64,000 nt of DNA, taken from Candidatus Cryosericum hinesii (GTDB lineage: Bacteria > Caldisericota > Caldisericia > Cryosericales > Cryosericaceae). Positions within the stretch are counted from its first letter, which is position 1. Every line of letters starts with the position of its first letter. This document shows positions 1-64,000 of the stretch, one piece after another. Made by a program: the position numbers and the translations under genes. Location: contig NZ_QXIW01000031.1 of NCBI RefSeq assembly GCF_003570985.1, positions 1 through 64,000 on the forward strand, written 5' to 3'. A model generated the notes under the pieces. That model was not told where the DNA came from. It did not search any database and saw nothing but the letters and a program-made list of their open reading frames with translations.

Positions 1-1160
1 CGGTTCTCCGGTCGCATGAACCCGGCGAATGCATGCTTGAGTTGTGCGCCGGTCACCGTGAACCGGGTGATGGAGTCATCGTAGGGAAACAGCGCCAGGT
101 AGTCGCCCAGCGTAACGATGGGTCCCAGTTCCGTCTTTCGGATACTGCCGCTGCCGACAAAGGCGACATCGACACCGGTTGTTTCCTGGATTGCGTCGGC
201 GAACAGGTTCCCCAGTTCTGTCTCGCGCGTGCGTTCTGGGTGCGTGAGCGTGCGTGCAAACTTGGAGATGATGCTGCCGTACTTTTTGTCGACGATGTCC
301 TTGAATCCGTCGATGAACGCGGTGAGCTTTTCGTCGGGCTGGCAGTGGATGTTGTCGATTGGGACCAGTTTCCAGGTCCAGTCGACGATGCTGTTGGTGT
401 CGTCGTCCACGGTGATGTCGAATCGTCCGATCTGCTCGGTACCGACCCCGGCCTGTGCGATCAAGATGTTCTTGACGATGGCGGGCTGCTCCAGTACCGT
501 GTGGCTATGCCCTCCGATAATCATGTCGACACCCCAGGCCGGATCCAGCAGGCTCGCAAGCTCCTTGTCGGACTCGAAGCCGATGTGGGTCAGCAGGATG
601 GTCAGGTCAATATCATCATTCTTGTAGGCGTTGCAGATCTTCCCGACTTCGGAGGCCGCCTCCTGCAGCGTGATAAACGACGACAGCATGTTGTCGGTCT
701 TCAGCATATCCATGACCTTCTCCGTGATGATCCCGATGAACAGGATGTCGAAGCCGTCGACGTTCTTCACTATATACGGCTGGAACAGGCGCTTGTTGTA
801 CTGGGTGATGTAGAGGTTGGCGTTGACGATGGGGAAATTGGCAATCTTCTCCAGGAACAGGAGGTGTGGCAGCCCATAATCGAACTCGTGGTTGCCCAGC
901 GAGGCGACGTCCGGCGACAGGTAGTTCATGATCTCCATCGTGCTGATACCTTTGTACTCGGCGTCGATGATTGACCCCTGCACCATGTCGCCCGCAATGC
1001 AGTAAATGACATTCTTCTCCTCGCTCCGGACCTCGTTGATGTATCCGGACAACAGTGACAGGCCGCCAATCAGGTGGCCCTCTTCGCCGCGCATCTCTGC
1101 GAGGAAATCGCCGTGCATGTCGTTGCTGTGCAGGATCGTGAACCGCTTTCTGATACCCAT
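1..1160 (-). CDS. 5'-nucleotidase/UshA-family metallophosphatase (partial, 3' end beyond window)
   Basis: The frame is open from ATG at 1160 to the left edge, 386 codons without a stop, so the C-terminus is missing. The start has a strong SD (CAGGAGGTCAAC). The protein carries the calcineurin-like metallophosphatase motifs of the 5'-nucleotidase family: HSNDMHG near residue 10, GDMVQG near 57, GNHEFD near 90 and GGHSHT near 217. The start of the C-terminal 5'-nucleotidase domain follows (ETELGNLFADA, then VGSGSIR and LGDYLALFPYD). The family hydrolyses nucleotides or related phosphoesters using two metal ions. UshA-type members are usually exported, but no signal peptide is visible here, so a cytosolic location is likely. 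The exact substrate cannot be told. Confidence 0.9.
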   Translation of the reverse strand, partial: MGIRKRFTILHSNDMHGDFLAEMRGEEGHLIGGLSLLSGYINEVRSEEKNVIYCIAGDMVQGSIIDAEYKGISTMEIMNYLSPDVASLGNHEFDYGLPHLLFLEKIANFPIVNANLYITQYNKRLFQPYIVKNVDGFDILFIGIITEKVMDMLKTDNMLSSFITLQEAASEVGKICNAYKNDDIDLTILLTHIGFESDKELASLLDPAWGVDMIIGGHSHTVLEQPAIVKNILIAQAGVGTEQIGRFDITVDDDTNSIVDWTWKLVPIDNIHCQPDEKLTAFIDGFKDIVDKKYGSIISKFARTLTHPERTRETELGNLFADAIQETTGVDVAFVGSGSIRKTELGPIVTLGDYLALFPYDDSITRFTVTGAQLKHAFAGFMRPEN

Positions 1161-1201
1161 GTTGACCTCCTGTGGAGAATGGCGGTGAGAACTTCTGGGG
1201 A

Positions 1202-1230
1202 CATTCTCTGAAACAGAGGCTCTGTGTCAA
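1202..1230 (-). promoter_or_regulatory. Possible promoter for the 5'-nucleotidase gene
   Basis: On the minus strand TTGACA (1230-1225) is followed after 17 bases by AGAATG (1207-1202). The -35 is perfect but the -10 is weak. It lies about 40 bases upstream of the ATG at 1160. Confidence 0.4.
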
Positions 1231-1291
1231 GCCCGTGCCGCCTATTATGAAGACTCGTCATTCGATGGAGTCACCGTGCGCTACGTAGCCA

Positions 1292-1319
1292 TTGCCACGG
1301 GCGCCCGGCTGTGTAGTAT
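1292..1319 (+). promoter_or_regulatory. Probable sigma70-type promoter for csaA-like gene
   Basis: TTGCCA (1292-1297), a 16-base spacer and TAGTAT (1314-1319) lie 24 bases upstream of the GTG start at 1344. Confidence 0.45.
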
Positions 1320-1343
1320 TGACCATAAGGACTGGAGGCGACC

Positions 1344-1673
1344 GTGGCTACGATACAGGACTTTGAGCAACTCGACATCCGGACGGGGACGATCATTGCG
1401 TGCGAGCCGTTTCCTCAGGCCCGCAAGCCCGCTTACAAGCTGACCATCGACTTTGGGCCCGACCTTGGCGTCAAGCATTCCAGCGCGCAGATCACGGCGC
1501 TCTATGCGCCGGAACAGCTTGTTGGGCGGCAGGTGCTGGGTGTCGTCAACTTTCCCAGCCGTCTCGTGGCGGGGTTCCCGTCGGAAGTGCTGGTCCTCGG
1601 TGTCTACACCCCCGAGGGCGTGGTGCTGATTTGTGCAGATCGTCCGGTGCCCGACGGGCTCAGGCTCGGCTGA
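1344..1673 (+). CDS. csaA: CsaA-like tRNA-binding-domain protein
   Basis: This 109-residue protein is a single EMAP/tRNA-binding OB fold. The opening DFEQLDIRTGTI, the middle GVKHSSAQIT and VGRQVLGVVNF, and the end GVVLICADRPVPDGLRLG match the CsaA family closely in sequence and length. CsaA is a homodimeric tRNA-binding protein proposed to act as an export-related chaperone; its true role is uncertain. The start is GTG with SD GGAGGCGACC. The HerA-like gene follows 66 bases downstream on the same strand and may be cotranscribed. Confidence 0.9.
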   Translation: MATIQDFEQLDIRTGTIIACEPFPQARKPAYKLTIDFGPDLGVKHSSAQITALYAPEQLVGRQVLGVVNFPSRLVAGFPSEVLVLGVYTPEGVVLICADRPVPDGLRLG

Positions 1674-1739
1674 TCCGGTGGTGTTGCACCTCAGAGCGCG
1701 GCACATACCATGAGAGAGAACCTCAACCAGGAGGCAACC

Positions 1740-4052
1740 ATGGACGAAGACAGAAAGACATTCTATATCGGTACCGAGGTGGACCCGTCGACGGGTCAGG
1801 CTGGAACCCCTGTTCTGTATCCGAGCAGGGACCTGACGACGCATGGCATCATCGTCGGCATGACCGGGTCCGGCAAGACGGGTCTGTCCATTGACCTCAT
1901 CGAAGAAGCACTGATGGACGGCGTTCCTGTCATCGCCATCGATCCCAAGGGCGATCTGGGCAACCTCCTCCTGACATTTCCGGGCCTGAGTGCCGCGGAG
2001 TTCCAGCCGTGGGTGGATCCGGCTGAAGCGGAGCGAAAGGAACTGACGGTGGAGCAAGCCGCTCTCGAAACGGCAACGACATGGCAGAAGGGGCTTGCCG
2101 ACTCCGGCATCGCGCCCGAGCGGATCGCGCAACTGAAGGCGAAGGCCGATTTTGTCATCTTCACGCCAGGTTCGACCGCGGGCATCCCGGTGTCGGTTCT
2201 GCAGAGCTTCCGCAGGCCTGCGGGGGACCTGGGCGATGAGGAGACGCAGGAGAAGGTCAAGGGTGTCACCTCCGCCCTCCTTGGCCTCGTGGGCATCGAC
2301 GCCGACCCTATTCGCAGCCGTGAGCACATCCTTGTCAGCTCCATCATCAACGATACGTGGGGCAAGGGCATGGACCTGACTCTCCCGGACCTCATCGTGC
2401 AACTGCGGAACCCGCCGTTCGAGAAGCTTGGCGTCTTCGAGGTGGACACCTTCTTTCCGCCAAGGGAACGGCTGGAGCTTGCCATGCGCATCAACGGCCT
2501 CATTGCTTCCCCTTCGTTCCAGTCCTGGTTGAACGGTGCCCCTCTGGATGTCGAGAGGTTCCTTCACGCACCGGACGGCAGGCCGCGTTGCAGTATCTTC
2601 GCCATTGCACACCTGTCTGACGTGGAGCGCATGTTCTTCGTGACACTCCTGCTCCAGGAGGTTCTTGCCTGGATGCGTCTTCAGCAGGGGACGGATTCTC
2701 TGCGTGCCCTCCTGTACTTCGACGAGGTGTTCGGGTACTTCCCGCCGTACCCGTTCAATCCGCCCTCCAAGGTGCCACTGCTCACCCTGATGAAGCAGGC
2801 GCGCGCCTTCGGGCTCGGCGTGGTGCTGGCGACCCAGAACCCCGTGGACGTCGACTACAAAGGTCTCAGCAACGCTGGTACCTGGATCATCGGCAAACTA
2901 CAGCAGGACGGCGACCGCGAACGTGTGCTGGGTGGCCTCGAGGGAGCGCTGCAGGAAGGGGGCGGCACACTCGACAGGGCATGGTTCACCGGTGTCCTGG
3001 GCAGTCTCAAGCCGCGCCAGTTCCTGCTGCACAACGTCCATACCGCCAGGCATATCGTCATGCAGTCGCGCTTTGCGATGAGCTATCTGCGTGGACCTCT
3101 CACCAAGGCGCAGATCCGCCAGCTGATGGCATCACGGAAGATCGAATTCGAGCATGTCACGCAGGAGGCACTGCCGACGTCGGGACCGTCGCGATATCTG
3201 CCTGCCTTCCCTGACGGCGTCCCGGTCCAGTTCGCTCCCGTCCCGGCGGGGACCACGCTCGACCCATATGTGTTCGGCGAAGCGGACGTGGCGTACGAGG
3301 ACAAGACGACCGGAGCATTTGTGCAGGAGCATCTGCTGCTTTCCGCCCCGGTCTCGCAATGGCCCGCCGTCGACTGGACAACTGCGGAGCTGCTGCCCGA
3401 GGGCACGACGTGGTGGGACAAGGTTCCCGAGAGCGTATTGTTCGAAGAGGTTCCTGCGGATCTGCAGAAGCCGGCGTCCTGGAAGACCCTCACGGCGCGG
3501 CTCAAAGACGTCCTGAAGGTCCGGCCCCTGACCCTGCTGACGAGCAAGCCATATAAGGTTGCTCAGCAGGACGGCGAAACGGAAGGCCAGTTCATGGCGC
3601 GGCTCGGCGTTTTGTCCGCTCCCGACATCACCGGGGCGGTCAACAAGGTACGGGAGAAGCTGGAGGAGAAACAGCACAAGCTGCAGGATGATCTGACCGA
3701 GGCGCAGCAGCGGCTCAGCATTGCACAGATGGAGGCGCGTAACCGCAGCTCGGCGGCGACCATGCAGACGGCGGAGGCGTTCCTTGGTCTGCTGGTGGGG
3801 CGCAAGCGCAGCTTCACGCCGGGCGTTCGGACGCGGGGAACAGCCCAGACGTTACAGGAGAAAGCTAGGGACCTCCAGCAGAAGGTGAACGACCTTCAGC
3901 AGCAGGTGGCAGTGCTGGCGGCGCAGACGCAGGCGACCGTGATGGCAGAAGAACAGGCTGCCCGGGCGAAGTACCTGGCGGTGGAAGCAAAACAGTTGCG
4001 TCCGAAGGTGAGTAACATCGTCATCAAACGGGTGGGCATCGTCTTTCGCTAG
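1740..4052 (+). CDS. HerA-like P-loop ATPase with C-terminal coiled coil
   Basis: The product has 770 residues. An upstream in-frame ATG exists at 1710, but the strong SD AGGAGGCAACC sits directly before ATG 1740, so that start is preferred. The Walker A motif GMTGSGKT is at residues 40-47, and a Walker B-like LLYFDEVFG is near 325, followed by an AFGLGVVLATQNPVDVDYK stretch typical of HerA/VirB4/DUF87-type motor ATPases (sensor motif TQNP). The last 170 residues hold heptad-rich charged helices (about 630-660 and 700-740), predicted coiled coils. Such ATPases act as hexameric DNA translocases or in unknown bacterial systems. No NurA-like nuclease is adjacent, so the role is open. A hairpin terminator follows. 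Confidence 0.8.
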   Translation: MDEDRKTFYIGTEVDPSTGQAGTPVLYPSRDLTTHGIIVGMTGSGKTGLSIDLIEEALMDGVPVIAIDPKGDLGNLLLTFPGLSAAEFQPWVDPAEAERKELTVEQAALETATTWQKGLADSGIAPERIAQLKAKADFVIFTPGSTAGIPVSVLQSFRRPAGDLGDEETQEKVKGVTSALLGLVGIDADPIRSREHILVSSIINDTWGKGMDLTLPDLIVQLRNPPFEKLGVFEVDTFFPPRERLELAMRINGLIASPSFQSWLNGAPLDVERFLHAPDGRPRCSIFAIAHLSDVERMFFVTLLLQEVLAWMRLQQGTDSLRALLYFDEVFGYFPPYPFNPPSKVPLLTLMKQARAFGLGVVLATQNPVDVDYKGLSNAGTWIIGKLQQDGDRERVLGGLEGALQEGGGTLDRAWFTGVLGSLKPRQFLLHNVHTARHIVMQSRFAMSYLRGPLTKAQIRQLMASRKIEFEHVTQEALPTSGPSRYLPAFPDGVPVQFAPVPAGTTLDPYVFGEADVAYEDKTTGAFVQEHLLLSAPVSQWPAVDWTTAELLPEGTTWWDKVPESVLFEEVPADLQKPASWKTLTARLKDVLKVRPLTLLTSKPYKVAQQDGETEGQFMARLGVLSAPDITGAVNKVREKLEEKQHKLQDDLTEAQQRLSIAQMEARNRSSAATMQTAEAFLGLLVGRKRSFTPGVRTRGTAQTLQEKARDLQQKVNDLQQQVAVLAAQTQATVMAEEQAARAKYLAVEAKQLRPKVSNIVIKRVGIVFR

Positions 4053-4077
4053 ACGCCATAACGTTTCTACTATTGAA

Positions 4078-4117
4078 TCTGCCCGATCCCATGCTTGATG
4101 GGATCGGGCAGAGGTTT
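4078..4117 (+). terminator. Terminator between HerA-like gene and hybrid kinase gene
   Basis: A perfect 15-bp stem (4078-4092 with 4098-4112) with a 5-base loop is followed by GGTTTTA. It lies between convergent genes and may serve both strands, although the T-run is better on the plus strand. Confidence 0.75.
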
Positions 4118-4147
4118 TACGAGGAGATCGGTAATACCTCAGGACGG

Positions 4148-6772
4148 CTAGTCTGCCAGTGCGTCGGCGACTGCAGTGACGAGATCCTGCATGTGATACG
4201 GCTTCTGTACGTAGCCAACCATGCCTGCATCGAGGGTGTCCTGCGCATGCCCATCCAGACCGTAGCCCGTCGACAGGATGGCGCGCACGTCGGGGTCGAT
4301 GGCCTTGAGGGCTTTGAAGCATTCCTGGCCATCTTTGCCGGGCATGACCATGTCGATGATGACGAGGTCGGCTTCGTGGGGGTGTGCGCGGTACCATGCG
4401 ACTGCCTCCGTGGTACCGATTGCGGTGACGACGTCGTATCCTGCCCGGTGCAGCATCTCACGCGCCAGCTTGCGGACGACCTCTTCGTCATCGACGACGA
4501 GAATACGTCCATGTCCCTTGCGTGGTAGATTGGCAGCGTGTACAGTCGTGGGTACGACGTCAGTTGTCGGGACATACACGGTAAACGTGGTCCCCTTGCC
4601 GATATCGCTCTGGACGTCGATGAATCCCTGGTGTGCCTTCACGATCCCATACACCATAGCCAGTCCCATGCCGGTCCCCTTGTCCACGTCCTTGGTTGTG
4701 AAGAAGGGCTCGAAGATGCGGCGGAGGTTCTTCTTCTCGATGCCGACGCCGGTGTCAGAGACTGATAGTGCGACAAACACACCTGGCTCGGCTCCAGGGT
4801 GTGCCATGAGCTGTTCGACATTGAGGCGTTGGCGCCGTGTCCGGAACGTCAGGCTCCCGCCCTGTGGCATCGCGTCGCGCCCGTTGATGGCCAGGTTGAG
4901 GACGATCTGCTGAAGTTGTCCGGGATCTCCCAGAACGGTTGCCTGGTCCGTATCGAAGTGTTCGGTCACACTGATGTTCTTGTTGACCGTTCGGGTGAGA
5001 AGCGACACGACCTCGAGGATAGTGCTGTTGAGGTCGACGGTAGTGTTTTGACGCTTGCCCCGCCTTGCAAAGCTCAGCAGTTGTTTGGTAAGCTCCGCAG
5101 CTCGCTCGGCCGCCTGTTGGATGACGTGCAGTCCCTCCTGCATGGTGCTGCCCGGAGCGGCATCCGGCTCCAGCATGTTGGCATACCCCAAGATGCCCGT
5201 CAGGATGTTGTTGAAATCGTGGGCGACACCGCCGGCCAGGAGCCCGATCCCCTCCAGCTTCTGAGATTGGCGCAACTGTTCCTCGAGAGCAGCCTCCTGT
5301 GTGATATCGCGCCCGACGTAGGTATAGTTTGCAACCTCGTCGCCGGGGCCTCGGACGGGACTGACCGTCAAGTCGAGTTCCACCAGGCTGCCATCCTTGC
5401 GAACGCTCGTGATTTTCTTCTTCCAGCTGTCGTAGGTAGTCAGGTGCTCCTCTGCGCGCCGTTCGAGAGGGAGTGCAACCTCGTCGCCCAGAAGTCCCCG
5501 GATGTTGTGCCCTCTGCTTTCGACGGCCGAGAACCCGGTTGCGTGCTCGAATGCAGGGTTGATATAGGTGACGACGCCATTGGGATCGGTGATGGCGATG
5601 GCCTCGGCCGCCTGTTCGATGGCGGTGGCCAGACGAAGTGCCCTGGCCTCGGCCCGTTCGCGGCGAACATCATTGATCGCCAGGAATACGATACCCAGCA
5701 CCAGTAACAGCATGACCACAATGGTGAAGACGACAAGTCTACGGTTGGTGTCGAGGATGGTGACGGGACGGTTGATCACCGTAGCCCCGGCAGGAAGGCT
5801 GGACACCGGAATGCCGAATGCCTCCAATCTGTTCCAGTCGAACGCCACGTGCGTCGACTGCCTGGTTACCACTAGGATTGAACCGGCGGGCTCACCAGCC
5901 AGGATGCGTGCGACGAGGTCGCCCGCTTTTGTGCCTTCTAGCTGAGGACTCGTGAGCACGCCACCGACGATACCTTGACCCAGACCCTGTTCATACATGC
6001 CGTAGATGGGAAGGCTAGTGTGCTGGGCGAGTTCCGCGGTAAATTCTGGGATGTCTATGAGCACGCCGCCCTTGTCGCGGGTGAACGGTCCAGCCAGAAT
6101 GATAGTATTGCCAGGGAGTGCCGCCACTGCGTCCATGAGCTCTGCAACTGTTGCGTCAGGGGAGAACGTAAACGCAGCGCGGTCCTGAAATTCCGGGACG
6201 ACGCTCTGGATGGTTTGGCGAACAGTAGTTCCTGTCTCGGTGAAGTCCGTGATGACGTAGACGCTGCTGGCGTGTGCATGTAGCCTGAGCGCCAGCGCGA
6301 GTGTTCCGGCGGGGTCGATCTCCTCAGCTATGCCCGTGACATCCTTCGCTCCCCGGAGCAGAGATGTCTGGTAGTCGTTGATGCCGCAGAACACAATAGG
6401 TACGCCGGCAAAAAGACTGCTGCGGTGGTCCAGTGCAAAGTCCAGCGCCGGATTGTCAGTGACGATCAAGACGTCGGGTTTGCTGGCACCGTAGCGTGTC
6501 TGCAGCAGCTTCTCAACCTGATCGTGGTTCTGCTGCGAGGGGAACCGGCGCCAGTCGAGGTACTCCACAGAGAGCTGGACCCACGACGGTGAGTCGCCAA
6601 GGACACTGCGGATCCCTGCGACCTCACCGTCCGTCCATGAGTAACCCTGATCGTAGGAATTGAGGATGAGGACGCTGCTGGGAGGCGCTACGGCAACAGC
6701 TGGAGGAATCCCCAGCATTGCTGCGAAGACTGCAGCCAGAACGAGCAATATGACCAGACGGGATGCCTTCAC
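4148..6772 (-). CDS. Hybrid sensor histidine kinase with periplasmic ABC-substrate-binding-like sensor
   Basis: This 874-residue protein starts at GTG 6772 (SD GGAGGAATACAC). A signal/anchor segment covers residues 1-29. A periplasmic region of about 310 residues resembles the ABC_sub_bind family (SSVLILNSYDQGYSW; DVLIVTDNPALDFAL; GVPIVFCGIND). A transmembrane helix at about 343-366 leads to a PAS domain (about 377-480). Next come a HisKA with H-box GGVAHDFNN (His about 517), an HATPase (N-box LNLAINGRDAM about 627; DTGVGI; GTGMGLAMVYG) and a receiver (VVDDEE about 757, phospho-Asp in IIDMVMPG about 809). It probably senses an extracellular ligand and autophosphorylates. No output domain or DNA-binding regulator is adjacent. 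It lies 75 bases downstream of another hybrid kinase and is probably cotranscribed with it. Confidence 0.92.
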   Translation of the reverse strand: MKASRLVILLVLAAVFAAMLGIPPAVAVAPPSSVLILNSYDQGYSWTDGEVAGIRSVLGDSPSWVQLSVEYLDWRRFPSQQNHDQVEKLLQTRYGASKPDVLIVTDNPALDFALDHRSSLFAGVPIVFCGINDYQTSLLRGAKDVTGIAEEIDPAGTLALALRLHAHASSVYVITDFTETGTTVRQTIQSVVPEFQDRAAFTFSPDATVAELMDAVAALPGNTIILAGPFTRDKGGVLIDIPEFTAELAQHTSLPIYGMYEQGLGQGIVGGVLTSPQLEGTKAGDLVARILAGEPAGSILVVTRQSTHVAFDWNRLEAFGIPVSSLPAGATVINRPVTILDTNRRLVVFTIVVMLLLVLGIVFLAINDVRRERAEARALRLATAIEQAAEAIAITDPNGVVTYINPAFEHATGFSAVESRGHNIRGLLGDEVALPLERRAEEHLTTYDSWKKKITSVRKDGSLVELDLTVSPVRGPGDEVANYTYVGRDITQEAALEEQLRQSQKLEGIGLLAGGVAHDFNNILTGILGYANMLEPDAAPGSTMQEGLHVIQQAAERAAELTKQLLSFARRGKRQNTTVDLNSTILEVVSLLTRTVNKNISVTEHFDTDQATVLGDPGQLQQIVLNLAINGRDAMPQGGSLTFRTRRQRLNVEQLMAHPGAEPGVFVALSVSDTGVGIEKKNLRRIFEPFFTTKDVDKGTGMGLAMVYGIVKAHQGFIDVQSDIGKGTTFTVYVPTTDVVPTTVHAANLPRKGHGRILVVDDEEVVRKLAREMLHRAGYDVVTAIGTTEAVAWYRAHPHEADLVIIDMVMPGKDGQECFKALKAIDPDVRAILSTGYGLDGHAQDTLDAGMVGYVQKPYHMQDLVTAVADALAD

Positions 6773-6847
6773 GTGTATTCCTCCGAGCCACGATCACCAG
6801 CGAACGAACGGCAACACACAACTATTGTGAGGCTTAGGCTCTGCTAT

Positions 6848-9800
6848 TCAAGAGGAGCGCTGTGTGGCGAGGGAGGCGAGGACGGACGTCAGTTCAACGA
6901 AGCTGTAGGGCTTGGCGAGTACGCCGTCGAAGTGATAATCACGGTAGTGAGCCATGACGGAGTCAGTGGCGTATCCGCTCGAGGCAATCAACTGTGCCGG
7001 CGTGCGGTTCTCACGAAACAACGCCGCAGCTTCCTGTCCACCCATGCCACCCGGGATCGTCAGGTCCATGAGGATGACGCTGAACGGCCGCCCGGCCGTC
7101 CGGGCCTCAGCATCCGCACGAAGTGCGCTGGCCCCGTCAGGGACGGCCTCCGCCTCATATCCGAGTTTCTTCAGCATCGCGACCGCTACCTGTCGCACCG
7201 TGGGTTCGTCGTCCATGACCAGAACGTGGCCATGTCCGCTGAACCTGGGCGCTGTTTCAGGCGACCGAAGGGACGGACCGGCAGGGACGGCAGGCAGCAG
7301 GATCGAGAAGGTCGTGCCGGCCCCTGGTGTCGAGACAACGCCGATGGTTCCGTCATGTTTGTGGACGATGGCATAGGACGTCGCCAGGCCGAGGCCACTG
7401 CCCCGGCGCTTTGTACTGAAGAACGGATCGAAGATCTTGCGAAGGTCCGTTTCGGCGATTCCTACGCCGGTGTCACTGAGGTCGATGCGGACATAGTCGC
7501 CTGGAGCCAGGTCCGGGTACGCGCCGTCGTCTACGGTGATGTTGCGTGCAACGACGGAAATCGTCCCTCCGGCAGGCATCGCCTCGTCAGCGTTGATGAC
7601 GATGTTGGAGAAGACCTGAGACAGTTGCCCCTTGTCGATGCTTGCCCACCACAGGTCCGCGGGCAGGTCGAACGAAGCCGAAACGTCGGAACCGCGCAGG
7701 GCGAAGCTGACAGTTTCCTGCAGGATATGAGCAAGGTCGTGGACAGAACGGACGGGTGCTCCTCCTTTGGCGAAGGTCAGCAGCTGCTGCGTCAGCCCGC
7801 GAGCTTGGAGGACCTCCCGCTCGGCTTCCTCGAGCAATTCACGGGAATGTGCCGCGTCATCTTCGATGCGGGCGAGGTTGATGTTGCCGATGATACCGGT
7901 CAGCATGTTGTTGAAGTCATGAGCGATGCCACCCGCAAGGACGCCCAGCGATTCCAGCTTGTCCATCCGCTGAAGCTCATGTTCGAGGTGCACAGTGTGG
8001 GTGACGTCAACACCGGAGGAGATGAGCCCGGTTATCCGGCCTTCAGCATCCCGCAGCAGAGAGTCATGCCACGAAATAATGCGTTCTTCGCCACTGCGTG
8101 TGATCACCGGACCATTTATGTGCTCTGGGATCGGCTGTCCTGCGAGTTCGCCACGAAGGAACACCTTGGCCCTGTCACGCTCGCGCTCCGGCAATCTTAT
8201 GTCGAGCCAGTCCTTGCCCACGATCTCGTCCGGTGCGTATCCGAAGAAGTCGTAGCCTGTTTGGTTGAGGCGCACGAGGTGAAGGTCTGTATCGAGGACC
8301 TCGATGATGACCCCCGACATATTGAAGTAGGTTTCGGCCTTGGATGTCTCGACGCGTACTGCTTCCTGCGCGTCATGGCGGGCCGTCGCGTCATGCGCGA
8401 CTAGCAAGACCCGCTCATCTGTGAGTGGGCTGATGCGGACCTCGAACCACAGATGTGACTGGCCTATAGTGAGGCTGTAGTCCATGTCCACGGTCGACTG
8501 GTTCGCCAAGGCCTTGTGGATGTTCTCCAGGAATCGGTCAGCAAGGTCGCTGTCGAACAGCTCACGGACGGTCCTGCCCAGCAGCTCCTCTCGAGGCCTG
8601 TACAGCAGGTCACCACGTGTCGGGGCAATCTCGATGTAGCGGCTGTCCTTGTCCAGAACGATAATGATGTCGTTCATAGTGGCGAACAGTGCACGCATCC
8701 GTGCCTCGGAGTCCCGCAGGGAATTCTCGGCTACGACGCGGTCCGTGACATCGGCGGTAGTCCCGATCCATTTGACAACCTGACCATCCTTGTCGAGCAC
8801 GGCCTGCGACGATTCGACGATGGTGTGCCATGTGCCGTCGGTACAACGCATGCGATACGCAACACGGAGGGGCGTATGTACTTTCAGGTGTTGCTGGATG
8901 GCCTGGTGGAGCACTGGAAGGTCGTCGGGGTGTATATAGGAATCCCACTGGCTGCCCTTGGAGGGGAAGCCGCCGATGGCACGGGCAAACTCGCCGTCGA
9001 GGTCACCATAGTAGGTGGTGCGGTCTTCGGCGATATCCCACTCATAGACGATGTCACTCGTGCTCTGTGCGGCGATGCGGAACCGTTCCTCGGACGTGGC
9101 CAGCGCATCACGGGAGCGCCAGCGGTCTATCGAGACCGCAACTTGGTCGGCGACAAAGGACAGGATATTCCGGTCCTGTTCGGTGTAGCGATAGCTTCCA
9201 TGGTATACCTGGACAGCCATGACTCCGATTGTGCTCCCCTTCAACTGTAGCGGAACACCGAGCCAGCTGATGGGAACTGTTCCCGTGGGAGTGATGCTTC
9301 CCGACTTGACCGGCTCTGCCTCGTGGAATTCGCTCATAAGTAGCGGTGTGCCCGTGCGCAGGATGTATGCCGTCAGGCCTGTCTCGGCCATCTGTGGGTC
9401 GGGAGGCATGACATCGCACTCGTCGATATAGTACGGATACGTTATGAATCCCGTCTTCGGATCCCGGAGTGCAAAGTACAGGTTCTCCGACGGCATCAGC
9501 TCAGCGATAATGTGGTGGATGCGGCCGTACAGTTCCTGCAGACTCTCGGCGGACGCCGCTACCTGGGAGATGCGGTAGGTGGCGTCCTGTACCTGCCGTG
9601 CGTGCACTGGTCCCTCGATATCGATGATGCTTCCTTCAATGAAGCAGGATCCGTCGGGCGCGCGGACGGGGCCGCCCTGCTCCCACACCACCCGTTCTGT
9701 GGTGTCGGGGTAGATGACGCTGTACTCAATCTGAAACGTGTCACCGCATTTCACCGCGTTCTCCGCGGCTGCCCGGTAGCGAGCGACGTCATCGGGGTAC

Positions 9801-10006
9801 ATGATCGTGGAGCGGATATCCGGCTTCGTCGTGAGTTCGTCCAGAGAACGGCCCAGGATACGTTCGTAGCCCCCGCCGACAATCTCGAAGGCGAAGGGAG
9901 ATTGGGCCGAGGCTCGGTAGACCATGCCGGGCAGACCTGCCATCAGCCGGGTCAACTCCCGGTCGTTTGCTGCACCCTTCGTGACCGGCACGTTTCTGTC
10001 TGTCAT
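6848..10006 (-). CDS. Multi-PAS/GAF hybrid histidine kinase, cytoplasmic
   Basis: The product has 1052 residues from ATG 10006. A longer frame reaches 10093, but the first 29 residues look like translated leader. Domains in order: PAS (about 25-130), GAF (about 155-295), three further PAS domains (about 305-425, 435-545, 558-672), HisKA with GGIAHDFNN (His about 692), HATPase (N-box NADEAMP about 802; DTGVGIAE; GSGLGLATSYAI), and receiver (VMDDEP about 927, phospho-Asp in LMDLTIPG about 977). No transmembrane helix is evident, so it senses cytosolic signals. GAF and PAS domains often bind haem, flavin or small ligands; the ligand cannot be told here. The kinase core resembles that of the next gene downstream, suggesting duplication. 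Confidence 0.92.
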   Translation of the reverse strand: MTDRNVPVTKGAANDRELTRLMAGLPGMVYRASAQSPFAFEIVGGGYERILGRSLDELTTKPDIRSTIMYPDDVARYRAAAENAVKCGDTFQIEYSVIYPDTTERVVWEQGGPVRAPDGSCFIEGSIIDIEGPVHARQVQDATYRISQVAASAESLQELYGRIHHIIAELMPSENLYFALRDPKTGFITYPYYIDECDVMPPDPQMAETGLTAYILRTGTPLLMSEFHEAEPVKSGSITPTGTVPISWLGVPLQLKGSTIGVMAVQVYHGSYRYTEQDRNILSFVADQVAVSIDRWRSRDALATSEERFRIAAQSTSDIVYEWDIAEDRTTYYGDLDGEFARAIGGFPSKGSQWDSYIHPDDLPVLHQAIQQHLKVHTPLRVAYRMRCTDGTWHTIVESSQAVLDKDGQVVKWIGTTADVTDRVVAENSLRDSEARMRALFATMNDIIIVLDKDSRYIEIAPTRGDLLYRPREELLGRTVRELFDSDLADRFLENIHKALANQSTVDMDYSLTIGQSHLWFEVRISPLTDERVLLVAHDATARHDAQEAVRVETSKAETYFNMSGVIIEVLDTDLHLVRLNQTGYDFFGYAPDEIVGKDWLDIRLPERERDRAKVFLRGELAGQPIPEHINGPVITRSGEERIISWHDSLLRDAEGRITGLISSGVDVTHTVHLEHELQRMDKLESLGVLAGGIAHDFNNMLTGIIGNINLARIEDDAAHSRELLEEAEREVLQARGLTQQLLTFAKGGAPVRSVHDLAHILQETVSFALRGSDVSASFDLPADLWWASIDKGQLSQVFSNIVINADEAMPAGGTISVVARNITVDDGAYPDLAPGDYVRIDLSDTGVGIAETDLRKIFDPFFSTKRRGSGLGLATSYAIVHKHDGTIGVVSTPGAGTTFSILLPAVPAGPSLRSPETAPRFSGHGHVLVMDDEPTVRQVAVAMLKKLGYEAEAVPDGASALRADAEARTAGRPFSVILMDLTIPGGMGGQEAAALFRENRTPAQLIASSGYATDSVMAHYRDYHFDGVLAKPYSFVELTSVLASLATQRSS

Positions 10007-10331
10007 CTCAGCCTCATTGCCAGGAGTGTTCACAGGTCGACGGAAAGACGAACAGCCATCCGTCGAAGACCAGGTTGAGGACAGCAAGAACAAACGCAGC
10101 CAGTAACAGCTACCACCATGATTGTCTACGCACTACCAAGTCTCCTCCACATAGTTCACAGTATGGTGGAGAACCCGCTGCGTGCAAGGAGAGCTGCAAC
10201 AACACGGATTCTACTACAACCTGTACATGTACGTGTCGCAGTTCAAGGGGACCGCTGCTGCGGCTGCCGTCTCCTGAACCGCAGTCGTGCGCGCGGGCCA
10301 TTCCTGCTACACTGTCACCGGAGGGGGAGCT
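10007..10331. other. Divergent intergenic region with two dyads
   Basis: This 325-base stretch separates the divergent kinase and YciI genes. No convincing gene was found. It contains an imperfect dyad at 10145-10171 (CTCCAC-ATA with TAT-G-GTGGAG), a 10-bp palindrome GTACATGTAC at 10223-10232, and an imperfect stem-loop at 10241-10279 (GTTCA... with ...TGAAC). A -10-like TACACT lies just upstream of the YciI gene. Any of the dyads could be operator sites. Confidence 0.4.
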
Positions 10332-10649
10332 ATGACACAGGAGAACGATGTGGCGACATGGATTTATGTAGTACACCTGACCAGGCCTGCGGCGAGGACG
10401 TCGCCGACCGAGGACGAATCCGCCGCCATCGACCGCCATTTCGTGCATCTGCAGCAGGCATGTAGTGCGGGGACGGTACGACTGGCAGGGCCCGCGACGG
10501 ACGGGGCATTTGGCCTTGTAATTTTCGAAGCGGAAGACGAGACTGCGGCGTGCTCGTTCATGGCAGACGACCCGGCCGTGCGCGCAGGCGTCATGACAGC
10601 GGAACTTCACCCGTTCCGTGTATCGCTGGAGCATCCGCCGTGCAGGTGA
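10332..10649 (+). CDS. YciI-like protein
   Basis: This 105-residue protein starts at ATG 10332, with SD GGAGGGGGAGCT just upstream; the open frame upstream of it lacks an SD. The fold pattern matches the YCII family: an initial beta strand (TWIYVVHLTRP), a helix with HFVHLQQACSAG, a VRLAGPATDGAFGLVIFEA segment and a DDPAVRAGVMTAELHPF tail. YciI-like proteins are small ferredoxin-like-fold proteins with a conserved His-Asp pair and poorly known activity. The stop overlaps the start region of the LysE-type gene, so translation is probably coupled. Confidence 0.75.
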   Translation: MTQENDVATWIYVVHLTRPAARTSPTEDESAAIDRHFVHLQQACSAGTVRLAGPATDGAFGLVIFEAEDETAACSFMADDPAVRAGVMTAELHPFRVSLEHPPCR

Positions 10650-11245
10650 TGGGGATCGAGCTGCTGCCAGTGCTCAGCTACGCGCTGGTTTCCATCTTCA
10701 CGCCGGGCCCGAACAACATCACCTCTTCATCGCTGGGGATGCGCGTAGGGTACCCTCGCACGCTGCGGTTCATCGGGGGTGTCGTTACAGGGTTCTTCTG
10801 CATCATGGTGGCAACGGGACTGCTGACAGAGCTCCTCGTCTCGGCCTATGACAGAATCGCAATTGTGCTGAAGATCGCGGGCGTCGCGTATCTGTTATGG
10901 ATCGCCTGGACCGTCGTGCGACCGCAGGGCAAGAAACATGCGTCCCCTGTGGCGAGTGGCACCCGGTACCGTGACGGATTGCTGCTCCAGTTCGTCAATC
11001 CCAAGGTCATCCTGTTTGGGCTCACGATGTATGCCACGCTGTTGGCTCCATTGGCGAAGAGCTGGCTGGCAGTCGTCATCTCTGCAGTATTGCTCACGGT
11101 CCTGAGTTTCTGTTCGACGTCGCTGTGGGCGCTGCTGGGCGCCGGCATCCAGCGTTTCATTGCCAACCCAAAGGTCAGGTTCGCCTACTCGCTCGTTCTC
11201 GTGGGACTGCTGCTCTACGCTGCCTGGTCAATCGTCGCGTCGTAG
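10640..11245 (+). CDS. LysE/RhtB-family amino-acid exporter
   Basis: About 201 residues with six hydrophobic segments. The N-terminal signature FTPGPNN (about residues 17-23) is diagnostic of the LysE/RhtB translocator family, and LQFVNPKVILFGL is the second typical motif. The family exports amino acids or derivatives across the inner membrane; the substrate cannot be inferred. GTG 10640 is chosen because GGAG lies 8 bases upstream; ATG 10649 is an alternative three codons downstream. The gene overlaps the end of the YciI-like gene, so the pair forms an operon. Confidence 0.88.
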   Translation: MQVMGIELLPVLSYALVSIFTPGPNNITSSSLGMRVGYPRTLRFIGGVVTGFFCIMVATGLLTELLVSAYDRIAIVLKIAGVAYLLWIAWTVVRPQGKKHASPVASGTRYRDGLLLQFVNPKVILFGLTMYATLLAPLAKSWLAVVISAVLLTVLSFCSTSLWALLGAGIQRFIANPKVRFAYSLVLVGLLLYAAWSIVAS

Positions 11246-11298
11246 AACACACACCAGGGCCCCATGACGAGCAGTCTCTTCGAGCAGCTGAAGGGTGG

Positions 11299-12090
11299 TT
11301 ATGGTTTCTCTGGTCGGACGGGGTTCGTGGAGCGAGGCCTGCCGAACTCGTAGCGGATGACGTTGTGAGGGCAGACATCGACGCAGGTGCCGCACAGGAT
11401 GCATTCGCTGTTCTCCATTCGCTGACTCAGGACCATCGCCTGGACCTCAAGGCTCATCGGGCACGCAGACGTACAGGCGTAGCAACCGACGCACGAGGGA
11501 GTGTCGGCGCTAAGCTGGACGGCAGGAAGGCGGAAGGTGTTGCGGACTCCCCTCCCGATCATCATGAACGGGGCCATCCAGCAGGTATGGTGGCAGAATC
11601 CGCGCCTGCCCGCTGTCAGTGATAGGACGAAGATCAGTGCGAGGACAGCGTAGAAGATGATATAGGGTCCCATGCCGCTGGCAGTTGTCAACGAAATTCC
11701 ATGGTCAGTCTGGTATAGGATGTCGACGCGCTGGATACCTCCCGCCCTGAGGGTCACGAGGATTATGACGGCTATCCACGGTACCCAGACCAGCCACCGG
11801 GTCCAGTTTCTCCTGTTGTTTGCCTTCCTGTTCTGCACGGCAAACAGGGCTTCGGTCAGTCCACCGGCGGGGCATACCCAGCCGCAGAACAGGCGGCCCA
11901 GCACGAGCGCAGTCAGGGTCATCACGCCGAACACCACCATACTGCCCGACGCCGTACGTTCGCCGGCGCCCATGATGATGAGGTAGGGAGACAGATAATA
12001 GAACGTCACGGGGAACAACAGAAACGAGACGAGCAGAAGGGCTCTACGGACATTCTGACGCCTGTGCATACGGGATACCGGGATACTCAT
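11299..12090 (-). CDS. Membrane polyferredoxin (NapH/FixG-like 4Fe-4S protein)
   Basis: The product has 263 residues from ATG 12090 (SD GCAGGAGGTGGCTCC). Four to five hydrophobic helices are seen, with membrane cluster motifs CGWVCPAGG and CHHTCWMAPF as in the NapH/FixG/4Fe-4S_5 group. Two C-terminal 4Fe-4S motifs follow (CVGCYACTSACP and CILCGTCVDVCP). It probably passes electrons between a quinol or membrane carrier and a partner. It lies 58 bases downstream of a hybrid kinase gene on the same strand, so the kinase may be cotranscribed with it or respond to the same redox state. No dedicated reductase is next to it. Confidence 0.85.
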   Translation of the reverse strand: MSIPVSRMHRRQNVRRALLLVSFLLFPVTFYYLSPYLIIMGAGERTASGSMVVFGVMTLTALVLGRLFCGWVCPAGGLTEALFAVQNRKANNRRNWTRWLVWVPWIAVIILVTLRAGGIQRVDILYQTDHGISLTTASGMGPYIIFYAVLALIFVLSLTAGRRGFCHHTCWMAPFMMIGRGVRNTFRLPAVQLSADTPSCVGCYACTSACPMSLEVQAMVLSQRMENSECILCGTCVDVCPHNVIRYEFGRPRSTNPVRPEKP

Positions 12091-12148
12091 GGAGCCACCT
12101 CCTGCGGACAGTATGGCGACGATGCGCCACAGTGCAACTCGCGTGTGT

Positions 12149-14326
12149 TCAGCTTGTCTGAACGGCGTCCAGTGTCGTGCGGACCATTTCTGAGAGTTCC
12201 TGCATGGTGTACGGCTTGGGCAGGAACCCGTCGGCGCCTCCAGGCCTTCCAACCAGATCCTGGATGCTGCCGCCCAGCGAATACCCTGACGAGATGAGGA
12301 TAGGGGCCGTGCACCCCAGCCGTCTCAGTTCCCACAGCACTTGGTCTCCTGTCATACCCGGCATGGTCATGTCCAGCAGGACGAGGTCCACGGCGGCAGG
12401 ATTCTCCTGGATGACGGTGACTGCGGACGGGCCATCTGCTGCTATCATCACTGTGTAGCCGGAGCGTTCCAGCATGCGTCTGGAGAGCTGCAGGATCATC
12501 TCCTCGTCGTCCACGACAAGTACGGTTTCGTGCCCCTCTGCCCGTTGTGTGCACGCTTCCTGGAACGCCGGCACTTGTGCCTGCACTGGTTCCCTGCACC
12601 GTGGCAGATACGTGGAGAACGTTGTTCCCTTCCCGGCTGCGGTTTCCACAATGATCCAGCCACTGGCTTGCTGGACTGCCCCGTAGACGACTGCGAGGCC
12701 CAGACCGGTTCCATGTCCGACAGGCTTGGTGGTGAAGAATGGCTCGAATAGATGTTGCAGCACGGCGTCAGTCATGCCGCTACCGGTGTCGGTCACCTGC
12801 AGAAGAACATGTTCACCCGGCCGGGTCTCTGGATGTGTCCGGACAAACCGCTCGTCAACGTCGACGTTGCTGGTCCGGATGGTCAGCGTTCCTGTGCCGT
12901 TCATCGCGTCCCGGGCGTTGAGGACGAGGTTGATGACGAGCTGTCCAAGCTGAACCTGGTCGATGAGAATGTTCCAGAGGCCCGGTGCATAGTCCCGGGC
13001 GATTGTCATGGAGGGCGGCACCAGTTCCGCGATGGACTGCAGCGTGAGGTCGACAGATTGGTTGAGGTTGAGGTACGTCGGCGCTGGGCTCCCATTGCGG
13101 CTGAACGTCAGCAGGTTGTGTGCGAGGCCGGCAGCCCGCCTAGCAGCCTGCTCAGCCTGGGCCAGCGGCTCTGCGATGGAATCCAGCTGCCCGGCCTCTT
13201 CCTGCATGATGCTCAGGTTTCCAAGGATGCCTGTCAACAGGTTGTTGAAGTCATGGGCGATTCCACCTGCCATGAGGCCGAGGGCGTCCATTTTCTGCGC
13301 CTGGAGCAGGTGCGCGGTCAAGCACTTGCGATCTGTGACGTCCACCAGCAGAGCGAGCTTTCCCATGCGCTTGCGCAGCGGAGCGACGTGGAGGTCGTAG
13401 GAGCGCTCCACCCCGTCACGGACGAAGGTCAGCTCGACATCGGGGCCCGACGCTGCGGGTGAAAGGGCAGGCAGGACCTGCGTCCCCTCTGCGCCCAGGA
13501 CATCGCGGGCAGAGCACCCAAGGATTGCCTCGGCGGCGGGGTTGATGTCGACCAGTCGACCCCTGCCGTCAAGGACGAGAACTCCGTTTGGACTGGCCTC
13601 CAGGACGAGCGAACGGGGGATGGGGGAGAGGTCGAGGAAGCGGAAGCGATACAGAGCCAGGAAGAGGGCTACGCCGCTCAGAGCGAAGGCGAAGGGAGTG
13701 AGGTCGACCCCGGTGACCGAAGTCCGACCAACCAGGAACAGGACATTGGCGATCCACGGTACGGCCATCGCGACCAGAACGGCGACCGTCTGACCACGGT
13801 AGGCAGAGGGCACTCTGAACAGGCCGCGCAGCAGGATCACGACACCCAACAGCAGAAGTGCATACTGGTATGCGCTCCAGACCCAGAACAGTGGACCAAG
13901 ACGTGTGTCGACGCGCAGGAGTGCGCCGGGGGCCGTAATGGGCGTGGCAACGGCCTGACTCCAGAGCAAGTGGTGCAGGTCGTTGAACCAGGTCAGGACA
14001 AACATCACCGTCGGTTCTACTGCCGCGAGCGCCGCAATGCGAGTGACATCGCGCAGCGATCTTCCATCATACCTGAGAGTGAAGACAAGCCACGCGACGC
14101 CCAGGCCTCCACCAAGAAACGACATCTTCACCCAGAACAGGAAGGAATCCAGTGTTGTACTGCTGAGGAGGAACAGCGAGACAAGGATGTTCAGGACCAC
14201 CAGACACATGGCCGCCGAAAAGGCACGAGCCCCCGGGGAAGGTCTGCGTTGCCACGCAAGGACTGCGACGATGGCCGAGATAAGAGCTGCTGCCAGCAAA
14301 GGCAGCGTGTACGGTGTCATCTGCAT
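12149..14326 (-). CDS. Hybrid histidine kinase with N-terminal 7TM sensor
   Basis: The product has 725 residues from ATG 14326 (SD AAAAGGGTTGAAC); an open frame extends upstream without an SD. The first ~210 residues form about seven hydrophobic helices like the histidine-kinase 7TM sensor domain (HisKA_7TM type). They are followed by PAS (about 245-332), HisKA with GGIAHDFNNLL (His about 355), HATPase (N-box NLVLNARDAMNG about 468; DTGSGM; GTGLGLAVVYGA) and a receiver (VVDDEEM about 603, phospho-Asp in LLDMTMPG about 650). The 7TM domain suggests sensing of a membrane-soluble or membrane-near signal. It is the third kinase of the same HDFNN type within 10 kb. Confidence 0.9.
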   Translation of the reverse strand: MQMTPYTLPLLAAALISAIVAVLAWQRRPSPGARAFSAAMCLVVLNILVSLFLLSSTTLDSFLFWVKMSFLGGGLGVAWLVFTLRYDGRSLRDVTRIAALAAVEPTVMFVLTWFNDLHHLLWSQAVATPITAPGALLRVDTRLGPLFWVWSAYQYALLLLGVVILLRGLFRVPSAYRGQTVAVLVAMAVPWIANVLFLVGRTSVTGVDLTPFAFALSGVALFLALYRFRFLDLSPIPRSLVLEASPNGVLVLDGRGRLVDINPAAEAILGCSARDVLGAEGTQVLPALSPAASGPDVELTFVRDGVERSYDLHVAPLRKRMGKLALLVDVTDRKCLTAHLLQAQKMDALGLMAGGIAHDFNNLLTGILGNLSIMQEEAGQLDSIAEPLAQAEQAARRAAGLAHNLLTFSRNGSPAPTYLNLNQSVDLTLQSIAELVPPSMTIARDYAPGLWNILIDQVQLGQLVINLVLNARDAMNGTGTLTIRTSNVDVDERFVRTHPETRPGEHVLLQVTDTGSGMTDAVLQHLFEPFFTTKPVGHGTGLGLAVVYGAVQQASGWIIVETAAGKGTTFSTYLPRCREPVQAQVPAFQEACTQRAEGHETVLVVDDEEMILQLSRRMLERSGYTVMIAADGPSAVTVIQENPAAVDLVLLDMTMPGMTGDQVLWELRRLGCTAPILISSGYSLGGSIQDLVGRPGGADGFLPKPYTMQELSEMVRTTLDAVQTS

Positions 14327-14469
14327 GTTCAACCCTTTTCCATTTGTTTCATATGTGCGGTCACTCCACTGAGACGAGTTCTGGTCCTGATTTTCCGCAA
14401 GACTGTTTGTGAGCAGTCTAGCCACAGATACGTGTGTGTCAAAGAGGTGGAACGCCCGGGGACGAATGA

Positions 14470-14498
14470 TAAAGCCCCGGGACCGTGGTCCCGGGGCT
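14470..14498 (-). terminator. Terminator after the DUF4209-like gene
   Basis: A 12-bp perfect stem (14473-14484 with 14487-14498) with a tiny loop, read on the minus strand, is followed by TTTAT. It lies 25 bases after the stop at 14523. Confidence 0.7.
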
Positions 14499-14522
14499 GA
14501 CAATTGCGTGATACAGGAAAGG

Positions 14523-17707
<3,185 letters not shown>

Positions 17708-17915
17708 ACAATCCTCCTTGCGGCCAAAACGCTGTCCCACGGCAGCAGACGGCCACACGCACGACTTGGGGGTGCGATCGCCCGTGCACTCGGCAGCTCA
17801 GGAGCCCCTTTCAGGACTCGCAGACGCCCGTGCACCTCTGCCAGTATAACGGATTTGCGGCCTGACAACAGGCACGAGTCTCTCAAATGTGACGTGGTCA
17901 CGGTCAGAAAAGGAA

Positions 17916-17941
17916 GTCGCCCGGCTGGAAAGCCGGGCGAC
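17916..17941 (-). terminator. Hairpin terminator in the GNAT to 123-aa gene spacer
   Basis: An 11-bp perfect stem (17916-17926 with 17931-17941) with loop GGAA is followed on the minus strand by TTCCTTTTCT. It probably ends transcripts from the VIT-GNAT genes. The surrounding 564-base stretch (17708-18271) holds only this hairpin, a -10-like TATACT and a REP-like element. Confidence 0.6.
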
Positions 17942-18121
17942 GAGGAGGGAGGAGAAGTGAGGAAGGCGGTCTGTGTCTTCCTTGTGTTGTCCTGTTGGCT
18001 CATCTGAGGTCCAGTCCTTGCCGACCGGGCTCTCAGTCTTCTGCTGCCACCTCTGCTACACGTCTCTTGAACCATCCGTACATGGTTACCTTCATACTCT
18101 GACCTGCCATCTCCACGCCAA

Positions 18122-18243
18122 TCTGTCATTCCCGCGCGACACTCCGTCATTTCCCCCGAGTATTTCTTTTCAATACCCCTGAGCATTTCTTTTCAATGCG
18201 AGGGGCGTTCTGAGGGGTGCTTTCGGCGAAGGCGGGAATCCAG
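18122..18243. repeat. REP-like dispersed palindromic element, copy A (longest)
   Basis: The element begins with CTGTCATTCCCGC and ends with GGCGGGAATCCAG, which are inverted relative to one another. The inside holds CCCCCGAGTATTTCTTTTC and GCGAGGGG blocks, partly duplicated. The same arrangement recurs at 38637-38700 and 43364-43439. It lies just after the GNAT gene, outside coding sequence. Confidence 0.75.
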
Positions 18244-18271
18244 CATTGGCGTCGGGGGTCTGTTGTTGGGT

Positions 18272-18829
18272 TCAGTCTGTCAGCCCAGCAACCTCGCCCG
18301 GCACGATGTCCATGATGACCTCTTGCACAATACGCGCGCCATGACGCACACCCCGGCGTCGACCGACTTCACGGAACCCGGCCTTGCGGTATGCAGCGAC
18401 GGCCCGCTCGTTGAAGTCGTAGACATTCAGGATGACACTGCTCAGCCCCAGGATATCGAAGGCGTACTGGGCCAGCAGGGCTACGGTTTCCGTTGCATAC
18501 CCGCGGTTCCAGCAGTCCTTTTCGCCGATGATGATTCCCAGTTCGGCTGTCCCTGCCGCGTGGTCGATATCGAACAGCAGGCAGTCCCCTACCAGGCGCA
18601 TGCCGTCCACCTCATGGATGTCGAAGTACACGCTGCCCCCATCAGCCTTGCCGGCGTTGTTGTCATACCACTCGTATTCGTTCTCGATGGACACGCATGC
18701 TCCGATGTCGGTTAGCCCAGGGTTGACTTCGGGGTCGCAGATCCACTTCCAGTACGTCGGCACGTTCTCCCTCTGCCGCGGGGTTAGTGCGACTTTCGTG
18801 CCTTTGGTGATAAAAGGGGTATCACTCAT
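18272..18829 (-). CDS. GNAT acetyltransferase, RimJ/RimL-like
   Basis: The product has 185 residues from ATG 18829 (SD AAAGGACA). An ATG at 18853 overlapping the upstream stop is an alternative. Family features: an N-terminal region (LTPRQRENVPTYWKWICDP), the LGIIIGEKDCWNRGYATE acetyl-CoA-binding segment (motif A, RGYATE), and a YDFNERAVAAYRKAGF motif B. RimJ/RimL-type enzymes acetylate N-termini of ribosomal proteins or small molecules; the substrate is not determinable. It follows the rubrerythrin-VIT gene with overlapping or near-overlapping frames, so the two share an operon. Confidence 0.85.
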   Translation of the reverse strand: MSDTPFITKGTKVALTPRQRENVPTYWKWICDPEVNPGLTDIGACVSIENEYEWYDNNAGKADGGSVYFDIHEVDGMRLVGDCLLFDIDHAAGTAELGIIIGEKDCWNRGYATETVALLAQYAFDILGLSSVILNVYDFNERAVAAYRKAGFREVGRRRGVRHGARIVQEVIMDIVPGEVAGLTD

Positions 18830-18849
18830 CAGTTTGTCCTTTGGCTGCA

Positions 18850-19932
18850 TCATGCGTGGATACCAAACACGGCCTGCACCAGGCGGCCGAACGCGTAGGA
18901 GGCTGCGGCGGCGCCAAGGCCGGTGATGACCATCTCACGGATCTTGCGGCGGAAGGCGTTGCTGCCGGCCGTCAGGGTGATGATGCTGGCGACTATAGCA
19001 AGGGCAAGCCCGGCGAAAAAGACGCTGAAGATCAGCGCCATGAACGAATTCCGCGCGAAGAAGTAGGGGAGGACGGGGAACAGCAGTCCAATGATGTAGG
19101 CAACGCCGGTGAACAGGGCGCTGCGGATCTCGTTGACGGGCGTGTGCTCGGTGAGGAGTCCAATCATTGCCTCTTTGTTCGATGCCAACTTTTCGGTGAC
19201 CTCGTCGGTCAGGTCGGCGGGCATCCCGGATTCGGTCAGCTTCCTGGCGAGTTCTGCCTGCGCCCGTTTGGGCGCGACACTGAAAAGAAGGTCGGTCTTG
19301 CGGCGGATGCCTTCGTTGACCTGGCGCTGACTGCGGACTGAGACCCAGGTTCCGATCGCCATGGACAGCGCACCGGCGAGGCCTACGACAAGACCGTTGA
19401 CCGCGACGATCTGCGGGCGCGTCGGGTAGACGGCCGAGAGACCGGTCACCGCGCCAAGCAGTTCGACGAGACCGTCGTTCATGCCCATCACGAAATCGCG
19501 GACGTTGTCTTTGGGCAGCGCGTTGAACTGTGATTCCAGCTCTTCCTCGTGGCCCAGCTCATCCTCGATGATGCGTGCGATGTTGGTCTTCTCGGCTTCT
19601 TCCAGGGTTGCGGAGTTCAGGAACTGATAGTAGGAGTCGACGGCGGTCGCCTCGGTGATTTCGAGGAGGGATAGATAGCGTCGCGTCCCCAGTATCCGGC
19701 GCAGGAGTCGTGCCCAGGCAAACGAGAACCACGATGGTTCGGCGGTGGCGATGCCGCGCTTGAGGAGGAACGCGCGCCAGAAGGCCATGTGGAGGTTCTC
19801 GACCCGAGCCAGCTCTGCAAAACGCGCCCGGAGAGCAGGATCCTTCTCGGACCCAGCCAGATATGCATACAGGCGTGACGCACCCCGCTCGTCGGTGTAG
19901 AAGCTCATCGCTTTGGTTGTTTCATTGATCAT
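18850..19932 (-). CDS. Rubrerythrin-VIT1/CCC1 fusion (membrane iron transporter/ferritin-like)
   Basis: The product has 360 residues from ATG 19932 (SD AAAGGAGTTGTTC). The N-terminal ~140 residues are a ferritin-like rubrerythrin domain with diiron ligand motifs: ARVENLHMAFW (ExxH), EITEATAVDSYYQF and EDELGHEEEL (ExxH). The C-terminal half is a VIT1/CCC1-type membrane domain (RDFVMGMNDGLVELLGAVTG; GAATGLSMAIG-like helices; five hydrophobic segments). Such fusions (erythrin-VIT) are thought to move Fe2+ across the membrane and detoxify iron or peroxide. The neighbouring DUF362 ferredoxin upstream and the redox genes in the window agree with iron/oxygen management. Confidence 0.88.
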   Translation of the reverse strand: MINETTKAMSFYTDERGASRLYAYLAGSEKDPALRARFAELARVENLHMAFWRAFLLKRGIATAEPSWFSFAWARLLRRILGTRRYLSLLEITEATAVDSYYQFLNSATLEEAEKTNIARIIEDELGHEEELESQFNALPKDNVRDFVMGMNDGLVELLGAVTGLSAVYPTRPQIVAVNGLVVGLAGALSMAIGTWVSVRSQRQVNEGIRRKTDLLFSVAPKRAQAELARKLTESGMPADLTDEVTEKLASNKEAMIGLLTEHTPVNEIRSALFTGVAYIIGLLFPVLPYFFARNSFMALIFSVFFAGLALAIVASIITLTAGSNAFRRKIREMVITGLGAAAASYAFGRLVQAVFGIHA

Positions 19933-19956
19933 GAACAACTCCTTTCAGGTTGGCTG

Positions 19957-20002
19957 GAATTGTGAAGACCATTGTGCCTGACACCAAGGGAATTCACAAT
20001 TC
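19957..20002. other. Inverted repeat between DUF362 gene and VIT gene
   Basis: GAATTGTGAA at 19957-19966 is exactly complementary to TTCACAATTC at 19993-20002, with a 26-base spacer. It overlaps the DUF362 stop and ends 25 bases before the VIT start codon. No T-run is present, so it is more likely an operator pair or an mRNA stem than a terminator. Confidence 0.45.
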
Positions 20003-21083
20003 AGCGGCGGAATGTGTGTCGGAGGACAATTGCCTGCTGGGGGCACATCTCGTGGCAGCAGTAGCAAAGCACGCAGGTCCTTCGGTTGAACTGCGGGTAC
20101 TGTGCAAGCCTGATTGCTTTCGCAGGGCACCGCTGGGCGCAGATGCCGCACTTGATGCATTTGGACGTGTCGACTACGGGGATGGGTCGGTTGGAGGCGC
20201 CGACGATGCGCTGGAATGTTGCTGCGATCGAGACCACTGCGCCACCCATGTAGCTGCGGGGCCGTGCAAAGGCCGGCTGGATGGGTGTGAGGTCGCCGAC
20301 TGCGAGCGTGCCGTCAGGGACAGGAACGACATGCGACAGCGGTGTGAGTTCCCAGTCGATGCCCATCATGTGGCACATGGCCCAGTCTGCGAGGACAGGA
20401 TCGTCCGCAACGACGACGGCCCGCAACTGTCTGGGCCTTCCTGCCGACGGGCCCTCTCCGTCCATGCCGAGGATACCGTCCATGACGACCCGTTCATGGA
20501 TGGGGAGGGCGGCGTGGAGGTCCAGCAGGCATCTGGCAAACTCATCGCCGGACGGGATCATGTGGAGCCCCGTGCGCTCGGCCTTGGGCGTGAGCCCGAA
20601 TAGATTCTTGACGGCACCCGTGACCAGCGTCAATGAATGAGTTTTTGCCTTAGGCAGATTGAAGAGGACCTTGGACTGCCACAGCAGGTCGGGCAGAGTG
20701 ATAGGCCGGGGGCTCCGTGGGTGCTCGAGATGGACGTGCCTGAACCCATATTGGTCCAGGTGGCAGATAGTGACCCGCTCGTCGCCGACGTATTCCTCGA
20801 GGCCAAAGTCGGCGGCCAGGCGTTCGCTGGGGACGTGGTTGCCCGGAATGTCGCCAACGATGACGCGGAGCCCGTGTCCGAGCAGAAACCGGACGAAGGC
20901 ATGAATAAAATGAGGGTTGGTCGCCAGCGCCCGCTCGGGCTCTGCTTCCTGCAGGATGTTTGGCTTGACGAGGACAGTGTCGCCAGGAACGAGCCCGCCC
21001 AGAAGGAACCCCTGGTGGCTTGCGAACACGTCACTTAATCGTCCTTCGTCGTAGTCGTCGAGCCGGTCGATCCATGCTTGCAT
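20001..21083 (-). CDS. DUF362 protein with two C-terminal 4Fe-4S clusters
   Basis: The product has 360 residues from ATG 21083 (SD ACAGGAGGCACGT). The DUF362 domain is recognisable: DTVLVKPNILQEAEP near 36, NLPKAKTHSLTLVTGAVKNL near 145 and DGILGMDGEGPSAGRPRQL near 205. The C-terminus carries CIKCGICAQRCP and CVLCYCCHEMCP, two 4Fe-4S ferredoxin motifs. DUF362 proteins are iron-sulfur proteins of uncertain role found widely in anaerobes. The gene is followed by the rubrerythrin-VIT gene, suggesting a redox or iron theme. Confidence 0.88.
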   Translation of the reverse strand: MQAWIDRLDDYDEGRLSDVFASHQGFLLGGLVPGDTVLVKPNILQEAEPERALATNPHFIHAFVRFLLGHGLRVIVGDIPGNHVPSERLAADFGLEEYVGDERVTICHLDQYGFRHVHLEHPRSPRPITLPDLLWQSKVLFNLPKAKTHSLTLVTGAVKNLFGLTPKAERTGLHMIPSGDEFARCLLDLHAALPIHERVVMDGILGMDGEGPSAGRPRQLRAVVVADDPVLADWAMCHMMGIDWELTPLSHVVPVPDGTLAVGDLTPIQPAFARPRSYMGGAVVSIAATFQRIVGASNRPIPVVDTSKCIKCGICAQRCPAKAIRLAQYPQFNRRTCVLCYCCHEMCPQQAIVLRHTFRR

Positions 21084-21131
21084 ACGTGCCTCCTGTTGTG
21101 TATCAACAAGATAGCAGCAGCAGCCCGTGAC

Positions 21132-22319
21132 TCAAGCCTGTTCCTGTGCAGGGATGTGCTCGAGAACGGCCCTGAGCGCGTGGCGTGTCGGCAACAGGAA
21201 GGCCAGCACGAGCAGGACGGCCGCGACGCCCAGCAACAGGTGATACGCCGACGTGATGCTAGTGTGCTGCGCCCACTGACCCAGGATGATGACGACAACG
21301 CCGCCGATGCCCCACGAGAAACCCATGATAGACGCGGAGACGAAACCACGGTGATTTGTGACCAGTTCGTGCGCGAAGACGATGTTGGAGCTCAGCGTCA
21401 TGCAGCTGAAGAAGCACATGGCCGGGAACCAGATGATGCTGGTCGACCCGGTCAGGACGAACATCAGGAGGGTGACGGCCACGCCTGTCGCACCAATGAG
21501 GTTGACGGTCCTGCGACCGATGTGGTCGGAGAGTTCGGCCCCGACGACATTGGCGACTGCGCCCACGAGCGAACCGACGGCAAGGTAGACGCCGGCTTTG
21601 CCTGCCTGGAACCCGAGCCCCTGGAAGAGCAGGGGTAGCAGGATCGTGACGCCGTTGTAGACCATCGCGTTCAGCGTGGAGTTGGCGACGAGCATGAGGT
21701 ATCCTTTGAATGCAGGACTGTCCGTCATGCGACCGCCGTTGCCATTTTGTGCAGCTATCGTGGGATCTTCCTGGCGTGGCAATGCGAACACCTGGAAGAG
21801 TGCCAGCGCGATGCCAGGGATGGCCAGGATCCAGAAGCGCTCGAGATGCAGCAATCCAAAGAGAGGGATGATCGCCAGCGAGCCCACAAAGGAACCCATA
21901 GACCCGCCGAAGTTGAAGACGGACATGAACCGGCCCTTATTCGTCGAGGACAGCTGGCTCATACCGATGGCTCCCTGTGGATGAAACATCGCAAGCGACA
22001 GAGCTATGGTCGTGAAGATGAGCAGGAGCCAGCCAAAGCTGCGGGCGAACGGCAGCAGTGCCAGCGAAACGGCGGCAAGGATCGAAGAGGTCACGACAAG
22101 CGCGTTGGCATGCCGCATGCGGTCGGATACCAGGCCGAAGATCGTCTGGACAAGGCCCGAAACGATAGGGAGACTGGCAGCCAGTGCGGCGGCGGCCCCC
22201 AGGGAGAAACCCAGACGTGTGCGGAAGACAGGAACGAGAGGGGGGAGAAAGGCGGCGTACCCTTCAACAAGAAAGTGACCACCAGAGATAGCAAGCAGTG
22301 CTTTTCGTATGCGGCTCAT
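21132..22319 (-). CDS. MFS transporter
   Basis: The product has 395 residues with about 12 hydrophobic helices. ATG 22319 (SD GAGGAGAGAGCC) is chosen over ATG 22343. An MFS loop 2-3 motif appears as GLVSDRMRHANALV near residue 65 and again as GAELSDHIGRRTVNL in the second half. It resembles the fosmidomycin-resistance/sugar-type MFS group in its opening (ISGGHFLVEGYAAFLPPLV). Such proteins export drugs or small metabolites; the substrate is unknown. A near-consensus promoter lies about 110 bases upstream. Confidence 0.88.
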   Translation of the reverse strand: MSRIRKALLAISGGHFLVEGYAAFLPPLVPVFRTRLGFSLGAAAALAASLPIVSGLVQTIFGLVSDRMRHANALVVTSSILAAVSLALLPFARSFGWLLLIFTTIALSLAMFHPQGAIGMSQLSSTNKGRFMSVFNFGGSMGSFVGSLAIIPLFGLLHLERFWILAIPGIALALFQVFALPRQEDPTIAAQNGNGGRMTDSPAFKGYLMLVANSTLNAMVYNGVTILLPLLFQGLGFQAGKAGVYLAVGSLVGAVANVVGAELSDHIGRRTVNLIGATGVAVTLLMFVLTGSTSIIWFPAMCFFSCMTLSSNIVFAHELVTNHRGFVSASIMGFSWGIGGVVVIILGQWAQHTSITSAYHLLLGVAAVLLVLAFLLPTRHALRAVLEHIPAQEQA

Positions 22320-22428
22320 CGTTCGGCTCTCTCCTCGGAACATGCGAAAAAGGCAACCTCGGAGCGAGCAGACAAGTCCGCCATGAACGCAAGCTATGTT
22401 CCGCGCGAGGCTACCTTCTTCTGTTATT

Positions 22429-22456
22429 AGTATAGCAAACCTTCAGGATATGTCAA
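22429..22456 (-). promoter_or_regulatory. Near-consensus promoter for the MFS gene
   Basis: On the minus strand TTGACA (22456-22451), a 16-base spacer and TATACT (22434-22429) lie in a locally AT-rich stretch upstream of the MFS start. Confidence 0.7.
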
Positions 22457-22584
22457 CTTCCGAAATACTTCAGGCTACATGCCGCTTCCGGACATTGGTG
22501 ATGTAACGTAGGGCGTCCAGACTTCTGCCCGGAGGCTCCACGGTGGGCGTGGCAGTTCGGCGTTGACGATTCCAGTTGCCTGGG

Positions 22585-23100
22585 TCACTCGTTCGCTACG
22601 AACTTGTCTATGGCAATCTCTTTAAGCAATCGGCGCAGCTCACGTGGGTCCGTATGACCGTCGACCTGCAGGGAGATCTCTCCAGTCGTCGTCGTGAGCA
22701 TGAGCTTGTGGGGAGGCTCTCCGGGGGTGCGTGGCCCGAAGTGGCTCGGTGGTGGTGGAGTGCTCTCGAGAAGAGAGACCTCCTCGAGGTCGGCATAGCC
22801 CAGCGTACGGGCTGTCGGCAGTTCCGCCATGACATCGGCGATCGTCATCCCGGGATACCCGTCAATGAGCGCGAATGGCGCCTGGGCAGCGTACCACATC
22901 TGCTGGAAACGGCTTGCTCCCCGCGATTTTGCGTCGGCTGTTCTTGCCTCGCGAATCTTGCGAACTTTCGTCTGGTCGAACGGGGCGAGCACGACAAATG
23001 AGCGGGTCAACAGCATGGTCAGCTCGACGGACTTGAAGGCGCCCTGGCGCTCGACCGTCTGACAGGCGAGGAGGACAGTCTCTATTTCAGGGGTATCCAT
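22585..23100 (-). CDS. Hypothetical protein (171 aa)
   Basis: No family was recognised. The protein appears soluble: an N-terminal stretch (LLACQTVERQGAFKSVELTML) followed by a charged segment (DQTKVRKIREARTADAKSRG), a proline-rich turn (PPPPSHFGPRTPGEPP) and a C-terminal region (LTTTTGEISLQVDGHTDPRELRRLLKEI). The last part reads like a PH-like or phosphatase-regulatory domain ending, but this is speculative. Its ATG overlaps the stop of the upstream small membrane protein (TAATG), so the two are translationally coupled. Confidence 0.7.
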   Translation of the reverse strand: MDTPEIETVLLACQTVERQGAFKSVELTMLLTRSFVVLAPFDQTKVRKIREARTADAKSRGASRFQQMWYAAQAPFALIDGYPGMTIADVMAELPTARTLGYADLEEVSLLESTPPPPSHFGPRTPGEPPHKLMLTTTTGEISLQVDGHTDPRELRRLLKEIAIDKFVANE

Positions 23101-23354
23101 TAGAACTTCAGGTCCAGGATGAGCACGAGGGCGGAAACGAGAACCATGAGCACCGAATACGGGACGGCAGACACGGACTCCTGCGCGTGACTTGCGGATT
23201 TCCAGCTGATGTAGAAGACAAGGAATAGCGCAGGGATGAGCAGACCCCAGTAGTCAGTGCGTGAACCAAAGCTCCAGAACAGGGCCCCCATGACAGCCGT
23301 ACAGATGGCAGCGACAATTGTCACCAGTAGTTCACTGACCCACCGCTTGCTCAT
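23100..23354 (-). CDS. Small membrane protein (84 aa)
   Basis: Three predicted hydrophobic helices (ELLVTIVAAICTAVMGALFW; YWGLLIPALFLVFYISW; VPYSVLMVLVSALVLILDL) make up most of this 84-residue protein. It has SD GAGAGGGGGTCAAC before ATG 23354. The stop TAA shares its last A with the ATG of the next gene (TAATG). It is probably a membrane partner of the 171-residue protein. Function is unknown. Confidence 0.65.
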   Translation of the reverse strand: MSKRWVSELLVTIVAAICTAVMGALFWSFGSRTDYWGLLIPALFLVFYISWKSASHAQESVSAVPYSVLMVLVSALVLILDLKF

Positions 23355-23618
23355 GTTGACCCCCTCTCACCTATGTCGCCGGAACGTATGCGCACTGTCA
23401 GGATAGTCCAAGGCGGCGAACGGTCAATGACTGGTGACCTCTGATCGGGAAACGGAGATGAGATGGCAGGCGTCTCCTGCTTATCGGCAGGGTCGCCCTG
23501 GTGAGGTCGATCCTGCATTGACCGGGGCATCGTTTACGCCCGTACCGAGTCAACACTGCAAATGCTGTCAAAATGGAGCACGTGGTCTCCTTCTCCTTGA
23601 TATCTTTACAAAAGACCA

Positions 23619-23646
23619 TTGACGGATGCCAAATGCCCTCTACTCT
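23619..23646 (+). promoter_or_regulatory. Promoter of the MarR-flavodiiron operon
   Basis: TTGACG (23619-23624), a 16-base spacer and TACTCT (23641-23646) lie 29 bases before the MarR start. The rest of the 320-base stretch 23355-23674 holds nothing recognisable. Confidence 0.6.
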
Positions 23647-23674
23647 TAGCTTATCAAAGTAAGGGGGAACCGTG

Positions 23675-24097
23675 ATGAAAAATATAACTAACAGCAAGCG
23701 TATGGAACTAGTTCTGTTGAGACTGCGAAGCTACTGGGAGACTGAGGACCCGCGTCGAGTCGGTGGACTGACCGCGTCTCAGCTCTCGTTGTTGCTGTCG
23801 CTTTCTGAGCATCCTGGATGTCGCGTGCAGGACACTGCCGAGCGGCTCGATTTGACTGCTCCAACCATCAGCATTGGAGTCCGCAGACTGGAGAACATGG
23901 GGCTGGTGCAGCGCGGTGCCGATCCTGATGATCAGCGTGCCGTGTGTCTGTATCTGTCGCCGCAGGGCAGAAAAATCGCTTCCAAGGCACGTTCTCTACG
24001 CGCAGCCAAGCTGGAGACGATGCTGTCCCCACTGACAGTGGATGAGCAGGAGTCACTCCTCGAGATGCTGGAGAAGGTGGTTCCGAATACTGATTGA
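23675..24097 (+). CDS. MarR-family transcriptional regulator
   Basis: The product has 140 residues. ATG 23675 is preferred (SD AAGGGGGAACC, 7-base spacing); GTG 23672 is an alternative. The winged-helix core is clear: LTASQLSLLLSLSEHPGCRV, VQDTAERLDLTAPTISIGVR (recognition helix) and RRLENMGLVQRGADPDDQRA (wing, DxRA motif of MarR). The C-terminal helix mediates dimerisation. It precedes the flavodiiron gene by 43 bases on the same strand and probably regulates it in response to an oxidant or ligand. Confidence 0.88.
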   Translation: MKNITNSKRMELVLLRLRSYWETEDPRRVGGLTASQLSLLLSLSEHPGCRVQDTAERLDLTAPTISIGVRRLENMGLVQRGADPDDQRAVCLYLSPQGRKIASKARSLRAAKLETMLSPLTVDEQESLLEMLEKVVPNTD

Positions 24098-24140
24098 AAG
24101 CACGTTACTGTAGCCTGTTGACAAGAACAAGGAGGTTACC

Positions 24141-25316
24141 GTGAACGCACGACCAATAATGCCAAGCATCACCCTCATGGGAGCGGTCGACTGGGACCGA
24201 AAATTGTTTGACTCGCTGATCCCGTTGCCTGAAGGAACCAGCTACAACGCGTATCTGGTGCGGGGCAGTGAGAAGACCGCGCTGGTTGACACTGTCGACC
24301 CGGCGAAACTGGACGTCCTCATGGCTCAGCTCGACACTGTCGACCACCTGGACTACCTTGTGGCGCAGCATGCCGAACAGGACCATAGCGGTTCCATCCC
24401 TGCCGTCCTTGCCCGATATCCTGAGGCTATCCTCGTGACAAATCCGAAGGCAAAGGAACTGCTGCAGGAGCATCTGGACATCCCGGACGATCGGTTCAGG
24501 ACGGTCGCTGACGGCGAGACTCTGTCACTTGGCGACAAGACCCTTCGGTTTATCTACCTGCCCTGGGTTCACTGGCCCGAAACGATGGGCACGTACATCG
24601 AGGAAGACCACGTCCTGCTCTCCTGCGACTTTCTCGGCTCGCACCGGGCGCAGTCGGGTGTATTCGCCGAGCGCCACATCGTCATGCACGGCGCCAAACG
24701 CTACTATGCTGAGATCATGATGCCGTTCCGTGGTTTCATCGTGAAGAATCTGGACAAGCTGACAGGTCTGCAGATCGACATGATCTGCCCCAGCCATGGC
24801 CCCGTCTACAAGGAGCCGGCATTCATCCTCGACGCCTATCGTGAATGGGCAGGCGGCCCTCCGCACAACAAGGTCGTCATCCCCTTTATCTCCATGCATG
24901 GGAGCACGCTGAAGATGGTCGATCGCCTTACGGCGGCCTTGGCCGACCGCGGTGTTACCGTCGAACGGTTCGACCTGACGACTGCCGACCTCGGTGACAT
25001 CGCCATGTCCCTCGTGGACGCCGCGACCATCGTCATCGGCACACCTGCCGTGTTGACGGGTCCGCATCCCAAGACCATCGAGATCGCTTACCTGGCAGGG
25101 GCTCTTCGTCCAAAGACGAAGTTCGTATCGATTATTGGATCATTTGGCTGGGGTCAGCGCATCATCGACGTTCTTGGCGGACTTATCGCGCCGCTGAAGG
25201 CTGAACTTCTCACACCCGTCCTCGCTAAGGGCGACCCTCGTGCCGCCGACATGCAGGCTATCGATGCGTTGGCGGACACGATTGCCGCCAAGCATCACGA
25301 GGCTGGTCTGCTCTAG
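24141..25316 (+). CDS. fprA: Flavodiiron protein (A-type flavoprotein, O2/NO reductase)
   Basis: The product has 391 residues from GTG 24141 (SD AAGGAGGTTACC). The N-terminal beta-lactamase-like domain carries the diiron ligands HAEQDHSG (H-x-E-x-D, residues 76-80) with further ligands in HWPETM and CDFLGSH. The C-terminal flavodoxin domain from about residue 247 binds FMN (SMHGSTLKMV; GTPAVLTGPHPKTIE; GSFGWGQR). The family four-electron-reduces O2 to water or NO to N2O in the cytosol of anaerobes, with rubredoxin or NADH-rubredoxin reductase as donor. The MarR gene precedes it and a strong terminator follows. Confidence 0.93.
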   Translation: MNARPIMPSITLMGAVDWDRKLFDSLIPLPEGTSYNAYLVRGSEKTALVDTVDPAKLDVLMAQLDTVDHLDYLVAQHAEQDHSGSIPAVLARYPEAILVTNPKAKELLQEHLDIPDDRFRTVADGETLSLGDKTLRFIYLPWVHWPETMGTYIEEDHVLLSCDFLGSHRAQSGVFAERHIVMHGAKRYYAEIMMPFRGFIVKNLDKLTGLQIDMICPSHGPVYKEPAFILDAYREWAGGPPHNKVVIPFISMHGSTLKMVDRLTAALADRGVTVERFDLTTADLGDIAMSLVDAATIVIGTPAVLTGPHPKTIEIAYLAGALRPKTKFVSIIGSFGWGQRIIDVLGGLIAPLKAELLTPVLAKGDPRAADMQAIDALADTIAAKHHEAGLL

Positions 25317-25337
25317 ATCCTGTTCTCTTTCCGTACA

Positions 25338-25369
25338 ACAAACCCCCGGCCTTATGGCCGGGGGTTTGT
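25338..25369 (+). terminator. Bidirectional terminator after flavodiiron gene
   Basis: A 14-bp perfect stem (25338-25351 with 25356-25369) with loop TTAT; the stem ends GGGGGTTTGT. It lies between convergent genes. Confidence 0.8.
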
Positions 25370-25439
25370 CTTCATAGTATCAGTCGGGGTGACAGGAGTC
25401 CAACTACGCGAAGAGTTATTGCTAGATGTTCAGAGGTTG

Positions 25440-26501
25440 CTATGGGTTGCTAGTGTTCACCGGTACCCACGTCGCTCCGCCATCCGTTGTCGTGAAGATC
25501 TTGCCATTCTCGTCCAGGCCCCAGCCGGTCGTGGCATCGATGAAAGAATAGGTCCTGACATCCGGATTGTTCGAAGCAGGGCCCAACGTCCAGGTGCCGC
25601 CACCGTCGGTGGTGCGGTACGACTGCATCATGTGTTTGCCGTCCTCCACAAAATCCAGCATGACAACACCAGTCTTCTTCTGTTCTCCAAAGAACACGGG
25701 AGGATACGCGTCGGCGTAGTAATTATTTGCAGGGGACAAGTTCTTATATGTAGCAGGGACAGGCAATGACCATAGCTTCCACGTTGTGCCACCGTCCGTC
25801 GTCTTAAACATCAACACAAACGTGTATGCACTATAGGAGCACGTCACAAATCCGGTTTCAGGCGTAGAGAACGTCATGCCGGTTGGATAGCCCGCTATTC
25901 CGTTCATCGTTCCGGCTGCATCCGTTATGCCTGTGATATCCCGGACAAAGGAGAAGGTCTTGCCACCGTCGGTCGTCCGGTACAGTGATTTTGCCATCTG
26001 TCCAGCCCCGGGTGTCCCAGTGATCATGAGGTAGCCGTTCGACGCGTCGGCGAAGCTGATCTTGACGCCGCCGATGTCACCTTTTTCCCAATCCAGCTTG
26101 GTAACGATATTGGTACTGTCCCAGGTCGAACCCTTGTCACTCGTATGGTAGACCACGATCTGTGGCTGATTGTCGGTGCCGGCATTGGTTGCCACGAACG
26201 CCGTCTGCCCGTCAAAAAAGCAAGTACCAATCGTCGCGGGGACCTGAACAGGGAGGGGCGTCTGAGAGATCGAAACGTCGGCCCATGTAGCTCCACCGTT
26301 TGCAGTCCTCAGGATTTGGCCATTTGTGCTTAGTGCCCACCCGGTGTTCTTATCTATCAACGTAATCTGTGAGAAGCTCTGAGGCTGGGTCATAAGGGCT
26401 GCTCGTTTTGGCTTGGCGACAGCTGCCACGATCACGATCGCCACCGCCAGAACAGCTACTGCGAAAACAACAACCGCAGTCCTTGTTCTCCTATTGAGCA
26501 T
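25440..26501 (-). CDS. Ycf48/BNR-repeat beta-propeller, membrane-anchored
   Basis: The product has 353 residues from ATG 26501 (SD GGAGGCGATT). An N-terminal basic-hydrophobic anchor (RTAVVVFAVAVLAVAIVIV) is followed by about six BNR-like repeats with the motif (T/S)xDGGxTW: TANGGATW, TSDKGSTW, TTDGGKTF, TTDGGTTW, TTDGGGTW and TTDGGATW. Ycf48-like propellers are extracytoplasmic scaffolds; in photosystem organisms they help assembly, but elsewhere the role is unknown. This one is likely on the outer face of the cytoplasmic membrane. No partner gene is evident. Confidence 0.82.
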   Translation of the reverse strand: MLNRRTRTAVVVFAVAVLAVAIVIVAAVAKPKRAALMTQPQSFSQITLIDKNTGWALSTNGQILRTANGGATWADVSISQTPLPVQVPATIGTCFFDGQTAFVATNAGTDNQPQIVVYHTSDKGSTWDSTNIVTKLDWEKGDIGGVKISFADASNGYLMITGTPGAGQMAKSLYRTTDGGKTFSFVRDITGITDAAGTMNGIAGYPTGMTFSTPETGFVTCSYSAYTFVLMFKTTDGGTTWKLWSLPVPATYKNLSPANNYYADAYPPVFFGEQKKTGVVMLDFVEDGKHMMQSYRTTDGGGTWTLGPASNNPDVRTYSFIDATTGWGLDENGKIFTTTDGGATWVPVNTSNP

Positions 26502-26705
26502 AATCGCCTCCAGGTGTCTGTCGGAAGTCCGTTTGCATGGTGTCGGTCACCGGACATGTCACGTAAATCTACCTATACGACCTATCTAAGACGTCGCATC
26601 GCCTCGCGAAGTTCCCGATCATGCACACGATATGGGGGATAGCAGTCTTCGCAGGCACGACAACCAGGACAGAGGGTCGTTGTATGAGAGCAGGCGCTGG
26701 TCCAG

Positions 26706-27452
26706 TTACGTGACCTTTGCCTGGTTTGCGACAGCGGCAGCAGCTCGTGCTGCAGCCTCAGGGTCGCCGAGATAGGCATGGCTGATCGGCTTGAGGTGCT
26801 CGTCCAGTTCGTACACGAGAGGGATGCCCGTCGGGATGTTCAGGTCGACGATGGCGTCATCGCTGATGCCGTCGAGGTACTTCACGAGAGCGCGGATCGA
26901 GTTGCCATGGGCGACGACGATGATCTTCCGACCGGCCTTCACCGAAGGCGCGATCGTTTCTTCCCAGTACGGGACGAACCGGGCGACGGTGTCCTTGAGA
27001 CACTCGGTCAGCGGCAAGTCGTCTTCGGGCACATCAGCATAGCGCGGATCATGTCCCGGCCAGCGATCGTCTGTCTTGAGCAGAGCGGGCGGCTGCGTGC
27101 TGTAGCTGCGGCGCCACAGTTTGACCTGTGCGTCACCATATTTCTGCGCCGTCTCAGCCTTGTTGAGCCCTTGCAGGGCTCCGTAGTGACGTTCGTTGAG
27201 GCGCCAGCTGCGGACCTGCGGGATCCACATGAGGTCCATCTCGTCGAGGGCGATCCACAGCGTGCGGATGGCCCGCTTGAGGACCGAGATGTATGCCAGG
27301 TCGAAGGTGAACCCACTCTCCTTCAGGAGCCTTCCTGCATCGTGTGCCTCGACGATTCCCTTCTCGGACAGATCGACGTCGGTCCAGCCGGTAAATCGGT
27401 TCTCTTTGTTCCACGTGCTTTCGCCGTGCCGGAGTAATACTATTTTGTACAT
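26706..27452 (-). CDS. gpmA: 2,3-bisphosphoglycerate-dependent phosphoglycerate mutase
   Basis: The product has 248 residues, the usual length. The phosphohistidine motif [10 protein letters not shown] is at residues 6-15, [12 protein letters not shown] is near 84, and [12 protein letters not shown] is near 175 with the second catalytic His. The enzyme interconverts 3- and 2-phosphoglycerate in glycolysis/gluconeogenesis through a phosphohistidine intermediate. The start ATG 27452 has SD GGAGGAGATAC upstream. The last ~12 residues are an alanine-rich tail. Confidence 0.95.
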
Positions 27453-27539
27453 GTATCTCCTCCTCGGAAGATTAATTCTCCTTCAGCATATCGCATGCAA
27501 CGGGGACATCGTGAAATGTGTGTGGAGACCCGGATCCCG

Positions 27540-28070
27540 TCAGCGGTCTGCAATCGACCGCTCGAGGCGTCCGCGCGCGAGAAGGAGCGGGATGACCACG
27601 ATCTGTACGGCGATGCCGGGAAGGCCCGTCACGATGCTGGTGAGGACGTAGGTGACAGGTTCAGCTTTCAGGCCAATAGATGGTCCCAGCAGGGCAACTG
27701 CAAGACCCAATGCGATTCTGCCGGCAGCCATTGCAAGAAGGAGTGACCAGAGAGGCGCGAGTTTCCAGTGACGGTGGGCAAACCCGGCGACCAGACCGTA
27801 GATGGCCAGTTCGACGACCATGGGGGGCAGGATGGCGACCGGGGGCATGCCCGTCATGAGTGTGCTGAGCAAGGGGGTGGCGATGCCGAGGAATGTTCCA
27901 GCAACGGGACCCAGCAGCAGTCCACCCAGCAGGACGGCATAGTGCATTGGCAGGAACATCTGGCCGCCCGCCGCTCCGAACAGGGAATGAAAAATCAGGG
28001 GCAGCAGCAGTCCCACCGCCAGCAACAAGCCGGTCGTCGTCAGGGTTCGCACAGGAAAGCGTCGTGTCAT
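27540..28070 (-). CDS. ECF transporter S component (vitamin or cofactor uptake)
   Basis: This 176-residue membrane protein has about five to six helices in the pattern of energy-coupling-factor S components (LPLIFHSLF; MFLPMHYAVLLGGLLLGP; GIATPLLSTLMTGMPPVAILP; ELAIYGLVAG). The MFLPMHxPVLLAGxxxGP-type segment with PPMVVELAIYG is typical of small substrate-binding ECF proteins. The ligand (thiamin, biotin, queuosine precursor or similar) cannot be told. No EcfA/EcfT genes are nearby, so it probably shares a module encoded elsewhere. The start ATG 28070 has SD GAGGTACCA. A near-perfect promoter is upstream. Confidence 0.82.
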   Translation of the reverse strand: MTRRFPVRTLTTTGLLLAVGLLLPLIFHSLFGAAGGQMFLPMHYAVLLGGLLLGPVAGTFLGIATPLLSTLMTGMPPVAILPPMVVELAIYGLVAGFAHRHWKLAPLWSLLLAMAAGRIALGLAVALLGPSIGLKAEPVTYVLTSIVTGLPGIAVQIVVIPLLLARGRLERSIADR

Positions 28071-28105
28071 TGGTACCTCGATGTCCAGCAGGATGGATGC
28101 CCTTC

Positions 28106-28134
28106 ACTATAAGAATAGCTCCGGCGACTGTCAA
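28106..28134 (-). promoter_or_regulatory. Strong promoter of the ECF S-component gene
   Basis: On the minus strand TTGACA (28134-28129), an exact 17-base spacer and TATAGT (28111-28106) lie 35 bases before the start codon. No riboswitch fold is recognisable in the remaining short leader. Confidence 0.8.
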
Positions 28135-28142
28135 CTTCTGTT

Positions 28143-28790
28143 CTAAGAATGCTGGGTGATGTCGTCCTGAGAGTCGACCTGCTGGACAGGGGGTTGTGAA
28201 GGAGCAGGCGTATTCTGCGGGCGCGACGGAGGTGGAGAAACCTGTCTGCGGCTGCCGTTCATCGACATAATGTACAGGGCTACTCCACCGGCGATCAGGA
28301 GGACGGGTACTACAATACGGCTCGCCATACCAAGATGGAACCCTCCGATGCCGAGGACGACTTCGAAAAAGAGACCGAAGGCGACAAACAGAACGAACGC
28401 AGTCTGCATAGTCTTCTCACCCCTGTGGACCTCTGTTTCGTTGCCGGCGCGTTTGCCCCACAGATACTGACCGAGACCAATACTGCCTGGAAACAGGAGC
28501 GCCCACGCATATGCCCAGCTCTGCCATTGTCCCGTGATGTTCTGGACGAAGAGGATAATGCCCGTTACGGCGACGATGCTGCCAAAGGTGACCAGGCCTT
28601 CGTTGCTCCGGTGTGTATCCCGGAAACCGAGAGCCATGATGAGTCCGCCGGGGACAATGACCCAGAAGGGCCACAGCCAGAATCCCAGGTCGATGTGAAT
28701 GAATCTGGCGACCAGGATCCAGGCACCCACGGCTAGAAGCAAGAGTCCAAGGGCTCTCGTATTACGTTCGTGCTGTTCACTGTTGTTCAT
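28143..28790 (-). CDS. Hypothetical membrane protein (LiaI/DUF5668-like)
   Basis: The product has 215 residues from ATG 28790 (SD AAGGGGGTACGAG). About five to six hydrophobic segments are paired in LiaI-like fashion (RALGLLLLAVGAWILVARF; FWLWPFWVIVPGGLIMALGF; VAVTGIILFVQNITGQW), followed by a cytoplasmic-looking Pro/Gln/Ser-rich tail (SPPPSRPQNTPAPSQPP). The first half matches LiaI/LiaF transmembrane regions, involved in envelope-stress sensing in Firmicutes. Function here is inference. Confidence 0.7.
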   Translation of the reverse strand: MNNSEQHERNTRALGLLLLAVGAWILVARFIHIDLGFWLWPFWVIVPGGLIMALGFRDTHRSNEGLVTFGSIVAVTGIILFVQNITGQWQSWAYAWALLFPGSIGLGQYLWGKRAGNETEVHRGEKTMQTAFVLFVAFGLFFEVVLGIGGFHLGMASRIVVPVLLIAGGVALYIMSMNGSRRQVSPPPSRPQNTPAPSQPPVQQVDSQDDITQHS

Positions 28791-28994
28791 CTCGTACCCC
28801 CTTGTGCAGGCTGCAAAAAGACCCGGGCTCAGGATCGTCATAAAGGGTGAGCTGGGTCATGCACTGTTCACTTCGCATACGGTAAGCAGGCTGATCAGGT
28901 TACAACGGGGTTTCCGCCTGCGCTGCCACAAGGGCTGAAGGCGAGATGAGGAGTGACGCGATCAAGTGAACTGTTTCGCATTGCCTCAGAGGTA

Positions 28995-29023
28995 TTGACG
29001 TGTTTTTTTTGAAATTGTATACT
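28995..29023 (+). promoter_or_regulatory. Promoter of the first csp gene
   Basis: TTGACG (28995-29000), an exact 17-base spacer containing a T8 run, and TATACT (29018-29023) lie 49 bases upstream of the GTG start. Confidence 0.75.
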
Positions 29024-29028
29024 TCTTA

Positions 29029-29071
29029 GTGGCAAGATAAGACATGCCACAATTGTGTATGGAGGTCATCA
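29029..29071 (+). promoter_or_regulatory. Conserved csp 5' leader with hairpin, copy 1
   Basis: The leader begins with a possible stem GTGGCA/TGCCAC (29029-29034 with 29045-29050) and ends with GGAGGTCATCA before the GTG. A nearly identical segment (GGCAAGATA..ACATGCCA, then ATGGAGGT..TCA) precedes the second csp gene at 31101-31137. This suggests a shared post-transcriptional element. Confidence 0.5.
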
Positions 29072-29278
29072 GTGCTTACAGGTAAGGTAAAGTGGTTCAA
29101 TGCAGAGAAGGGCTATGGTTTCATCACTCGTGACGACGGCGACAAGGACGTTTTTGTCCACTACAGTGCAATCATCGGCTCTGGCTTCAAGGCCCTCAAG
29201 GAGGGCGACCTTGTGGAGTTCGAGGTTGTGCAGGGCGACAAGGGCCCGCAGGCGAAGGACGTCCAGGTCAAGGCCTGA
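29072..29278 (+). CDS. csp: Cold-shock protein (CspA family)
   Basis: The product has 68 residues from GTG 29072 (SD GGAGGTCATCA). It is a single cold-shock OB fold with RNP1 KGYGFITR and RNP2 DVFVHYS. It binds single-stranded RNA/DNA and melts mRNA secondary structure. The sequence differs from the second copy at 31138 at only a few positions, so they are recent paralogues. A rho-independent terminator follows directly, making a monocistronic unit. Confidence 0.97.
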
Positions 29279-29302
29279 TCACTGACACCTGAACCCAATC
29301 GA

Positions 29303-29334
29303 GTCCCCGGCGCATGCCGGGGACTTTTCATTTT
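29303..29334 (+). terminator. Terminator of the first csp gene
   Basis: A 9-bp stem (29303-29311 with 29316-29324) with loop GCAT is followed by TTTTCATTTT. Confidence 0.85.
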
Positions 29335-29426
29335 GCAGCCCGATAGTACGGATACCGATTGACATGGGTTTGCACCGCTCATATGCTATGTTGTGTTGGA
29401 TGACATGCAGTGGGGAGAATGACACA

Positions 29427-30941
29427 ATGGACATCAGGGAATTCTACGATTACTGCAAGGAGATCGCGAGCTACACCAGTGCGGCGGCGCTTGTCGAATG
29501 GGACATGAGGACCAAGATGCCTCCAAAGGCGGCACCAGACCGGTCGATGGTGGCAGGGAAGCTGGGGAGGACTGCTTTCGAGATGTCGACGTCTCCGCGG
29601 ATGGCTGCCTTTGTTGAGTACTTCAACAGGCCCGTAGTCGACCGGCAACTCAGCGAGGTCGACCGGAGAAACGTGGAGCTCGAGACAAAGCAGTATCGGA
29701 AGATCTCAGCCATCCCTCCCGATAAGTACGAGAAGTTCACGGTGGCTTGCTCGAAAGGCGAGTACGCATGGCAGGAGGCAAAAGCCAAGTCCGATTTCGC
29801 GATGTTCCGTCCTTACCTCGAGGAAATCGTCGCGTACCAGAAGGAGTTTATCGAGTACTGCGGCTACGAGAAGAACAGGTACGACGTGCTGCTGGACGAC
29901 TATGAGCCTTCCGTCACGACCGAAGACCTCAGGGTTATCATCGACGGCCTCAAGTCCGAGCTGGTGCCATTCATAAGACAATTGCAGGAAGAAGGAAAGC
30001 GACCCGACACCTCGTTCCTCAAAGGAACGTTCGACAAGGCCACTCAGGAACAACTGTCGCTGGATATTCTGAAGGCCATGACCTATGATTTCGACGCCGG
30101 CCGGATCGACGAGACGGCGCATCCTTTCACCACAGGCATTGGGTTCGGCGACGTCCGCGTGACGACCCACTACTACGAAGACAACGTCGCCTCAGCACTC
30201 TTCTCGACGATGCACGAGGGAGGGCATGCCCTTTATGGACAGGGCATTTCTGAGGAGTACCGATGGATGCCCATCCACAAGGGGGCTTCCATGGGCATTC
30301 ACGAGTCACAATCCAGGACCTGGGAGAACCTTGTCGGTCGTTCGGAAGCGTTCTGGAAGTACTACTATCCACGTTTTCAGAGCCGCTTTGCACAGTTTGA
30401 GGGTGTCCCTGTCGAGGACTTCTATCGGGCGATCAACGTCGCCGAACCATCGCTCATACGGACCGAGGCGGACGAGGTCACGTACAACCTGCATGTGATG
30501 CTCCGTTTCGAGATCGAGGAAGCTCTGATCAACGGGAAAGTCGAGGTGGCCGACCTTCCAGACCTCTGGAATGCCAAGATGAAAGAGTATCTCGGCGTCG
30601 AGGTTCCCGATGATGCCCACGGCGTCCTCCAAGACGTCCACTGGTCGGGGGGCCTGTTTGGATACTTCCCGTCGTACATGCTCGGGAATCTTTACGCTGC
30701 GCAATTCTTTGCCACGGCCAGGCAGGAGATCCCGGATCTCGACGGACAGATCGCGGCAGGTCACCTTGACATGTTGCGTGAATGGCAGCGGTCCAAGATT
30801 CACCAGTACGGCGCCCTGTACGATCCAAAGGATCTTGTCGTGCGGGTGACTGGCAAGCCGCTGGACTACCATTACTTCATGAGTGAGGTGAAAGAGAAGT
30901 ATTCCAGGATCTACGGGATCGTGCCGTCGGAGAGCAAGTAG
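29427..30941 (+). CDS. Carboxypeptidase M32 (Taq-type metallocarboxypeptidase)
   Basis: The product has 504 residues from ATG 29427 (GGGGAG 10 bases upstream). The zinc motif HEGGHALYGQG (HExxH near 261) and the M32-specific GIHESQSRTWENLVGRS (third ligand Glu, near 292) are intact, as is the C-terminal SYMLGNLYAAQ. M32 enzymes remove C-terminal residues from peptides in the cytosol and favour thermophiles and anaerobes. The length matches the family (about 500). The gene stands alone between the two csp genes. Confidence 0.93.
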   Translation: MDIREFYDYCKEIASYTSAAALVEWDMRTKMPPKAAPDRSMVAGKLGRTAFEMSTSPRMAAFVEYFNRPVVDRQLSEVDRRNVELETKQYRKISAIPPDKYEKFTVACSKGEYAWQEAKAKSDFAMFRPYLEEIVAYQKEFIEYCGYEKNRYDVLLDDYEPSVTTEDLRVIIDGLKSELVPFIRQLQEEGKRPDTSFLKGTFDKATQEQLSLDILKAMTYDFDAGRIDETAHPFTTGIGFGDVRVTTHYYEDNVASALFSTMHEGGHALYGQGISEEYRWMPIHKGASMGIHESQSRTWENLVGRSEAFWKYYYPRFQSRFAQFEGVPVEDFYRAINVAEPSLIRTEADEVTYNLHVMLRFEIEEALINGKVEVADLPDLWNAKMKEYLGVEVPDDAHGVLQDVHWSGGLFGYFPSYMLGNLYAAQFFATARQEIPDLDGQIAAGHLDMLREWQRSKIHQYGALYDPKDLVVRVTGKPLDYHYFMSEVKEKYSRIYGIVPSESK

Positions 30942-31065
30942 GGGGCAACGAGGGTCCTTCCTGACCACGCGCTGGATTCACATTCAGTCGCTCCTGCATT
31001 CACTGGAATAACACACGAAATAGCGATAAGAAGACAACATGAATGTATATGTTGCAACATGGCCC

Positions 31066-31137
31066 TTGTATTGGGGAAGTTACTTCATATACTGCTCTAT
31101 GGCAAGATAGTACATGCCAAGTTTTATGGAGGTTTCA
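31066..31137 (+). promoter_or_regulatory. Promoter and conserved csp 5' leader, copy 2
   Basis: TTGTAT (31066-31071), a 16-base spacer and TATACT (31088-31093) are followed by the leader GGCAAGATAG..ACATGCC and ATGGAGGTTTCA. The leader is almost the same as that of the first csp gene, although the sequence upstream of the promoters differs. Confidence 0.6.
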
Positions 31138-31341
31138 GTGCTTACAGGCAAAGTCAAGTGGTTCAATGCAGAGAAGGGTTATGGTTTCATCACTCGTGAC
31201 GACGGCGACAAGGACGTTTTTGTCCACTACAGCGCCATCCTCGGTTCAGGTTTCAAGTCGCTGAAGGAAGGCGACGCGGTCGAATTTGAAGTCGTGCAAG
31301 GCGACAAGGGTCCGCAGGCCAAGGACGTTACGATCAAGTAG
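31138..31341 (+). CDS. csp: Cold-shock protein (CspA family), second copy
   Basis: The product has 67 residues from GTG 31138 (SD ATGGAGGTTTCA). RNP1 KGYGFITR and RNP2 DVFVHYS are present. It differs from the copy at 29072 mainly around residues 30-40 ([19 protein letters not shown]) and at the C-terminus (DVTIK instead of DVQVKA). A strong terminator follows. The two genes flank the M32 carboxypeptidase; they are probably the result of a local duplication that carried the leader with it. Confidence 0.97.
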
Positions 31342-31366
31342 TCTTCCCCCTATACTGAACCCAATC

Positions 31367-31398
31367 AGCCCCCAGCGTAAGCTGGGGGCTTTCGTTTG
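31367..31398 (+). terminator. Terminator of the second csp gene
   Basis: A 10-bp perfect stem (31367-31376 with 31381-31390) with loop GTAA is followed by TTCGTTTG. Confidence 0.8.
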
Positions 31399-31408
31399 TC
31401 CTACCCTC

Positions 31409-31437
31409 TTGACTATGACGCAACGTCATGGTATATG
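31409..31437 (+). promoter_or_regulatory. MerR-type promoter/operator
   Basis: TTGACT (31409-31414), a 17-base spacer and TATATG (31432-31437). The spacer contains the perfect dyad ATGACG-CAA-CGTCAT (31415-31429), the position where MerR-family activators bind. The regulated gene downstream encodes a MerR/TipA-like protein, implying autoregulation. Confidence 0.65.
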
Positions 31438-31463
31438 CTGCCATGGTACGGAAAGGAGCAAGG

Positions 31464-32231
31464 ATGACCTACACGATAGGGAAGGTGGCGGATATGGCCC
31501 ATGTGAGCGTGCGCACGCTTCACTACTATGATGCCATCGACCTGCTCAACCCTTCGTACGAGACAGCTTCCGGATACAGACTCTATGCCGATAGTGACCT
31601 GGAGTCGCTGCAACAGATCCTCTTCTTCCGCTCACTCGGGTTCCCGCTCGCCCAGATCAAGGCGATCGTGAAGAGCCCGACGTTCGACCGGCGCGAAGCG
31701 CTCGAGGCACACCGCACAGCACTGCTTGAGCGGCGCAAGGCTGTCGAAAGGCTCCTTGCAGCAGTCGGTTGCACCATAGAAGCCATGGACAAAGGAGAAA
31801 CAATGGACACGACGACAATGTTTGACGCGTTCGACGAACGCGCTCTGGAGGAACATCGGACGAAGTACGCAGACGAGGCGAAGCAGCGGTGGGGCACGAC
31901 GGATGCCTATGTGGAATCCCAGAGACGTACGTCGAAGTATACGAAGGAAAACTGGAAGCGCATCCAGCAGGAAGGTGCAGAGATCAGAGAAGGCTTGGCG
32001 GCTCTCATGGGCCGCAGTCCCTCCGACCCGGGCGTACAGGCTCTGGTGAAGCTCTTTCACGAGTACATGAACAGCAACTTCTACGCCTGCTCGTTCGAGA
32101 TGCTGTCCGGTCTCGGTGACATGTATGTGAGCGACCCTCGCTTCACTGCGACATACGACAAAGTAAAACCAGGACTGGCCCTGTTCATCCGTGACGCTAT
32201 CAAGATCTACTGCACGGCCAACGGCGCGTAG
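31464..32231 (+). CDS. MerR-family regulator with TipAS antibiotic-recognition domain
   Basis: The product has 255 residues from ATG 31464 (SD GAAAGGAGCAAGG). The N-terminal MerR HTH is clear (YTIGKVADMAHVSVRTLHYYD, then SGYRLYADSDLESLQQI), followed by a coiled-coil dimerisation helix (about 75-115). The C-terminal ~130 residues match the TipAS domain (RTKYADEAKQRWGTTDAY; FHEYMNSNFYACSFEMLSGLG; RDAIKIYCTANG). TipA-type activators bind thiopeptide and other antibiotics and switch on efflux or their own gene. No resistance gene is adjacent, so the protein may act mainly by drug capture and autoregulation. Confidence 0.9.
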   Translation: MTYTIGKVADMAHVSVRTLHYYDAIDLLNPSYETASGYRLYADSDLESLQQILFFRSLGFPLAQIKAIVKSPTFDRREALEAHRTALLERRKAVERLLAAVGCTIEAMDKGETMDTTTMFDAFDERALEEHRTKYADEAKQRWGTTDAYVESQRRTSKYTKENWKRIQQEGAEIREGLAALMGRSPSDPGVQALVKLFHEYMNSNFYACSFEMLSGLGDMYVSDPRFTATYDKVKPGLALFIRDAIKIYCTANGA

Positions 32232-32254
32232 GATCGACGAAGCGCTGGACCAAT

Positions 32255-32289
32255 AACGATCGCCCCGGCTGTATACCGGGGCGATCGTT
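32255..32289 (+). terminator. Bidirectional terminator after MerR/TipA gene
   Basis: A 14-bp perfect stem (32255-32268 with 32276-32289), 7-base loop, between convergent genes. Confidence 0.75.
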
Positions 32290-32308
32290 GCTCCAATGAA
32301 AGAGTAAG

Positions 32309-34804
32309 CTAGATGAAGAAGTTGATATGACCCTGGTCAGCGTCGCCCAGCATGGTCGCGACGCCACCTTCTTCGATGCCGTCGATCAGCTCTTCGCGGT
32401 GGATACCCATCAGGTTCATGGACATCGTGCAGGCGATGAACTTGCCCCCGCCGTCGAGGACAGACCGCATCATTGCCTCTACAGGCGTCACGTTGTACTT
32501 TTTCATGAGGCCAAGGATCATGCCGGTGCCCATACCCATCATGTGCATCTTACTCAGAATGAGGTGTGTGGCGCCACGTGGCATCATCATGCCGAACATC
32601 TTCTCGATGAACGTCTTCTTGATGCGCACGTTCTCGTCCTTGCGAAGGACGTTGAGTCCCCAGAAGGTGAAGAACATACTGACTTTCTTGCCCATGGCCT
32701 GAGCGCCGTTCGCGATGATGAACGCCGCGATGACCTTGTCCAGGTCGTTACTGAACACGATGATGGTCGCGTGGTCGTCCGCCTTGCCTGGGACGACAAC
32801 GACTCCTGCTGTGGCGGCAGCCTGAAGAGGCTTCCGCAGTGTCGCCGTAACTAGCTTTCCACGCTGGCGGTCCACCACTTCCAGGCCCTGTGCCTGGGCA
32901 AAGGCTGCAACGTCGGCGTAGAACCCGGGATCCGAAGCCGTGATCTTGATCAGGTCACCAGGCCCTGTCTGTGCCAGTGCTTCTTTCAGTTTGAGCAGCG
33001 GCCCCGGGCACTGAAGGCCACAGGCATCGATCTCGACGGTTTTGGCCGAAGCTGGGGCGCGTGGTGCCAGCAATTCTGTCTTTGTAGCGCACGGCCCGCC
33101 CGTGCAGGTCTGCTGATCGTCCGCTTCGCGTTCGAGCCGTGTCGGCTGTTCTTCGATACCGTGTGTCACAGAAGCCTCCCAGCTTGTATAGCCACCGGTC
33201 AGGTTGGCGACCTGGAACCCGTTCTGGACCAGGATTCTCTGCGCAACGTACCCACGCAGGCCTGCCTTGCAGTAGGTAAGGATGATCTTTGCTCCCGTGG
33301 GCAACTCGCCGATACGGTTGCGCAGTTCGGGAAGTGGAATGGTCAGTGCGTCGGGAATGATGCCACAGGACGTCTCTTCCGGTTCACGCACGTCCAGGAG
33401 AATCGCACCTTTGGCGAGCTCTTCGGCAAGATGGTCAGGTGTCACGACGGGTGCCAGGTTCTCGAGGTCGTTCTGGGCCACAAAGCCCGCCATGTTCACT
33501 GGATCCTTGGCACTGCCATAAGGTGGAGCATAGGCAAGCTCGAGGTCAGTGAGGTCGTCGACGGTAGCGCCCAGACGCATGGCTGTGGCCAGGACGTCGA
33601 TGCGTTTGTCCACGCCGTCGTAGCCGGCGGCCTGAGCGCCGAACAACTTGCCCTCGGGGCTGTAGAGCAGTTTGATATGGACTGGCGTGCTCCCCGGGTA
33701 GTATCCGGCGTGTGAACCCGGATGGATGGTGATGGACCGGAAAGGGATACCCATTTTTGTCAACAGAGCCGCGCTGGCGCCGGTGGCTCCTGCTGCCAGG
33801 TCGAAGACTTTGACGATCGACGTGCCCTGTGTTCCTTCGTAGATATCATCTCTGCCGACGATGTTGTTGGCAGCGATGCGTGCCTGCCGGTTCGCCGGGC
33901 CTGCCAGCGGGATGAGCGCCTTGCTCTTCGTGACGAAGTGTTCGACCTCGATGACGTCACCGATGGCATAGATATCGGGGTCACTGGTGCGGAGGTGCTC
34001 GTCCACCAGGACGCCGTGGGAGGTGCCGATCGTAAGTCCAGCGTGTTCGGCTGTCTGCGTGTTTGGTCGTACGCCGATGGCGAGGATGACCATATCTGCT
34101 GCAAGCTGTGTCCCGCTGGTCAGGGTTACCGTCAGTGTGCTGTCCACGTTCTTCGCAAACGACTTGACTCCATCACCCAGGTGCAGGTCGACACCATGCA
34201 TCTGCAGTTCCTGATGAGCGTAGGCGGCGATGTCGGGGTCGAGGAACGCCAGTACCTGCGGCAGCATCTCGACCAGTGCGACGTCGACTTTCTGCTCCCT
34301 CAGGTTCTCTGCGACTTCGACGCCGATGAAACCCCCTCCGACGACGACAGCTTTCCTGGCACCAGCATGGACGGCCTGGATGATACGGTCCATATCAGGG
34401 ATGGTCCAGAGCGAATAGATGCCCTCACTGTCGATGCCTGAGATGGGTGGGCGCAGGGGAGAGCCGCCGGGAGACAGGATGAGCTTGTCATATCGGTCGG
34501 TCGTCTCGGTGCCGGTGGCGAGTTCTTTTACAGTGACCGTGTGTGCCTGCCGATCAATACTGGTTACCTCATGCCCCGTCAGGAAGTCGATATTGAAACG
34601 CTCCTTCATTGACGCAGGTGTCTGGACAAGCAGCTGGCTGCGATCTGTAATGACATTGCCTATGTGATAGGGAAGCCCGCAATTGGCGAAACTGATGTAG
34701 TCTCCCTTTTCGTAAACGACGATCTCCGCCTTCTCGTCGAGGCGGCGCAGGCGCGCTGCAGCTGAAGCTCCCCCGGCGTTTCCACCAACAATGATGACTC
34801 TCAC
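32309..34804 (-). CDS. CoA-disulfide-reductase-type flavoprotein fused to rhodanese, TusA and DsrE domains
   Basis: The product has 831 residues from GTG 34804 (SD ACAGGAGGAATAC). Residues 1-445 form a pyridine-nucleotide-disulfide oxidoreductase of the CoA-disulfide reductase/Nox type: N-terminal FAD motif VIIVGGNAGGASAAA, active-site Cys in FANCGLPYHIG (about 42) and NAD motif VVVGGGFIGVEVAENL. A rhodanese domain follows (Cys about 508 in TYCKAGLRG), then a TusA/SirA domain (CGLQCPGPLLKLKEAL about 595) and a DsrE/DsrF-like domain (from about 672). These domains together handle persulfide sulfur: the reductase frees CoA-SH or reduces persulfide, while rhodanese, TusA and DsrE relay sulfur. 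Related multidomain proteins act in sulfur or polysulfide metabolism of anaerobes. Confidence 0.93.
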   Translation of the reverse strand: MRVIIVGGNAGGASAAARLRRLDEKAEIVVYEKGDYISFANCGLPYHIGNVITDRSQLLVQTPASMKERFNIDFLTGHEVTSIDRQAHTVTVKELATGTETTDRYDKLILSPGGSPLRPPISGIDSEGIYSLWTIPDMDRIIQAVHAGARKAVVVGGGFIGVEVAENLREQKVDVALVEMLPQVLAFLDPDIAAYAHQELQMHGVDLHLGDGVKSFAKNVDSTLTVTLTSGTQLAADMVILAIGVRPNTQTAEHAGLTIGTSHGVLVDEHLRTSDPDIYAIGDVIEVEHFVTKSKALIPLAGPANRQARIAANNIVGRDDIYEGTQGTSIVKVFDLAAGATGASAALLTKMGIPFRSITIHPGSHAGYYPGSTPVHIKLLYSPEGKLFGAQAAGYDGVDKRIDVLATAMRLGATVDDLTDLELAYAPPYGSAKDPVNMAGFVAQNDLENLAPVVTPDHLAEELAKGAILLDVREPEETSCGIIPDALTIPLPELRNRIGELPTGAKIILTYCKAGLRGYVAQRILVQNGFQVANLTGGYTSWEASVTHGIEEQPTRLEREADDQQTCTGGPCATKTELLAPRAPASAKTVEIDACGLQCPGPLLKLKEALAQTGPGDLIKITASDPGFYADVAAFAQAQGLEVVDRQRGKLVTATLRKPLQAAATAGVVVVPGKADDHATIIVFSNDLDKVIAAFIIANGAQAMGKKVSMFFTFWGLNVLRKDENVRIKKTFIEKMFGMMMPRGATHLILSKMHMMGMGTGMILGLMKKYNVTPVEAMMRSVLDGGGKFIACTMSMNLMGIHREELIDGIEEGGVATMLGDADQGHINFFI

Positions 34805-34893
34805 GTATTCCTCCTGTTTCCTTGTGTTCTTCGTCACATAACCTCAATACCGTCACGCACATACCAGGATTCCATGAAACAATACTCAATAAG

Positions 34894-34914
34894 TTTGTGA
34901 CCATATATCACAAA
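34894..34914. promoter_or_regulatory. TTTGTGA-N7-TCACAAA dyad (Crp/Fnr- or Rex-like operator candidate)
   Basis: A perfect 7+7 inverted repeat, 90 bases upstream of the CoADR-fusion start and in the divergent intergenic region. Crp/Fnr- and Rex-type boxes are similar but have a 6-base or 4-base spacer, so the regulator is uncertain. Confidence 0.45.
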
Positions 34915-34960
34915 GTCAATGCTACAAATTGACAACAACGTGTGGGCGCACAATAGGCTC

Positions 34961-34989
34961 TTGTATGAGGGAGTCGCCTTTGCCATACT
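34961..34989 (+). promoter_or_regulatory. Possible promoter for the tocopherol-cyclase-like gene
   Basis: TTGTAT (34961-34966), a 17-base spacer and CATACT (34984-34989), 80 bases upstream of the start. Confidence 0.4.
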
Positions 34990-35069
34990 GAAGTCATGAC
35001 AGAGAACAGCATGGGCAAAGTATTTGTGCACACAGGTCAACCGTTTTATGGCCGAGAAGAATTGTTCGC

Positions 35070-36095
35070 ATGACGCACCTTGACATCGTCTGGCATCCTG
35101 AGATGTTCCACGGCCGCGGATGGCGACCCAGCGGATTTGACGGGTGGTATTTCAAGGTCGTCGACCCCTCCGAGCGGCACGTGTGGGCAATCATACCGGG
35201 CATCTGGATGGACCGCGACCCGGCCAAGCAGTACTGCTTCATCCAGTTCCTCGATGGACGGACAGGCCACACGACGATGCACCGCTATCCTGCCCAGCAA
35301 TTCTGGTCCTCGCGCGACCGCTTCGACATCACGGTCGGCCAAAGCCGCTTCAGCCTGACATCCATGCACGTGGACATCGATGATCCGGACCTGCACCTGA
35401 AAGGAGACCTGCAATTCTCACAATCGCAAGGGTGGCCGATTCGCCCGTGGGCACCAGGGGCTATGGGGCCTTTTGCTTTCCTGCCGTTTCTCGAGGGGTA
35501 TCACGCCGTTACGAACGTCGACCCTCGCATCGTCGGTTCTCTCTCCGAGGGCGGCGATGAGATGGACTTTACCGGAGGGCGGGCCTACATGGAGCGGGAC
35601 TGGGGCAGTGCGTTCCCGCGTGCCTGGGTGTGGACGCAGTCCAACCATTTCGACGAGGATCATGTCTGCCTGACCGCTTCGATCGCGGACATCCCGCTGG
35701 CGGGCAGACTTCTTCGCGGGTTCATCGTCGGGTTCCTCTTCGGGGGCGTGTTCTACCAGTGGGCGACATGGAACGGGTCACGACTGGCGCACTTCGCGTA
35801 TGATGACCAGCGTGCCGAGTTCACAGTCGTCAACGGGAAACACATCCTGGAAGTCTGGAGCGGCGGACGGAGCGGGATGGGCCAGGTGTTCGCACCACGG
35901 GCCGGGGCCATGACGAAGATGCTGGTCGAAGAACTGAATGCTGTCGTGCAGGTTCGCCTGATCGAGCGACACGTGCATGGAGACGTCCTGTTGTTCGAGG
36001 GCCGTGGGCGCAACGGAGGACTCGAGATCAGTGGCGACATGCCTGTTCTCGCAGGTGGCGCTGAAACGGAGCGACTCTCGACCAGGCCTGTCTAG
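35070..36095 (+). CDS. Tocopherol-cyclase-like (lipocalin-fold) protein
   Basis: The product has 341 residues from ATG 35070; the SD is weak. The motif set resembles the tocopherol cyclase family: GWRPSGFDGWYFKVVD near residue 20, FIQFLDGRTGHTTMHRYP near 60, GDLQFSQSQGWP near 120, YMERDWGSAFPRAWVWTQSN near 175 and the final LLFEGRGRNGGLEISG. In plants and cyanobacteria this family cyclises quinol prenyl chains; bacterial and archaeal homologues of unknown function are common and could be non-catalytic lipocalin-like proteins. The gene is not near other quinone or carotenoid genes; a CruF-like gene lies 24 kb away. I am sure of the family, not of the activity. Confidence 0.75.
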   Translation: MTHLDIVWHPEMFHGRGWRPSGFDGWYFKVVDPSERHVWAIIPGIWMDRDPAKQYCFIQFLDGRTGHTTMHRYPAQQFWSSRDRFDITVGQSRFSLTSMHVDIDDPDLHLKGDLQFSQSQGWPIRPWAPGAMGPFAFLPFLEGYHAVTNVDPRIVGSLSEGGDEMDFTGGRAYMERDWGSAFPRAWVWTQSNHFDEDHVCLTASIADIPLAGRLLRGFIVGFLFGGVFYQWATWNGSRLAHFAYDDQRAEFTVVNGKHILEVWSGGRSGMGQVFAPRAGAMTKMLVEELNAVVQVRLIERHVHGDVLLFEGRGRNGGLEISGDMPVLAGGAETERLSTRPV

Positions 36096-36145
36096 CGACC
36101 GCAGGGTCTATAGGCCGGAACAGGTTGCTCATTCACATGTCGTCC

Positions 36146-36173
36146 TTGCAGCGTCGCCCGTTTTCACTAGAAT
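36146..36173 (+). promoter_or_regulatory. Promoter of the trp leader and trpB
   Basis: TTGCAG (36146-36151), a 16-base spacer and TAGAAT (36168-36173). Transcription would begin near 36180, a few bases before the leader-peptide ATG at 36187. Confidence 0.6.
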
Positions 36174-36186
36174 CATCGTACAGGTC

Positions 36187-36282
36187 ATGAATAGCGCACA
36201 GAGAACGGCCCTTCATACATTTTGCTGGTGGTGGACAGAGCTACATATGTCGCCCGGGGACCTGTGTGCGCTGACTGACTAG
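36187..36282 (+). CDS. trpL: trp leader peptide (31 aa, three consecutive Trp codons)
   Basis: ATG 36187 to TAG 36280-36282. The peptide contains CWWWTELH: codons TGG TGG TGG at 36226-36234 are preceded by TGC. The ribosome-binding site is weak (CAGGT). Trp is otherwise rare, so a run of three directly upstream of trpB is the hallmark of a ribosome-mediated attenuator. The surrounding RNA can form the needed alternative stems, described in the next feature. Confidence 0.85.
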   Translation: MNSAQRTALHTFCWWWTELHMSPGDLCALTD

Positions 36283-36331
36283 CGTCCATATCTTTATATA
36301 CCTCTACCCTCCGGGCGACCGGAGGGTTTTT
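36193..36331 (+). promoter_or_regulatory. trp transcription attenuator (1:2, 2:3 and 3:4 stems)
   Basis: Three mutually exclusive pairings are visible. 1:2 is 36193-36200 (AGCGCACA) with 36265-36272 (TGTGCGCT) and encloses the Trp codons. 2:3, the antiterminator, is 36249-36257 (GTCGCCCGG) with 36311-36319 (CCGGGCGAC), a 9-bp perfect match. 3:4, the terminator, is 36306-36314 (ACCCTCCGG) with 36319-36327 (CCGGAGGGT), followed by TTTTT. Ribosome stalling at the Trp codons would block strand 1, free strand 2 to pair with 3 and prevent termination, so trpB is transcribed when charged tRNA-Trp is scarce. Confidence 0.85.
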
Positions 36332-36376
36332 CGTTTTCTGTGCCCGACCTGAATCCAGCACAAGGAGAAACACCAT

Positions 36377-37612
36377 ATGAATACACTACCTCTGCACGCA
36401 GATGCAAACGGATACTTTGGGGCCTACGGAGGACAGTACGTCCCGCCTCAGCTCAAGACGATCCTGGACCGGCTGGATACCGCCTTTCAAGAGGCTGTCA
36501 ATGATCCAGCCTTCACTGGTGAGATGGATCGGCTGCTCCGTGACTACGTCGGCCGTCCCTCGCCATTGTATCGAGCCGATCGCCTGACCGCGTACGCAGC
36601 AGGCGCGCGTATCTACCTGAAACGTGAGGATCTCAACCACACGGGCGCACACAAGATCAACAACACTATTGGCCAGGGGCTGCTGGCCCGTCGCATGGGA
36701 GCGTCCAGGCTCATTGCCGAGACCGGCGCTGGCCAGCATGGAGTGGCGACCGCCACGGTTGCAGCGCTGCTCGGGATGGGTTGCGACATCTACATGGGAG
36801 CAGAGGACATGCGCAGACAGCATCTCAACGTGGTGCGCATGGAACTGCTGGGCGCCTGCGTCCATAGCGTGACCGACGGCTTGGCCACACTCAAGGACGC
36901 CGTGGACGCTGCGCTCGGTGCATGGGCCACTGACCCGGAAGCGTCGTTCTACCTGCTCGGATCGGCTGTCGGGCCACACCCATACCCTGAGGTCGTGCGC
37001 ACCTTCCAGTCAGTCATCGGACGTGAGGCGCGCGCTCAGGCGCTTCAAGCCGAAGGCAGACTGCCCGACGCCCTCGTCGCATGCGTCGGCGGAGGCAGCA
37101 ACGCGATCGGCCTGTTTGCCGACTTCCTCGAGAACGAAGACGTCGCACTGGTGGGTGTCGAGCCGGCGGGCAAGGGGTTGGCAACCGGCCTTCATGCCGC
37201 GACCATGACGGCGGGACATCCCGAGGTCATTCATGGCATGAGGACCTACGTCCTTGCGGACGACAAAGGCAATCCGACGCCTTGCTACTCTGTCGCGGCC
37301 GGCCTCGACTACCCGGGCGTCGGCCCCCAGCATGCTGCTCTCAGGGACTGCGGCCGTGCCACCTATGTTACAGCGACCGATACCGAGGCGCTCGAGGCGT
37401 TTGTGCTGCTCAGCCATCTCGAAGGTATCGTCCCGGCGCTCGAAAGCTCTCATGCCATAGCGTACGCCCTCCGTCTTGCCTCCACCATGAGACCCGACCA
37501 GTTCATCATCGTCAACCTCTCGGGGCGGGGTGACAAGGACGTCGATGAGGTGACGCGACTGCTCGATATCCGGAAAGACGTGGCCGTTGCCCCGGGCGGA
37601 TGCCCCCTGTAA
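36377..37612 (+). CDS. trpB: Tryptophan synthase beta chain
   Basis: The product has 411 residues from ATG 36377 (SD AAGGAGAAACACC). The beta-1 type signature is intact: [15 protein letters not shown] with the PLP lysine near residue 93, [41 protein letters not shown] and [10 protein letters not shown]. The enzyme makes L-tryptophan from indole and serine with PLP. There is no trpA or other trp gene beside it, so this trpB stands alone behind its own attenuator. It may salvage indole or pair with a TrpA encoded elsewhere. Length and motifs match the standard family. Confidence 0.96.
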
Positions 37613-37717
37613 CCTGACGGACGTTGCGACCGTACGCAAGGTGAGAGCAGGACGTGGGTACGAACAAGGGCCCGCCTGCCGCAAGCGGTTGCTCCGCTTT
37701 CCTGTGGGAGGTAGTAC

Positions 37718-38536
37718 ATGAGAGGATTGGCCATTTTTCTGGTGATCGTGCTCCTGATCGTCGGCGCGATGTACGCAACAAACGCCCTGACCGGCAATGC
37801 CTGGTGGGAGCCGAGGACGTGGAACAAACCGACTGCTGGCGACGTCATAACCGATGCCAGGGCTGTGGCCCTGGGGAGTGCGAGCACGGCACTGGTCGAA
37901 CTGCAGATGGGCGCTGGCCGGGTGACGCTGAATGGCGGAGCTTCTGACCTGATGGATGCGACGTTCACCTACAATGTCACAGCCTGGAAGCCCATCGTCG
38001 ACTACGTCGTCAACGGAGACGAGGGCCGGCTTCTGGTGCGGCAGCCCAGCGGCACGTACCAGGCCTTCAGTGGCAGCTATCACAATGATTGGGGCATCCA
38101 CCTGAGCAGTACGATACCCATGGACCTGGACCTCAAGAACGGCGCCGGCAACATGGATATGGACCTGAGCGATACGATGGTGCGCACGCTCACCGTCGAC
38201 TCAGGAGCGTCCAGCACGACGATCAAGGCTTCTCCAAAAGCCATGACCAGCCTGAACATCAAAGCGGGCGTCGGGTCGGTCAGCATCGACCTCACTGGTG
38301 ACTGGAAGAACAGCGCAGACGTGCAGGTCAACGGTGGAGTCGGCAGTATCAAGCTGGTGGTTCCCGAGAATATCGGCGTCACCATCAACGCGCAGCGAGG
38401 TCTTGGTTCCATCAACGCGAGTGGCTTTACCAGGAATGGCAGCACCTATTACAACGCCGCCTGGGGCACCACGGCCGTCACGTTGAATCTCGACCTGAAT
38501 ATCGGTGTGGGGTCGGTGACGATCACCCAGAAGTAG
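37718..38536 (+). CDS. Membrane-anchored DUF4097/toast-rack-type envelope protein
   Basis: The product has 272 residues from ATG 37718 (SD GGGAGGTAGTAC). An N-terminal hydrophobic anchor (GLAIFLVIVLLIVGAMYAT) is followed by a beta-solenoid-like region rich in alternating GxGxxxVxL/D patterns (MGAGRVTLNGG; LKNGAGNMDMDL; VGSVSIDLTG; GGVGSIKLVVP; VGSVTITQK). This resembles DUF4097/toast-rack domains of LiaF-like envelope-stress proteins. Its neighbours are unrelated. A strong terminator follows. Confidence 0.72.
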   Translation: MRGLAIFLVIVLLIVGAMYATNALTGNAWWEPRTWNKPTAGDVITDARAVALGSASTALVELQMGAGRVTLNGGASDLMDATFTYNVTAWKPIVDYVVNGDEGRLLVRQPSGTYQAFSGSYHNDWGIHLSSTIPMDLDLKNGAGNMDMDLSDTMVRTLTVDSGASSTTIKASPKAMTSLNIKAGVGSVSIDLTGDWKNSADVQVNGGVGSIKLVVPENIGVTINAQRGLGSINASGFTRNGSTYYNAAWGTTAVTLNLDLNIGVGSVTITQK

Positions 38537-38561
38537 CAGGTTTTCCTCGTAGGAGACTCAG

Positions 38562-38600
38562 GCGGGACGCGGGAGACATCTCCTGCGTCCCGCTTTTCCT
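38562..38600 (+). terminator. Terminator after DUF4097-like gene
   Basis: A 15-bp stem (38562-38576 with 38579-38593, one G-T pair) followed by TTTTCCTTTGCTTTT. Confidence 0.8.
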
Positions 38601-38636
38601 TTGCTTTTCAGACCATGACATCTGTCCCTTTGTTGC

Positions 38637-38700
38637 TGTCGTTCCCCCCCGAGTATTTCAGTTCAATACGAGGGGTGCTCTCGGCGAAGACGGGAACCCA
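38637..38700. repeat. REP-like dispersed element, copy B
   Basis: It starts CTGTCGTTCCCCC and ends GACGGGAACCCA, with GAGTATTTCAGTTCAATACGA and GGGGTGCTCTCGGCGAAG inside. It matches the elements at 18122 and 43364. Confidence 0.75.
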
Positions 38701-38784
38701 CTCAGTGTCGGCGACTTCGTGAACTCGCTATACTGAACCGTGTGCTTGTCGCAGACAAGGGACAATCGTCATGGGAGGCCGAAT

Positions 38785-39357
38785 GTGCTCTTCGATACAC
38801 TGGTAGTGATCGCGCGTGCACTAAACCAGGCTGACGTTCACTGGGGTGTCGGTGCGTCTGTGCTGCTGTACTACCACGGTTTGGTCGACACACCGCACGA
38901 TATCGATATCATGACCAGCGAGGCAGACGCAGACATGGTTGCCTCGATCCTTGGCGGTCTGGGGAACGAAGTGCTTGGTGATCCCGGCAGAAGCCTGTAC
39001 TCGACAAGCCGGTTCCTCGAATACGTGGTCGACGAGACGGATGTCGACGTCATGGCCGGATTCGCCATCAAGCACGACAACGGCACCTATCTGTTTCCGT
39101 TCGACGACAGGTCTGTCACAATGAGGAAGAGCGTTGACGGCGTGACAATCCCGTTCACGTCGCTGGAAGACTGGTATGTATTCTACCAGCTTATACCGGG
39201 CAGGGAGGCCAAGGTGAAGCTGATCGAGGATCATATTCTGAACAGTGGGATTGCAGACCTGTCAGTTCTCGAGCGGGCGCTTGCTTGCGAATTGCCTCTT
39301 CATGTTCGCGCACGGATCGAACGACTGATGGCAGCTTGTCGTCGTTTACCGCACTAG
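38785..39357 (+). CDS. Nucleotidyltransferase-fold protein
   Basis: The product has 190 residues from GTG 38785 (SD GGGAGGCCGAAT). GVGASVLLYYHGLVDTPHDIDIM near residue 20 resembles the GxS-x10-DxD signature of the nucleotidyltransferase superfamily. A later Asp in ETDVDVMAGF may be a third metal ligand. Related proteins include antibiotic adenylyltransferases, HepT/MNT-type antitoxins and uncharacterised AbiEii-like enzymes. No HEPN partner gene is beside it. A TATACT -10 (38729-38734) lies upstream without a clear -35. Confidence 0.65.
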   Translation: MLFDTLVVIARALNQADVHWGVGASVLLYYHGLVDTPHDIDIMTSEADADMVASILGGLGNEVLGDPGRSLYSTSRFLEYVVDETDVDVMAGFAIKHDNGTYLFPFDDRSVTMRKSVDGVTIPFTSLEDWYVFYQLIPGREAKVKLIEDHILNSGIADLSVLERALACELPLHVRARIERLMAACRRLPH

Positions 39358-39439
39358 AGGCTCGGCCCGATCTGGGGAGCAATGACAACACATGGGCTCC
39401 CGCCTGCCCGGGAGTGACGGATTATCAGGCTGCCGCTCG

Positions 39440-39545
39440 ACATCTGCTCGTTGGCACTCTCGGCGATTTCGTGAAGCAGCCGGAGGTGGGGGGCATGGCA
39501 ATCCGGCGATGCTCTGCTATGATGACAGAGTTTTCAGTGTCTGGT
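39440..39545 (+). pseudogene. Decayed C-terminal fragment of a GH13 gene
   Basis: Two exact blocks are shared with the intact GH13 gene downstream and in the same order: TTCGTGAAGCAG at 39468-39479 (intact copy 43067-43078) and CGATGCTCTGCTAT at 39507-39520 (intact copy 43107-43120). They are separated by 27 bases here against 28 there, so the copy has a 1-base frame change. Flanking sequence (GACAGAGTT against GACAGTGTT) also matches. The stretch 39358-39634 otherwise holds no gene; only the SD GGAGGTTTTTG of the phosphorylase lies at its end. Confidence 0.6.
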
Positions 39546-39634
39546 GTAAGAAAGGTGTACGCCCTCTTCCTGCCGGGATTACGGTCCCGGTGCCATGGGA
39601 GTCGCCACGGAGCCCGGCACAACGGAGGTTTTTG

Positions 39635-41233
39635 ATGGGAACCGGAACGCCCAGAGTAGCCTATTTCTGCATGGAGTTTGGGCTGCACGAGAAACTGCAC
39701 ATCTACGCCGGGGGGCTGGGCATCCTGGCGGGTGATATCCTGAAGGCGGCACACGACACCGGCCAGCCGATGGTCGGGGTTGGTATTCTGTGGCGCCAGG
39801 ACTACACAGAGCAATTCATCGACGAGTACGACCGCCCGTACGACAGCTACCACGAGTACCGGTACGACTTCCTGGAGGATACGGGCGTCATCGTCACTGT
39901 GCCTATCCGCGACGAACAGGTGCGCGTGAAGGTGTGGAAGTGCACCGCCTTTGGCAACGCGCCGCTGTACCTCCTCGATACGTACCTTCCGGACAACCTG
40001 GCCTGGAACCTGACGGGGCAGTTGTATGGCTGGTTCGAAGAAGAACGCATCGCACAGGAGATGATCCTCGGCATCGGCGGCGTCCGCGCGCTGCAGGCGC
40101 TGGGTATCGACGTGGACATCTACCACTTCAACGACAGTCACGCCGTGTTTGCGGGCGTCGAACTGATCCGCCAGCAGATGACGAAGGACGTGCCCTTTAC
40201 GGACGCTCTCTTGTCCGTGAAGCAGCACATCGTGTTCACGACGCACACGCCGGTGCCTGCCGGCAACGAGGCGCACAGCCATCGAATCCTGGAATACATG
40301 AACTCGTACGACGGTCTCTCCTGCGACCAGATCGTCCAGCTGGGTGGCGACCCGTTCAGCATGACGGCTGCGGGGTTGCGCCTGTCCAAAAGGGCAAATG
40401 CGGTCTCGCAGCTGCATGGCCACACGGCGCGTGAGATGTGGAAGCTCATCCCCGGAGGCATCGACATTCTGACCATCACGAACGGTGTCCATAACGGTAC
40501 GTGGCAGGACGACAGCATCCGGAAGGCCCATTCCTCGGAAGGGGACGTGTGGGCGGCTCACACCGCGCTGAAGCGTGCGATGATCGACGACATCGAGCGG
40601 CGGAACGGGGTCCGGCTCGACGAGAATGTCCTGACTATAGGGTTTGCCCGCCGCGCTACGCCGTACAAGCGCAGCGATCTCATCTTCTCGAACAGGGAGA
40701 TCATCGGGGACCTGTTGCGCAACCACAGGATTCAGATCGTACTGTCCGGCAAGGCACACCCCAACGATTTGGCAGGAAAGGCAACCATTACGAACCTCGT
40801 ACGCATCGCCAGGGAATATCCCAGCAGCGTTGTGTTCCTGCAGGGCTATGACATGGCCATCGGCAAGATGCTGACACGCGGGTGCGACGTCTGGCTCAAC
40901 AACCCGGTGCGGCCGATGGAAGCGAGCGGCACGTCAGGCATGAAGGCTGCGATGAATGGTGTCCTCAACCTGAGCACGCTCGACGGGTGGTGGCCCGAGG
41001 CCTGTGACCATGGCGTCAACGGCTGGCAGTTCAGCGGGGGATACGAGGGGGGCGACTGTGACAGCGTGGACGTTGCTTCGCTGTATCAGGTGCTGACGGG
41101 CGATGTCATCCCCACCTATGAGAACCGGCGGGAAGCATGGGTCGGCATGATGCATGCCAGCATCGAAATGGCACAGTGGCGGTTCTCGGCGGCGCGCATG
41201 CTGCAGGACTACTACCAGAGGATGTACGCCTGA
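39635..41233 (+). CDS. glgP: Alpha-glucan (maltodextrin/glycogen) phosphorylase, short GT35 type
   Basis: The product has 532 residues from ATG 39635 (SD GGAGGTTTTTG). It has the short-form phosphorylase arrangement: VAYFCMEFGLHEKLHIYAGG at the start, GVGILWRQDYTEQ, LDTYLPDN, HFNDSHAVF, FTTHTPVPAGNEAH, TITNGVH and near the end the PLP-site region PMEASGTSGMKAAMNGVLN. The enzyme releases glucose-1-phosphate from alpha-1,4-glucans using phosphate and PLP. It forms a likely operon with the GH13 maltosyltransferase-like gene 99 bases downstream. Confidence 0.93.
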   Translation: MGTGTPRVAYFCMEFGLHEKLHIYAGGLGILAGDILKAAHDTGQPMVGVGILWRQDYTEQFIDEYDRPYDSYHEYRYDFLEDTGVIVTVPIRDEQVRVKVWKCTAFGNAPLYLLDTYLPDNLAWNLTGQLYGWFEEERIAQEMILGIGGVRALQALGIDVDIYHFNDSHAVFAGVELIRQQMTKDVPFTDALLSVKQHIVFTTHTPVPAGNEAHSHRILEYMNSYDGLSCDQIVQLGGDPFSMTAAGLRLSKRANAVSQLHGHTAREMWKLIPGGIDILTITNGVHNGTWQDDSIRKAHSSEGDVWAAHTALKRAMIDDIERRNGVRLDENVLTIGFARRATPYKRSDLIFSNREIIGDLLRNHRIQIVLSGKAHPNDLAGKATITNLVRIAREYPSSVVFLQGYDMAIGKMLTRGCDVWLNNPVRPMEASGTSGMKAAMNGVLNLSTLDGWWPEACDHGVNGWQFSGGYEGGDCDSVDVASLYQVLTGDVIPTYENRREAWVGMMHASIEMAQWRFSAARMLQDYYQRMYA

Positions 41234-41332
41234 CACCGTCGCTCACCGTGGATGCCTGTCGACGACGGGCGCTGCAGTGATCTTGCGCGGGGACTGGTTC
41301 ATGCTGCTTCCCATATTCATCGAGGTGTTGAA

Positions 41333-43342
41333 ATGAACCAGAAGCCCGATCGCATCGCAGACGTCGGGGTCGTGCTTGACATCCTCCACAGCAGGAAGGG
41401 TGTATGCGAGGCCGGCTGGTTTGTCCCGGAACGCTGGAACCACGCTGCATACACTGGCGGTACGACAGAAGCCGGCAGACCCGGAGAGCTGCGCGTGGAC
41501 CCGTGCGACTTCTTCGCCGCGTGCATCGAGAAGGCTCTCCGGGAAGGCGGTGCAGCACAGGAGCCTGGAGGACGCAAACGTCTTACCGAGAGTGTCATCT
41601 ATGGCATACTCGTGCGTTCGTTTACTGCCTGGCCACATCATGACACCGGTGAAGTCTGCTCGGGCACATTCCTGAAGACAATGGCGCTGCTCCCACTCCT
41701 CCGGCGGTACGGAGTCGACATCGTCTACCTCCTGCCGGTGTTCAGTTGCAGCGACCGATACAGGAAGGGTCGGCTGGGCAGTCCCTATGCCATCAAGGAC
41801 ATCTACAGGGTCGACGCCGGACTGCATGACCCTTTGCTGGGCGAGGACACGGGTGAACTCCTGGAGACGGAGTTCAGGGCATTTGTCGAACTGTGCCACT
41901 GGCTAGGCATGAAGGTAGTTCTGGATTTCGCGTTCCGGACGACCGCACGCGACAGCGTGCTCATCGCCGACCACCCGGACTGGTTCTGCTGGATCAGGAA
42001 AGAATGCGCAGCGGGATTCCGGGCTCCCTCGGTGGGTGACGGTACGACCATGCGATGGCTCGACGATGAAATGCTGAGAGAGCTGTACACGTCGCCGCAG
42101 ACACCCGCATACCTGGCTCAGTTCACATGGTCACCTGATCGTATCGACCCGGACCGCTGGGCAGCGGTGCGAGCGAGCGCCGGTGGCGACCTCCTCGGCG
42201 CCATCGAGGACCATTTCGGCATCACGACGACGCCTGGTTTCTCGGATGTCACCAACGACCAGCAACCGCCGTGGACCGATGCCACTTATCTGCGGTTCTA
42301 CGGTGACAACTCCGCTCAGGTGAGTACGTACGTCACAGATGGCCAGCCTCCGTTTATCATGCAGGACAGCGCTTCACTCAGCCAATACCCGGGAGAAAAA
42401 CCCAACGAGGAGCTGTGGCGCTACGTTGAGGGTGTGATGCCTCACTATAGGACGCACTTTGGCATCGACGGGGCGCGCATCGACATGGCGAACGCCATGC
42501 CGGTCGAACTCAACGTGTCGATGGTCCGGCGCATCCGGGAGGTCGACCCCATGTTCCTCCTCTGGTCCGAGGAACTTCACTGCGGCAAGGGTACGAAGGC
42601 GCAAGAAGAGGGGTTCGACCTCATCAGCGGAAGCACCTACTATAACTACAAGAAGGTCCACGACGTTGACTTTAATCGTTCGATCCTGGATGATGGATTC
42701 CTCGCCTCACCGATTCCCGTAGCCGCCTCCGTGGAGACGCCCGATACTCCCCGGTCGGCGCTTGTCCACCCGGACGAGGCCTCCCGTCGGCTGGTACTGA
42801 CCCTCAACAGCTTCATGCCCAACGCTGTCCTGTTCATCAACAGTGGACAAGAACTGCTGGAGGTACAACCCATGAACCTTGGACTGGACAACAGCGAGGG
42901 TGGCCGTTTCGTTCTGCCGCCCGGTGACCCGATGGCCGGCCGGCTTGCCTTCTTCGACCCATATTGCCTTCACTGGACGAACGACGACACATCGGTGGAA
43001 GCTGTCCTTCGGGAGACACTTCGTCTGCGGCGGCACTACCTGTCCCTTCTCAGCGACCCGGGGAACTTCGTGAAGCAGGAGGAGTCTTCACATCACAGGA
43101 TCTTGACGATGCTCTGCTATTACGACAGTGTTCATGGCACCGGTCTCATCGTGGCTGCGAATCGCTCGCTGACGACGGACCTGTCGTTTTGCCCTGCACT
43201 GGAGCACCCTGCAGCCATGCCGGTCGGAGACAGAGTCGAGGTCGTGTATGGTGCACATGGTCTGTGCAGGCGTTCGATTTCTTCAGCTGACAACATTTTG
43301 CTCAGGCCGTGTGAAGCCCTTGTCATAGAGACGGGGACGTAG
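41333..43342 (+). CDS. GH13 maltosyltransferase-like enzyme
   Basis: The product has 669 residues from ATG 41333 (SD CGAGGTGTTGAA); the frame also runs upstream without an SD. GH13 regions: region I is altered (MKVVLDFAFRTTARDS instead of the usual DVVxNH). Region II GIDGARIDMANAMP has the nucleophile Asp near residue 384, region III FLLWSEELHC has the acid/base Glu near 412, and a region IV-like VLFINSGQEL follows. The altered region I resembles glucan maltosyltransferases such as the Thermotoga maltosyltransferase group rather than amylases. With the phosphorylase it would rework maltodextrins in the cytosol. The Trp/Tyr-rich surface loops are unique to this protein. Confidence 0.82.
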   Translation: MNQKPDRIADVGVVLDILHSRKGVCEAGWFVPERWNHAAYTGGTTEAGRPGELRVDPCDFFAACIEKALREGGAAQEPGGRKRLTESVIYGILVRSFTAWPHHDTGEVCSGTFLKTMALLPLLRRYGVDIVYLLPVFSCSDRYRKGRLGSPYAIKDIYRVDAGLHDPLLGEDTGELLETEFRAFVELCHWLGMKVVLDFAFRTTARDSVLIADHPDWFCWIRKECAAGFRAPSVGDGTTMRWLDDEMLRELYTSPQTPAYLAQFTWSPDRIDPDRWAAVRASAGGDLLGAIEDHFGITTTPGFSDVTNDQQPPWTDATYLRFYGDNSAQVSTYVTDGQPPFIMQDSASLSQYPGEKPNEELWRYVEGVMPHYRTHFGIDGARIDMANAMPVELNVSMVRRIREVDPMFLLWSEELHCGKGTKAQEEGFDLISGSTYYNYKKVHDVDFNRSILDDGFLASPIPVAASVETPDTPRSALVHPDEASRRLVLTLNSFMPNAVLFINSGQELLEVQPMNLGLDNSEGGRFVLPPGDPMAGRLAFFDPYCLHWTNDDTSVEAVLRETLRLRRHYLSLLSDPGNFVKQEESSHHRILTMLCYYDSVHGTGLIVAANRSLTTDLSFCPALEHPAAMPVGDRVEVVYGAHGLCRRSISSADNILLRPCEALVIETGT

Positions 43343-43363
43343 CAGACAACAGCTCGCTCTTCT

Positions 43364-43439
43364 TGTCGTTCCCCCGAGCACTTTCTTCCCATGCGAGGGG
43401 CGCTCCTGAGGGGTGCTTTCGGCGAAGGCGGGAACCCAT
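43364..43439. repeat. REP-like dispersed element, copy C
   Basis: TGTCGTTCCCCCGAGCA begins and GGCGAAGGCGGGAACCCA ends the element, with ATGCGAGGGGCGCTCCTGAG inside. It matches the elements at 18122 and 38637. It lies directly after the GH13 gene. Confidence 0.75.
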
Positions 43440-43553
43440 ATTCTTTTCTGTCGTTCACAATTCGCACATAGTGGAATAGCGGTTCCTGCTATCCTCTACG
43501 AAATAACCTCGCATCCGGCAGTAGCGCTGGTGGCGAGGCAATGGGAGACGCAC

Positions 43554-44627
43554 ATGAAAATGGAGACGGAGACAGCTCAGACATACATCAGTGGCAGCCT
43601 TTGCCTGCCGGAAGGGTACTCGCCGGCACTGTCGCTCCGGGAGACCGAACAGGCCATCAAGTTTATCAAGGATACGTTTCAGAGTGGCCTTGCGGCCGCG
43701 CTCAACCTTGCGCGTGTCTCGGCGCCGCTGTGCGTGACTGCAGTCTCCGGTCTCAACGATCACCTCAATGGCGTCGAGACGCCGGTCCGGTTTAGCATCC
43801 GCAGTATCGGTGAAGATGTCGAGATCGTGCAGTCTCTGGCCAAGTGGAAACGTGCTGCTTTGGCCGACTACGGCTTCGGCCATGGCGAAGGCCTCTACAC
43901 CGACATGAATGCCATCCGACCCGACGAGACACTGGACAACCTGCACTCCGTGTACGTTGACCAGTGGGACTGGGAGCGTGTCATCAACGCCGACGAACGC
44001 ACTGTCCCTTTCCTCGAGGGAGTCGTACGAGACATTTATGGCGTCCTGCTCCGCACGAACCGGCTCGTGCGCGAACGCTACCCTTCAGTGCCAGCCCTGG
44101 AGCTTCCTGACGAGCTAGTCTTCGTGCGCAGCGAGGATCTGGAGTCCGACGACCCTGATCACACTCCGCAAGAGCGGGTAGACCGCATCTGCCGTGAATC
44201 GGGCGCGGTGTTCGTCATTGGCATCGGCGCGCCACTGCTCAGCGGTGTCCCCCAAGACGGGCGTGCGGCTGACTACGATGACTGGTCGACGCCCACGGAC
44301 GAGACACATCATGGCCTTAATGGAGACTTGTTTATCTGGAATCCCGTCCTGGGTTGTGCGTTCGAGCTCTCGTCGATGGGCATCCGTGTAGATCCGTCTG
44401 CCCTGCTGCGTCAGCTTAAAACACGCGGTGAACTCGCCAACCGGGACCTTCCATACCATCGCCGCCTGCTTGCGGGCGACCTGCCTCTAACTATCGGCGG
44501 GGGCATCGGACAGTCACGGTTGTGCATGCTGCTCCTGCACACGGCGCACATCGGAGAGGTCCAATCCGGTGTCTGGTCCGGCGCCATGCGGTCTGCCTGT
44601 TTCACCGCAGGGATACCTCTGCTCTAG
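43554..44627 (+). CDS. asnA: Aspartate-ammonia ligase (asparagine synthetase A)
   Basis: The product has 357 residues from ATG 43554 (SD GGGAGACGCAC). The AsnA family is matched across its length: VQSLAKWKRAALADYGF, GEGLYTDMNAIRPDE, LHSVYVDQWDWERVI, DYDDWSTPTDE and TIGGGIGQSRLCMLLL. The enzyme makes asparagine from aspartate, ammonia and ATP through an aspartyl-adenylate. The N-terminus is longer than in E. coli AsnA by about 27 residues, which may mean the true start is internal or that the family member is simply longer. It ends 17 bases before the convergent flavodoxin gene. Confidence 0.95.
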   Translation: MKMETETAQTYISGSLCLPEGYSPALSLRETEQAIKFIKDTFQSGLAAALNLARVSAPLCVTAVSGLNDHLNGVETPVRFSIRSIGEDVEIVQSLAKWKRAALADYGFGHGEGLYTDMNAIRPDETLDNLHSVYVDQWDWERVINADERTVPFLEGVVRDIYGVLLRTNRLVRERYPSVPALELPDELVFVRSEDLESDDPDHTPQERVDRICRESGAVFVIGIGAPLLSGVPQDGRAADYDDWSTPTDETHHGLNGDLFIWNPVLGCAFELSSMGIRVDPSALLRQLKTRGELANRDLPYHRRLLAGDLPLTIGGGIGQSRLCMLLLHTAHIGEVQSGVWSGAMRSACFTAGIPLL

Positions 44628-44644
44628 AACGGATGCGTGAAGCG

Positions 44645-45067
44645 CTATCCGGCCAGGACGCTCCGCGCAAACTCCTCCGCGCCGGTCAGGTCCTGGGCGT
44701 TGGGGTGGCGGAAGCTGAAGAACAGGAACTTGCCCAGGCAGAAATAGTGCTTGCTCATCACCGGGATTCTCCGTTGTGCCAGCAGGTCCTTCATGATCCC
44801 CACCGCCATCTCCTTGTTCCCCTCGAAGCCCGTGCCGAACACTGTCACGTGTTTAACGAGGGCGGGGTCGAGCCCTTCGATGAATTTCTTGACTGATGGG
44901 TCGATGTCCTTGGCATGGATCGATGCTCCCAGGAATAGCATGTCCACGGGCTCACTCACTGTTGCTGCGCTCACTGGCTCCGCGACGCAGCCCGCCGCGC
45001 TTGCCATCGCCTCGGCGACCCTCTTCGTGTTGCCTGTTCTGGACTGGTACACTACTCTGACACGCAT
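44645..45067 (-). CDS. Flavodoxin-like protein
   Basis: The product has 140 residues from ATG 45067 (SD GGAGGTAAC). The flavodoxin fold and FMN loop are visible: VVYQSRTGNTKRVAEAMA with the SRTGNT phosphate-binding loop, LFLGASIHAKDIDPSVKKF as the ribityl/ring loop and TVFGTGFEGNK. It carries electrons in the cytosol. The DNA shows no partner oxidoreductase, but the flavodiiron protein and other redox genes occur nearby. Confidence 0.88.
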   Translation of the reverse strand: MRVRVVYQSRTGNTKRVAEAMASAAGCVAEPVSAATVSEPVDMLFLGASIHAKDIDPSVKKFIEGLDPALVKHVTVFGTGFEGNKEMAVGIMKDLLAQRRIPVMSKHYFCLGKFLFFSFRHPNAQDLTGAEEFARSVLAG

Positions 45068-45087
45068 GTTACCTCCGTTGACTATGT

Positions 45088-45303
45088 TCATATCTGGCTC
45101 CATAGCCGCATCGATGGCAAGCGCTCGCGGTCGGGTTCGAATACCGTCTCGTCCCCCTCAAGCGCCATACCGAATAATGTAGGAATATCTTCGCCAGACG
45201 CAAGAGTCAGGAGAGGTTGGGATGCGCTTAGGTGGAATGTGACGACGGTCCCCTGCCTGGCGCATGCCATCGGACTGCCGTCGTTGGATGCGAAAAAGGC
45301 CAC
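45088..45303 (-). CDS. Hypothetical small protein (71 aa, uncertain)
   Basis: A 71-residue frame from GTG 45303, ending 20 bases before the flavodoxin start. SD evidence is weak (GAGAG). No family was recognised; the middle reads TVVTFHLSASQPLLTLASGED. It may be a real upstream member of a flavodoxin operon, but the reading frame could also be chance. Confidence 0.35.
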   Translation of the reverse strand: MAFFASNDGSPMACARQGTVVTFHLSASQPLLTLASGEDIPTLFGMALEGDETVFEPDRERLPSMRLWSQI

Positions 45304-45393
45304 AGGAACTCTCTTGGGGTTATCATGTTATAGTGATGAGGCATCTGAATGCGTTCGTTGTCTCAACGTGATCCAGACAGAGGTGGAGGAACG

Positions 45394-45762
45394 ATGAAAA
45401 AAGTGGTGGCTGTCCTGATACTGATTGTGGTTGTGGTCTCGTTGACTGCATGTAAGGGTCGTGAACCTGTGAGCTTCGAGGAGTTGCTCTCTCCCTACAA
45501 TGCCATCGGCCATGTGCGTGCTCGTGACGTGGAGAGCATCACACGGGGAATGACGTACCGGCAGATCATCACGCGACTTGGCGCCACCCAGGACATCGGC
45601 AGCGGTCTCCACGTTGCGGTGTACGTTGTGGACGACAAGGAAAACCTGTGTTTCTCCATCGCCGACCCGGACCTGGCCTGCACGAAGAGTGGAACAGAAC
45701 TGTTGCAGAGTGCTCAGCCTATCGTCGACGAGAGTGACAAGATCGGTATCAGGGCGTCGTGA
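45394..45762 (+). CDS. Small lipoprotein, SmpA/OmlA-like
   Basis: The product has 122 residues from ATG 45394 (SD GGTGGAGGAACG). A signal peptide (KKVVAVLILIVVVVSLTACKG) with a lipobox LTAC and lipid-modified Cys near residue 20 precedes the mature domain. The region ITRGMTYRQIITRLGATQDI resembles the SmpA/OmlA (BamE-like) beta-alpha-beta fold. It is probably anchored in the membrane and exposed outside. The divergent neighbour is the 71-residue frame. Confidence 0.7.
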   Translation: MKKVVAVLILIVVVVSLTACKGREPVSFEELLSPYNAIGHVRARDVESITRGMTYRQIITRLGATQDIGSGLHVAVYVVDDKENLCFSIADPDLACTKSGTELLQSAQPIVDESDKIGIRAS

Positions 45763-45843
45763 TGGCCCAGTAGAGAAGCATCAGAGTCCTCCGCGCAGCT
45801 CAAACAAGCCGCGCGGATAACATTTGATCTGGGTGAACGTTAC

Positions 45844-47760
45844 TTATTCCAGTGCGGATTGACCGGTGTAGAGCTGGAAGTACCGACCTTTTTCAGCGAG
45901 CAGGCTGTCGTGGTTGCCGCGCTCGGCGACCTCGCCATGCTCCAGGACGATGATGGCGCTGGCATTACGGACGGTGGAAAGGCGGTGAGCAATAACAAAC
46001 ACTGTTCTGCCTTCCATGAGCGCGTCCATGCCTTGTTCGATCAGGCGTTCAGTGCGCGTGTCAATGGAGCTCGTTGCCTCGTCGAGGATCATGACAGGCG
46101 GGTTGGCGACATAGGCGCGGGTAATCGCGAGCAGTTGGCGCTGCCCCTGAGACAGGTTGCCACCATCGCCCGTAATGACAGTATCGTATCCCTGTGGCAA
46201 GCGGCGGATGAATGAGTCAGCGCTGGCGCGCTTCGCAGCCAATCTGCAGTCGTCGTCTGTGGCATCAAGCCGTCCGTACCGGATGTTGTCCATGACCGTG
46301 CCTGTGAACAGGTGCGTGTCCTGCAGCACCATGCCGAGCGAACGGCGCAGGTCACTCTTGCGGATCGTCTTGACGTCGATGCCATCGTAGGTGATGATCC
46401 CTTCCTGCACGTCGTAGAACCGGTTGATCAGGTTAGTGATCGTCGTCTTGCCCGCACCGGTCGAACCGACAAAGGCGATCGTCTGACCAGGTTTTGCATA
46501 CAGCGAGATGTTTTTGAGAACAGGAGTCACCCCGTCATACGAGAACGTGACATGGTCAAACCGGACATCTCCTTTGAGAGGCACAAGTTTATGCCCATTG
46601 TCTCCCGGGACACTCCACGCCCACTCATTAGTTTTAGTATCCCCTGGAGCCTCGACGATAGTGCCGTCTTCCGTGCCGTCTTCGGCATACGTGACATTCA
46701 CGAGCGTAACCGTTCCATCGTTGACTTCTGCCTGGTGGTCCATGACCTGAAAGATGCGTTCCGCGCCTGCGAGGGCAGCGAGCACGACGCTCAACTGGTT
46801 CGTGACCTGGTTGATAGGCTGGCCGACCTGGTAGGAATATTGCAGGAAGGCGACCAGCGACCCAGTGTCGAGGTGCCCGGTGATAGCAAGGACGCCGCCA
46901 ACGATCGCAACTGTTGCATAGCAGACACGGCTGAGGTTCCCCATCAGCGGCATCACGACGCCAGACAAAAAGGTCGCAGTGGCTGCGGATGAACGGAACT
47001 CCTCATTAAGACCAGCAAATTCGCTGCTGGTCACCTGTTCGTGTCCGAACACCTTGACGACCTTCAGGCCGTCCACCATTTCTTCGATGTAGCCGTTGAG
47101 CTCGCCCAGGGACTTCTGCTGAGCCCGGTAGTAGCCCGTGCTCTTCTTGCTCAGGTTGATGCTCAAAGAAATCATGAACGCCAGGATGACTGCGGCGACA
47201 GCGAACAACGTGGGGCTCAGTACCAGCATCATGACGAGCGTTCCAACGAACGTCAGGGCGCCAGCGATCAGTTGAACGACACTTTGTTCGATCGCCATCT
47301 CGACATTATCGATATCATTAGTGAAACGGCTCATCAGTTCACCGTGCGTATGCGTGTCGAAGAACCTGAGTGGCAGGTCCTGCATCACTTCAAAGAGGTT
47401 CTTGCGCATCAGGTTGGCGGTCTTCTGTCCGATTGTGACCATGATGCGGCCTTGAAAGTACGAAGCGACCACACCAATCAGGTAGATGCCGGCCAGGACG
47501 GCAAGGGCACCTGCCAGTCCCGTGAAGTTACCGGGGATGATATAGTTGTTGACCAGTGGTTTCAAGAAGTACGAGCCGGCAAGTGCGCTGCCAGTGCTGA
47601 TGATGAGCATGATGCAGACGACAATGAGTGCATATTTGCTGGCTCCAAAGTATGCCAGAATGCGGCGTATTGTTGCCCCGACGTTCTTGGGTTTCTGGAA
47701 CGCCATGCTGGGGCCGGTGCCGCGTGTGGGCACGATCGGGCGCTGCTGTTGTTCAGCCAT
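45844..47760 (-). CDS. Heterodimeric ABC exporter subunit with canonical ATPase site
   Basis: The product has 638 residues from ATG 47760 (SD GGAAGGAGTGGTC). Six N-terminal helices form the exporter membrane domain; an unusual ~70-residue insert or linker occurs around residues 375-410. The nucleotide-binding domain has Walker A GSTGAGKTT (about 433), signature LSQGQRQL and Walker B VMILDEATSSID with the catalytic Glu (about 556). It overlaps the upstream ABC gene by 8 bases, so the two are cotranslated and form a heterodimer of the TM287/288 or BmrCD type that exports drugs or lipids. Confidence 0.9.
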   Translation of the reverse strand: MAEQQQRPIVPTRGTGPSMAFQKPKNVGATIRRILAYFGASKYALIVVCIMLIISTGSALAGSYFLKPLVNNYIIPGNFTGLAGALAVLAGIYLIGVVASYFQGRIMVTIGQKTANLMRKNLFEVMQDLPLRFFDTHTHGELMSRFTNDIDNVEMAIEQSVVQLIAGALTFVGTLVMMLVLSPTLFAVAAVILAFMISLSINLSKKSTGYYRAQQKSLGELNGYIEEMVDGLKVVKVFGHEQVTSSEFAGLNEEFRSSAATATFLSGVVMPLMGNLSRVCYATVAIVGGVLAITGHLDTGSLVAFLQYSYQVGQPINQVTNQLSVVLAALAGAERIFQVMDHQAEVNDGTVTLVNVTYAEDGTEDGTIVEAPGDTKTNEWAWSVPGDNGHKLVPLKGDVRFDHVTFSYDGVTPVLKNISLYAKPGQTIAFVGSTGAGKTTITNLINRFYDVQEGIITYDGIDVKTIRKSDLRRSLGMVLQDTHLFTGTVMDNIRYGRLDATDDDCRLAAKRASADSFIRRLPQGYDTVITGDGGNLSQGQRQLLAITRAYVANPPVMILDEATSSIDTRTERLIEQGMDALMEGRTVFVIAHRLSTVRNASAIIVLEHGEVAERGNHDSLLAEKGRYFQLYTGQSALE

Positions 47761-49543
47761 TGACGACCACTCCTTCCATCTGTGATGCGCAGATTGCCTG
47801 ATAGGCTGGATTGTTTGCAAGCAGCTCAGCGTGGGTCCCAATCCCGACAACGCGGCCATCATCGAGCACGATGATCTTGTCGGCTTCCTGCACCGAGCTG
47901 ATGCGCTGGGCAATAGTCAGGATCGTCGTATCCTTGAGGTTCTTGCGGAAGGATGCGCGGATCTTTGCCTCTGTAGCCGAATCCACAGCGCTTGTGCTGT
48001 CGTCCAGGATCAGGATGTGTGGCTTCTTGAGGAGAGCGCGTGCGATACACAAGCGCTGCTTTTGACCGCCCGACACATTGACGCCGCCCTGTCCGAGGTC
48101 GGTGTCATAGCCATTCGGGAAGCTCATGATGAAATCATGGGCCTGGGCATTCTGTGCGGCCTCCTCGATCTCCTTCTGTGTCGCAGCAGCATTTCCCCAC
48201 ATCAAGTTTTCACGGATGGTGCCGGAGAAGAGTACATTGTTCTGCAGTACCACGCCGATGGAACTTCGGAGCGTTGCAAGCTTGTAGTCGCGGACGTCAA
48301 CGCCGTCCACGAGGACCTGCCCGTCAGACACATCATACAGGCGTGGGATCAGGCTCACCATCGTTGATTTGCCAGAGCCCGTACCGCCGACAAGTGCAAC
48401 GAATTCGCCTGGCTGGATAGTAAGGTTGATGTCCGTCAGGACGTTTTCACCCTTGCCGGTCGCAGTGTATTTAAAGTCAACATGGCGGAATTCGATGGCA
48501 CCGTGCTGGATGGCCAGTTTCTCTGAGGGTGCTTCTGCATTGACAGGAAGGTCGGCTACTGCGCGAGGTGCCACGTCGGATTGTTTGTCGGCAATGTCTG
48601 GCGTGGTGTCAAGCACTTCGATGATGCGCTCAGCGCTGGCTCTTGCGCGAGCGAGCATCATGAGGATCGTGGAGACCATAAGGACGCTCATGAGAATCAG
48701 CATGACGTAACTGATGAAGCCGACCAGCTCTCCTGTGCCCAACTGGTGGTTTCCGACCATGTGACCTCCAAACCAGATGACGGCAATGGTGGCTCCGTTG
48801 AGGACGAGGAGCATGATCGGCATGATAGTTACGACAAGGTTTCCGGCCCTGATGGCGGTATCGCTCAACTCGTCACTGGACTTCTTGAACTTGGTCTTCT
48901 CATGAGGCTCACGAACAAAGGCTTTGACAACGCGGATGCCGATCAGGTTTTCCTCGACAGTGCCGTTCACGGCATCGATCTTTGCTTGCACTGCCTTGAA
49001 GAATCGTTCTGCCTGTCCCACGATAAGCCAGATCCCTGCCACAAGCACGGGAATAGCGATGAACAGAATGATTGCAAGCTTGGCGTTGATGGCGATGGCA
49101 AAGACGAGCGCGCATATCAGCATGAGCGGTGCACGCGTCAGAAGGCGCATACTCATGAGCAGCGTGTTCTGAAGTTGCGTCACGTCGTTTGTGAGACGCG
49201 TAACCAGGGAGGCAGTACTGAACGTGTCAATGTTTGAGAATGAGAATGACTGAACTTGGTCAAACAGTGCCTGGCGCAAATTGGCGGCAAACCCTTGGCT
49301 CACTTCAGCCGCAAGCTTGTGGTTAATCGAACCAAACAGCATGGCAACCAGTGCAAGGCCGATCATCAGAATACCGACTTGAATAATGTATTGCAGATTC
49401 AATGCCGGGATCCCTTTATCGACGAGCTTCCCCATCAAAAATGGCATAGAAAGCTCACAGACAACATCGAGCATGACGCAGAGCGGTGACAGGATGATCA
49501 GCAACTTGTAGTTGCCAATGTAGCTCCACAATTTCTTGATCAC
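47753..49543 (-). CDS. Heterodimeric ABC exporter subunit with degenerate ATPase site
   Basis: The product has 596 residues from GTG 49543 (SD GGAGGAAACAAC). Six helices are followed by a nucleotide-binding domain with Walker A GGTGSGKST (about 384), signature VSGGQKQR and Walker B ILILDDSTSAVD (about 510). The catalytic Glu is replaced by Asp (DDS instead of DEA), as in the non-hydrolytic site of heterodimeric exporters. The GTG overlaps the stop of the upstream MarR gene, giving translational coupling of all three genes. Confidence 0.9.
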   Translation of the reverse strand: MIKKLWSYIGNYKLLIILSPLCVMLDVVCELSMPFLMGKLVDKGIPALNLQYIIQVGILMIGLALVAMLFGSINHKLAAEVSQGFAANLRQALFDQVQSFSFSNIDTFSTASLVTRLTNDVTQLQNTLLMSMRLLTRAPLMLICALVFAIAINAKLAIILFIAIPVLVAGIWLIVGQAERFFKAVQAKIDAVNGTVEENLIGIRVVKAFVREPHEKTKFKKSSDELSDTAIRAGNLVVTIMPIMLLVLNGATIAVIWFGGHMVGNHQLGTGELVGFISYVMLILMSVLMVSTILMMLARARASAERIIEVLDTTPDIADKQSDVAPRAVADLPVNAEAPSEKLAIQHGAIEFRHVDFKYTATGKGENVLTDINLTIQPGEFVALVGGTGSGKSTMVSLIPRLYDVSDGQVLVDGVDVRDYKLATLRSSIGVVLQNNVLFSGTIRENLMWGNAAATQKEIEEAAQNAQAHDFIMSFPNGYDTDLGQGGVNVSGGQKQRLCIARALLKKPHILILDDSTSAVDSATEAKIRASFRKNLKDTTILTIAQRISSVQEADKIIVLDDGRVVGIGTHAELLANNPAYQAICASQMEGVVVNG

Positions 49544-50052
49544 GTTGTTTCCTCCTGCTTCATGAATGTTGGCACCTGTGCGCCCATGGCCACAAGGTTC
49601 TCCATCATGCGGCGATAGTAGCCTTCCAACTGTTTTCGTTCTTCTTCCGAGAACCCCTTGAAGGTGCCTGTGTCGACATGCTGAAAGGCTCGAATGCAGT
49701 CGTCGACGACGTGCAACCCCTTGTCGGTGATGGCAAGGTGGTTACGCCGCAGGTCAACTGGGTCAGTTGACTTGCTGATGAGCCCCGCCTTCTCCATGCG
49801 CCTGATCGAAACGGCAACGGTCGCAGGACTGACGCCTAACGCCTCCGAGAATCCTTTCTGGTCACACTCGGCGGCGACCTCATGATTTCGCAGCATGAAC
49901 AGGATCATTGGTTGTCCGACCTTGCTCAGGCCCCGGCTATCCATTTCTTTCTTCAGGCAGCGCCGGTGCATCTTGTTCACCGCACGAAAAAACAGTTCCA
50001 GGTCGTCTGCGGAATAGCTCAGTACTTCTTCTTGTTTATGTTTAGCTTTCAT
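49540..50052 (-). CDS. MarR-family repressor of the ABC exporter operon
   Basis: The product has 170 residues from ATG 50052 (GAGG 11 bases upstream); ATG 50091 is inside the operator and less likely. The winged-helix core reads PMILFMLRNHEVAAECDQ, FSEALGVSPATVAVSIRRME (recognition helix) and KAGLISKSTDPVDLRRNHLA (wing; MarR DxRxx motif). A C-terminal helical dimerisation region follows. It is first in the operon MarR-ABC-ABC and probably represses it by binding the 25-bp palindrome just downstream of the promoter. Confidence 0.87.
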   Translation of the reverse strand: MKAKHKQEEVLSYSADDLELFFRAVNKMHRRCLKKEMDSRGLSKVGQPMILFMLRNHEVAAECDQKGFSEALGVSPATVAVSIRRMEKAGLISKSTDPVDLRRNHLAITDKGLHVVDDCIRAFQHVDTGTFKGFSEEERKQLEGYYRRMMENLVAMGAQVPTFMKQEETT

Positions 50053-50076
50053 AAGCTGCTTTACCTCACTATTTTC

Positions 50077-50141
50077 ATGTCGGCTAATCATTAGCCGACA
50101 TACTAATACAGAATAGTATAGAGCGACTTCACCTATGTCAA
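50077..50141 (-). promoter_or_regulatory. Promoter and perfect palindromic operator of the MarR-ABC operon
   Basis: On the minus strand TTGACA (50141-50136), a short 15-base spacer and TATACT (50120-50115) are followed by a 25-bp palindrome at 50101-50077: ATGTCGGCTAAT-C-ATTAGCCGACAT with 12-bp perfect arms. Binding of a MarR dimer there would block transcription start or elongation. Confidence 0.75.
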
Positions 50142-50209
50142 AGAGGTTTGCTCCACCCAGTTCTCACATTCCGACGACAAAGGTGAGTACTAGAGGCCGC
50201 TTTCGGAAC

Positions 50210-52381
50210 TCATGTGAGGAAGTGGCGAGATGTCAGGAGCATTCCAAGCACCAGCCCTGCAACCAGTCCTGCGATGCCGGCAAGGACGACCCAGAGGGTA
50301 CCGCGGGTTTCGACGGCGCGCTCAGTGGGCACAGTCTTTGCGACAGTCCCGTCTGCAGTGTAGGTGACCATTGTCACGGACGGGTTTTTGCCACGAGTCT
50401 GTTCGACCAGATCGAGGTTGTGCTGCAGTGTCTTGTCGATCTCAGAGTCCATGGACCAGGGGAGCGTGCCGTACGAGGCAACGATCTTCTTTAGCTCTGC
50501 CTCAGCTTTGTCACAGAGAGCATTGGCCATCGGGACGCTGGAGTCCAAGGTGACGGTAACGCCTCGGCCAGCGTCGAAGCTGATCTTCGGGGCAATCGCC
50601 TGCAACCACGTGCAGCTGCTGGACTGCATCGAAGAGTCGATCATGGCATCGCCTGGATAGTCAAACTCCATGCCACTGTATGCTTTGGTAAACATCAGAT
50701 TGGTGGCACTCGTGTCCGCTGCCGTCGTAACGATCTTCTGGCATTCTTCGGCATTTCTGACTTCTACAAGAGTCATGATAGACAGGTAGTCATCGGGATT
50801 CGTATCGGAGAATCCACTCTCGATCAAGCCGTTGTTGGAATAGTATTGGACCAGTCCCGTTTTGTTGTCGATTGCCGGCATCGTTTTCCAGTCCGGTTGA
50901 GACGACACTGTGAAACCTTTGACAATCTGTGCCTCCGATGACGGCAGCGTCTGATGCAGGATGATGCGCACGCGCCAGGCGGGGCCTCCGACGATCGTAT
51001 CTATCTTCTGTTGCTGGATCTCGACGTGCGGGACAATGGACACACCAACCAGCAGGCGGGGATTGTTCCAGGAGCTGATAAACCCCAGGACTGCCTCCAG
51101 CACTTCCTGGTATGCATCGCTCTCCTGGATTCCTTCCTGCTTGGCGTATGCTTGCGACTGATCCAGTTCGTGGATAGCACTCAAGCTGTACCCACCTGAC
51201 ATGGACTCGCCGGCCATGTTGACCGTCAGCCACGGCAGCAGGCGCGCCTCCTCCGGTGACAGCTTCGTGACTGACATGCCTGCATCGAGTAGTTCCCGAT
51301 ACAGGTCGTGCGCTCGTATCGATGGACTGGTTCTCCACCTGTCGACGCCGTTCAGGAAATCGCCCGTGACTCTGTAGTAGGAGAACCGGGCATCGTATGC
51401 CGCCCTGAGAACGCGTGCCTCTGCGCTTCCGTGCGTGCAGTGGTTGAGCGCAGTGATCAGCGTCCGCTGGACATAGTCTGCATATGCGCTGGTCTGAAGG
51501 CCTCGTACGAATGCCTGCGGGGTCGACGAGACTGCGCCCTCGGACTCCGACACTGCAGCGTACCGCCCGACGACGCTGTCCGGCAGCAGTGCCATCGCAT
51601 ACCGATACCAGTCTGCCCCTGAGCCGGTCCGTTCTGCAGTTTCCTTGAGTGGGCGCACGCTTCGACAGAACACCGGCGACATGCTCTCGATCTCGATGTC
51701 CTGCAGCGGCTCATAGTTGGTGAGGTGCCACAGGATGTGGTTGCCTTGGGTATGGTATCCCGCGGGCTGCACCGAGAGGAGGTCCGGGAAGGCGGCCGGG
51801 CGGCCGAAGTTGACGTCGATGGTCAGGTCACCAATGGGTCCCTTCCACAGCCGCCCTGTTTGCAGGACATAGAGGAAGTAGCCAGCTCGGGGAAGGATCC
51901 TGTAGGTGACGTCGACAACCCGCGTTTGCCCGGTCGCAAACGATACCTCATAGGCACTCCACATGTCGTAGGTCAGCTCGCTGCCGGCAGTGACCTTCTG
52001 TCCCTCCAGCATGTGGGCTATGATGGCAGTGCCGTCCACGGTGACGGTGAACTCCGGGCCGAACATGCCAAATCCGCTGAGTTCTTCCCGCCCGAGGGGA
52101 AACCCCATCTTCTGTGTCACGGCCTTTCCCTCGTTCCTGAACCAGAAGCGGGCGCGCACGTTGACGTAGTCTGACTGGTGATCGGGTATCGGCGTGATCT
52201 GATTCGTGTAGTCGATGGTCAGCACTTCGCGTGTCATCCGGATATCGTTGCTGGTGGTCGGCACCAGGACGCCCGCCGAGAAGTAGACGGGGCCACTGTC
52301 AGCCATCGCAGCTGCCGGCAACCCCGTGCACAAGAACGCTGCGATAATGAGTGCCGATAAGATAAACTTGTTCTTTGCCAT
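50210..52381 (-). CDS. Large secreted protein of unknown function with C-terminal membrane anchor
   Basis: The product has 723 residues from ATG 52381 (SD GGAGGGAAGC). A signal peptide (FILSALIIAAFLCTGLPAAAMA) precedes a beta-rich exported region (DYVNVRARFWFRNEGKAVTQK; GQTRVVDVTYRILPRAGYFL) and a helical repeat-like middle. A C-terminal transmembrane segment (LWVVLAGIAGLVAGLVLGML) ends in a short basic tail. The N-terminal beta region resembles envelope-exposed carbohydrate- or wall-binding folds but no family was recognised. The gene begins directly at repeat leader L1. Confidence 0.7.
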   Translation of the reverse strand: MAKNKFILSALIIAAFLCTGLPAAAMADSGPVYFSAGVLVPTTSNDIRMTREVLTIDYTNQITPIPDHQSDYVNVRARFWFRNEGKAVTQKMGFPLGREELSGFGMFGPEFTVTVDGTAIIAHMLEGQKVTAGSELTYDMWSAYEVSFATGQTRVVDVTYRILPRAGYFLYVLQTGRLWKGPIGDLTIDVNFGRPAAFPDLLSVQPAGYHTQGNHILWHLTNYEPLQDIEIESMSPVFCRSVRPLKETAERTGSGADWYRYAMALLPDSVVGRYAAVSESEGAVSSTPQAFVRGLQTSAYADYVQRTLITALNHCTHGSAEARVLRAAYDARFSYYRVTGDFLNGVDRWRTSPSIRAHDLYRELLDAGMSVTKLSPEEARLLPWLTVNMAGESMSGGYSLSAIHELDQSQAYAKQEGIQESDAYQEVLEAVLGFISSWNNPRLLVGVSIVPHVEIQQQKIDTIVGGPAWRVRIILHQTLPSSEAQIVKGFTVSSQPDWKTMPAIDNKTGLVQYYSNNGLIESGFSDTNPDDYLSIMTLVEVRNAEECQKIVTTAADTSATNLMFTKAYSGMEFDYPGDAMIDSSMQSSSCTWLQAIAPKISFDAGRGVTVTLDSSVPMANALCDKAEAELKKIVASYGTLPWSMDSEIDKTLQHNLDLVEQTRGKNPSVTMVTYTADGTVAKTVPTERAVETRGTLWVVLAGIAGLVAGLVLGMLLTSRHFLT

Positions 52382-52455
52382 GCTTCCCTCCATCACGTGC
52401 TTTCGACGAGAACGGTGGACAAGGACCTGGTCACCAGAGCCGTCAGCGAGCCACA
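52382..52455 (-). repeat. Leader repeat L1 (truncated)
   Basis: Matches the distal half of leader repeats L2, L5 and L7: GTGCTTTCGACGAGAACGGTGGAC.. and GGTCACCAGAGCCGTCAGCG. The proximal half is replaced by the 3' end of the preceding gene. Confidence 0.65.
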
Positions 52456-52461
52456 TTGCCT

Positions 52462-53313
52462 CTACTGCACAAAACGGAACTTCTTGACGCACCAAATGCC
52501 GGTCGGGCCGGTACGGACAGGCTGAATCAGCACAAGCTGGATCGTGCGCCCGTCCTGAAGGCTCACGGTCACGTTGCGCTGCCCATTCGGCTGCTTCTCA
52601 TCCTGCACATTGCTCACAGTGCTCCCTGGAATAGCAAGTTCATGCACCAAGAAGTCAAAGGCCACGAGTTGCGGTTTAAGGAGTTCTGGCAGATGCCCAT
52701 TATCAACTTCTTCTTGAAGTGCAGGCATCTTATCTGAATCGATAGGCTTCGTTACCAGTACAGAACTTTCCGAGTCAAATCCGTTATCCCCGGCAGTCTG
52801 TTCGAACGCAAGCGGGCTCGAGATGTAGACATACGGGTAGTCCTGCCAAGGATTCTGGAGGATTCCGAACACGTCATACGACTGTCCCACAACAATCTGA
52901 GGATATGTGATGCCACCATACGCAATGGTACCGTCTGGAAGCTGCTCCGCCTTGGTTAAGAGCGGTCGACAGAGATAGAGAATCACCGTGTTATGTTCCG
53001 GATTCTGCCCAACGATATTCGTAAACGAAGTGATTTCTCCCAAAATTGTCCTAGTGTTCTGGACGGAGGTTACCTTCACGGTAGCCGAAAAATCTGCAGT
53101 GAACACGCCCGTCCCTCCCGCCAGGACGTAGTCAGGGACATTCTTCGTATATATAGTTGCCCCTTTCTTGATTTGTGTAGCCATGTCATCACCGACAGGA
53201 AGGTCAATTGAGGACTTCCCATTAGGCGGAAACAAGAAATATGTGCCAGCATAGATGACAAGAAACAATACAATCCCAATAGCGATAAACCTAAATAAAT
53301 TGTTAGTATTCAT
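52462..53313 (-). CDS. Membrane-anchored envelope protein, paralogue of the lipoprotein at 62022
   Basis: The product has 283 residues from ATG 53313 (SD CGAGGTGCATAGC). An N-terminal anchor (FRFIAIGIVLFLVIYAGTYF) precedes a domain with DLPVGDDMATQIK near 38, NTRTILGEI near 90, LYLCRPL near 115 and YPQIVVGQSYDV near 140. The mature region is clearly homologous to the lipoprotein at 62022, which has VPVGDD, DTRTIRGEI, LYLCVPL and YPQIVVGGKYDV. A C-terminal extension of ~110 residues is absent from that paralogue. Function is unknown; outer-face location is inferred. Confidence 0.75.
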   Translation of the reverse strand: MNTNNLFRFIAIGIVLFLVIYAGTYFLFPPNGKSSIDLPVGDDMATQIKKGATIYTKNVPDYVLAGGTGVFTADFSATVKVTSVQNTRTILGEITSFTNIVGQNPEHNTVILYLCRPLLTKAEQLPDGTIAYGGITYPQIVVGQSYDVFGILQNPWQDYPYVYISSPLAFEQTAGDNGFDSESSVLVTKPIDSDKMPALQEEVDNGHLPELLKPQLVAFDFLVHELAIPGSTVSNVQDEKQPNGQRNVTVSLQDGRTIQLVLIQPVRTGPTGIWCVKKFRFVQ

Positions 53314-53434
53314 GCTATGCACCTCGAACGCGTGCTTTCAATAAGACTGGTGGACAGGAACCCGGTCACCGAGCCGTCAGTGCGCCATATCGGCTTGGCA
53401 GCGCAGCGGAGATCATACCTCCCACTACAAAACA
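53314..53434 (-). repeat. Leader repeat L2
   Basis: About 120 bases aligning almost without gaps with L5 and L7: CAACACGTGCTTTC..-type distal part, GGTCACCGAGCCGTCAG in the middle and GCGCAGCGGAGATCATACC proximal. A 16-codon frame M-I-S-A-A...Y-G-A-L-T-A-R with stop lies at 53416-53366. Confidence 0.75.
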
Positions 53435-53470
53435 CAGTGAAGCTCCATGGACTCAGAGCGGCTGTGGATA

Positions 53471-55198
53471 CTATGGAACCTTTGCAGCCGCAGCTATGGA
53501 TTCGGCATCGGCATAGGCTTGTGCAACAGTAACCCAGGCAGAACGAATGTTCTTGAAGTACTGAGTTGCAAGAACCCAAGCGTATCCCCGTGGCGGTCCT
53601 TCATCCGCGTATACTTGAAGAGAGCCGGCATCGACCGTACCGGCCTGGTCGACATCGGCAACAACCTTGATCATATAGTTTGTCTCCGTGGGTGTGTTCA
53701 TGGCGGATTCAATGGTGTTGCGCCACTCCGAGATGTCATCTTCAACAGCCTTCCTGGCAGCAGCAGATAGTTCGGCGCCGTGATCACGAAGATACTGAAG
53801 CTCTCCAACGATTATCGGTTGTGTATCGGGATCACCGCTATTCATGGCATTCAGTGTTCCGAGGAGCATCATAACTTCCATCTTGCCTGACTTAACCTGT
53901 TTGCTGGCGACCGTGATGACAGGCTCAGCAGTCAGGTGATGATCCCCCGCTGCCTCTGCCTGTTCAGCAAAGGAACGCGCGGCAGTGAGAAACACCTGCT
54001 CATCGGCACTGCCCGTTGATGTCCCCGTAAGGGTCGTATGGTTCTCGAACAAATCGACGGAGGGAAAGGACAGGACATCCCGTGCGTTATCGACGGGAAC
54101 AGGTGTTCCACGGTGTCCTTGACCATCAAAGCTGGTGATTGAAGTTGCGTCAGCATAAAGGTTGCCGATGACTTCTCCCGAAGCAGATATGGCATAGTAC
54201 ATGGTGGTGTCCCAGGTAACATCCGGATACCCAATGATCAGTATGCCGCCATCACTGGCCAGTGAAGCCTGGAGCGGTGCTTGTATAGTGGTTGGTCCTT
54301 CACGACGGAGCTTCTCAAGAAGCGTATTTATCTTCTCTGGAACTGTCACCGAGGACGCGGCTGCTGACGTGTCAACGCAGTAGATCTTTCCATGCGCATG
54401 CGTGAAGTAGAGGAGCGGACCAATGCGCGCAAAATTTGCGCTCTGCCCTTCGATAAGGTCTGTCCCGTGCCCAGTCGTATCGGTGCACTGTACCCACGTT
54501 GCTTTCCCGTTGTTCATGCGGAGAAGCAAGAGAGAGATTGTCACTCTGCCTTTCCATCCCACGGCCAAGACAAATCCGCTGTTTGTGCTCCCGCTTCCGT
54601 ACACAACGGTAAGCTGTGACAGTCCAGAAGGAACCGGCACAGTCAGGGTCTGTGCTTGGGACTCAGTAGCGAGGGGAGACTCTATGATCGGGATGGTCAG
54701 GCCGTCCAGCGTCTTTTGTGAGGAAAGAGGGACAAGTTCATGTGGAACGGTGACAAAAGCGTTCTCTTTTGGAGCGTACCAACGGGAAAGGCCCGGGCTT
54801 AGATAAGCGGAAGAGGAATGCTGTGTTCCTTCGGGCGGCACAAGGATTTGAGCGTTGTCTGATGTTGCCGTGAGAAGCGGCTTGTTGCTACTGTAGTCCC
54901 AGACCTGAACAGCGAGAAGGGGTGCACCAGTGAACCAGTGCAGCGGATAGGTAGAATACTTGCCGTTCACGTGCACAACAGGCGTCTGAGAGTTTGTGAC
55001 CGTATTCTGTCCAATATCCCACACGAGGGGAACCGCGTCATAGTCAGGTGCCGGCGTATCCATGGGCAGGTTGGGGGTCACGTACCTCATTATGTGGACT
55101 TGGACATCCCTCACAGCGGTCTTCGGGGCGCAGCCAGTCGCAAGTCCAATCGCTGCGACCAGAGCTAGAACCAATACCGTACGTGAGCCCCTTCTCAT
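53471..55198 (-). CDS. Large lipoprotein of unknown function
   Basis: The product has 575 residues from ATG 55198 (SD GGTTGGAGGCATGAA). A signal peptide with lipobox LATGC (Cys about 23) marks it as a lipoprotein. The rest is mostly beta-rich (VTVPHELVPLSSQKTLDG; GLSQLTVVYGSGSTNSGF; GKIYCVDTSAAASSVTV) with a helical C-terminal third (AARSFAEQAEAAGDHH; ISEWRNTIESAMNTPTE). No family was recognised. The early segment has PQQ-propeller-like strands but no clear repeat. It lies in the middle of the leader-repeat array. Confidence 0.7.
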   Translation of the reverse strand: MRRGSRTVLVLALVAAIGLATGCAPKTAVRDVQVHIMRYVTPNLPMDTPAPDYDAVPLVWDIGQNTVTNSQTPVVHVNGKYSTYPLHWFTGAPLLAVQVWDYSSNKPLLTATSDNAQILVPPEGTQHSSSAYLSPGLSRWYAPKENAFVTVPHELVPLSSQKTLDGLTIPIIESPLATESQAQTLTVPVPSGLSQLTVVYGSGSTNSGFVLAVGWKGRVTISLLLLRMNNGKATWVQCTDTTGHGTDLIEGQSANFARIGPLLYFTHAHGKIYCVDTSAAASSVTVPEKINTLLEKLRREGPTTIQAPLQASLASDGGILIIGYPDVTWDTTMYYAISASGEVIGNLYADATSITSFDGQGHRGTPVPVDNARDVLSFPSVDLFENHTTLTGTSTGSADEQVFLTAARSFAEQAEAAGDHHLTAEPVITVASKQVKSGKMEVMMLLGTLNAMNSGDPDTQPIIVGELQYLRDHGAELSAAARKAVEDDISEWRNTIESAMNTPTETNYMIKVVADVDQAGTVDAGSLQVYADEGPPRGYAWVLATQYFKNIRSAWVTVAQAYADAESIAAAAKVP

Positions 55199-55237
55199 TT
55201 CATGCCTCCAACCGCAGATCTCGTGCAGGAAGAGTTG

Positions 55238-55729
55238 TCATGTCACGTCATCAACAAGCCATGTGCCATTGACCTTCTTGAGTGTGAGCGTGATGGGTGT
55301 CTCTCCTGCATTGCCGCCGTGTGCCAGTGCATCGCTGTCCATCATGATTTGGTTTCCAACCACCGCGTAAGACCCGTTATCCAGCCTCTGTACGGAGACA
55401 ATCTCAATGCCTTCCGGCCATGGGCTGCTTGACGCAGCCCTTCCTGGGATCCTCGACGTGTCCTGAACGAACGCCTGATAGAGCCGGTCAGTAATGAGCT
55501 GTTTCAAGTTGAAGTCCATCGCGGTAATCACGTCCTGGTCGGGGGCGATCAGACCCACATCCTTGAGGCGCGCGCCGAACTCGCCAACAACCCGGTAGAT
55601 CGCGTTGATGTCTGCTTCATTCGGGGGAGACGTTGTGGACGGTTTAAACAAAAAATACATGCCAACAGAGATGACAAGCAGCACCACCATGCCTACAACG
55701 ATAAACCTGACCAATCCGTTAATATTCAT
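55238..55729 (-). CDS. Membrane-anchored hypothetical protein
   Basis: The product has 163 residues from ATG 55729 (SD GGAGGCGCATAGC). The N-terminal anchor (LVRFIVVGMVVLLVISVGMY) is closely similar to that of the gene at 52462 (MNTNNLFRF..), showing a shared signal/anchor module. The mature domain (IYRVVGEFGARLKDVGLIAP; TLKKVNGTWLVDDVT) resembles NTF2-like or DUF4878-type folds. Function is unknown. Confidence 0.7.
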   Translation of the reverse strand: MNINGLVRFIVVGMVVLLVISVGMYFLFKPSTTSPPNEADINAIYRVVGEFGARLKDVGLIAPDQDVITAMDFNLKQLITDRLYQAFVQDTSRIPGRAASSSPWPEGIEIVSVQRLDNGSYAVVGNQIMMDSDALAHGGNAGETPITLTLKKVNGTWLVDDVT

Positions 55730-55772
55730 GCTATGCGCCTCCAGCGTACCATTCTAACAAGAGCAACATCTA

Positions 55773-56198
55773 TTACCTCTGCAGGTGCAGGGTTTCAGTG
55801 CCACCGTTCCAGGTGATGGTAAGGATCAAACCATATGCAAGTTGTGGCTCGGAGAGAAGGATGTTCGTGTTATGCGTCACCCATGGATTGAACGGTCCGG
55901 ACGCACCGTTTCCTTTCGTAATCATTCCATGCAATCCGGTGAGCTCATACTGTACATCCGTGAACTTGCCCGGAGTGCCGGTCCACCATACTTTGAGCTC
56001 ATCGAAGGAGCTTGTGCGAAAATCTTTGTCTAGCTTTTGCACATGAACAACGTCCTCCGCTTTCCAGTGCACAGAAGAACCGGTAAGCGTCGTAGTTCTT
56101 TCAGGGAGAAGCAAGAAAAAGTACAAGCATATGCCGACGAATATGATCGACAAAGACACCCAGATGACGATTGCAGTTAGCTTCTTGTTTCTTCTCAC
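55773..56198 (-). CDS. Membrane-anchored hypothetical protein
   Basis: The product has 141 residues from GTG 56198 (SD TTGGGGGGTATA; a frame opens earlier, at 56213, without an SD). One N-terminal transmembrane helix (LTAIVIWVSLSIIFVGICLY) precedes a beta-rich exported domain with KVWWTGTPGKFTDVQYEL and a final LILTITWNGGTETLHLQR. Not recognised. It follows leader L3 in the array. Confidence 0.65.
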   Translation of the reverse strand: MRRNKKLTAIVIWVSLSIIFVGICLYFFLLLPERTTTLTGSSVHWKAEDVVHVQKLDKDFRTSSFDELKVWWTGTPGKFTDVQYELTGLHGMITKGNGASGPFNPWVTHNTNILLSEPQLAYGLILTITWNGGTETLHLQR

Positions 56199-56275
56199 TA
56201 TACCCCCCAACACGTACTTTCAACAAGATTGGTGGATAGGAACCTGATCACCAGAGCTGTCAGCGCGTCGTATTG
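56199..56275 (-). repeat. Leader repeat L3 (truncated)
   Basis: CCAACACGTACTTTCAACAAGATTGGTGGATAGGAACC.. continues to GCTGTCAGCGCGTCGTATTGG. It aligns with the distal two-thirds of L2, L5 and L7. Confidence 0.65.
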
Positions 56276-56317
56276 GAGACCACGGTCTGCGCTATTTCTG
56301 GCTCTCATCATGTACCT

Positions 56318-57793
56318 TTACTTCCACATATTGACGTTGCCATTTGAAGTGATGATATAGAATCCCTTGTCTACGGGCTGAAATACGAACATTCCGCTGG
56401 TGGACTTCTCTCCAATCTGCAGATTAGAGATACGTTTGTCCCACAGTCTCTTGCCAGTGGTTGGGTCAAGTGCTGCTACAAGTCCACCGCCGTCTTGTAC
56501 ATACAGAACATCTCTGGTCGTCGTCAACGTCATGGCCGGATATGTATCAATTGATTTTATCGTATTCGGGCCATCTAAAACAGAACCCTTGGTCGGTGCA
56601 AACCGATAGTTCCACATTTCCTTGCCGGTGCCAAGGTCAAGAGCCATAAGTTCTCCTTCGCTCCCCTGAAGATAGACGTGCGTATTATCGATGGCAAAGG
56701 GAGTAAACGATCTAATTTCGAACGTTGCGTCAACTTTGCGAGTCCAGAGCCTTGCTGCCCCGTTATTACCAATCTGCCACACGTCGATCCAAGGATCGGA
56801 AGACCTGGCATTGCGTACAAAGACCAACATGTCTTTCTGCTTGACAAGGTTACTGCCTTCTCCATCGATGCTCTCTTGCCACAGTATCTTGTTCGTCGTG
56901 AGGTCAAAAGCTACAAGAGAAGACTTCTGGGCGGGGTACTCAGCTTCCGTAGATTCAGGGATGCTCGCATACAGTGTTGCGCCATCACACAGTAACTCTC
57001 CGCTACCATTAGACAATGTAAGCGCAGGCAAATCCATGTGACCGAGTAACTTTCCGTCGGCCCCATCAAGGATGTAGATGCCAGGATTGGATGTTTTGGG
57101 CGTCATATCTGGCACTGTCGTAGCACTGGGATCAGGAAGAGGCACTGCCGCGACCAGTTCGCCGACAACGTATAGTCTGTCTGCAAGACCGTTTTGCTTG
57201 CTAATGTGCATGGCAATTTCGCTGTTGGCCTCAAAGAAGAAAGGTGAAGCGGTAAACATGTCGTTCTTCCAGATCGTGGCGCCGGTTGCCTTGTCAAGAC
57301 AGACTATGGATACGGATGCCGTATTTGCGTTCAGTTTGGTGTCAAAGGTGAGCACTGAGCTGACGTAGAAGAGATGGTTGCCACTCGAATAGAGAGGAGT
57401 GTCGGTCCATGTGCGTGCGTTGGTACACACAGACCACAGTTTTTTGCCCGTCGCCTGGTCCCAGGCTGTGGTCCACGTGTCTTGGTCGCCGTCGCTTCTA
57501 TCGCGGTACGTGAACGTGTAGATTATCCCGTCCAGGAATTGCGGCAGGCCGTCGCCAGAGTCGTTGCCCATGTTCAGCTCTTCAGTTGGGTATGACGCAG
57601 CGACTCCTGCGGGTGCCACAAGGAGGCCGCCTACATCGACAAAGGTACTATTGACAGTGCCCGACGTTGTGCTGTTGCCAGAACCCGGTACTGTTGACTT
57701 CTTACATCCAGCTATGGCAGTACTGAGCAGCGCCAGTACAAGCAGTCCCGCAATGATCCATGGGCGCTTCTGTGATCGTTTGTTTGTGTTCAC
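56318..57793 (-). CDS. PQQ-like beta-propeller lipoprotein
   Basis: The product has 491 residues from GTG 57793 (SD GGAGGACAAGAA); the open frame further upstream lacks an SD. A signal peptide with lipobox STAIAGC is followed by at least five PQQ/BamB-like repeats: ATGKKLWS, KATGATIWKND, TTNKILWQE, LGTGKEMWNY and TTGKRLWDK. The family forms an eight-bladed propeller outside the cell; BamB-like members scaffold protein complexes and others bind PQQ, but no quinoprotein catalytic residues are obvious. It belongs to the envelope array. Confidence 0.85.
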   Translation of the reverse strand: MNTNKRSQKRPWIIAGLLVLALLSTAIAGCKKSTVPGSGNSTTSGTVNSTFVDVGGLLVAPAGVAASYPTEELNMGNDSGDGLPQFLDGIIYTFTYRDRSDGDQDTWTTAWDQATGKKLWSVCTNARTWTDTPLYSSGNHLFYVSSVLTFDTKLNANTASVSIVCLDKATGATIWKNDMFTASPFFFEANSEIAMHISKQNGLADRLYVVGELVAAVPLPDPSATTVPDMTPKTSNPGIYILDGADGKLLGHMDLPALTLSNGSGELLCDGATLYASIPESTEAEYPAQKSSLVAFDLTTNKILWQESIDGEGSNLVKQKDMLVFVRNARSSDPWIDVWQIGNNGAARLWTRKVDATFEIRSFTPFAIDNTHVYLQGSEGELMALDLGTGKEMWNYRFAPTKGSVLDGPNTIKSIDTYPAMTLTTTRDVLYVQDGGGLVAALDPTTGKRLWDKRISNLQIGEKSTSGMFVFQPVDKGFYIITSNGNVNMWK

Positions 57794-57952
57794 TTCTTGT
57801 CCTCCGTCTTCCCCTCTTGACCCAATGCTGGATGGGGCCCAATCACCAGAGCCGTGCCGCAATTGATTCCTCGTTCCACTAGAACAACGCGAATACGGGA
57901 TTTTTGCTGAAGCTACCCGTCCCCCGTCTCCCATTGCCATGGTGACATGAGT

Positions 57953-58159
57953 CTACACGTTCCCTTGGTGGTGCTGCAGCAGGTCGCCACGGCTCAGGAC
58001 CTTCAACCGCAGGGTGTCAGCAACAATCGCGAACGCCATCCATGGAATCAGCATGCGCGCATCACCACATACAGTGAGCCAGCCTCGTATGCGTCGCTGC
58101 GATGTTTTCGACCGGATATCTTCCATTTCCCGCGGCTCCAGAATCCTATCGTCGTTCAT
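57953..58159 (-). CDS. Small hypothetical protein (68 aa)
   Basis: A 68-residue frame from ATG 58159, three bases after the upstream stop, with GAAGGG at SD distance. It starts MNDDRILEPREMEDIRSKTS and contains a semi-hydrophobic MLIPWMAFAIVADTL segment. It may be coupled to the lipoprotein gene upstream. Uncertain. Confidence 0.4.
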   Translation of the reverse strand: MNDDRILEPREMEDIRSKTSQRRIRGWLTVCGDARMLIPWMAFAIVADTLRLKVLSRGDLLQHHQGNV

Positions 58160-58162
58160 GGT

Positions 58163-58795
58163 CTACTGGCCCTTCAGTTGGGTGCAGACCTCGGCTACCT
58201 GCTCCACTATTACCGTGCGAGCAGAGGAATCCGTCTCGGTGACATATCTCCCAATGAGGTCGGATGCCTTCTTCAGATTGAGGGAGAGATTCTGCAGATA
58301 GGTGGAATCCTGTGGTGTCAACGTCCCCTTCTGGGAGACGCGTCCGGCAATGTCCTGAACGCTGGCGATCGGTTCATGGGGCGCCTCGGAACAGGCCAGA
58401 CACACATCGGTCATGAGTCGTGCTGCCTGGATTTCCTTCGAATCAACAGAATCAAACCCTAGATCCTTCTCATTCAGTGGCATCGCTGCTATGCCGATGT
58501 TGGCCATCGTTTCAAAGCGTCCTGCAATGGACCCTGCCAACTGACTCCTCGTGAGTGGTGTCATGTATCCGGTCGAGGCTGTCAATATGCCCATGTCTCC
58601 CTGCAACTTCGTGATCTCACCCCGAAGAAACTCGACGCTGTAGTTGTCGGCGGACATGATTCTGCCAAGGAGTTGATCTTTTGTCGGCAGTTGATCTCGG
58701 GTAGGCGCACAACCCACTGCCATAAGAACCACGGCAAGCAGAATGCTCATGAACGTGGCAATTATCGAAAAGGATCGTGATGTCAGTGTCTTCAT
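58163..58795 (-). CDS. Lipoprotein of unknown function
   Basis: The product has 210 residues from ATG 58795 (SD GGAGGCGCATAGC). The signal peptide (SFSIIATFMSILLAVVLMAVGCAP, lipobox AVGC) is similar to that of the lipoprotein at 62022 (SCSIVAMIMSALLAVILVAGC), again a shared export module with a different mature domain. The mature region is helical (LLGRIMSADNYSVEFLRGEI; LSLNLKKASDLIGRYVTE). Two Cys (VCLACSE) are present. Function is unknown. Confidence 0.7.
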   Translation of the reverse strand: MKTLTSRSFSIIATFMSILLAVVLMAVGCAPTRDQLPTKDQLLGRIMSADNYSVEFLRGEITKLQGDMGILTASTGYMTPLTRSQLAGSIAGRFETMANIGIAAMPLNEKDLGFDSVDSKEIQAARLMTDVCLACSEAPHEPIASVQDIAGRVSQKGTLTPQDSTYLQNLSLNLKKASDLIGRYVTETDSSARTVIVEQVAEVCTQLKGQ

Positions 58796-58935
58796 GCTAT
58801 GCGCCTCCAACATGTGCTCTCAACAAGATGGGTGGCCTGAAACTCGGTCACCAAGCCGTCAGCGCACCATATCCATATGGCGTCGCAGCGGAGATCATAC
58901 CCTCCACCACGAGTGTAACGCGTTAGTGATGTTTT
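58796..58935 (-). repeat. Leader repeat L5 (full length)
   Basis: A full copy: CTCCAACATGTGCTCTC.. distal, GGTCACCAAGCCGTCAGCGC.. middle, GTCGCAGCGGAGATCATACCCTCCAC.. proximal and a -10-like TACACT (minus strand, 58917-58912). A 16-codon frame MISAA..YGALTAW with stop lies at 58898-58848, with GGTGGAGGGT before its ATG. The remaining ~210 bases to the CruF-like gene hold nothing recognisable. Confidence 0.8.
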
Positions 58936-59149
58936 TGCTAATCGGCAGGACAGAAGGTCCGAAATGCCAGAACTTTACTGTCCCATTTCACGCCATTGGC
59001 GGGCTTGACCTTCTCCTCCGTCCGGCGATAATCAGACCAACCGGTCGGTTTGTCTGCCAGGGGTCAAAGCGTCGGAGTACAACAAAGCAGGAAGAGCGTC
59101 TTTGGCAGACCGCTGGCAGCGAATCGAATGACGGGCTGAGGAGGCTGGC

Positions 59150-60082
59150 ATGGGCACATTTACGTTCATTCCCACCTGGATAGTCCAGGATATCATTGTG
59201 TACCTTGTGGCCACCATAACGGTGGTGTTCATCATCAGGCATGAGAAGCACCCGGTGTCCGTGATCCTGGAGTTTATCTGTTTCGTGCTGTTCTACGCAG
59301 CCGTCTTCGAGAACTTCGCAACACTGATGGGCTGGTATGGCTACGGCCGTTCGGTCCTGATGATCTTCAACGTGCCGGCCTCGGTACCTGTCATGGAGTA
59401 CCTGGTCGTCTACAGTGGGCTGAGGCTGGCAGATGCGATGAAGATACCAACATGGTGCAAGCCGATCTTTGTCGGTGTGATGGGAGTATTGACCGATTTC
59501 TCGCTCGATCCGCTCGCGGTCAGCCAGAGGTTCGCCACCCATGAGGGCACAATCGGGCGATGGACATGGTACCCCGGTGCCGCTGACATTCGGATCCACA
59601 ATATCCCCATCTACAACTTCACGGGCTGGTTCTTGCTGTGCGGCTTCGCAGCTGCTTTGCTCGTGCTGGGACGGTGGTGGCACAAGAAAACCGGATACAA
59701 TGCCACGATCGGCTTCGTGTATCCGCCTCTTGCCATGCTGCTTTCGCTTGGTGTTCTGGTAAGCCCACTTTCAAGTTTCCTGCTGTGGCTGGCGCCCATC
59801 TTCAAGAAGGGTGGAATCACGGAAGTCATCATGCTCTGCTTCGCATTCACGCTCTTTATAATGGTGATGGTCATCTGGCGAGGCAAGATGAAGAAAGGGC
59901 TATCGCTGCGCGAAGACTACCCGGTCCTGATGATATTGATCGGTTTCCATGTCTGCAATGTGCTCTTTGCCGTCATCGGCGGCTACTGGAACATCCTCCT
60001 CATCACGCTCCCATTTGCAGCACTACACATCCTGCTCATCCTGTACATCTTCAGAAGAGGCTTCAGGTTCGAACGGACGTGA
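59150..60082 (+). CDS. CruF-like carotenoid-biosynthesis membrane protein
   Basis: The product has 310 residues from ATG 59150 (SD GAGGAGGCTGGC). About eight to nine helices are seen. The loop GVLTDFSLDPLAVSQRFA, WTWYPGAADIRIHNIPIYNF and GWFLLCGF is the signature region of the Caro_biosynth (CruF) family (D-x-x-x-DP...W-x-W...P..N..GW). CruF hydrates carotenoid ends (1',2'-hydratase) in other bacteria and archaea. No carotenoid genes are beside it, so the substrate is unproven. It sits divergent to the array and upstream of rlmN. Confidence 0.65.
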   Translation: MGTFTFIPTWIVQDIIVYLVATITVVFIIRHEKHPVSVILEFICFVLFYAAVFENFATLMGWYGYGRSVLMIFNVPASVPVMEYLVVYSGLRLADAMKIPTWCKPIFVGVMGVLTDFSLDPLAVSQRFATHEGTIGRWTWYPGAADIRIHNIPIYNFTGWFLLCGFAAALLVLGRWWHKKTGYNATIGFVYPPLAMLLSLGVLVSPLSSFLLWLAPIFKKGGITEVIMLCFAFTLFIMVMVIWRGKMKKGLSLREDYPVLMILIGFHVCNVLFAVIGGYWNILLITLPFAALHILLILYIFRRGFRFERT

Positions 60083-60155
60083 GGCCTCCCGTCTGACTCC
60101 ACGTCCTCTGCACAAACACCTCAAAGAATCTGCGAAAGTGGGCTATAGTTAACGT

Positions 60156-61208
60156 ATGGACTTGGATAAACTTCAAACCACCTTAGAAGAGCTGGGACAA
60201 CCTGCGTATCGTTTCAAGCAGATCAAGCTGGCCATGTACCGAGACCTCAAGGAAGGGTTTGATGCCATCGAGAATATACCCATAGCATTGAGGCAGGATT
60301 TGAATCGGCTCTTGCCTTTCAACGAACTCATCCTCAAGACGGAACAGAAGTCCCTTGATGGTTCAGGTAAGAACTTGTTCTTCACGCGCGACGATCTCGC
60401 CATAGAGAGTGTTCTCATCAAACACGGAGACGGCAGTCGCACGGTGTGCGTCTCCACCGAGGCCGGCTGCCAGATTGATTGTTCTTTCTGCGCTACTGGA
60501 CACTTGGGTTTCAAGCGAGTTCTCTCTCCGTCTGAGATCGCTGAACAGGTGCTGTCCTTTTCCCGCGAGCTGAAAGCCAAAGGAGAAAAGGTCACCAACG
60601 TTGTGTTCATGGGCATGGGGGAACCTTTTCTCAACTACGACAATGTCAAGAAGGCCATTCTGCTGTTGAACGACAAAGATGGCTTCAATCTGGGACAACG
60701 ACGCATCTCGGTTTCTACGAGCGGTATTATTCCGGGTATTGAACGTTTTGGAGCTGAAGACTGGCAGATCAATCTGGCGATTTCCCTGCACGCTCCCGAC
60801 AATGCCTTGCGTTCCCGGTTGATGCCCATCAACAAGACGTATCCTTTGGAGAAGTTGATGCCCGCTCTCGATGCGTATGTCGCAAAAAACAACAGACGAC
60901 TCATGATCGAGTACCTGCTTCTCGGGGGGATAAACGACAGTCCTCGACAGGCTGACGCCTTGGCCGATCTCATCCATGCTTACGGGGAGATTCTTCGCCT
61001 GAGCGTGGTGAACCTGATCATCTACAATCCCACCAAAGACAGTGATGGCCACTGGGACAGATTCCGATCCCCAAGCCTGGCGGCTTTGAGAGCATTCGAA
61101 GAGATCCTGACCAAAAGGGAGATTGCCTGGACCCGCAGAGCCAGCTTTGGAAGTGATATCAGCGGAGCTTGCGGGCAATTAGCTGGTGAAGTGAACTCTA
61201 CGCATTAG
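60156..61208 (+). CDS. rlmN: 23S rRNA/tRNA adenine-C2 methyltransferase RlmN
   Basis: The product has 350 residues. The radical-SAM motif CQIDCSFC (Cys at 105, 109, 112) and the second catalytic Cys in SDISGACGQLAG near 338 are both intact, as are MGMGEPFLNYDNV and SLHAPDNALRSRLMPIN. RlmN methylates C2 of A2503 in 23S rRNA and A37 of some tRNAs. It starts at ATG 60156, about 70 bases after the CruF-like gene. A hairpin terminator follows. Base composition drops sharply after this gene. Confidence 0.95.
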   Translation: MDLDKLQTTLEELGQPAYRFKQIKLAMYRDLKEGFDAIENIPIALRQDLNRLLPFNELILKTEQKSLDGSGKNLFFTRDDLAIESVLIKHGDGSRTVCVSTEAGCQIDCSFCATGHLGFKRVLSPSEIAEQVLSFSRELKAKGEKVTNVVFMGMGEPFLNYDNVKKAILLLNDKDGFNLGQRRISVSTSGIIPGIERFGAEDWQINLAISLHAPDNALRSRLMPINKTYPLEKLMPALDAYVAKNNRRLMIEYLLLGGINDSPRQADALADLIHAYGEILRLSVVNLIIYNPTKDSDGHWDRFRSPSLAALRAFEEILTKREIAWTRRASFGSDISGACGQLAGEVNSTH

Positions 61209-61225
61209 TGCGGTGTCACAGTCTA

Positions 61226-61246
61226 GCCATAGAGCTTCTCTATGGT
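61226..61246 (+). terminator. Probable terminator of rlmN
   Basis: An 8-bp perfect stem (61227-61234 with 61238-61245; loop CTT) followed by CTCAATCATTGTTTTG, a weak T-rich run. Confidence 0.55.
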
Positions 61247-61280
61247 CTCAATCATTGTTTTGTTTCTTTTTCCGTAGTTA

Positions 61281-61739
61281 CTATTTCTTTTGCAGAGCTC
61301 CTTCATCCAGAACAAACTCTATTTGGTAACCAAATTTATTGGCGGTTTCTGTTGCAAAGTCTTTTACTTCATTCCAATTGAAGCTATAGGTATAATTCTT
61401 TCCAAATAAAACAGATTCTTCTTCTATTGTTCCTCTTCTGGTACCATTTTTGGTATTGTATTTCTCCACCTTGAACCCAAATCCTGGAGTTGAAAATGTT
61501 TCATCATCTCCACTTCCCATAGTCATACCAGAACCTCTTTCATCCAGGATCTCAAAAAAATAGACCTTCTTTTCACTGTCGTTTACTTTTATTCTACACC
61601 TATAGGTTAGGACTTTCTTTGACAAGAAGACCTTTCTTTCTGCTATTATGCTCGTCAGTAAGAGACTTCTGTCTCTCTGCTCCAAAAAACTGCCAGGAAA
61701 ACTGAACTTCTTGCTAAGAAACTCTTCTTTCATTCCCAT
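61281..61739 (-). CDS. Hypothetical protein, AT-rich, probably acquired
   Basis: The product has 152 residues from ATG 61739 (SD GAGGAGTGCTCT). Lysine and Asn/Phe codons dominate and the DNA is visibly more AT-rich than every neighbour, suggesting recent transfer. The protein is beta-rich (IAERKVFLSKKVLTYRCRIK; VYFFEILDERGSG; FGKNYTYSFNWNEVKDFA) with no signal peptide. No family was recognised. It lies between rlmN and an orphan copy of the leader repeat (L6). Confidence 0.65.
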   Translation of the reverse strand: MGMKEEFLSKKFSFPGSFLEQRDRSLLLTSIIAERKVFLSKKVLTYRCRIKVNDSEKKVYFFEILDERGSGMTMGSGDDETFSTPGFGFKVEKYNTKNGTRRGTIEEESVLFGKNYTYSFNWNEVKDFATETANKFGYQIEFVLDEGALQKK

Positions 61740-61963
61740 AGAGCACTCCTCACTCCTATTACCAGTATTTTGTCTATGTCGTGCTGTCTTTTGCCTTTCC
61801 ATGTGCCTAGCTGCTCCCTTCGGCACCAGCTAGCAGAGCGTCAACGCCGCCGCCAATTTCAAGCACTCGTGTAGCCTCATCAACGAATTGTAGTCACTGG
61901 AGGAGGCAAAACAAGAGAGACAGGGGCGGGGCGTCGTCTGAGAGTATTTCTGATCGAGTGTGG

Positions 61964-62021
61964 CGCCGTCAACGCACCGTAGTCGTACAGTGTCGCAGCG
62001 GAGATCATTCTCTCCACTACC
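61964..62021 (-). repeat. Orphan leader repeat L6 (truncated)
   Basis: GCCGTCAACGCACCGTAGTCG.. to GTCGCAGCGGAGATCATTCTCTCC aligns with the proximal half of L5 and L7. Here it is not followed by an envelope gene but, after an AT-rich spacer, by the AT-rich gene. The 282-base stretch 61740-62021 otherwise contains no gene, apart from a 42-residue frame from 62008 that starts with the leader peptide MISAATLYDYGALTA. Confidence 0.6.
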
Positions 62022-62555
62022 TTAGTTCCCCGCCGAAGCTTGCTTGAACTGACTTGCAGTAGTAACGTAGACAAAAGGGTAATCTTGCCAACCTGGCTGG
62101 AGGACTCCGGTTACATCGTATTTCCCTCCGACGACGATCTGCGGATATCCGTCGCCCTTGTACACTATCGTACCGTTGGAAAGCTTGTCCGCCTTCTCCG
62201 ACAAAGGAACACAGAGATAGAGGAATACTTTGTTTCCCGGCTGCAGCTCCCCAAATGGAATAGGAGGCATAATCTCCCCTCTGATAGTCCTTGTATCAAG
62301 AACTTCACGAACTGTCATGGTGAGAGAGAAATTCGCAGGGTACTTTCCTTCTCCCTTGAAGATCGACAGAGCAACGGTGTTTCCATAGGGTGACACAACC
62401 GTTCCCTCCACAGCCGTGGTTGTCAAGTCATCTCCGACTGGAACATCAATCGTTCCAGTGACTCTCGGTGAGCAACCCGCTACAAGAATCACAGCAAGCA
62501 GAGCGCTCATAATCATCGCAACGATTGAACAGGATCGTGATTTGGTTGTTCTCAT
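62022..62555 (-). CDS. Lipoprotein, paralogue of the protein at 52462
   Basis: The product has 177 residues from ATG 62555 (SD TTGGAGGTGCATAGT). Signal peptide with lipobox LVAGC. The mature part (VPVGDDLTTTAVEG; EVLDTRTIRGEI; GNKVFLYLCVPLSEKADKL; YPQIVVGGKYDVTGVLQPGW; QDYPFVYVTT) is homologous to residues 38-170 of the anchored protein at 52462. One copy uses a lipoprotein signal, the other a transmembrane anchor. Function is unknown. Confidence 0.75.
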   Translation of the reverse strand: MRTTKSRSCSIVAMIMSALLAVILVAGCSPRVTGTIDVPVGDDLTTTAVEGTVVSPYGNTVALSIFKGEGKYPANFSLTMTVREVLDTRTIRGEIMPPIPFGELQPGNKVFLYLCVPLSEKADKLSNGTIVYKGDGYPQIVVGGKYDVTGVLQPGWQDYPFVYVTTASQFKQASAGN

Positions 62556-62700
62556 ACTATGCACCTCCAACACGTACGTTCGACGAGACTGGTGGATAGG
62601 AACCTGGTCATCCAACCGTCAGCGCACCGTATCAGCACGGCATCGCAGCGGAGATCGTACCCTCCACTACAAGTGTAACGCGGTGGAGATGTTTTGGCTG
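62556..62700 (-). repeat. Leader repeat L7 (full length)
   Basis: A full copy nearly gapless with L5: CCAACACGTACGTTCGACGAG.., GGTCATCCAACCGTCAGCGC.. and GCATCGCAGCGGAGATCGTACCCTCCAC.., with a TACACT (minus, 62677-62672) at the same place. The small M-I-S-A-A frame is interrupted here (ACG start, early stop). Confidence 0.8.
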
Positions 62701-62720
62701 ACGCCAGAGTGAGCCGCGTG

Positions 62721-63401
62721 TTACCAATTTCTGTTCTCCTTGATTCCCGAGTAGACACGTGCCGCCACAGTTTTCATCCACACCCACGCTCGTTGAGGCA
62801 CGACATACGGGATGCCCAGGAACATCAGCAGCCAGAAAACTGGCATGGCGAGAAAGCGTGGAGTGATGAGCATAAGCAACACCAAGTATGGCCAGGGCAT
62901 AGCCGCAAGGTACAGGAGATACCCTACCGGAATGACTCTCGCAAGTGACATCCATGGGGAGTAGATCATTCCCAGGAGGTAGTAGAATGCTGCGTTGAAC
63001 TTGGAGATGGGCAGCTGTGTGGGATAGAACGAGGGGAAGGAGGAGGAGATGCCTGTGGAGGTTCTAGCGGCGAGTTCAATGGCCTTCAGAAGACTGCCGT
63101 GGCTGGCTATGGTCGCACAGTGGTAGAATCCTCCCGCAAGGGCCGTCGCCACAAGAATGACAGCAACGAATCCCTTGAGAAACAGTCGCGAGGCAGGATA
63201 GTGCCGCAAAGCGATGACCAGAATGATTGTTGCGAGAACGGGAGACCCAAAGTACGCCAGATAGGCTGCGTATTTCCACATTGTGTAGCTGCGTATGATT
63301 CCAGCGGGGATGCCAAACGCCATCAGAACAGCGAACCAGCAGAGCACAACCATGGTGAGTCTGGTTCCGATACTTATTTTGTGAAATTGCATTGTCTTCA
63401 T
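62721..63401 (-). CDS. Hypothetical polytopic membrane protein
   Basis: The product has 226 residues from ATG 63401 (the SD is weak). About five to six helices (RLTMVVLCWFAVLMAFGIPA; AYLAYFGSPVLATIILVIAL; RLFLKGFVAVILVATALAGG; YLVLLMLITPRFLAMPVFWL). The opening MKTMQFHKISIG resembles the first residues of the lipoprotein at 58163, but the rest differs. No family was recognised. It ends next to leader L7. Confidence 0.65.
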   Translation of the reverse strand: MKTMQFHKISIGTRLTMVVLCWFAVLMAFGIPAGIIRSYTMWKYAAYLAYFGSPVLATIILVIALRHYPASRLFLKGFVAVILVATALAGGFYHCATIASHGSLLKAIELAARTSTGISSSFPSFYPTQLPISKFNAAFYYLLGMIYSPWMSLARVIPVGYLLYLAAMPWPYLVLLMLITPRFLAMPVFWLLMFLGIPYVVPQRAWVWMKTVAARVYSGIKENRNW

Positions 63402-63500
63402 GCTATGGGCCCACCAACAGGCACCCTCTATCGATGCAACGCGACAAGCATGTACGCGTGCCATATTGGTTCGGCGTCGCAACGGGATGATCTCATCGCA
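63402..63500 (-). repeat. Leader repeat L8 (diverged)
   Basis: GTGCCATATTGGTTCGGCGTCGCAACGGGATGATC.. aligns with the proximal half of the other leaders, and CTATGGGCCCACCAACAGG with the distal end. It is more diverged and has small gaps. Confidence 0.5.
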
Positions 63501-64000
63501 TCAGCGAGGCTTTAGCACGTTATACAGCGTGACCCAGTTCGAAGTACTGGTGCCGCGCAGTCCCAAGGTCGTGCTATATTCGAGCGCGTCCGGACCGATC
63601 CACACAGGTGGCAATGTGGTGAGAGGAAGCGAACCGATGCCGTGAGTGTTTCCAGTGATAATATCGTACAGGAACAGCTTCGGTGCAACCGTTCCAGCAT
63701 CAAGTAGGTTGTCCCAGCTACCATATGCTACAGTGTTGGTTGTCGGATCAAAAGCAACGCCAATGTTACCAGCCTCGTTCTCGAGAGGAATGGCTGTCTT
63801 GGCCTCATATCGCGTGACCGATACATGGTCGGGAGAATTGCTGTCGAAGGAAGCCTGGACGAAGCCTGAGGCAGCCGGCATGAAATGCGTGTATGACGTA
63901 AATATGTAGGTCAAGACAGGGGATTGGCTTTGCGACATATGTGCTACGACCCACCAACCCTGATCTCCCCATTCCGGGCTCAGGTCGTAGTAGCCCGTGC
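63501..64000 (-). CDS. Partial beta-propeller-like protein (PD40/TolB-like), N-terminus beyond window
   Basis: The frame is open from the right edge to TGA at 63501-63503 (166 codons). An internal ATG at 63938 is not the start, because the frame continues upstream without a stop (TGYYDLSPEWGDQGWWVVAH). Strand-rich blocks with IGVAFDPTTNTVAYGSWDN and PKLFLYDIITGNTHGIGS resemble PD40/WD40-type propeller repeats. It is probably another exported member of the envelope array. Confidence 0.6.
   Translation of the reverse strand, partial: TGYYDLSPEWGDQGWWVVAHMSQSQSPVLTYIFTSYTHFMPAASGFVQASFDSNSPDHVSVTRYEAKTAIPLENEAGNIGVAFDPTTNTVAYGSWDNLLDAGTVAPKLFLYDIITGNTHGIGSLPLTTLPPVWIGPDALEYSTTLGLRGTSTSNWVTLYNVLKPR

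Follow-up and report, generated by a model that had tools for sequence, protein, structure and literature searches.

The window analysed here, a 64-kb stretch of DNA (64,000 nucleotides), contains a short leader followed by a lone trpB gene, with the following features.

36052..37627, no strand: inserted segment, approximate extent, absent from seven congeners
36146..36173, + strand: candidate promoter TTGCAG-16-TAGAAT, weak, 8/12 consensus positions
36187..36282, + strand: leader peptide ORF, 31 codons plus TAG, from sequence translation and the position of the candidate -10
36192..36273, + strand: outer stem 36192-36200/36265-36273, a candidate pause stem joining the start of the leader ORF to its end, from folding
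36226..36234, + strand: three tandem Trp codons (TGG x3, codons 14-16), the putative sensor
36249..36319, + strand: antiterminator, segment 2 (36249-36259) paired with segment 3 (36309-36319)
36306..36331, + strand: intrinsic terminator 36306-36314/36319-36327 plus T tract
36363..36376, + strand: trpB Shine-Dalgarno (AAGGAGA) plus spacer, from sequence
36377..37612, + strand: trpB1, tryptophan synthase beta chain, 411 aa, lone (TIGR00263; no trpA in genome)

The leader frame encodes 31 residues (MNSAQRTALHTFCWWWTELHMSPGDLCALTD; ATG at 36187, TAG at 36280-36282, from translation of the window) and includes three consecutive TGG codons at 36226-36234, as originally predicted; this is the sole WWW within a short ORF in the window. 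The frame is open upstream as far as 35977. Downstream of the candidate -10, the ATG at 36187 is the sole in-frame start, with a predicted 5′ UTR of ~7 nt (counted from that -10) and no Shine-Dalgarno in front. The promoter named in the original prediction has to be downgraded: TTGCAG matches consensus at 3/6 positions and TAGAAT at 5/6, a promoter consensus scan reported no match there, and the element at 36146-36173 is weak, has no support above chance and is a candidate only.

The terminator is a 9-bp stem with a GCGA loop followed by T5, and the 9-bp core of the antiterminator (36249-36257/36311-36319) lengthens to 11 bp with one G-U pair (36249-36259/36309-36319); both had been predicted at these positions. 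The two structures have bases in common and nearly equal computed energies (antiterminator -19.6 kcal/mol, terminator -18.7 kcal/mol). The outer stem, first described as stem 1:2, lengthens to 9 bp and encloses the Trp codons and segment 2. The three stems had been taken to be mutually exclusive; all are present, but the outer stem can form alongside the terminator; only the antiterminator, whose pairing crosses it, rules it out. Folding with and without a ribosome largely gave the expected switch: the free transcript folds into outer stem plus terminator, a blocked ribosome footprint on Trp codon 3 leads to the antiterminator, and a footprint on codon 2 does so when only RNA downstream of the ribosome is folded, but at codon 1 the static fold is near balance, with the terminator marginally favoured. 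The antiterminator overlaps the terminator and lies just 3′ of where a ribosome would stall on the Trp codons, forming only marginally with the footprint at codon 1, and the tandem-Trp leader ORF with an intrinsic terminator between it and trpB is the layout of a ribosome-type trp attenuator. No Rfam family matched in the window at the gathering threshold, and a T-box (RF00230) or other Rfam element was rejected on that basis.

Ribosome-mediated trp attenuation is a textbook mechanism. In this leader, ample charged tRNA-Trp would let the ribosome pass WWW and cover segment 2 while polymerase makes segments 3 and 4; with segment 2 covered, the terminator would form and trpB would be off. When Trp is short, the ribosome would stall at 36226-36234, leaving segment 2 free to pair with segment 3, and trpB would be read. 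The leader stop codon sits 21 nt 3′ of segment 2. A ribosome held at this stop would leave segment 2 uncovered, contrary to the classic picture, and termination would depend on timing. The outer stem probably holds RNA polymerase in a pause until translation of the leader begins. In an E. coli-like scheme, with a polymerase pause freed by the ribosome (PMC1183508), transit over the last half of the leader would cover segment 2 while segments 3 and 4 emerge. A kinetic model with the spacing of the window and assumed rates gave a readthrough that rose from 0.18-0.37 to >0.97 as Trp-codon reading slowed from 15/s to 1/s. We infer that the leader is translated and that readthrough is Trp-dependent.

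The arrangement is rare. A strict scan demanded in-frame Trp-Trp codons, a 9-bp antiterminator and a terminator of at least 8 bp with T5, in order. Its sole match on both strands of the 64-kb window was the leader ahead of trpB, none was found in 2 Mb of simulated first-order Markov sequence, and 0.7 Mb of fetched loci yielded one independent site, directly 5′ of another lone trpB-type gene. The attenuator parts are real and beyond chance. The folding energy of the whole leader is unremarkable (z -1.3, not significant) and was dropped as evidence. Together with the weak promoter and the missing Shine-Dalgarno, that value would suit a terminator that only insulates trpB from upstream transcription, the Trp run being fortuitous and trpB held at a fixed level. 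We consider mere insulation very unlikely, because the combination occurs once in the window and never in the simulation, and because leaders of the same plan and unrelated sequence precede lone trpB2 in seven genomes of the phylum.

The trpB product scores 583 bits with TIGR00263 (cut-off 392), which identifies it as TrpB1, and falls below the TrpB2 cut-offs of NF009057 (179 bits, cut-off 366) and TIGR01415 (174 bits, cut-off 519). Its closest solved chain is 5ey5 (LBCA TrpB), and the PLP-lysine motif GAHKINN and other conserved catalytic motifs are present. At the positions of LBCA-Res6, a published stand-alone TrpB residue set (E36, E42, T53, S187, A279, M280; PMC11917138), the protein has A, D, S, S, M and R, a match at one of six. 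The set is absent from the protein and was set aside as proof of stand-alone activity.

Family searches for the Trp pathway, positive in 14 of 14 control genomes, bore out the claim that trpB stands without other trp genes. None of the 54 phylum genomes has TrpA above cut-off or TrpE (chorismate-binding enzyme), and none of the 15 genomes of the genus has TrpC; TrpA-like matches in four genomes of the sister family f3 were weak, partial and below cut-off, and were left out of the count. The window genome, 80% complete, shows the same gene absences as its relatives, trpA among them, and the locus does not qualify as a trp biosynthetic operon. TrpB is established to join indole to serine. As there is no route to indole glycerol phosphate, the sole obvious use of the enzyme is to join outside indole to serine; this chemistry and these gene absences suggest that it can only salvage indole, which would be its real substrate.

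The closest TrpB1s likewise have no trpA or trpF nearby. In a maximum-likelihood tree the window protein belongs to a clade of eleven (support 100/99) in which the other ten are all lone trpB, mostly from Bacillota; its own long branch makes its exact position inside the clade unsure. Trp T-boxes lie upstream of six of these ten genes (L002, L003, L009, L014, L023 and L048), five of them above the Rfam cut-off and L003 just under it (90.7 against 93 bits, E 2.5e-19). The specifier is UGG in all six by direct reading; Rfam alignments were used for L003 and for L099, a trpB2 locus of family f7. Candidate WW leaders near other TrpB1 loci proved to be chance frames only. At one locus, from a Dethiosulfatibacter MAG, a THF riboswitch (L023:3465-3555) lies directly 3′ of the T-box-controlled lone trpB.

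The lone TrpB1s also share residues: LBCA position 187 is Ser and position 279 is hydrophobic (Met or Phe) in 12 of 12 examined and in the window protein, unlike operon TrpBs, which have mostly Asn, Ser or Thr there. This bears on the possibility that the attenuator works as described and the TrpB1 homologue makes a non-Trp product by another beta-replacement, or mainly detoxifies indole. Such a role could be argued from an organism without TrpA or TrpC to supply indole and from the scarcity of LBCA-Res6 residues, but the shared residues of the lone-TrpB1 group, the TIGR00263 score and the Trp sensor ahead of the gene, which most simply means a Trp product, make it unlikely. Salvage of indole into Trp is the reading we carry forward.

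Leader and trpB together form an inserted segment of ~1.57 kb, flanked on one side by a gene for a tocopherol-cyclase-like protein (PF14249) and on the other by one for a toast-rack/LiaF-like protein. Seven congeners (G004, G007, G008, G010, G011, G013 and G014) have an empty site with matching borders and adjacent flanks, the aligned flanks being about 130-370 bp apart, compared with about 1.6 kb in the window. In G001, the closest genome judged from the upstream gene, the sequence ends short of the site. In the sister species G002 (L082/L124, G002:C41) the same locus carries a deletion bounded by short GCTC matches, opposite about 36125 to 37336. Promoter, leader and some 318 codons are gone, and what remains is a trpB pseudogene of the last 93 codons only. 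Across these 93 shared codons the differences from the window trpB are mostly silent (dN/dS 0.11; 0.27-0.31 for neighbour genes in the same comparison), which suggests that purifying selection acted on trpB over much of the period after the two lineages parted. The cassette appears to have been present in the common ancestor of the window genome (G000) and G002, to have been selected, and then to have been lost in G002.

No intact orthologue of the leader and trpB was found in any other genome searched. Relatives that keep trpB after losing the leader, the pattern the original prediction had named as speaking against it, were not seen; G002 lost the leader and most of the gene together. A single-lineage gain would be simpler than repeated loss with identical borders, and we infer the direction of transfer. 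As for a donor, plasmids were rejected (plasmid TrpBs at most about 60% identical), and the best genome matches, at 62% identity, gave no closer TrpB1 source. Further along the window, a PF10706-like nucleotidyltransferase gene (38740-39354; region 38647-39390) is absent in G002, where a short sequence containing a CCCGC-type palindrome repeat takes its place.

Leaders of the same plan were found in family f3, where a lone trpB2 stands behind a WxWW leader and terminator in seven genomes (G021, G022, G026, G029, G031, G035 and G037). The motifs are WMWW, WSWW or WAWWW, the antiterminator arm lies within the ORF, and several leaders have a stem analogous to the outer stem of the window; that segment 2 is placed within the ORF here too suggests that this geometry is workable. 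The TrpB2 assignment follows from NF009057 scores of 712-716 bits in the two proteins tested. The terminating fold pairs 84.8% of cells, against 32-57% in slid versions, and shows both-side changes in 6 of 23 pairs; its covariation score was matched by 1 of 500 shuffles, in a type of test that relatedness inflates. The antiterminator alone pairs 89% of cells, with weaker covariation. A model built from these leaders (R1) finds the seven and an eighth f3 genome, G034, whose solo leader (L132, G034:C23:3746-3907) is followed by no trpB2. With its T tract broken, this leader resembles a relic and mirrors the loss in G002. A weak R1 match in G040, with no trpB beside it, was set aside. R1 aligns end to end with the window leader but scores 6.1 bits, and homology is not claimed.

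A leader without its gene, as in G034, could point to action in trans, by either the peptide or the small RNA left by termination, with control of trpB secondary, comparable to peTrpL/rnTrpL of Sinorhizobium meliloti (PMC7298713). The nearly leaderless ORF of the window is a further likeness, the trpL ORF of S. meliloti beginning at the first base of the transcript (PMC7298713). We judge a trans role highly improbable: no leader peptide is conserved outside the trpB setting, and the broken T tract gives the G034 leader the look of a relic. Control of the adjacent trpB by attenuation is preferred. In f3, trpB2 is followed by a DUF1015 gene (L096:2849-4078; similar ORFs in L095 and L102). TrpB2 has been linked to O-phosphoserine and DUF1015 proteins to free-serine kinases; on these links, the gene order would fit a two-step indole salvage operon.

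In the distant family f7, lone trpB2 genes stand behind Trp T-boxes in three genomes (L097, L098 and L099), and all 11 lone trpB genes found in the phylum stand behind a Trp-starvation sensor of one of two devices. We tentatively suggest, at somewhat less than even odds, that several times in a phylum without tryptophan synthesis two unrelated lone trpB types came under Trp-starvation RNA switches by different devices: attenuators on TrpB1 and TrpB2, and T-boxes on TrpB2. The window cassette would then have exchanged the T-box usual in its TrpB1 clade for an attenuator read by the ribosome, and would travel as a single mobile 'regulated indole-salvage' unit, easily gained and lost.

With a probability of roughly 85%, judged from sequence, the segment is a ribosome-mediated transcription attenuator on a lone TrpB1 that makes Trp from scavenged indole and serine, leader and gene having entered the lineage as one inserted segment. 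Ribosome-mediated Trp attenuation ahead of a single trpB, the core of the original prediction, stands as the best reading given the non-random parts, the TrpB1 assignment, the pathway absence and the Trp-sensing leaders on independent lone trpB genes; the insertion, the indole-salvage role and a theme common across the phylum go beyond it.

The mechanism is known and the setting is unusual. Trp attenuators of E. coli, Corynebacterium and Streptomyces (PMC1183508, PMC1262725), which are predicted in the latter two ahead of trp operons and in C. diphtheriae ahead of trpB2A (PMC1262725), share with the window a tandem-UGG leader ORF, 2:3 and 3:4 stems of similar stability and a T tract. The window differs in its single trpB with the rest of the pathway missing, and in a segment 2 inside the leader ORF, a stop 21 nt further on and an outer stem joining the ORF ends. 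In Chlamydia trachomatis trpRBA, the region between trpR and trpB is predicted to hold an attenuator that awaits firm proof by experiment (PMC6504234). In both cases a Trp auxotroph has a predicted Trp attenuator ahead of a tryptophan synthase that salvages indole, but C. trachomatis has trpA and the repressor TrpR, with the trpBA promoter also under YtgR (PMC6504234), and the window trpB is alone.

T-box-controlled lone trpB genes (the TrpB1 loci, L097-L099 and Dehalococcoides, with a T-box on a trpB-like gene; PMC2494555) have the same target gene and input, uncharged tRNA-Trp, as the window. The T-box binds the tRNA directly, whereas in the window device a stalled ribosome would read it. 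The f3 attenuators are laid out alike, with Trp codons after a short 5′ UTR, segment 2 in the ORF, a terminator and, in several, an outer stem; they differ in showing no sequence homology and in serving TrpB2, followed by a DUF1015 gene in at least one. The novelty lies in combining a lone TrpB1 cassette with a Trp switch read by the ribosome, in a phylum whose members apparently do not make tryptophan. Trp attenuation would here serve a salvage enzyme instead of a biosynthetic pathway, in a group other than those from which it is usually described. The host should depend on its neighbours for indole, and cross-feeding is predicted in which trpB is on only when Trp is scarce. The repeated pairing of a lone trpB with a Trp sensor could serve as a practical rule for spotting genes of indole salvage in genome sequences, and it offers a natural comparison of the two devices, T-box and ribosome-read attenuator, on one target gene.

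Elsewhere in the window, 32309-34837 on the - strand encodes an 842-aa protein that joins pyridine-nucleotide disulfide reductase, rhodanese, TusA and DsrE-like domains.
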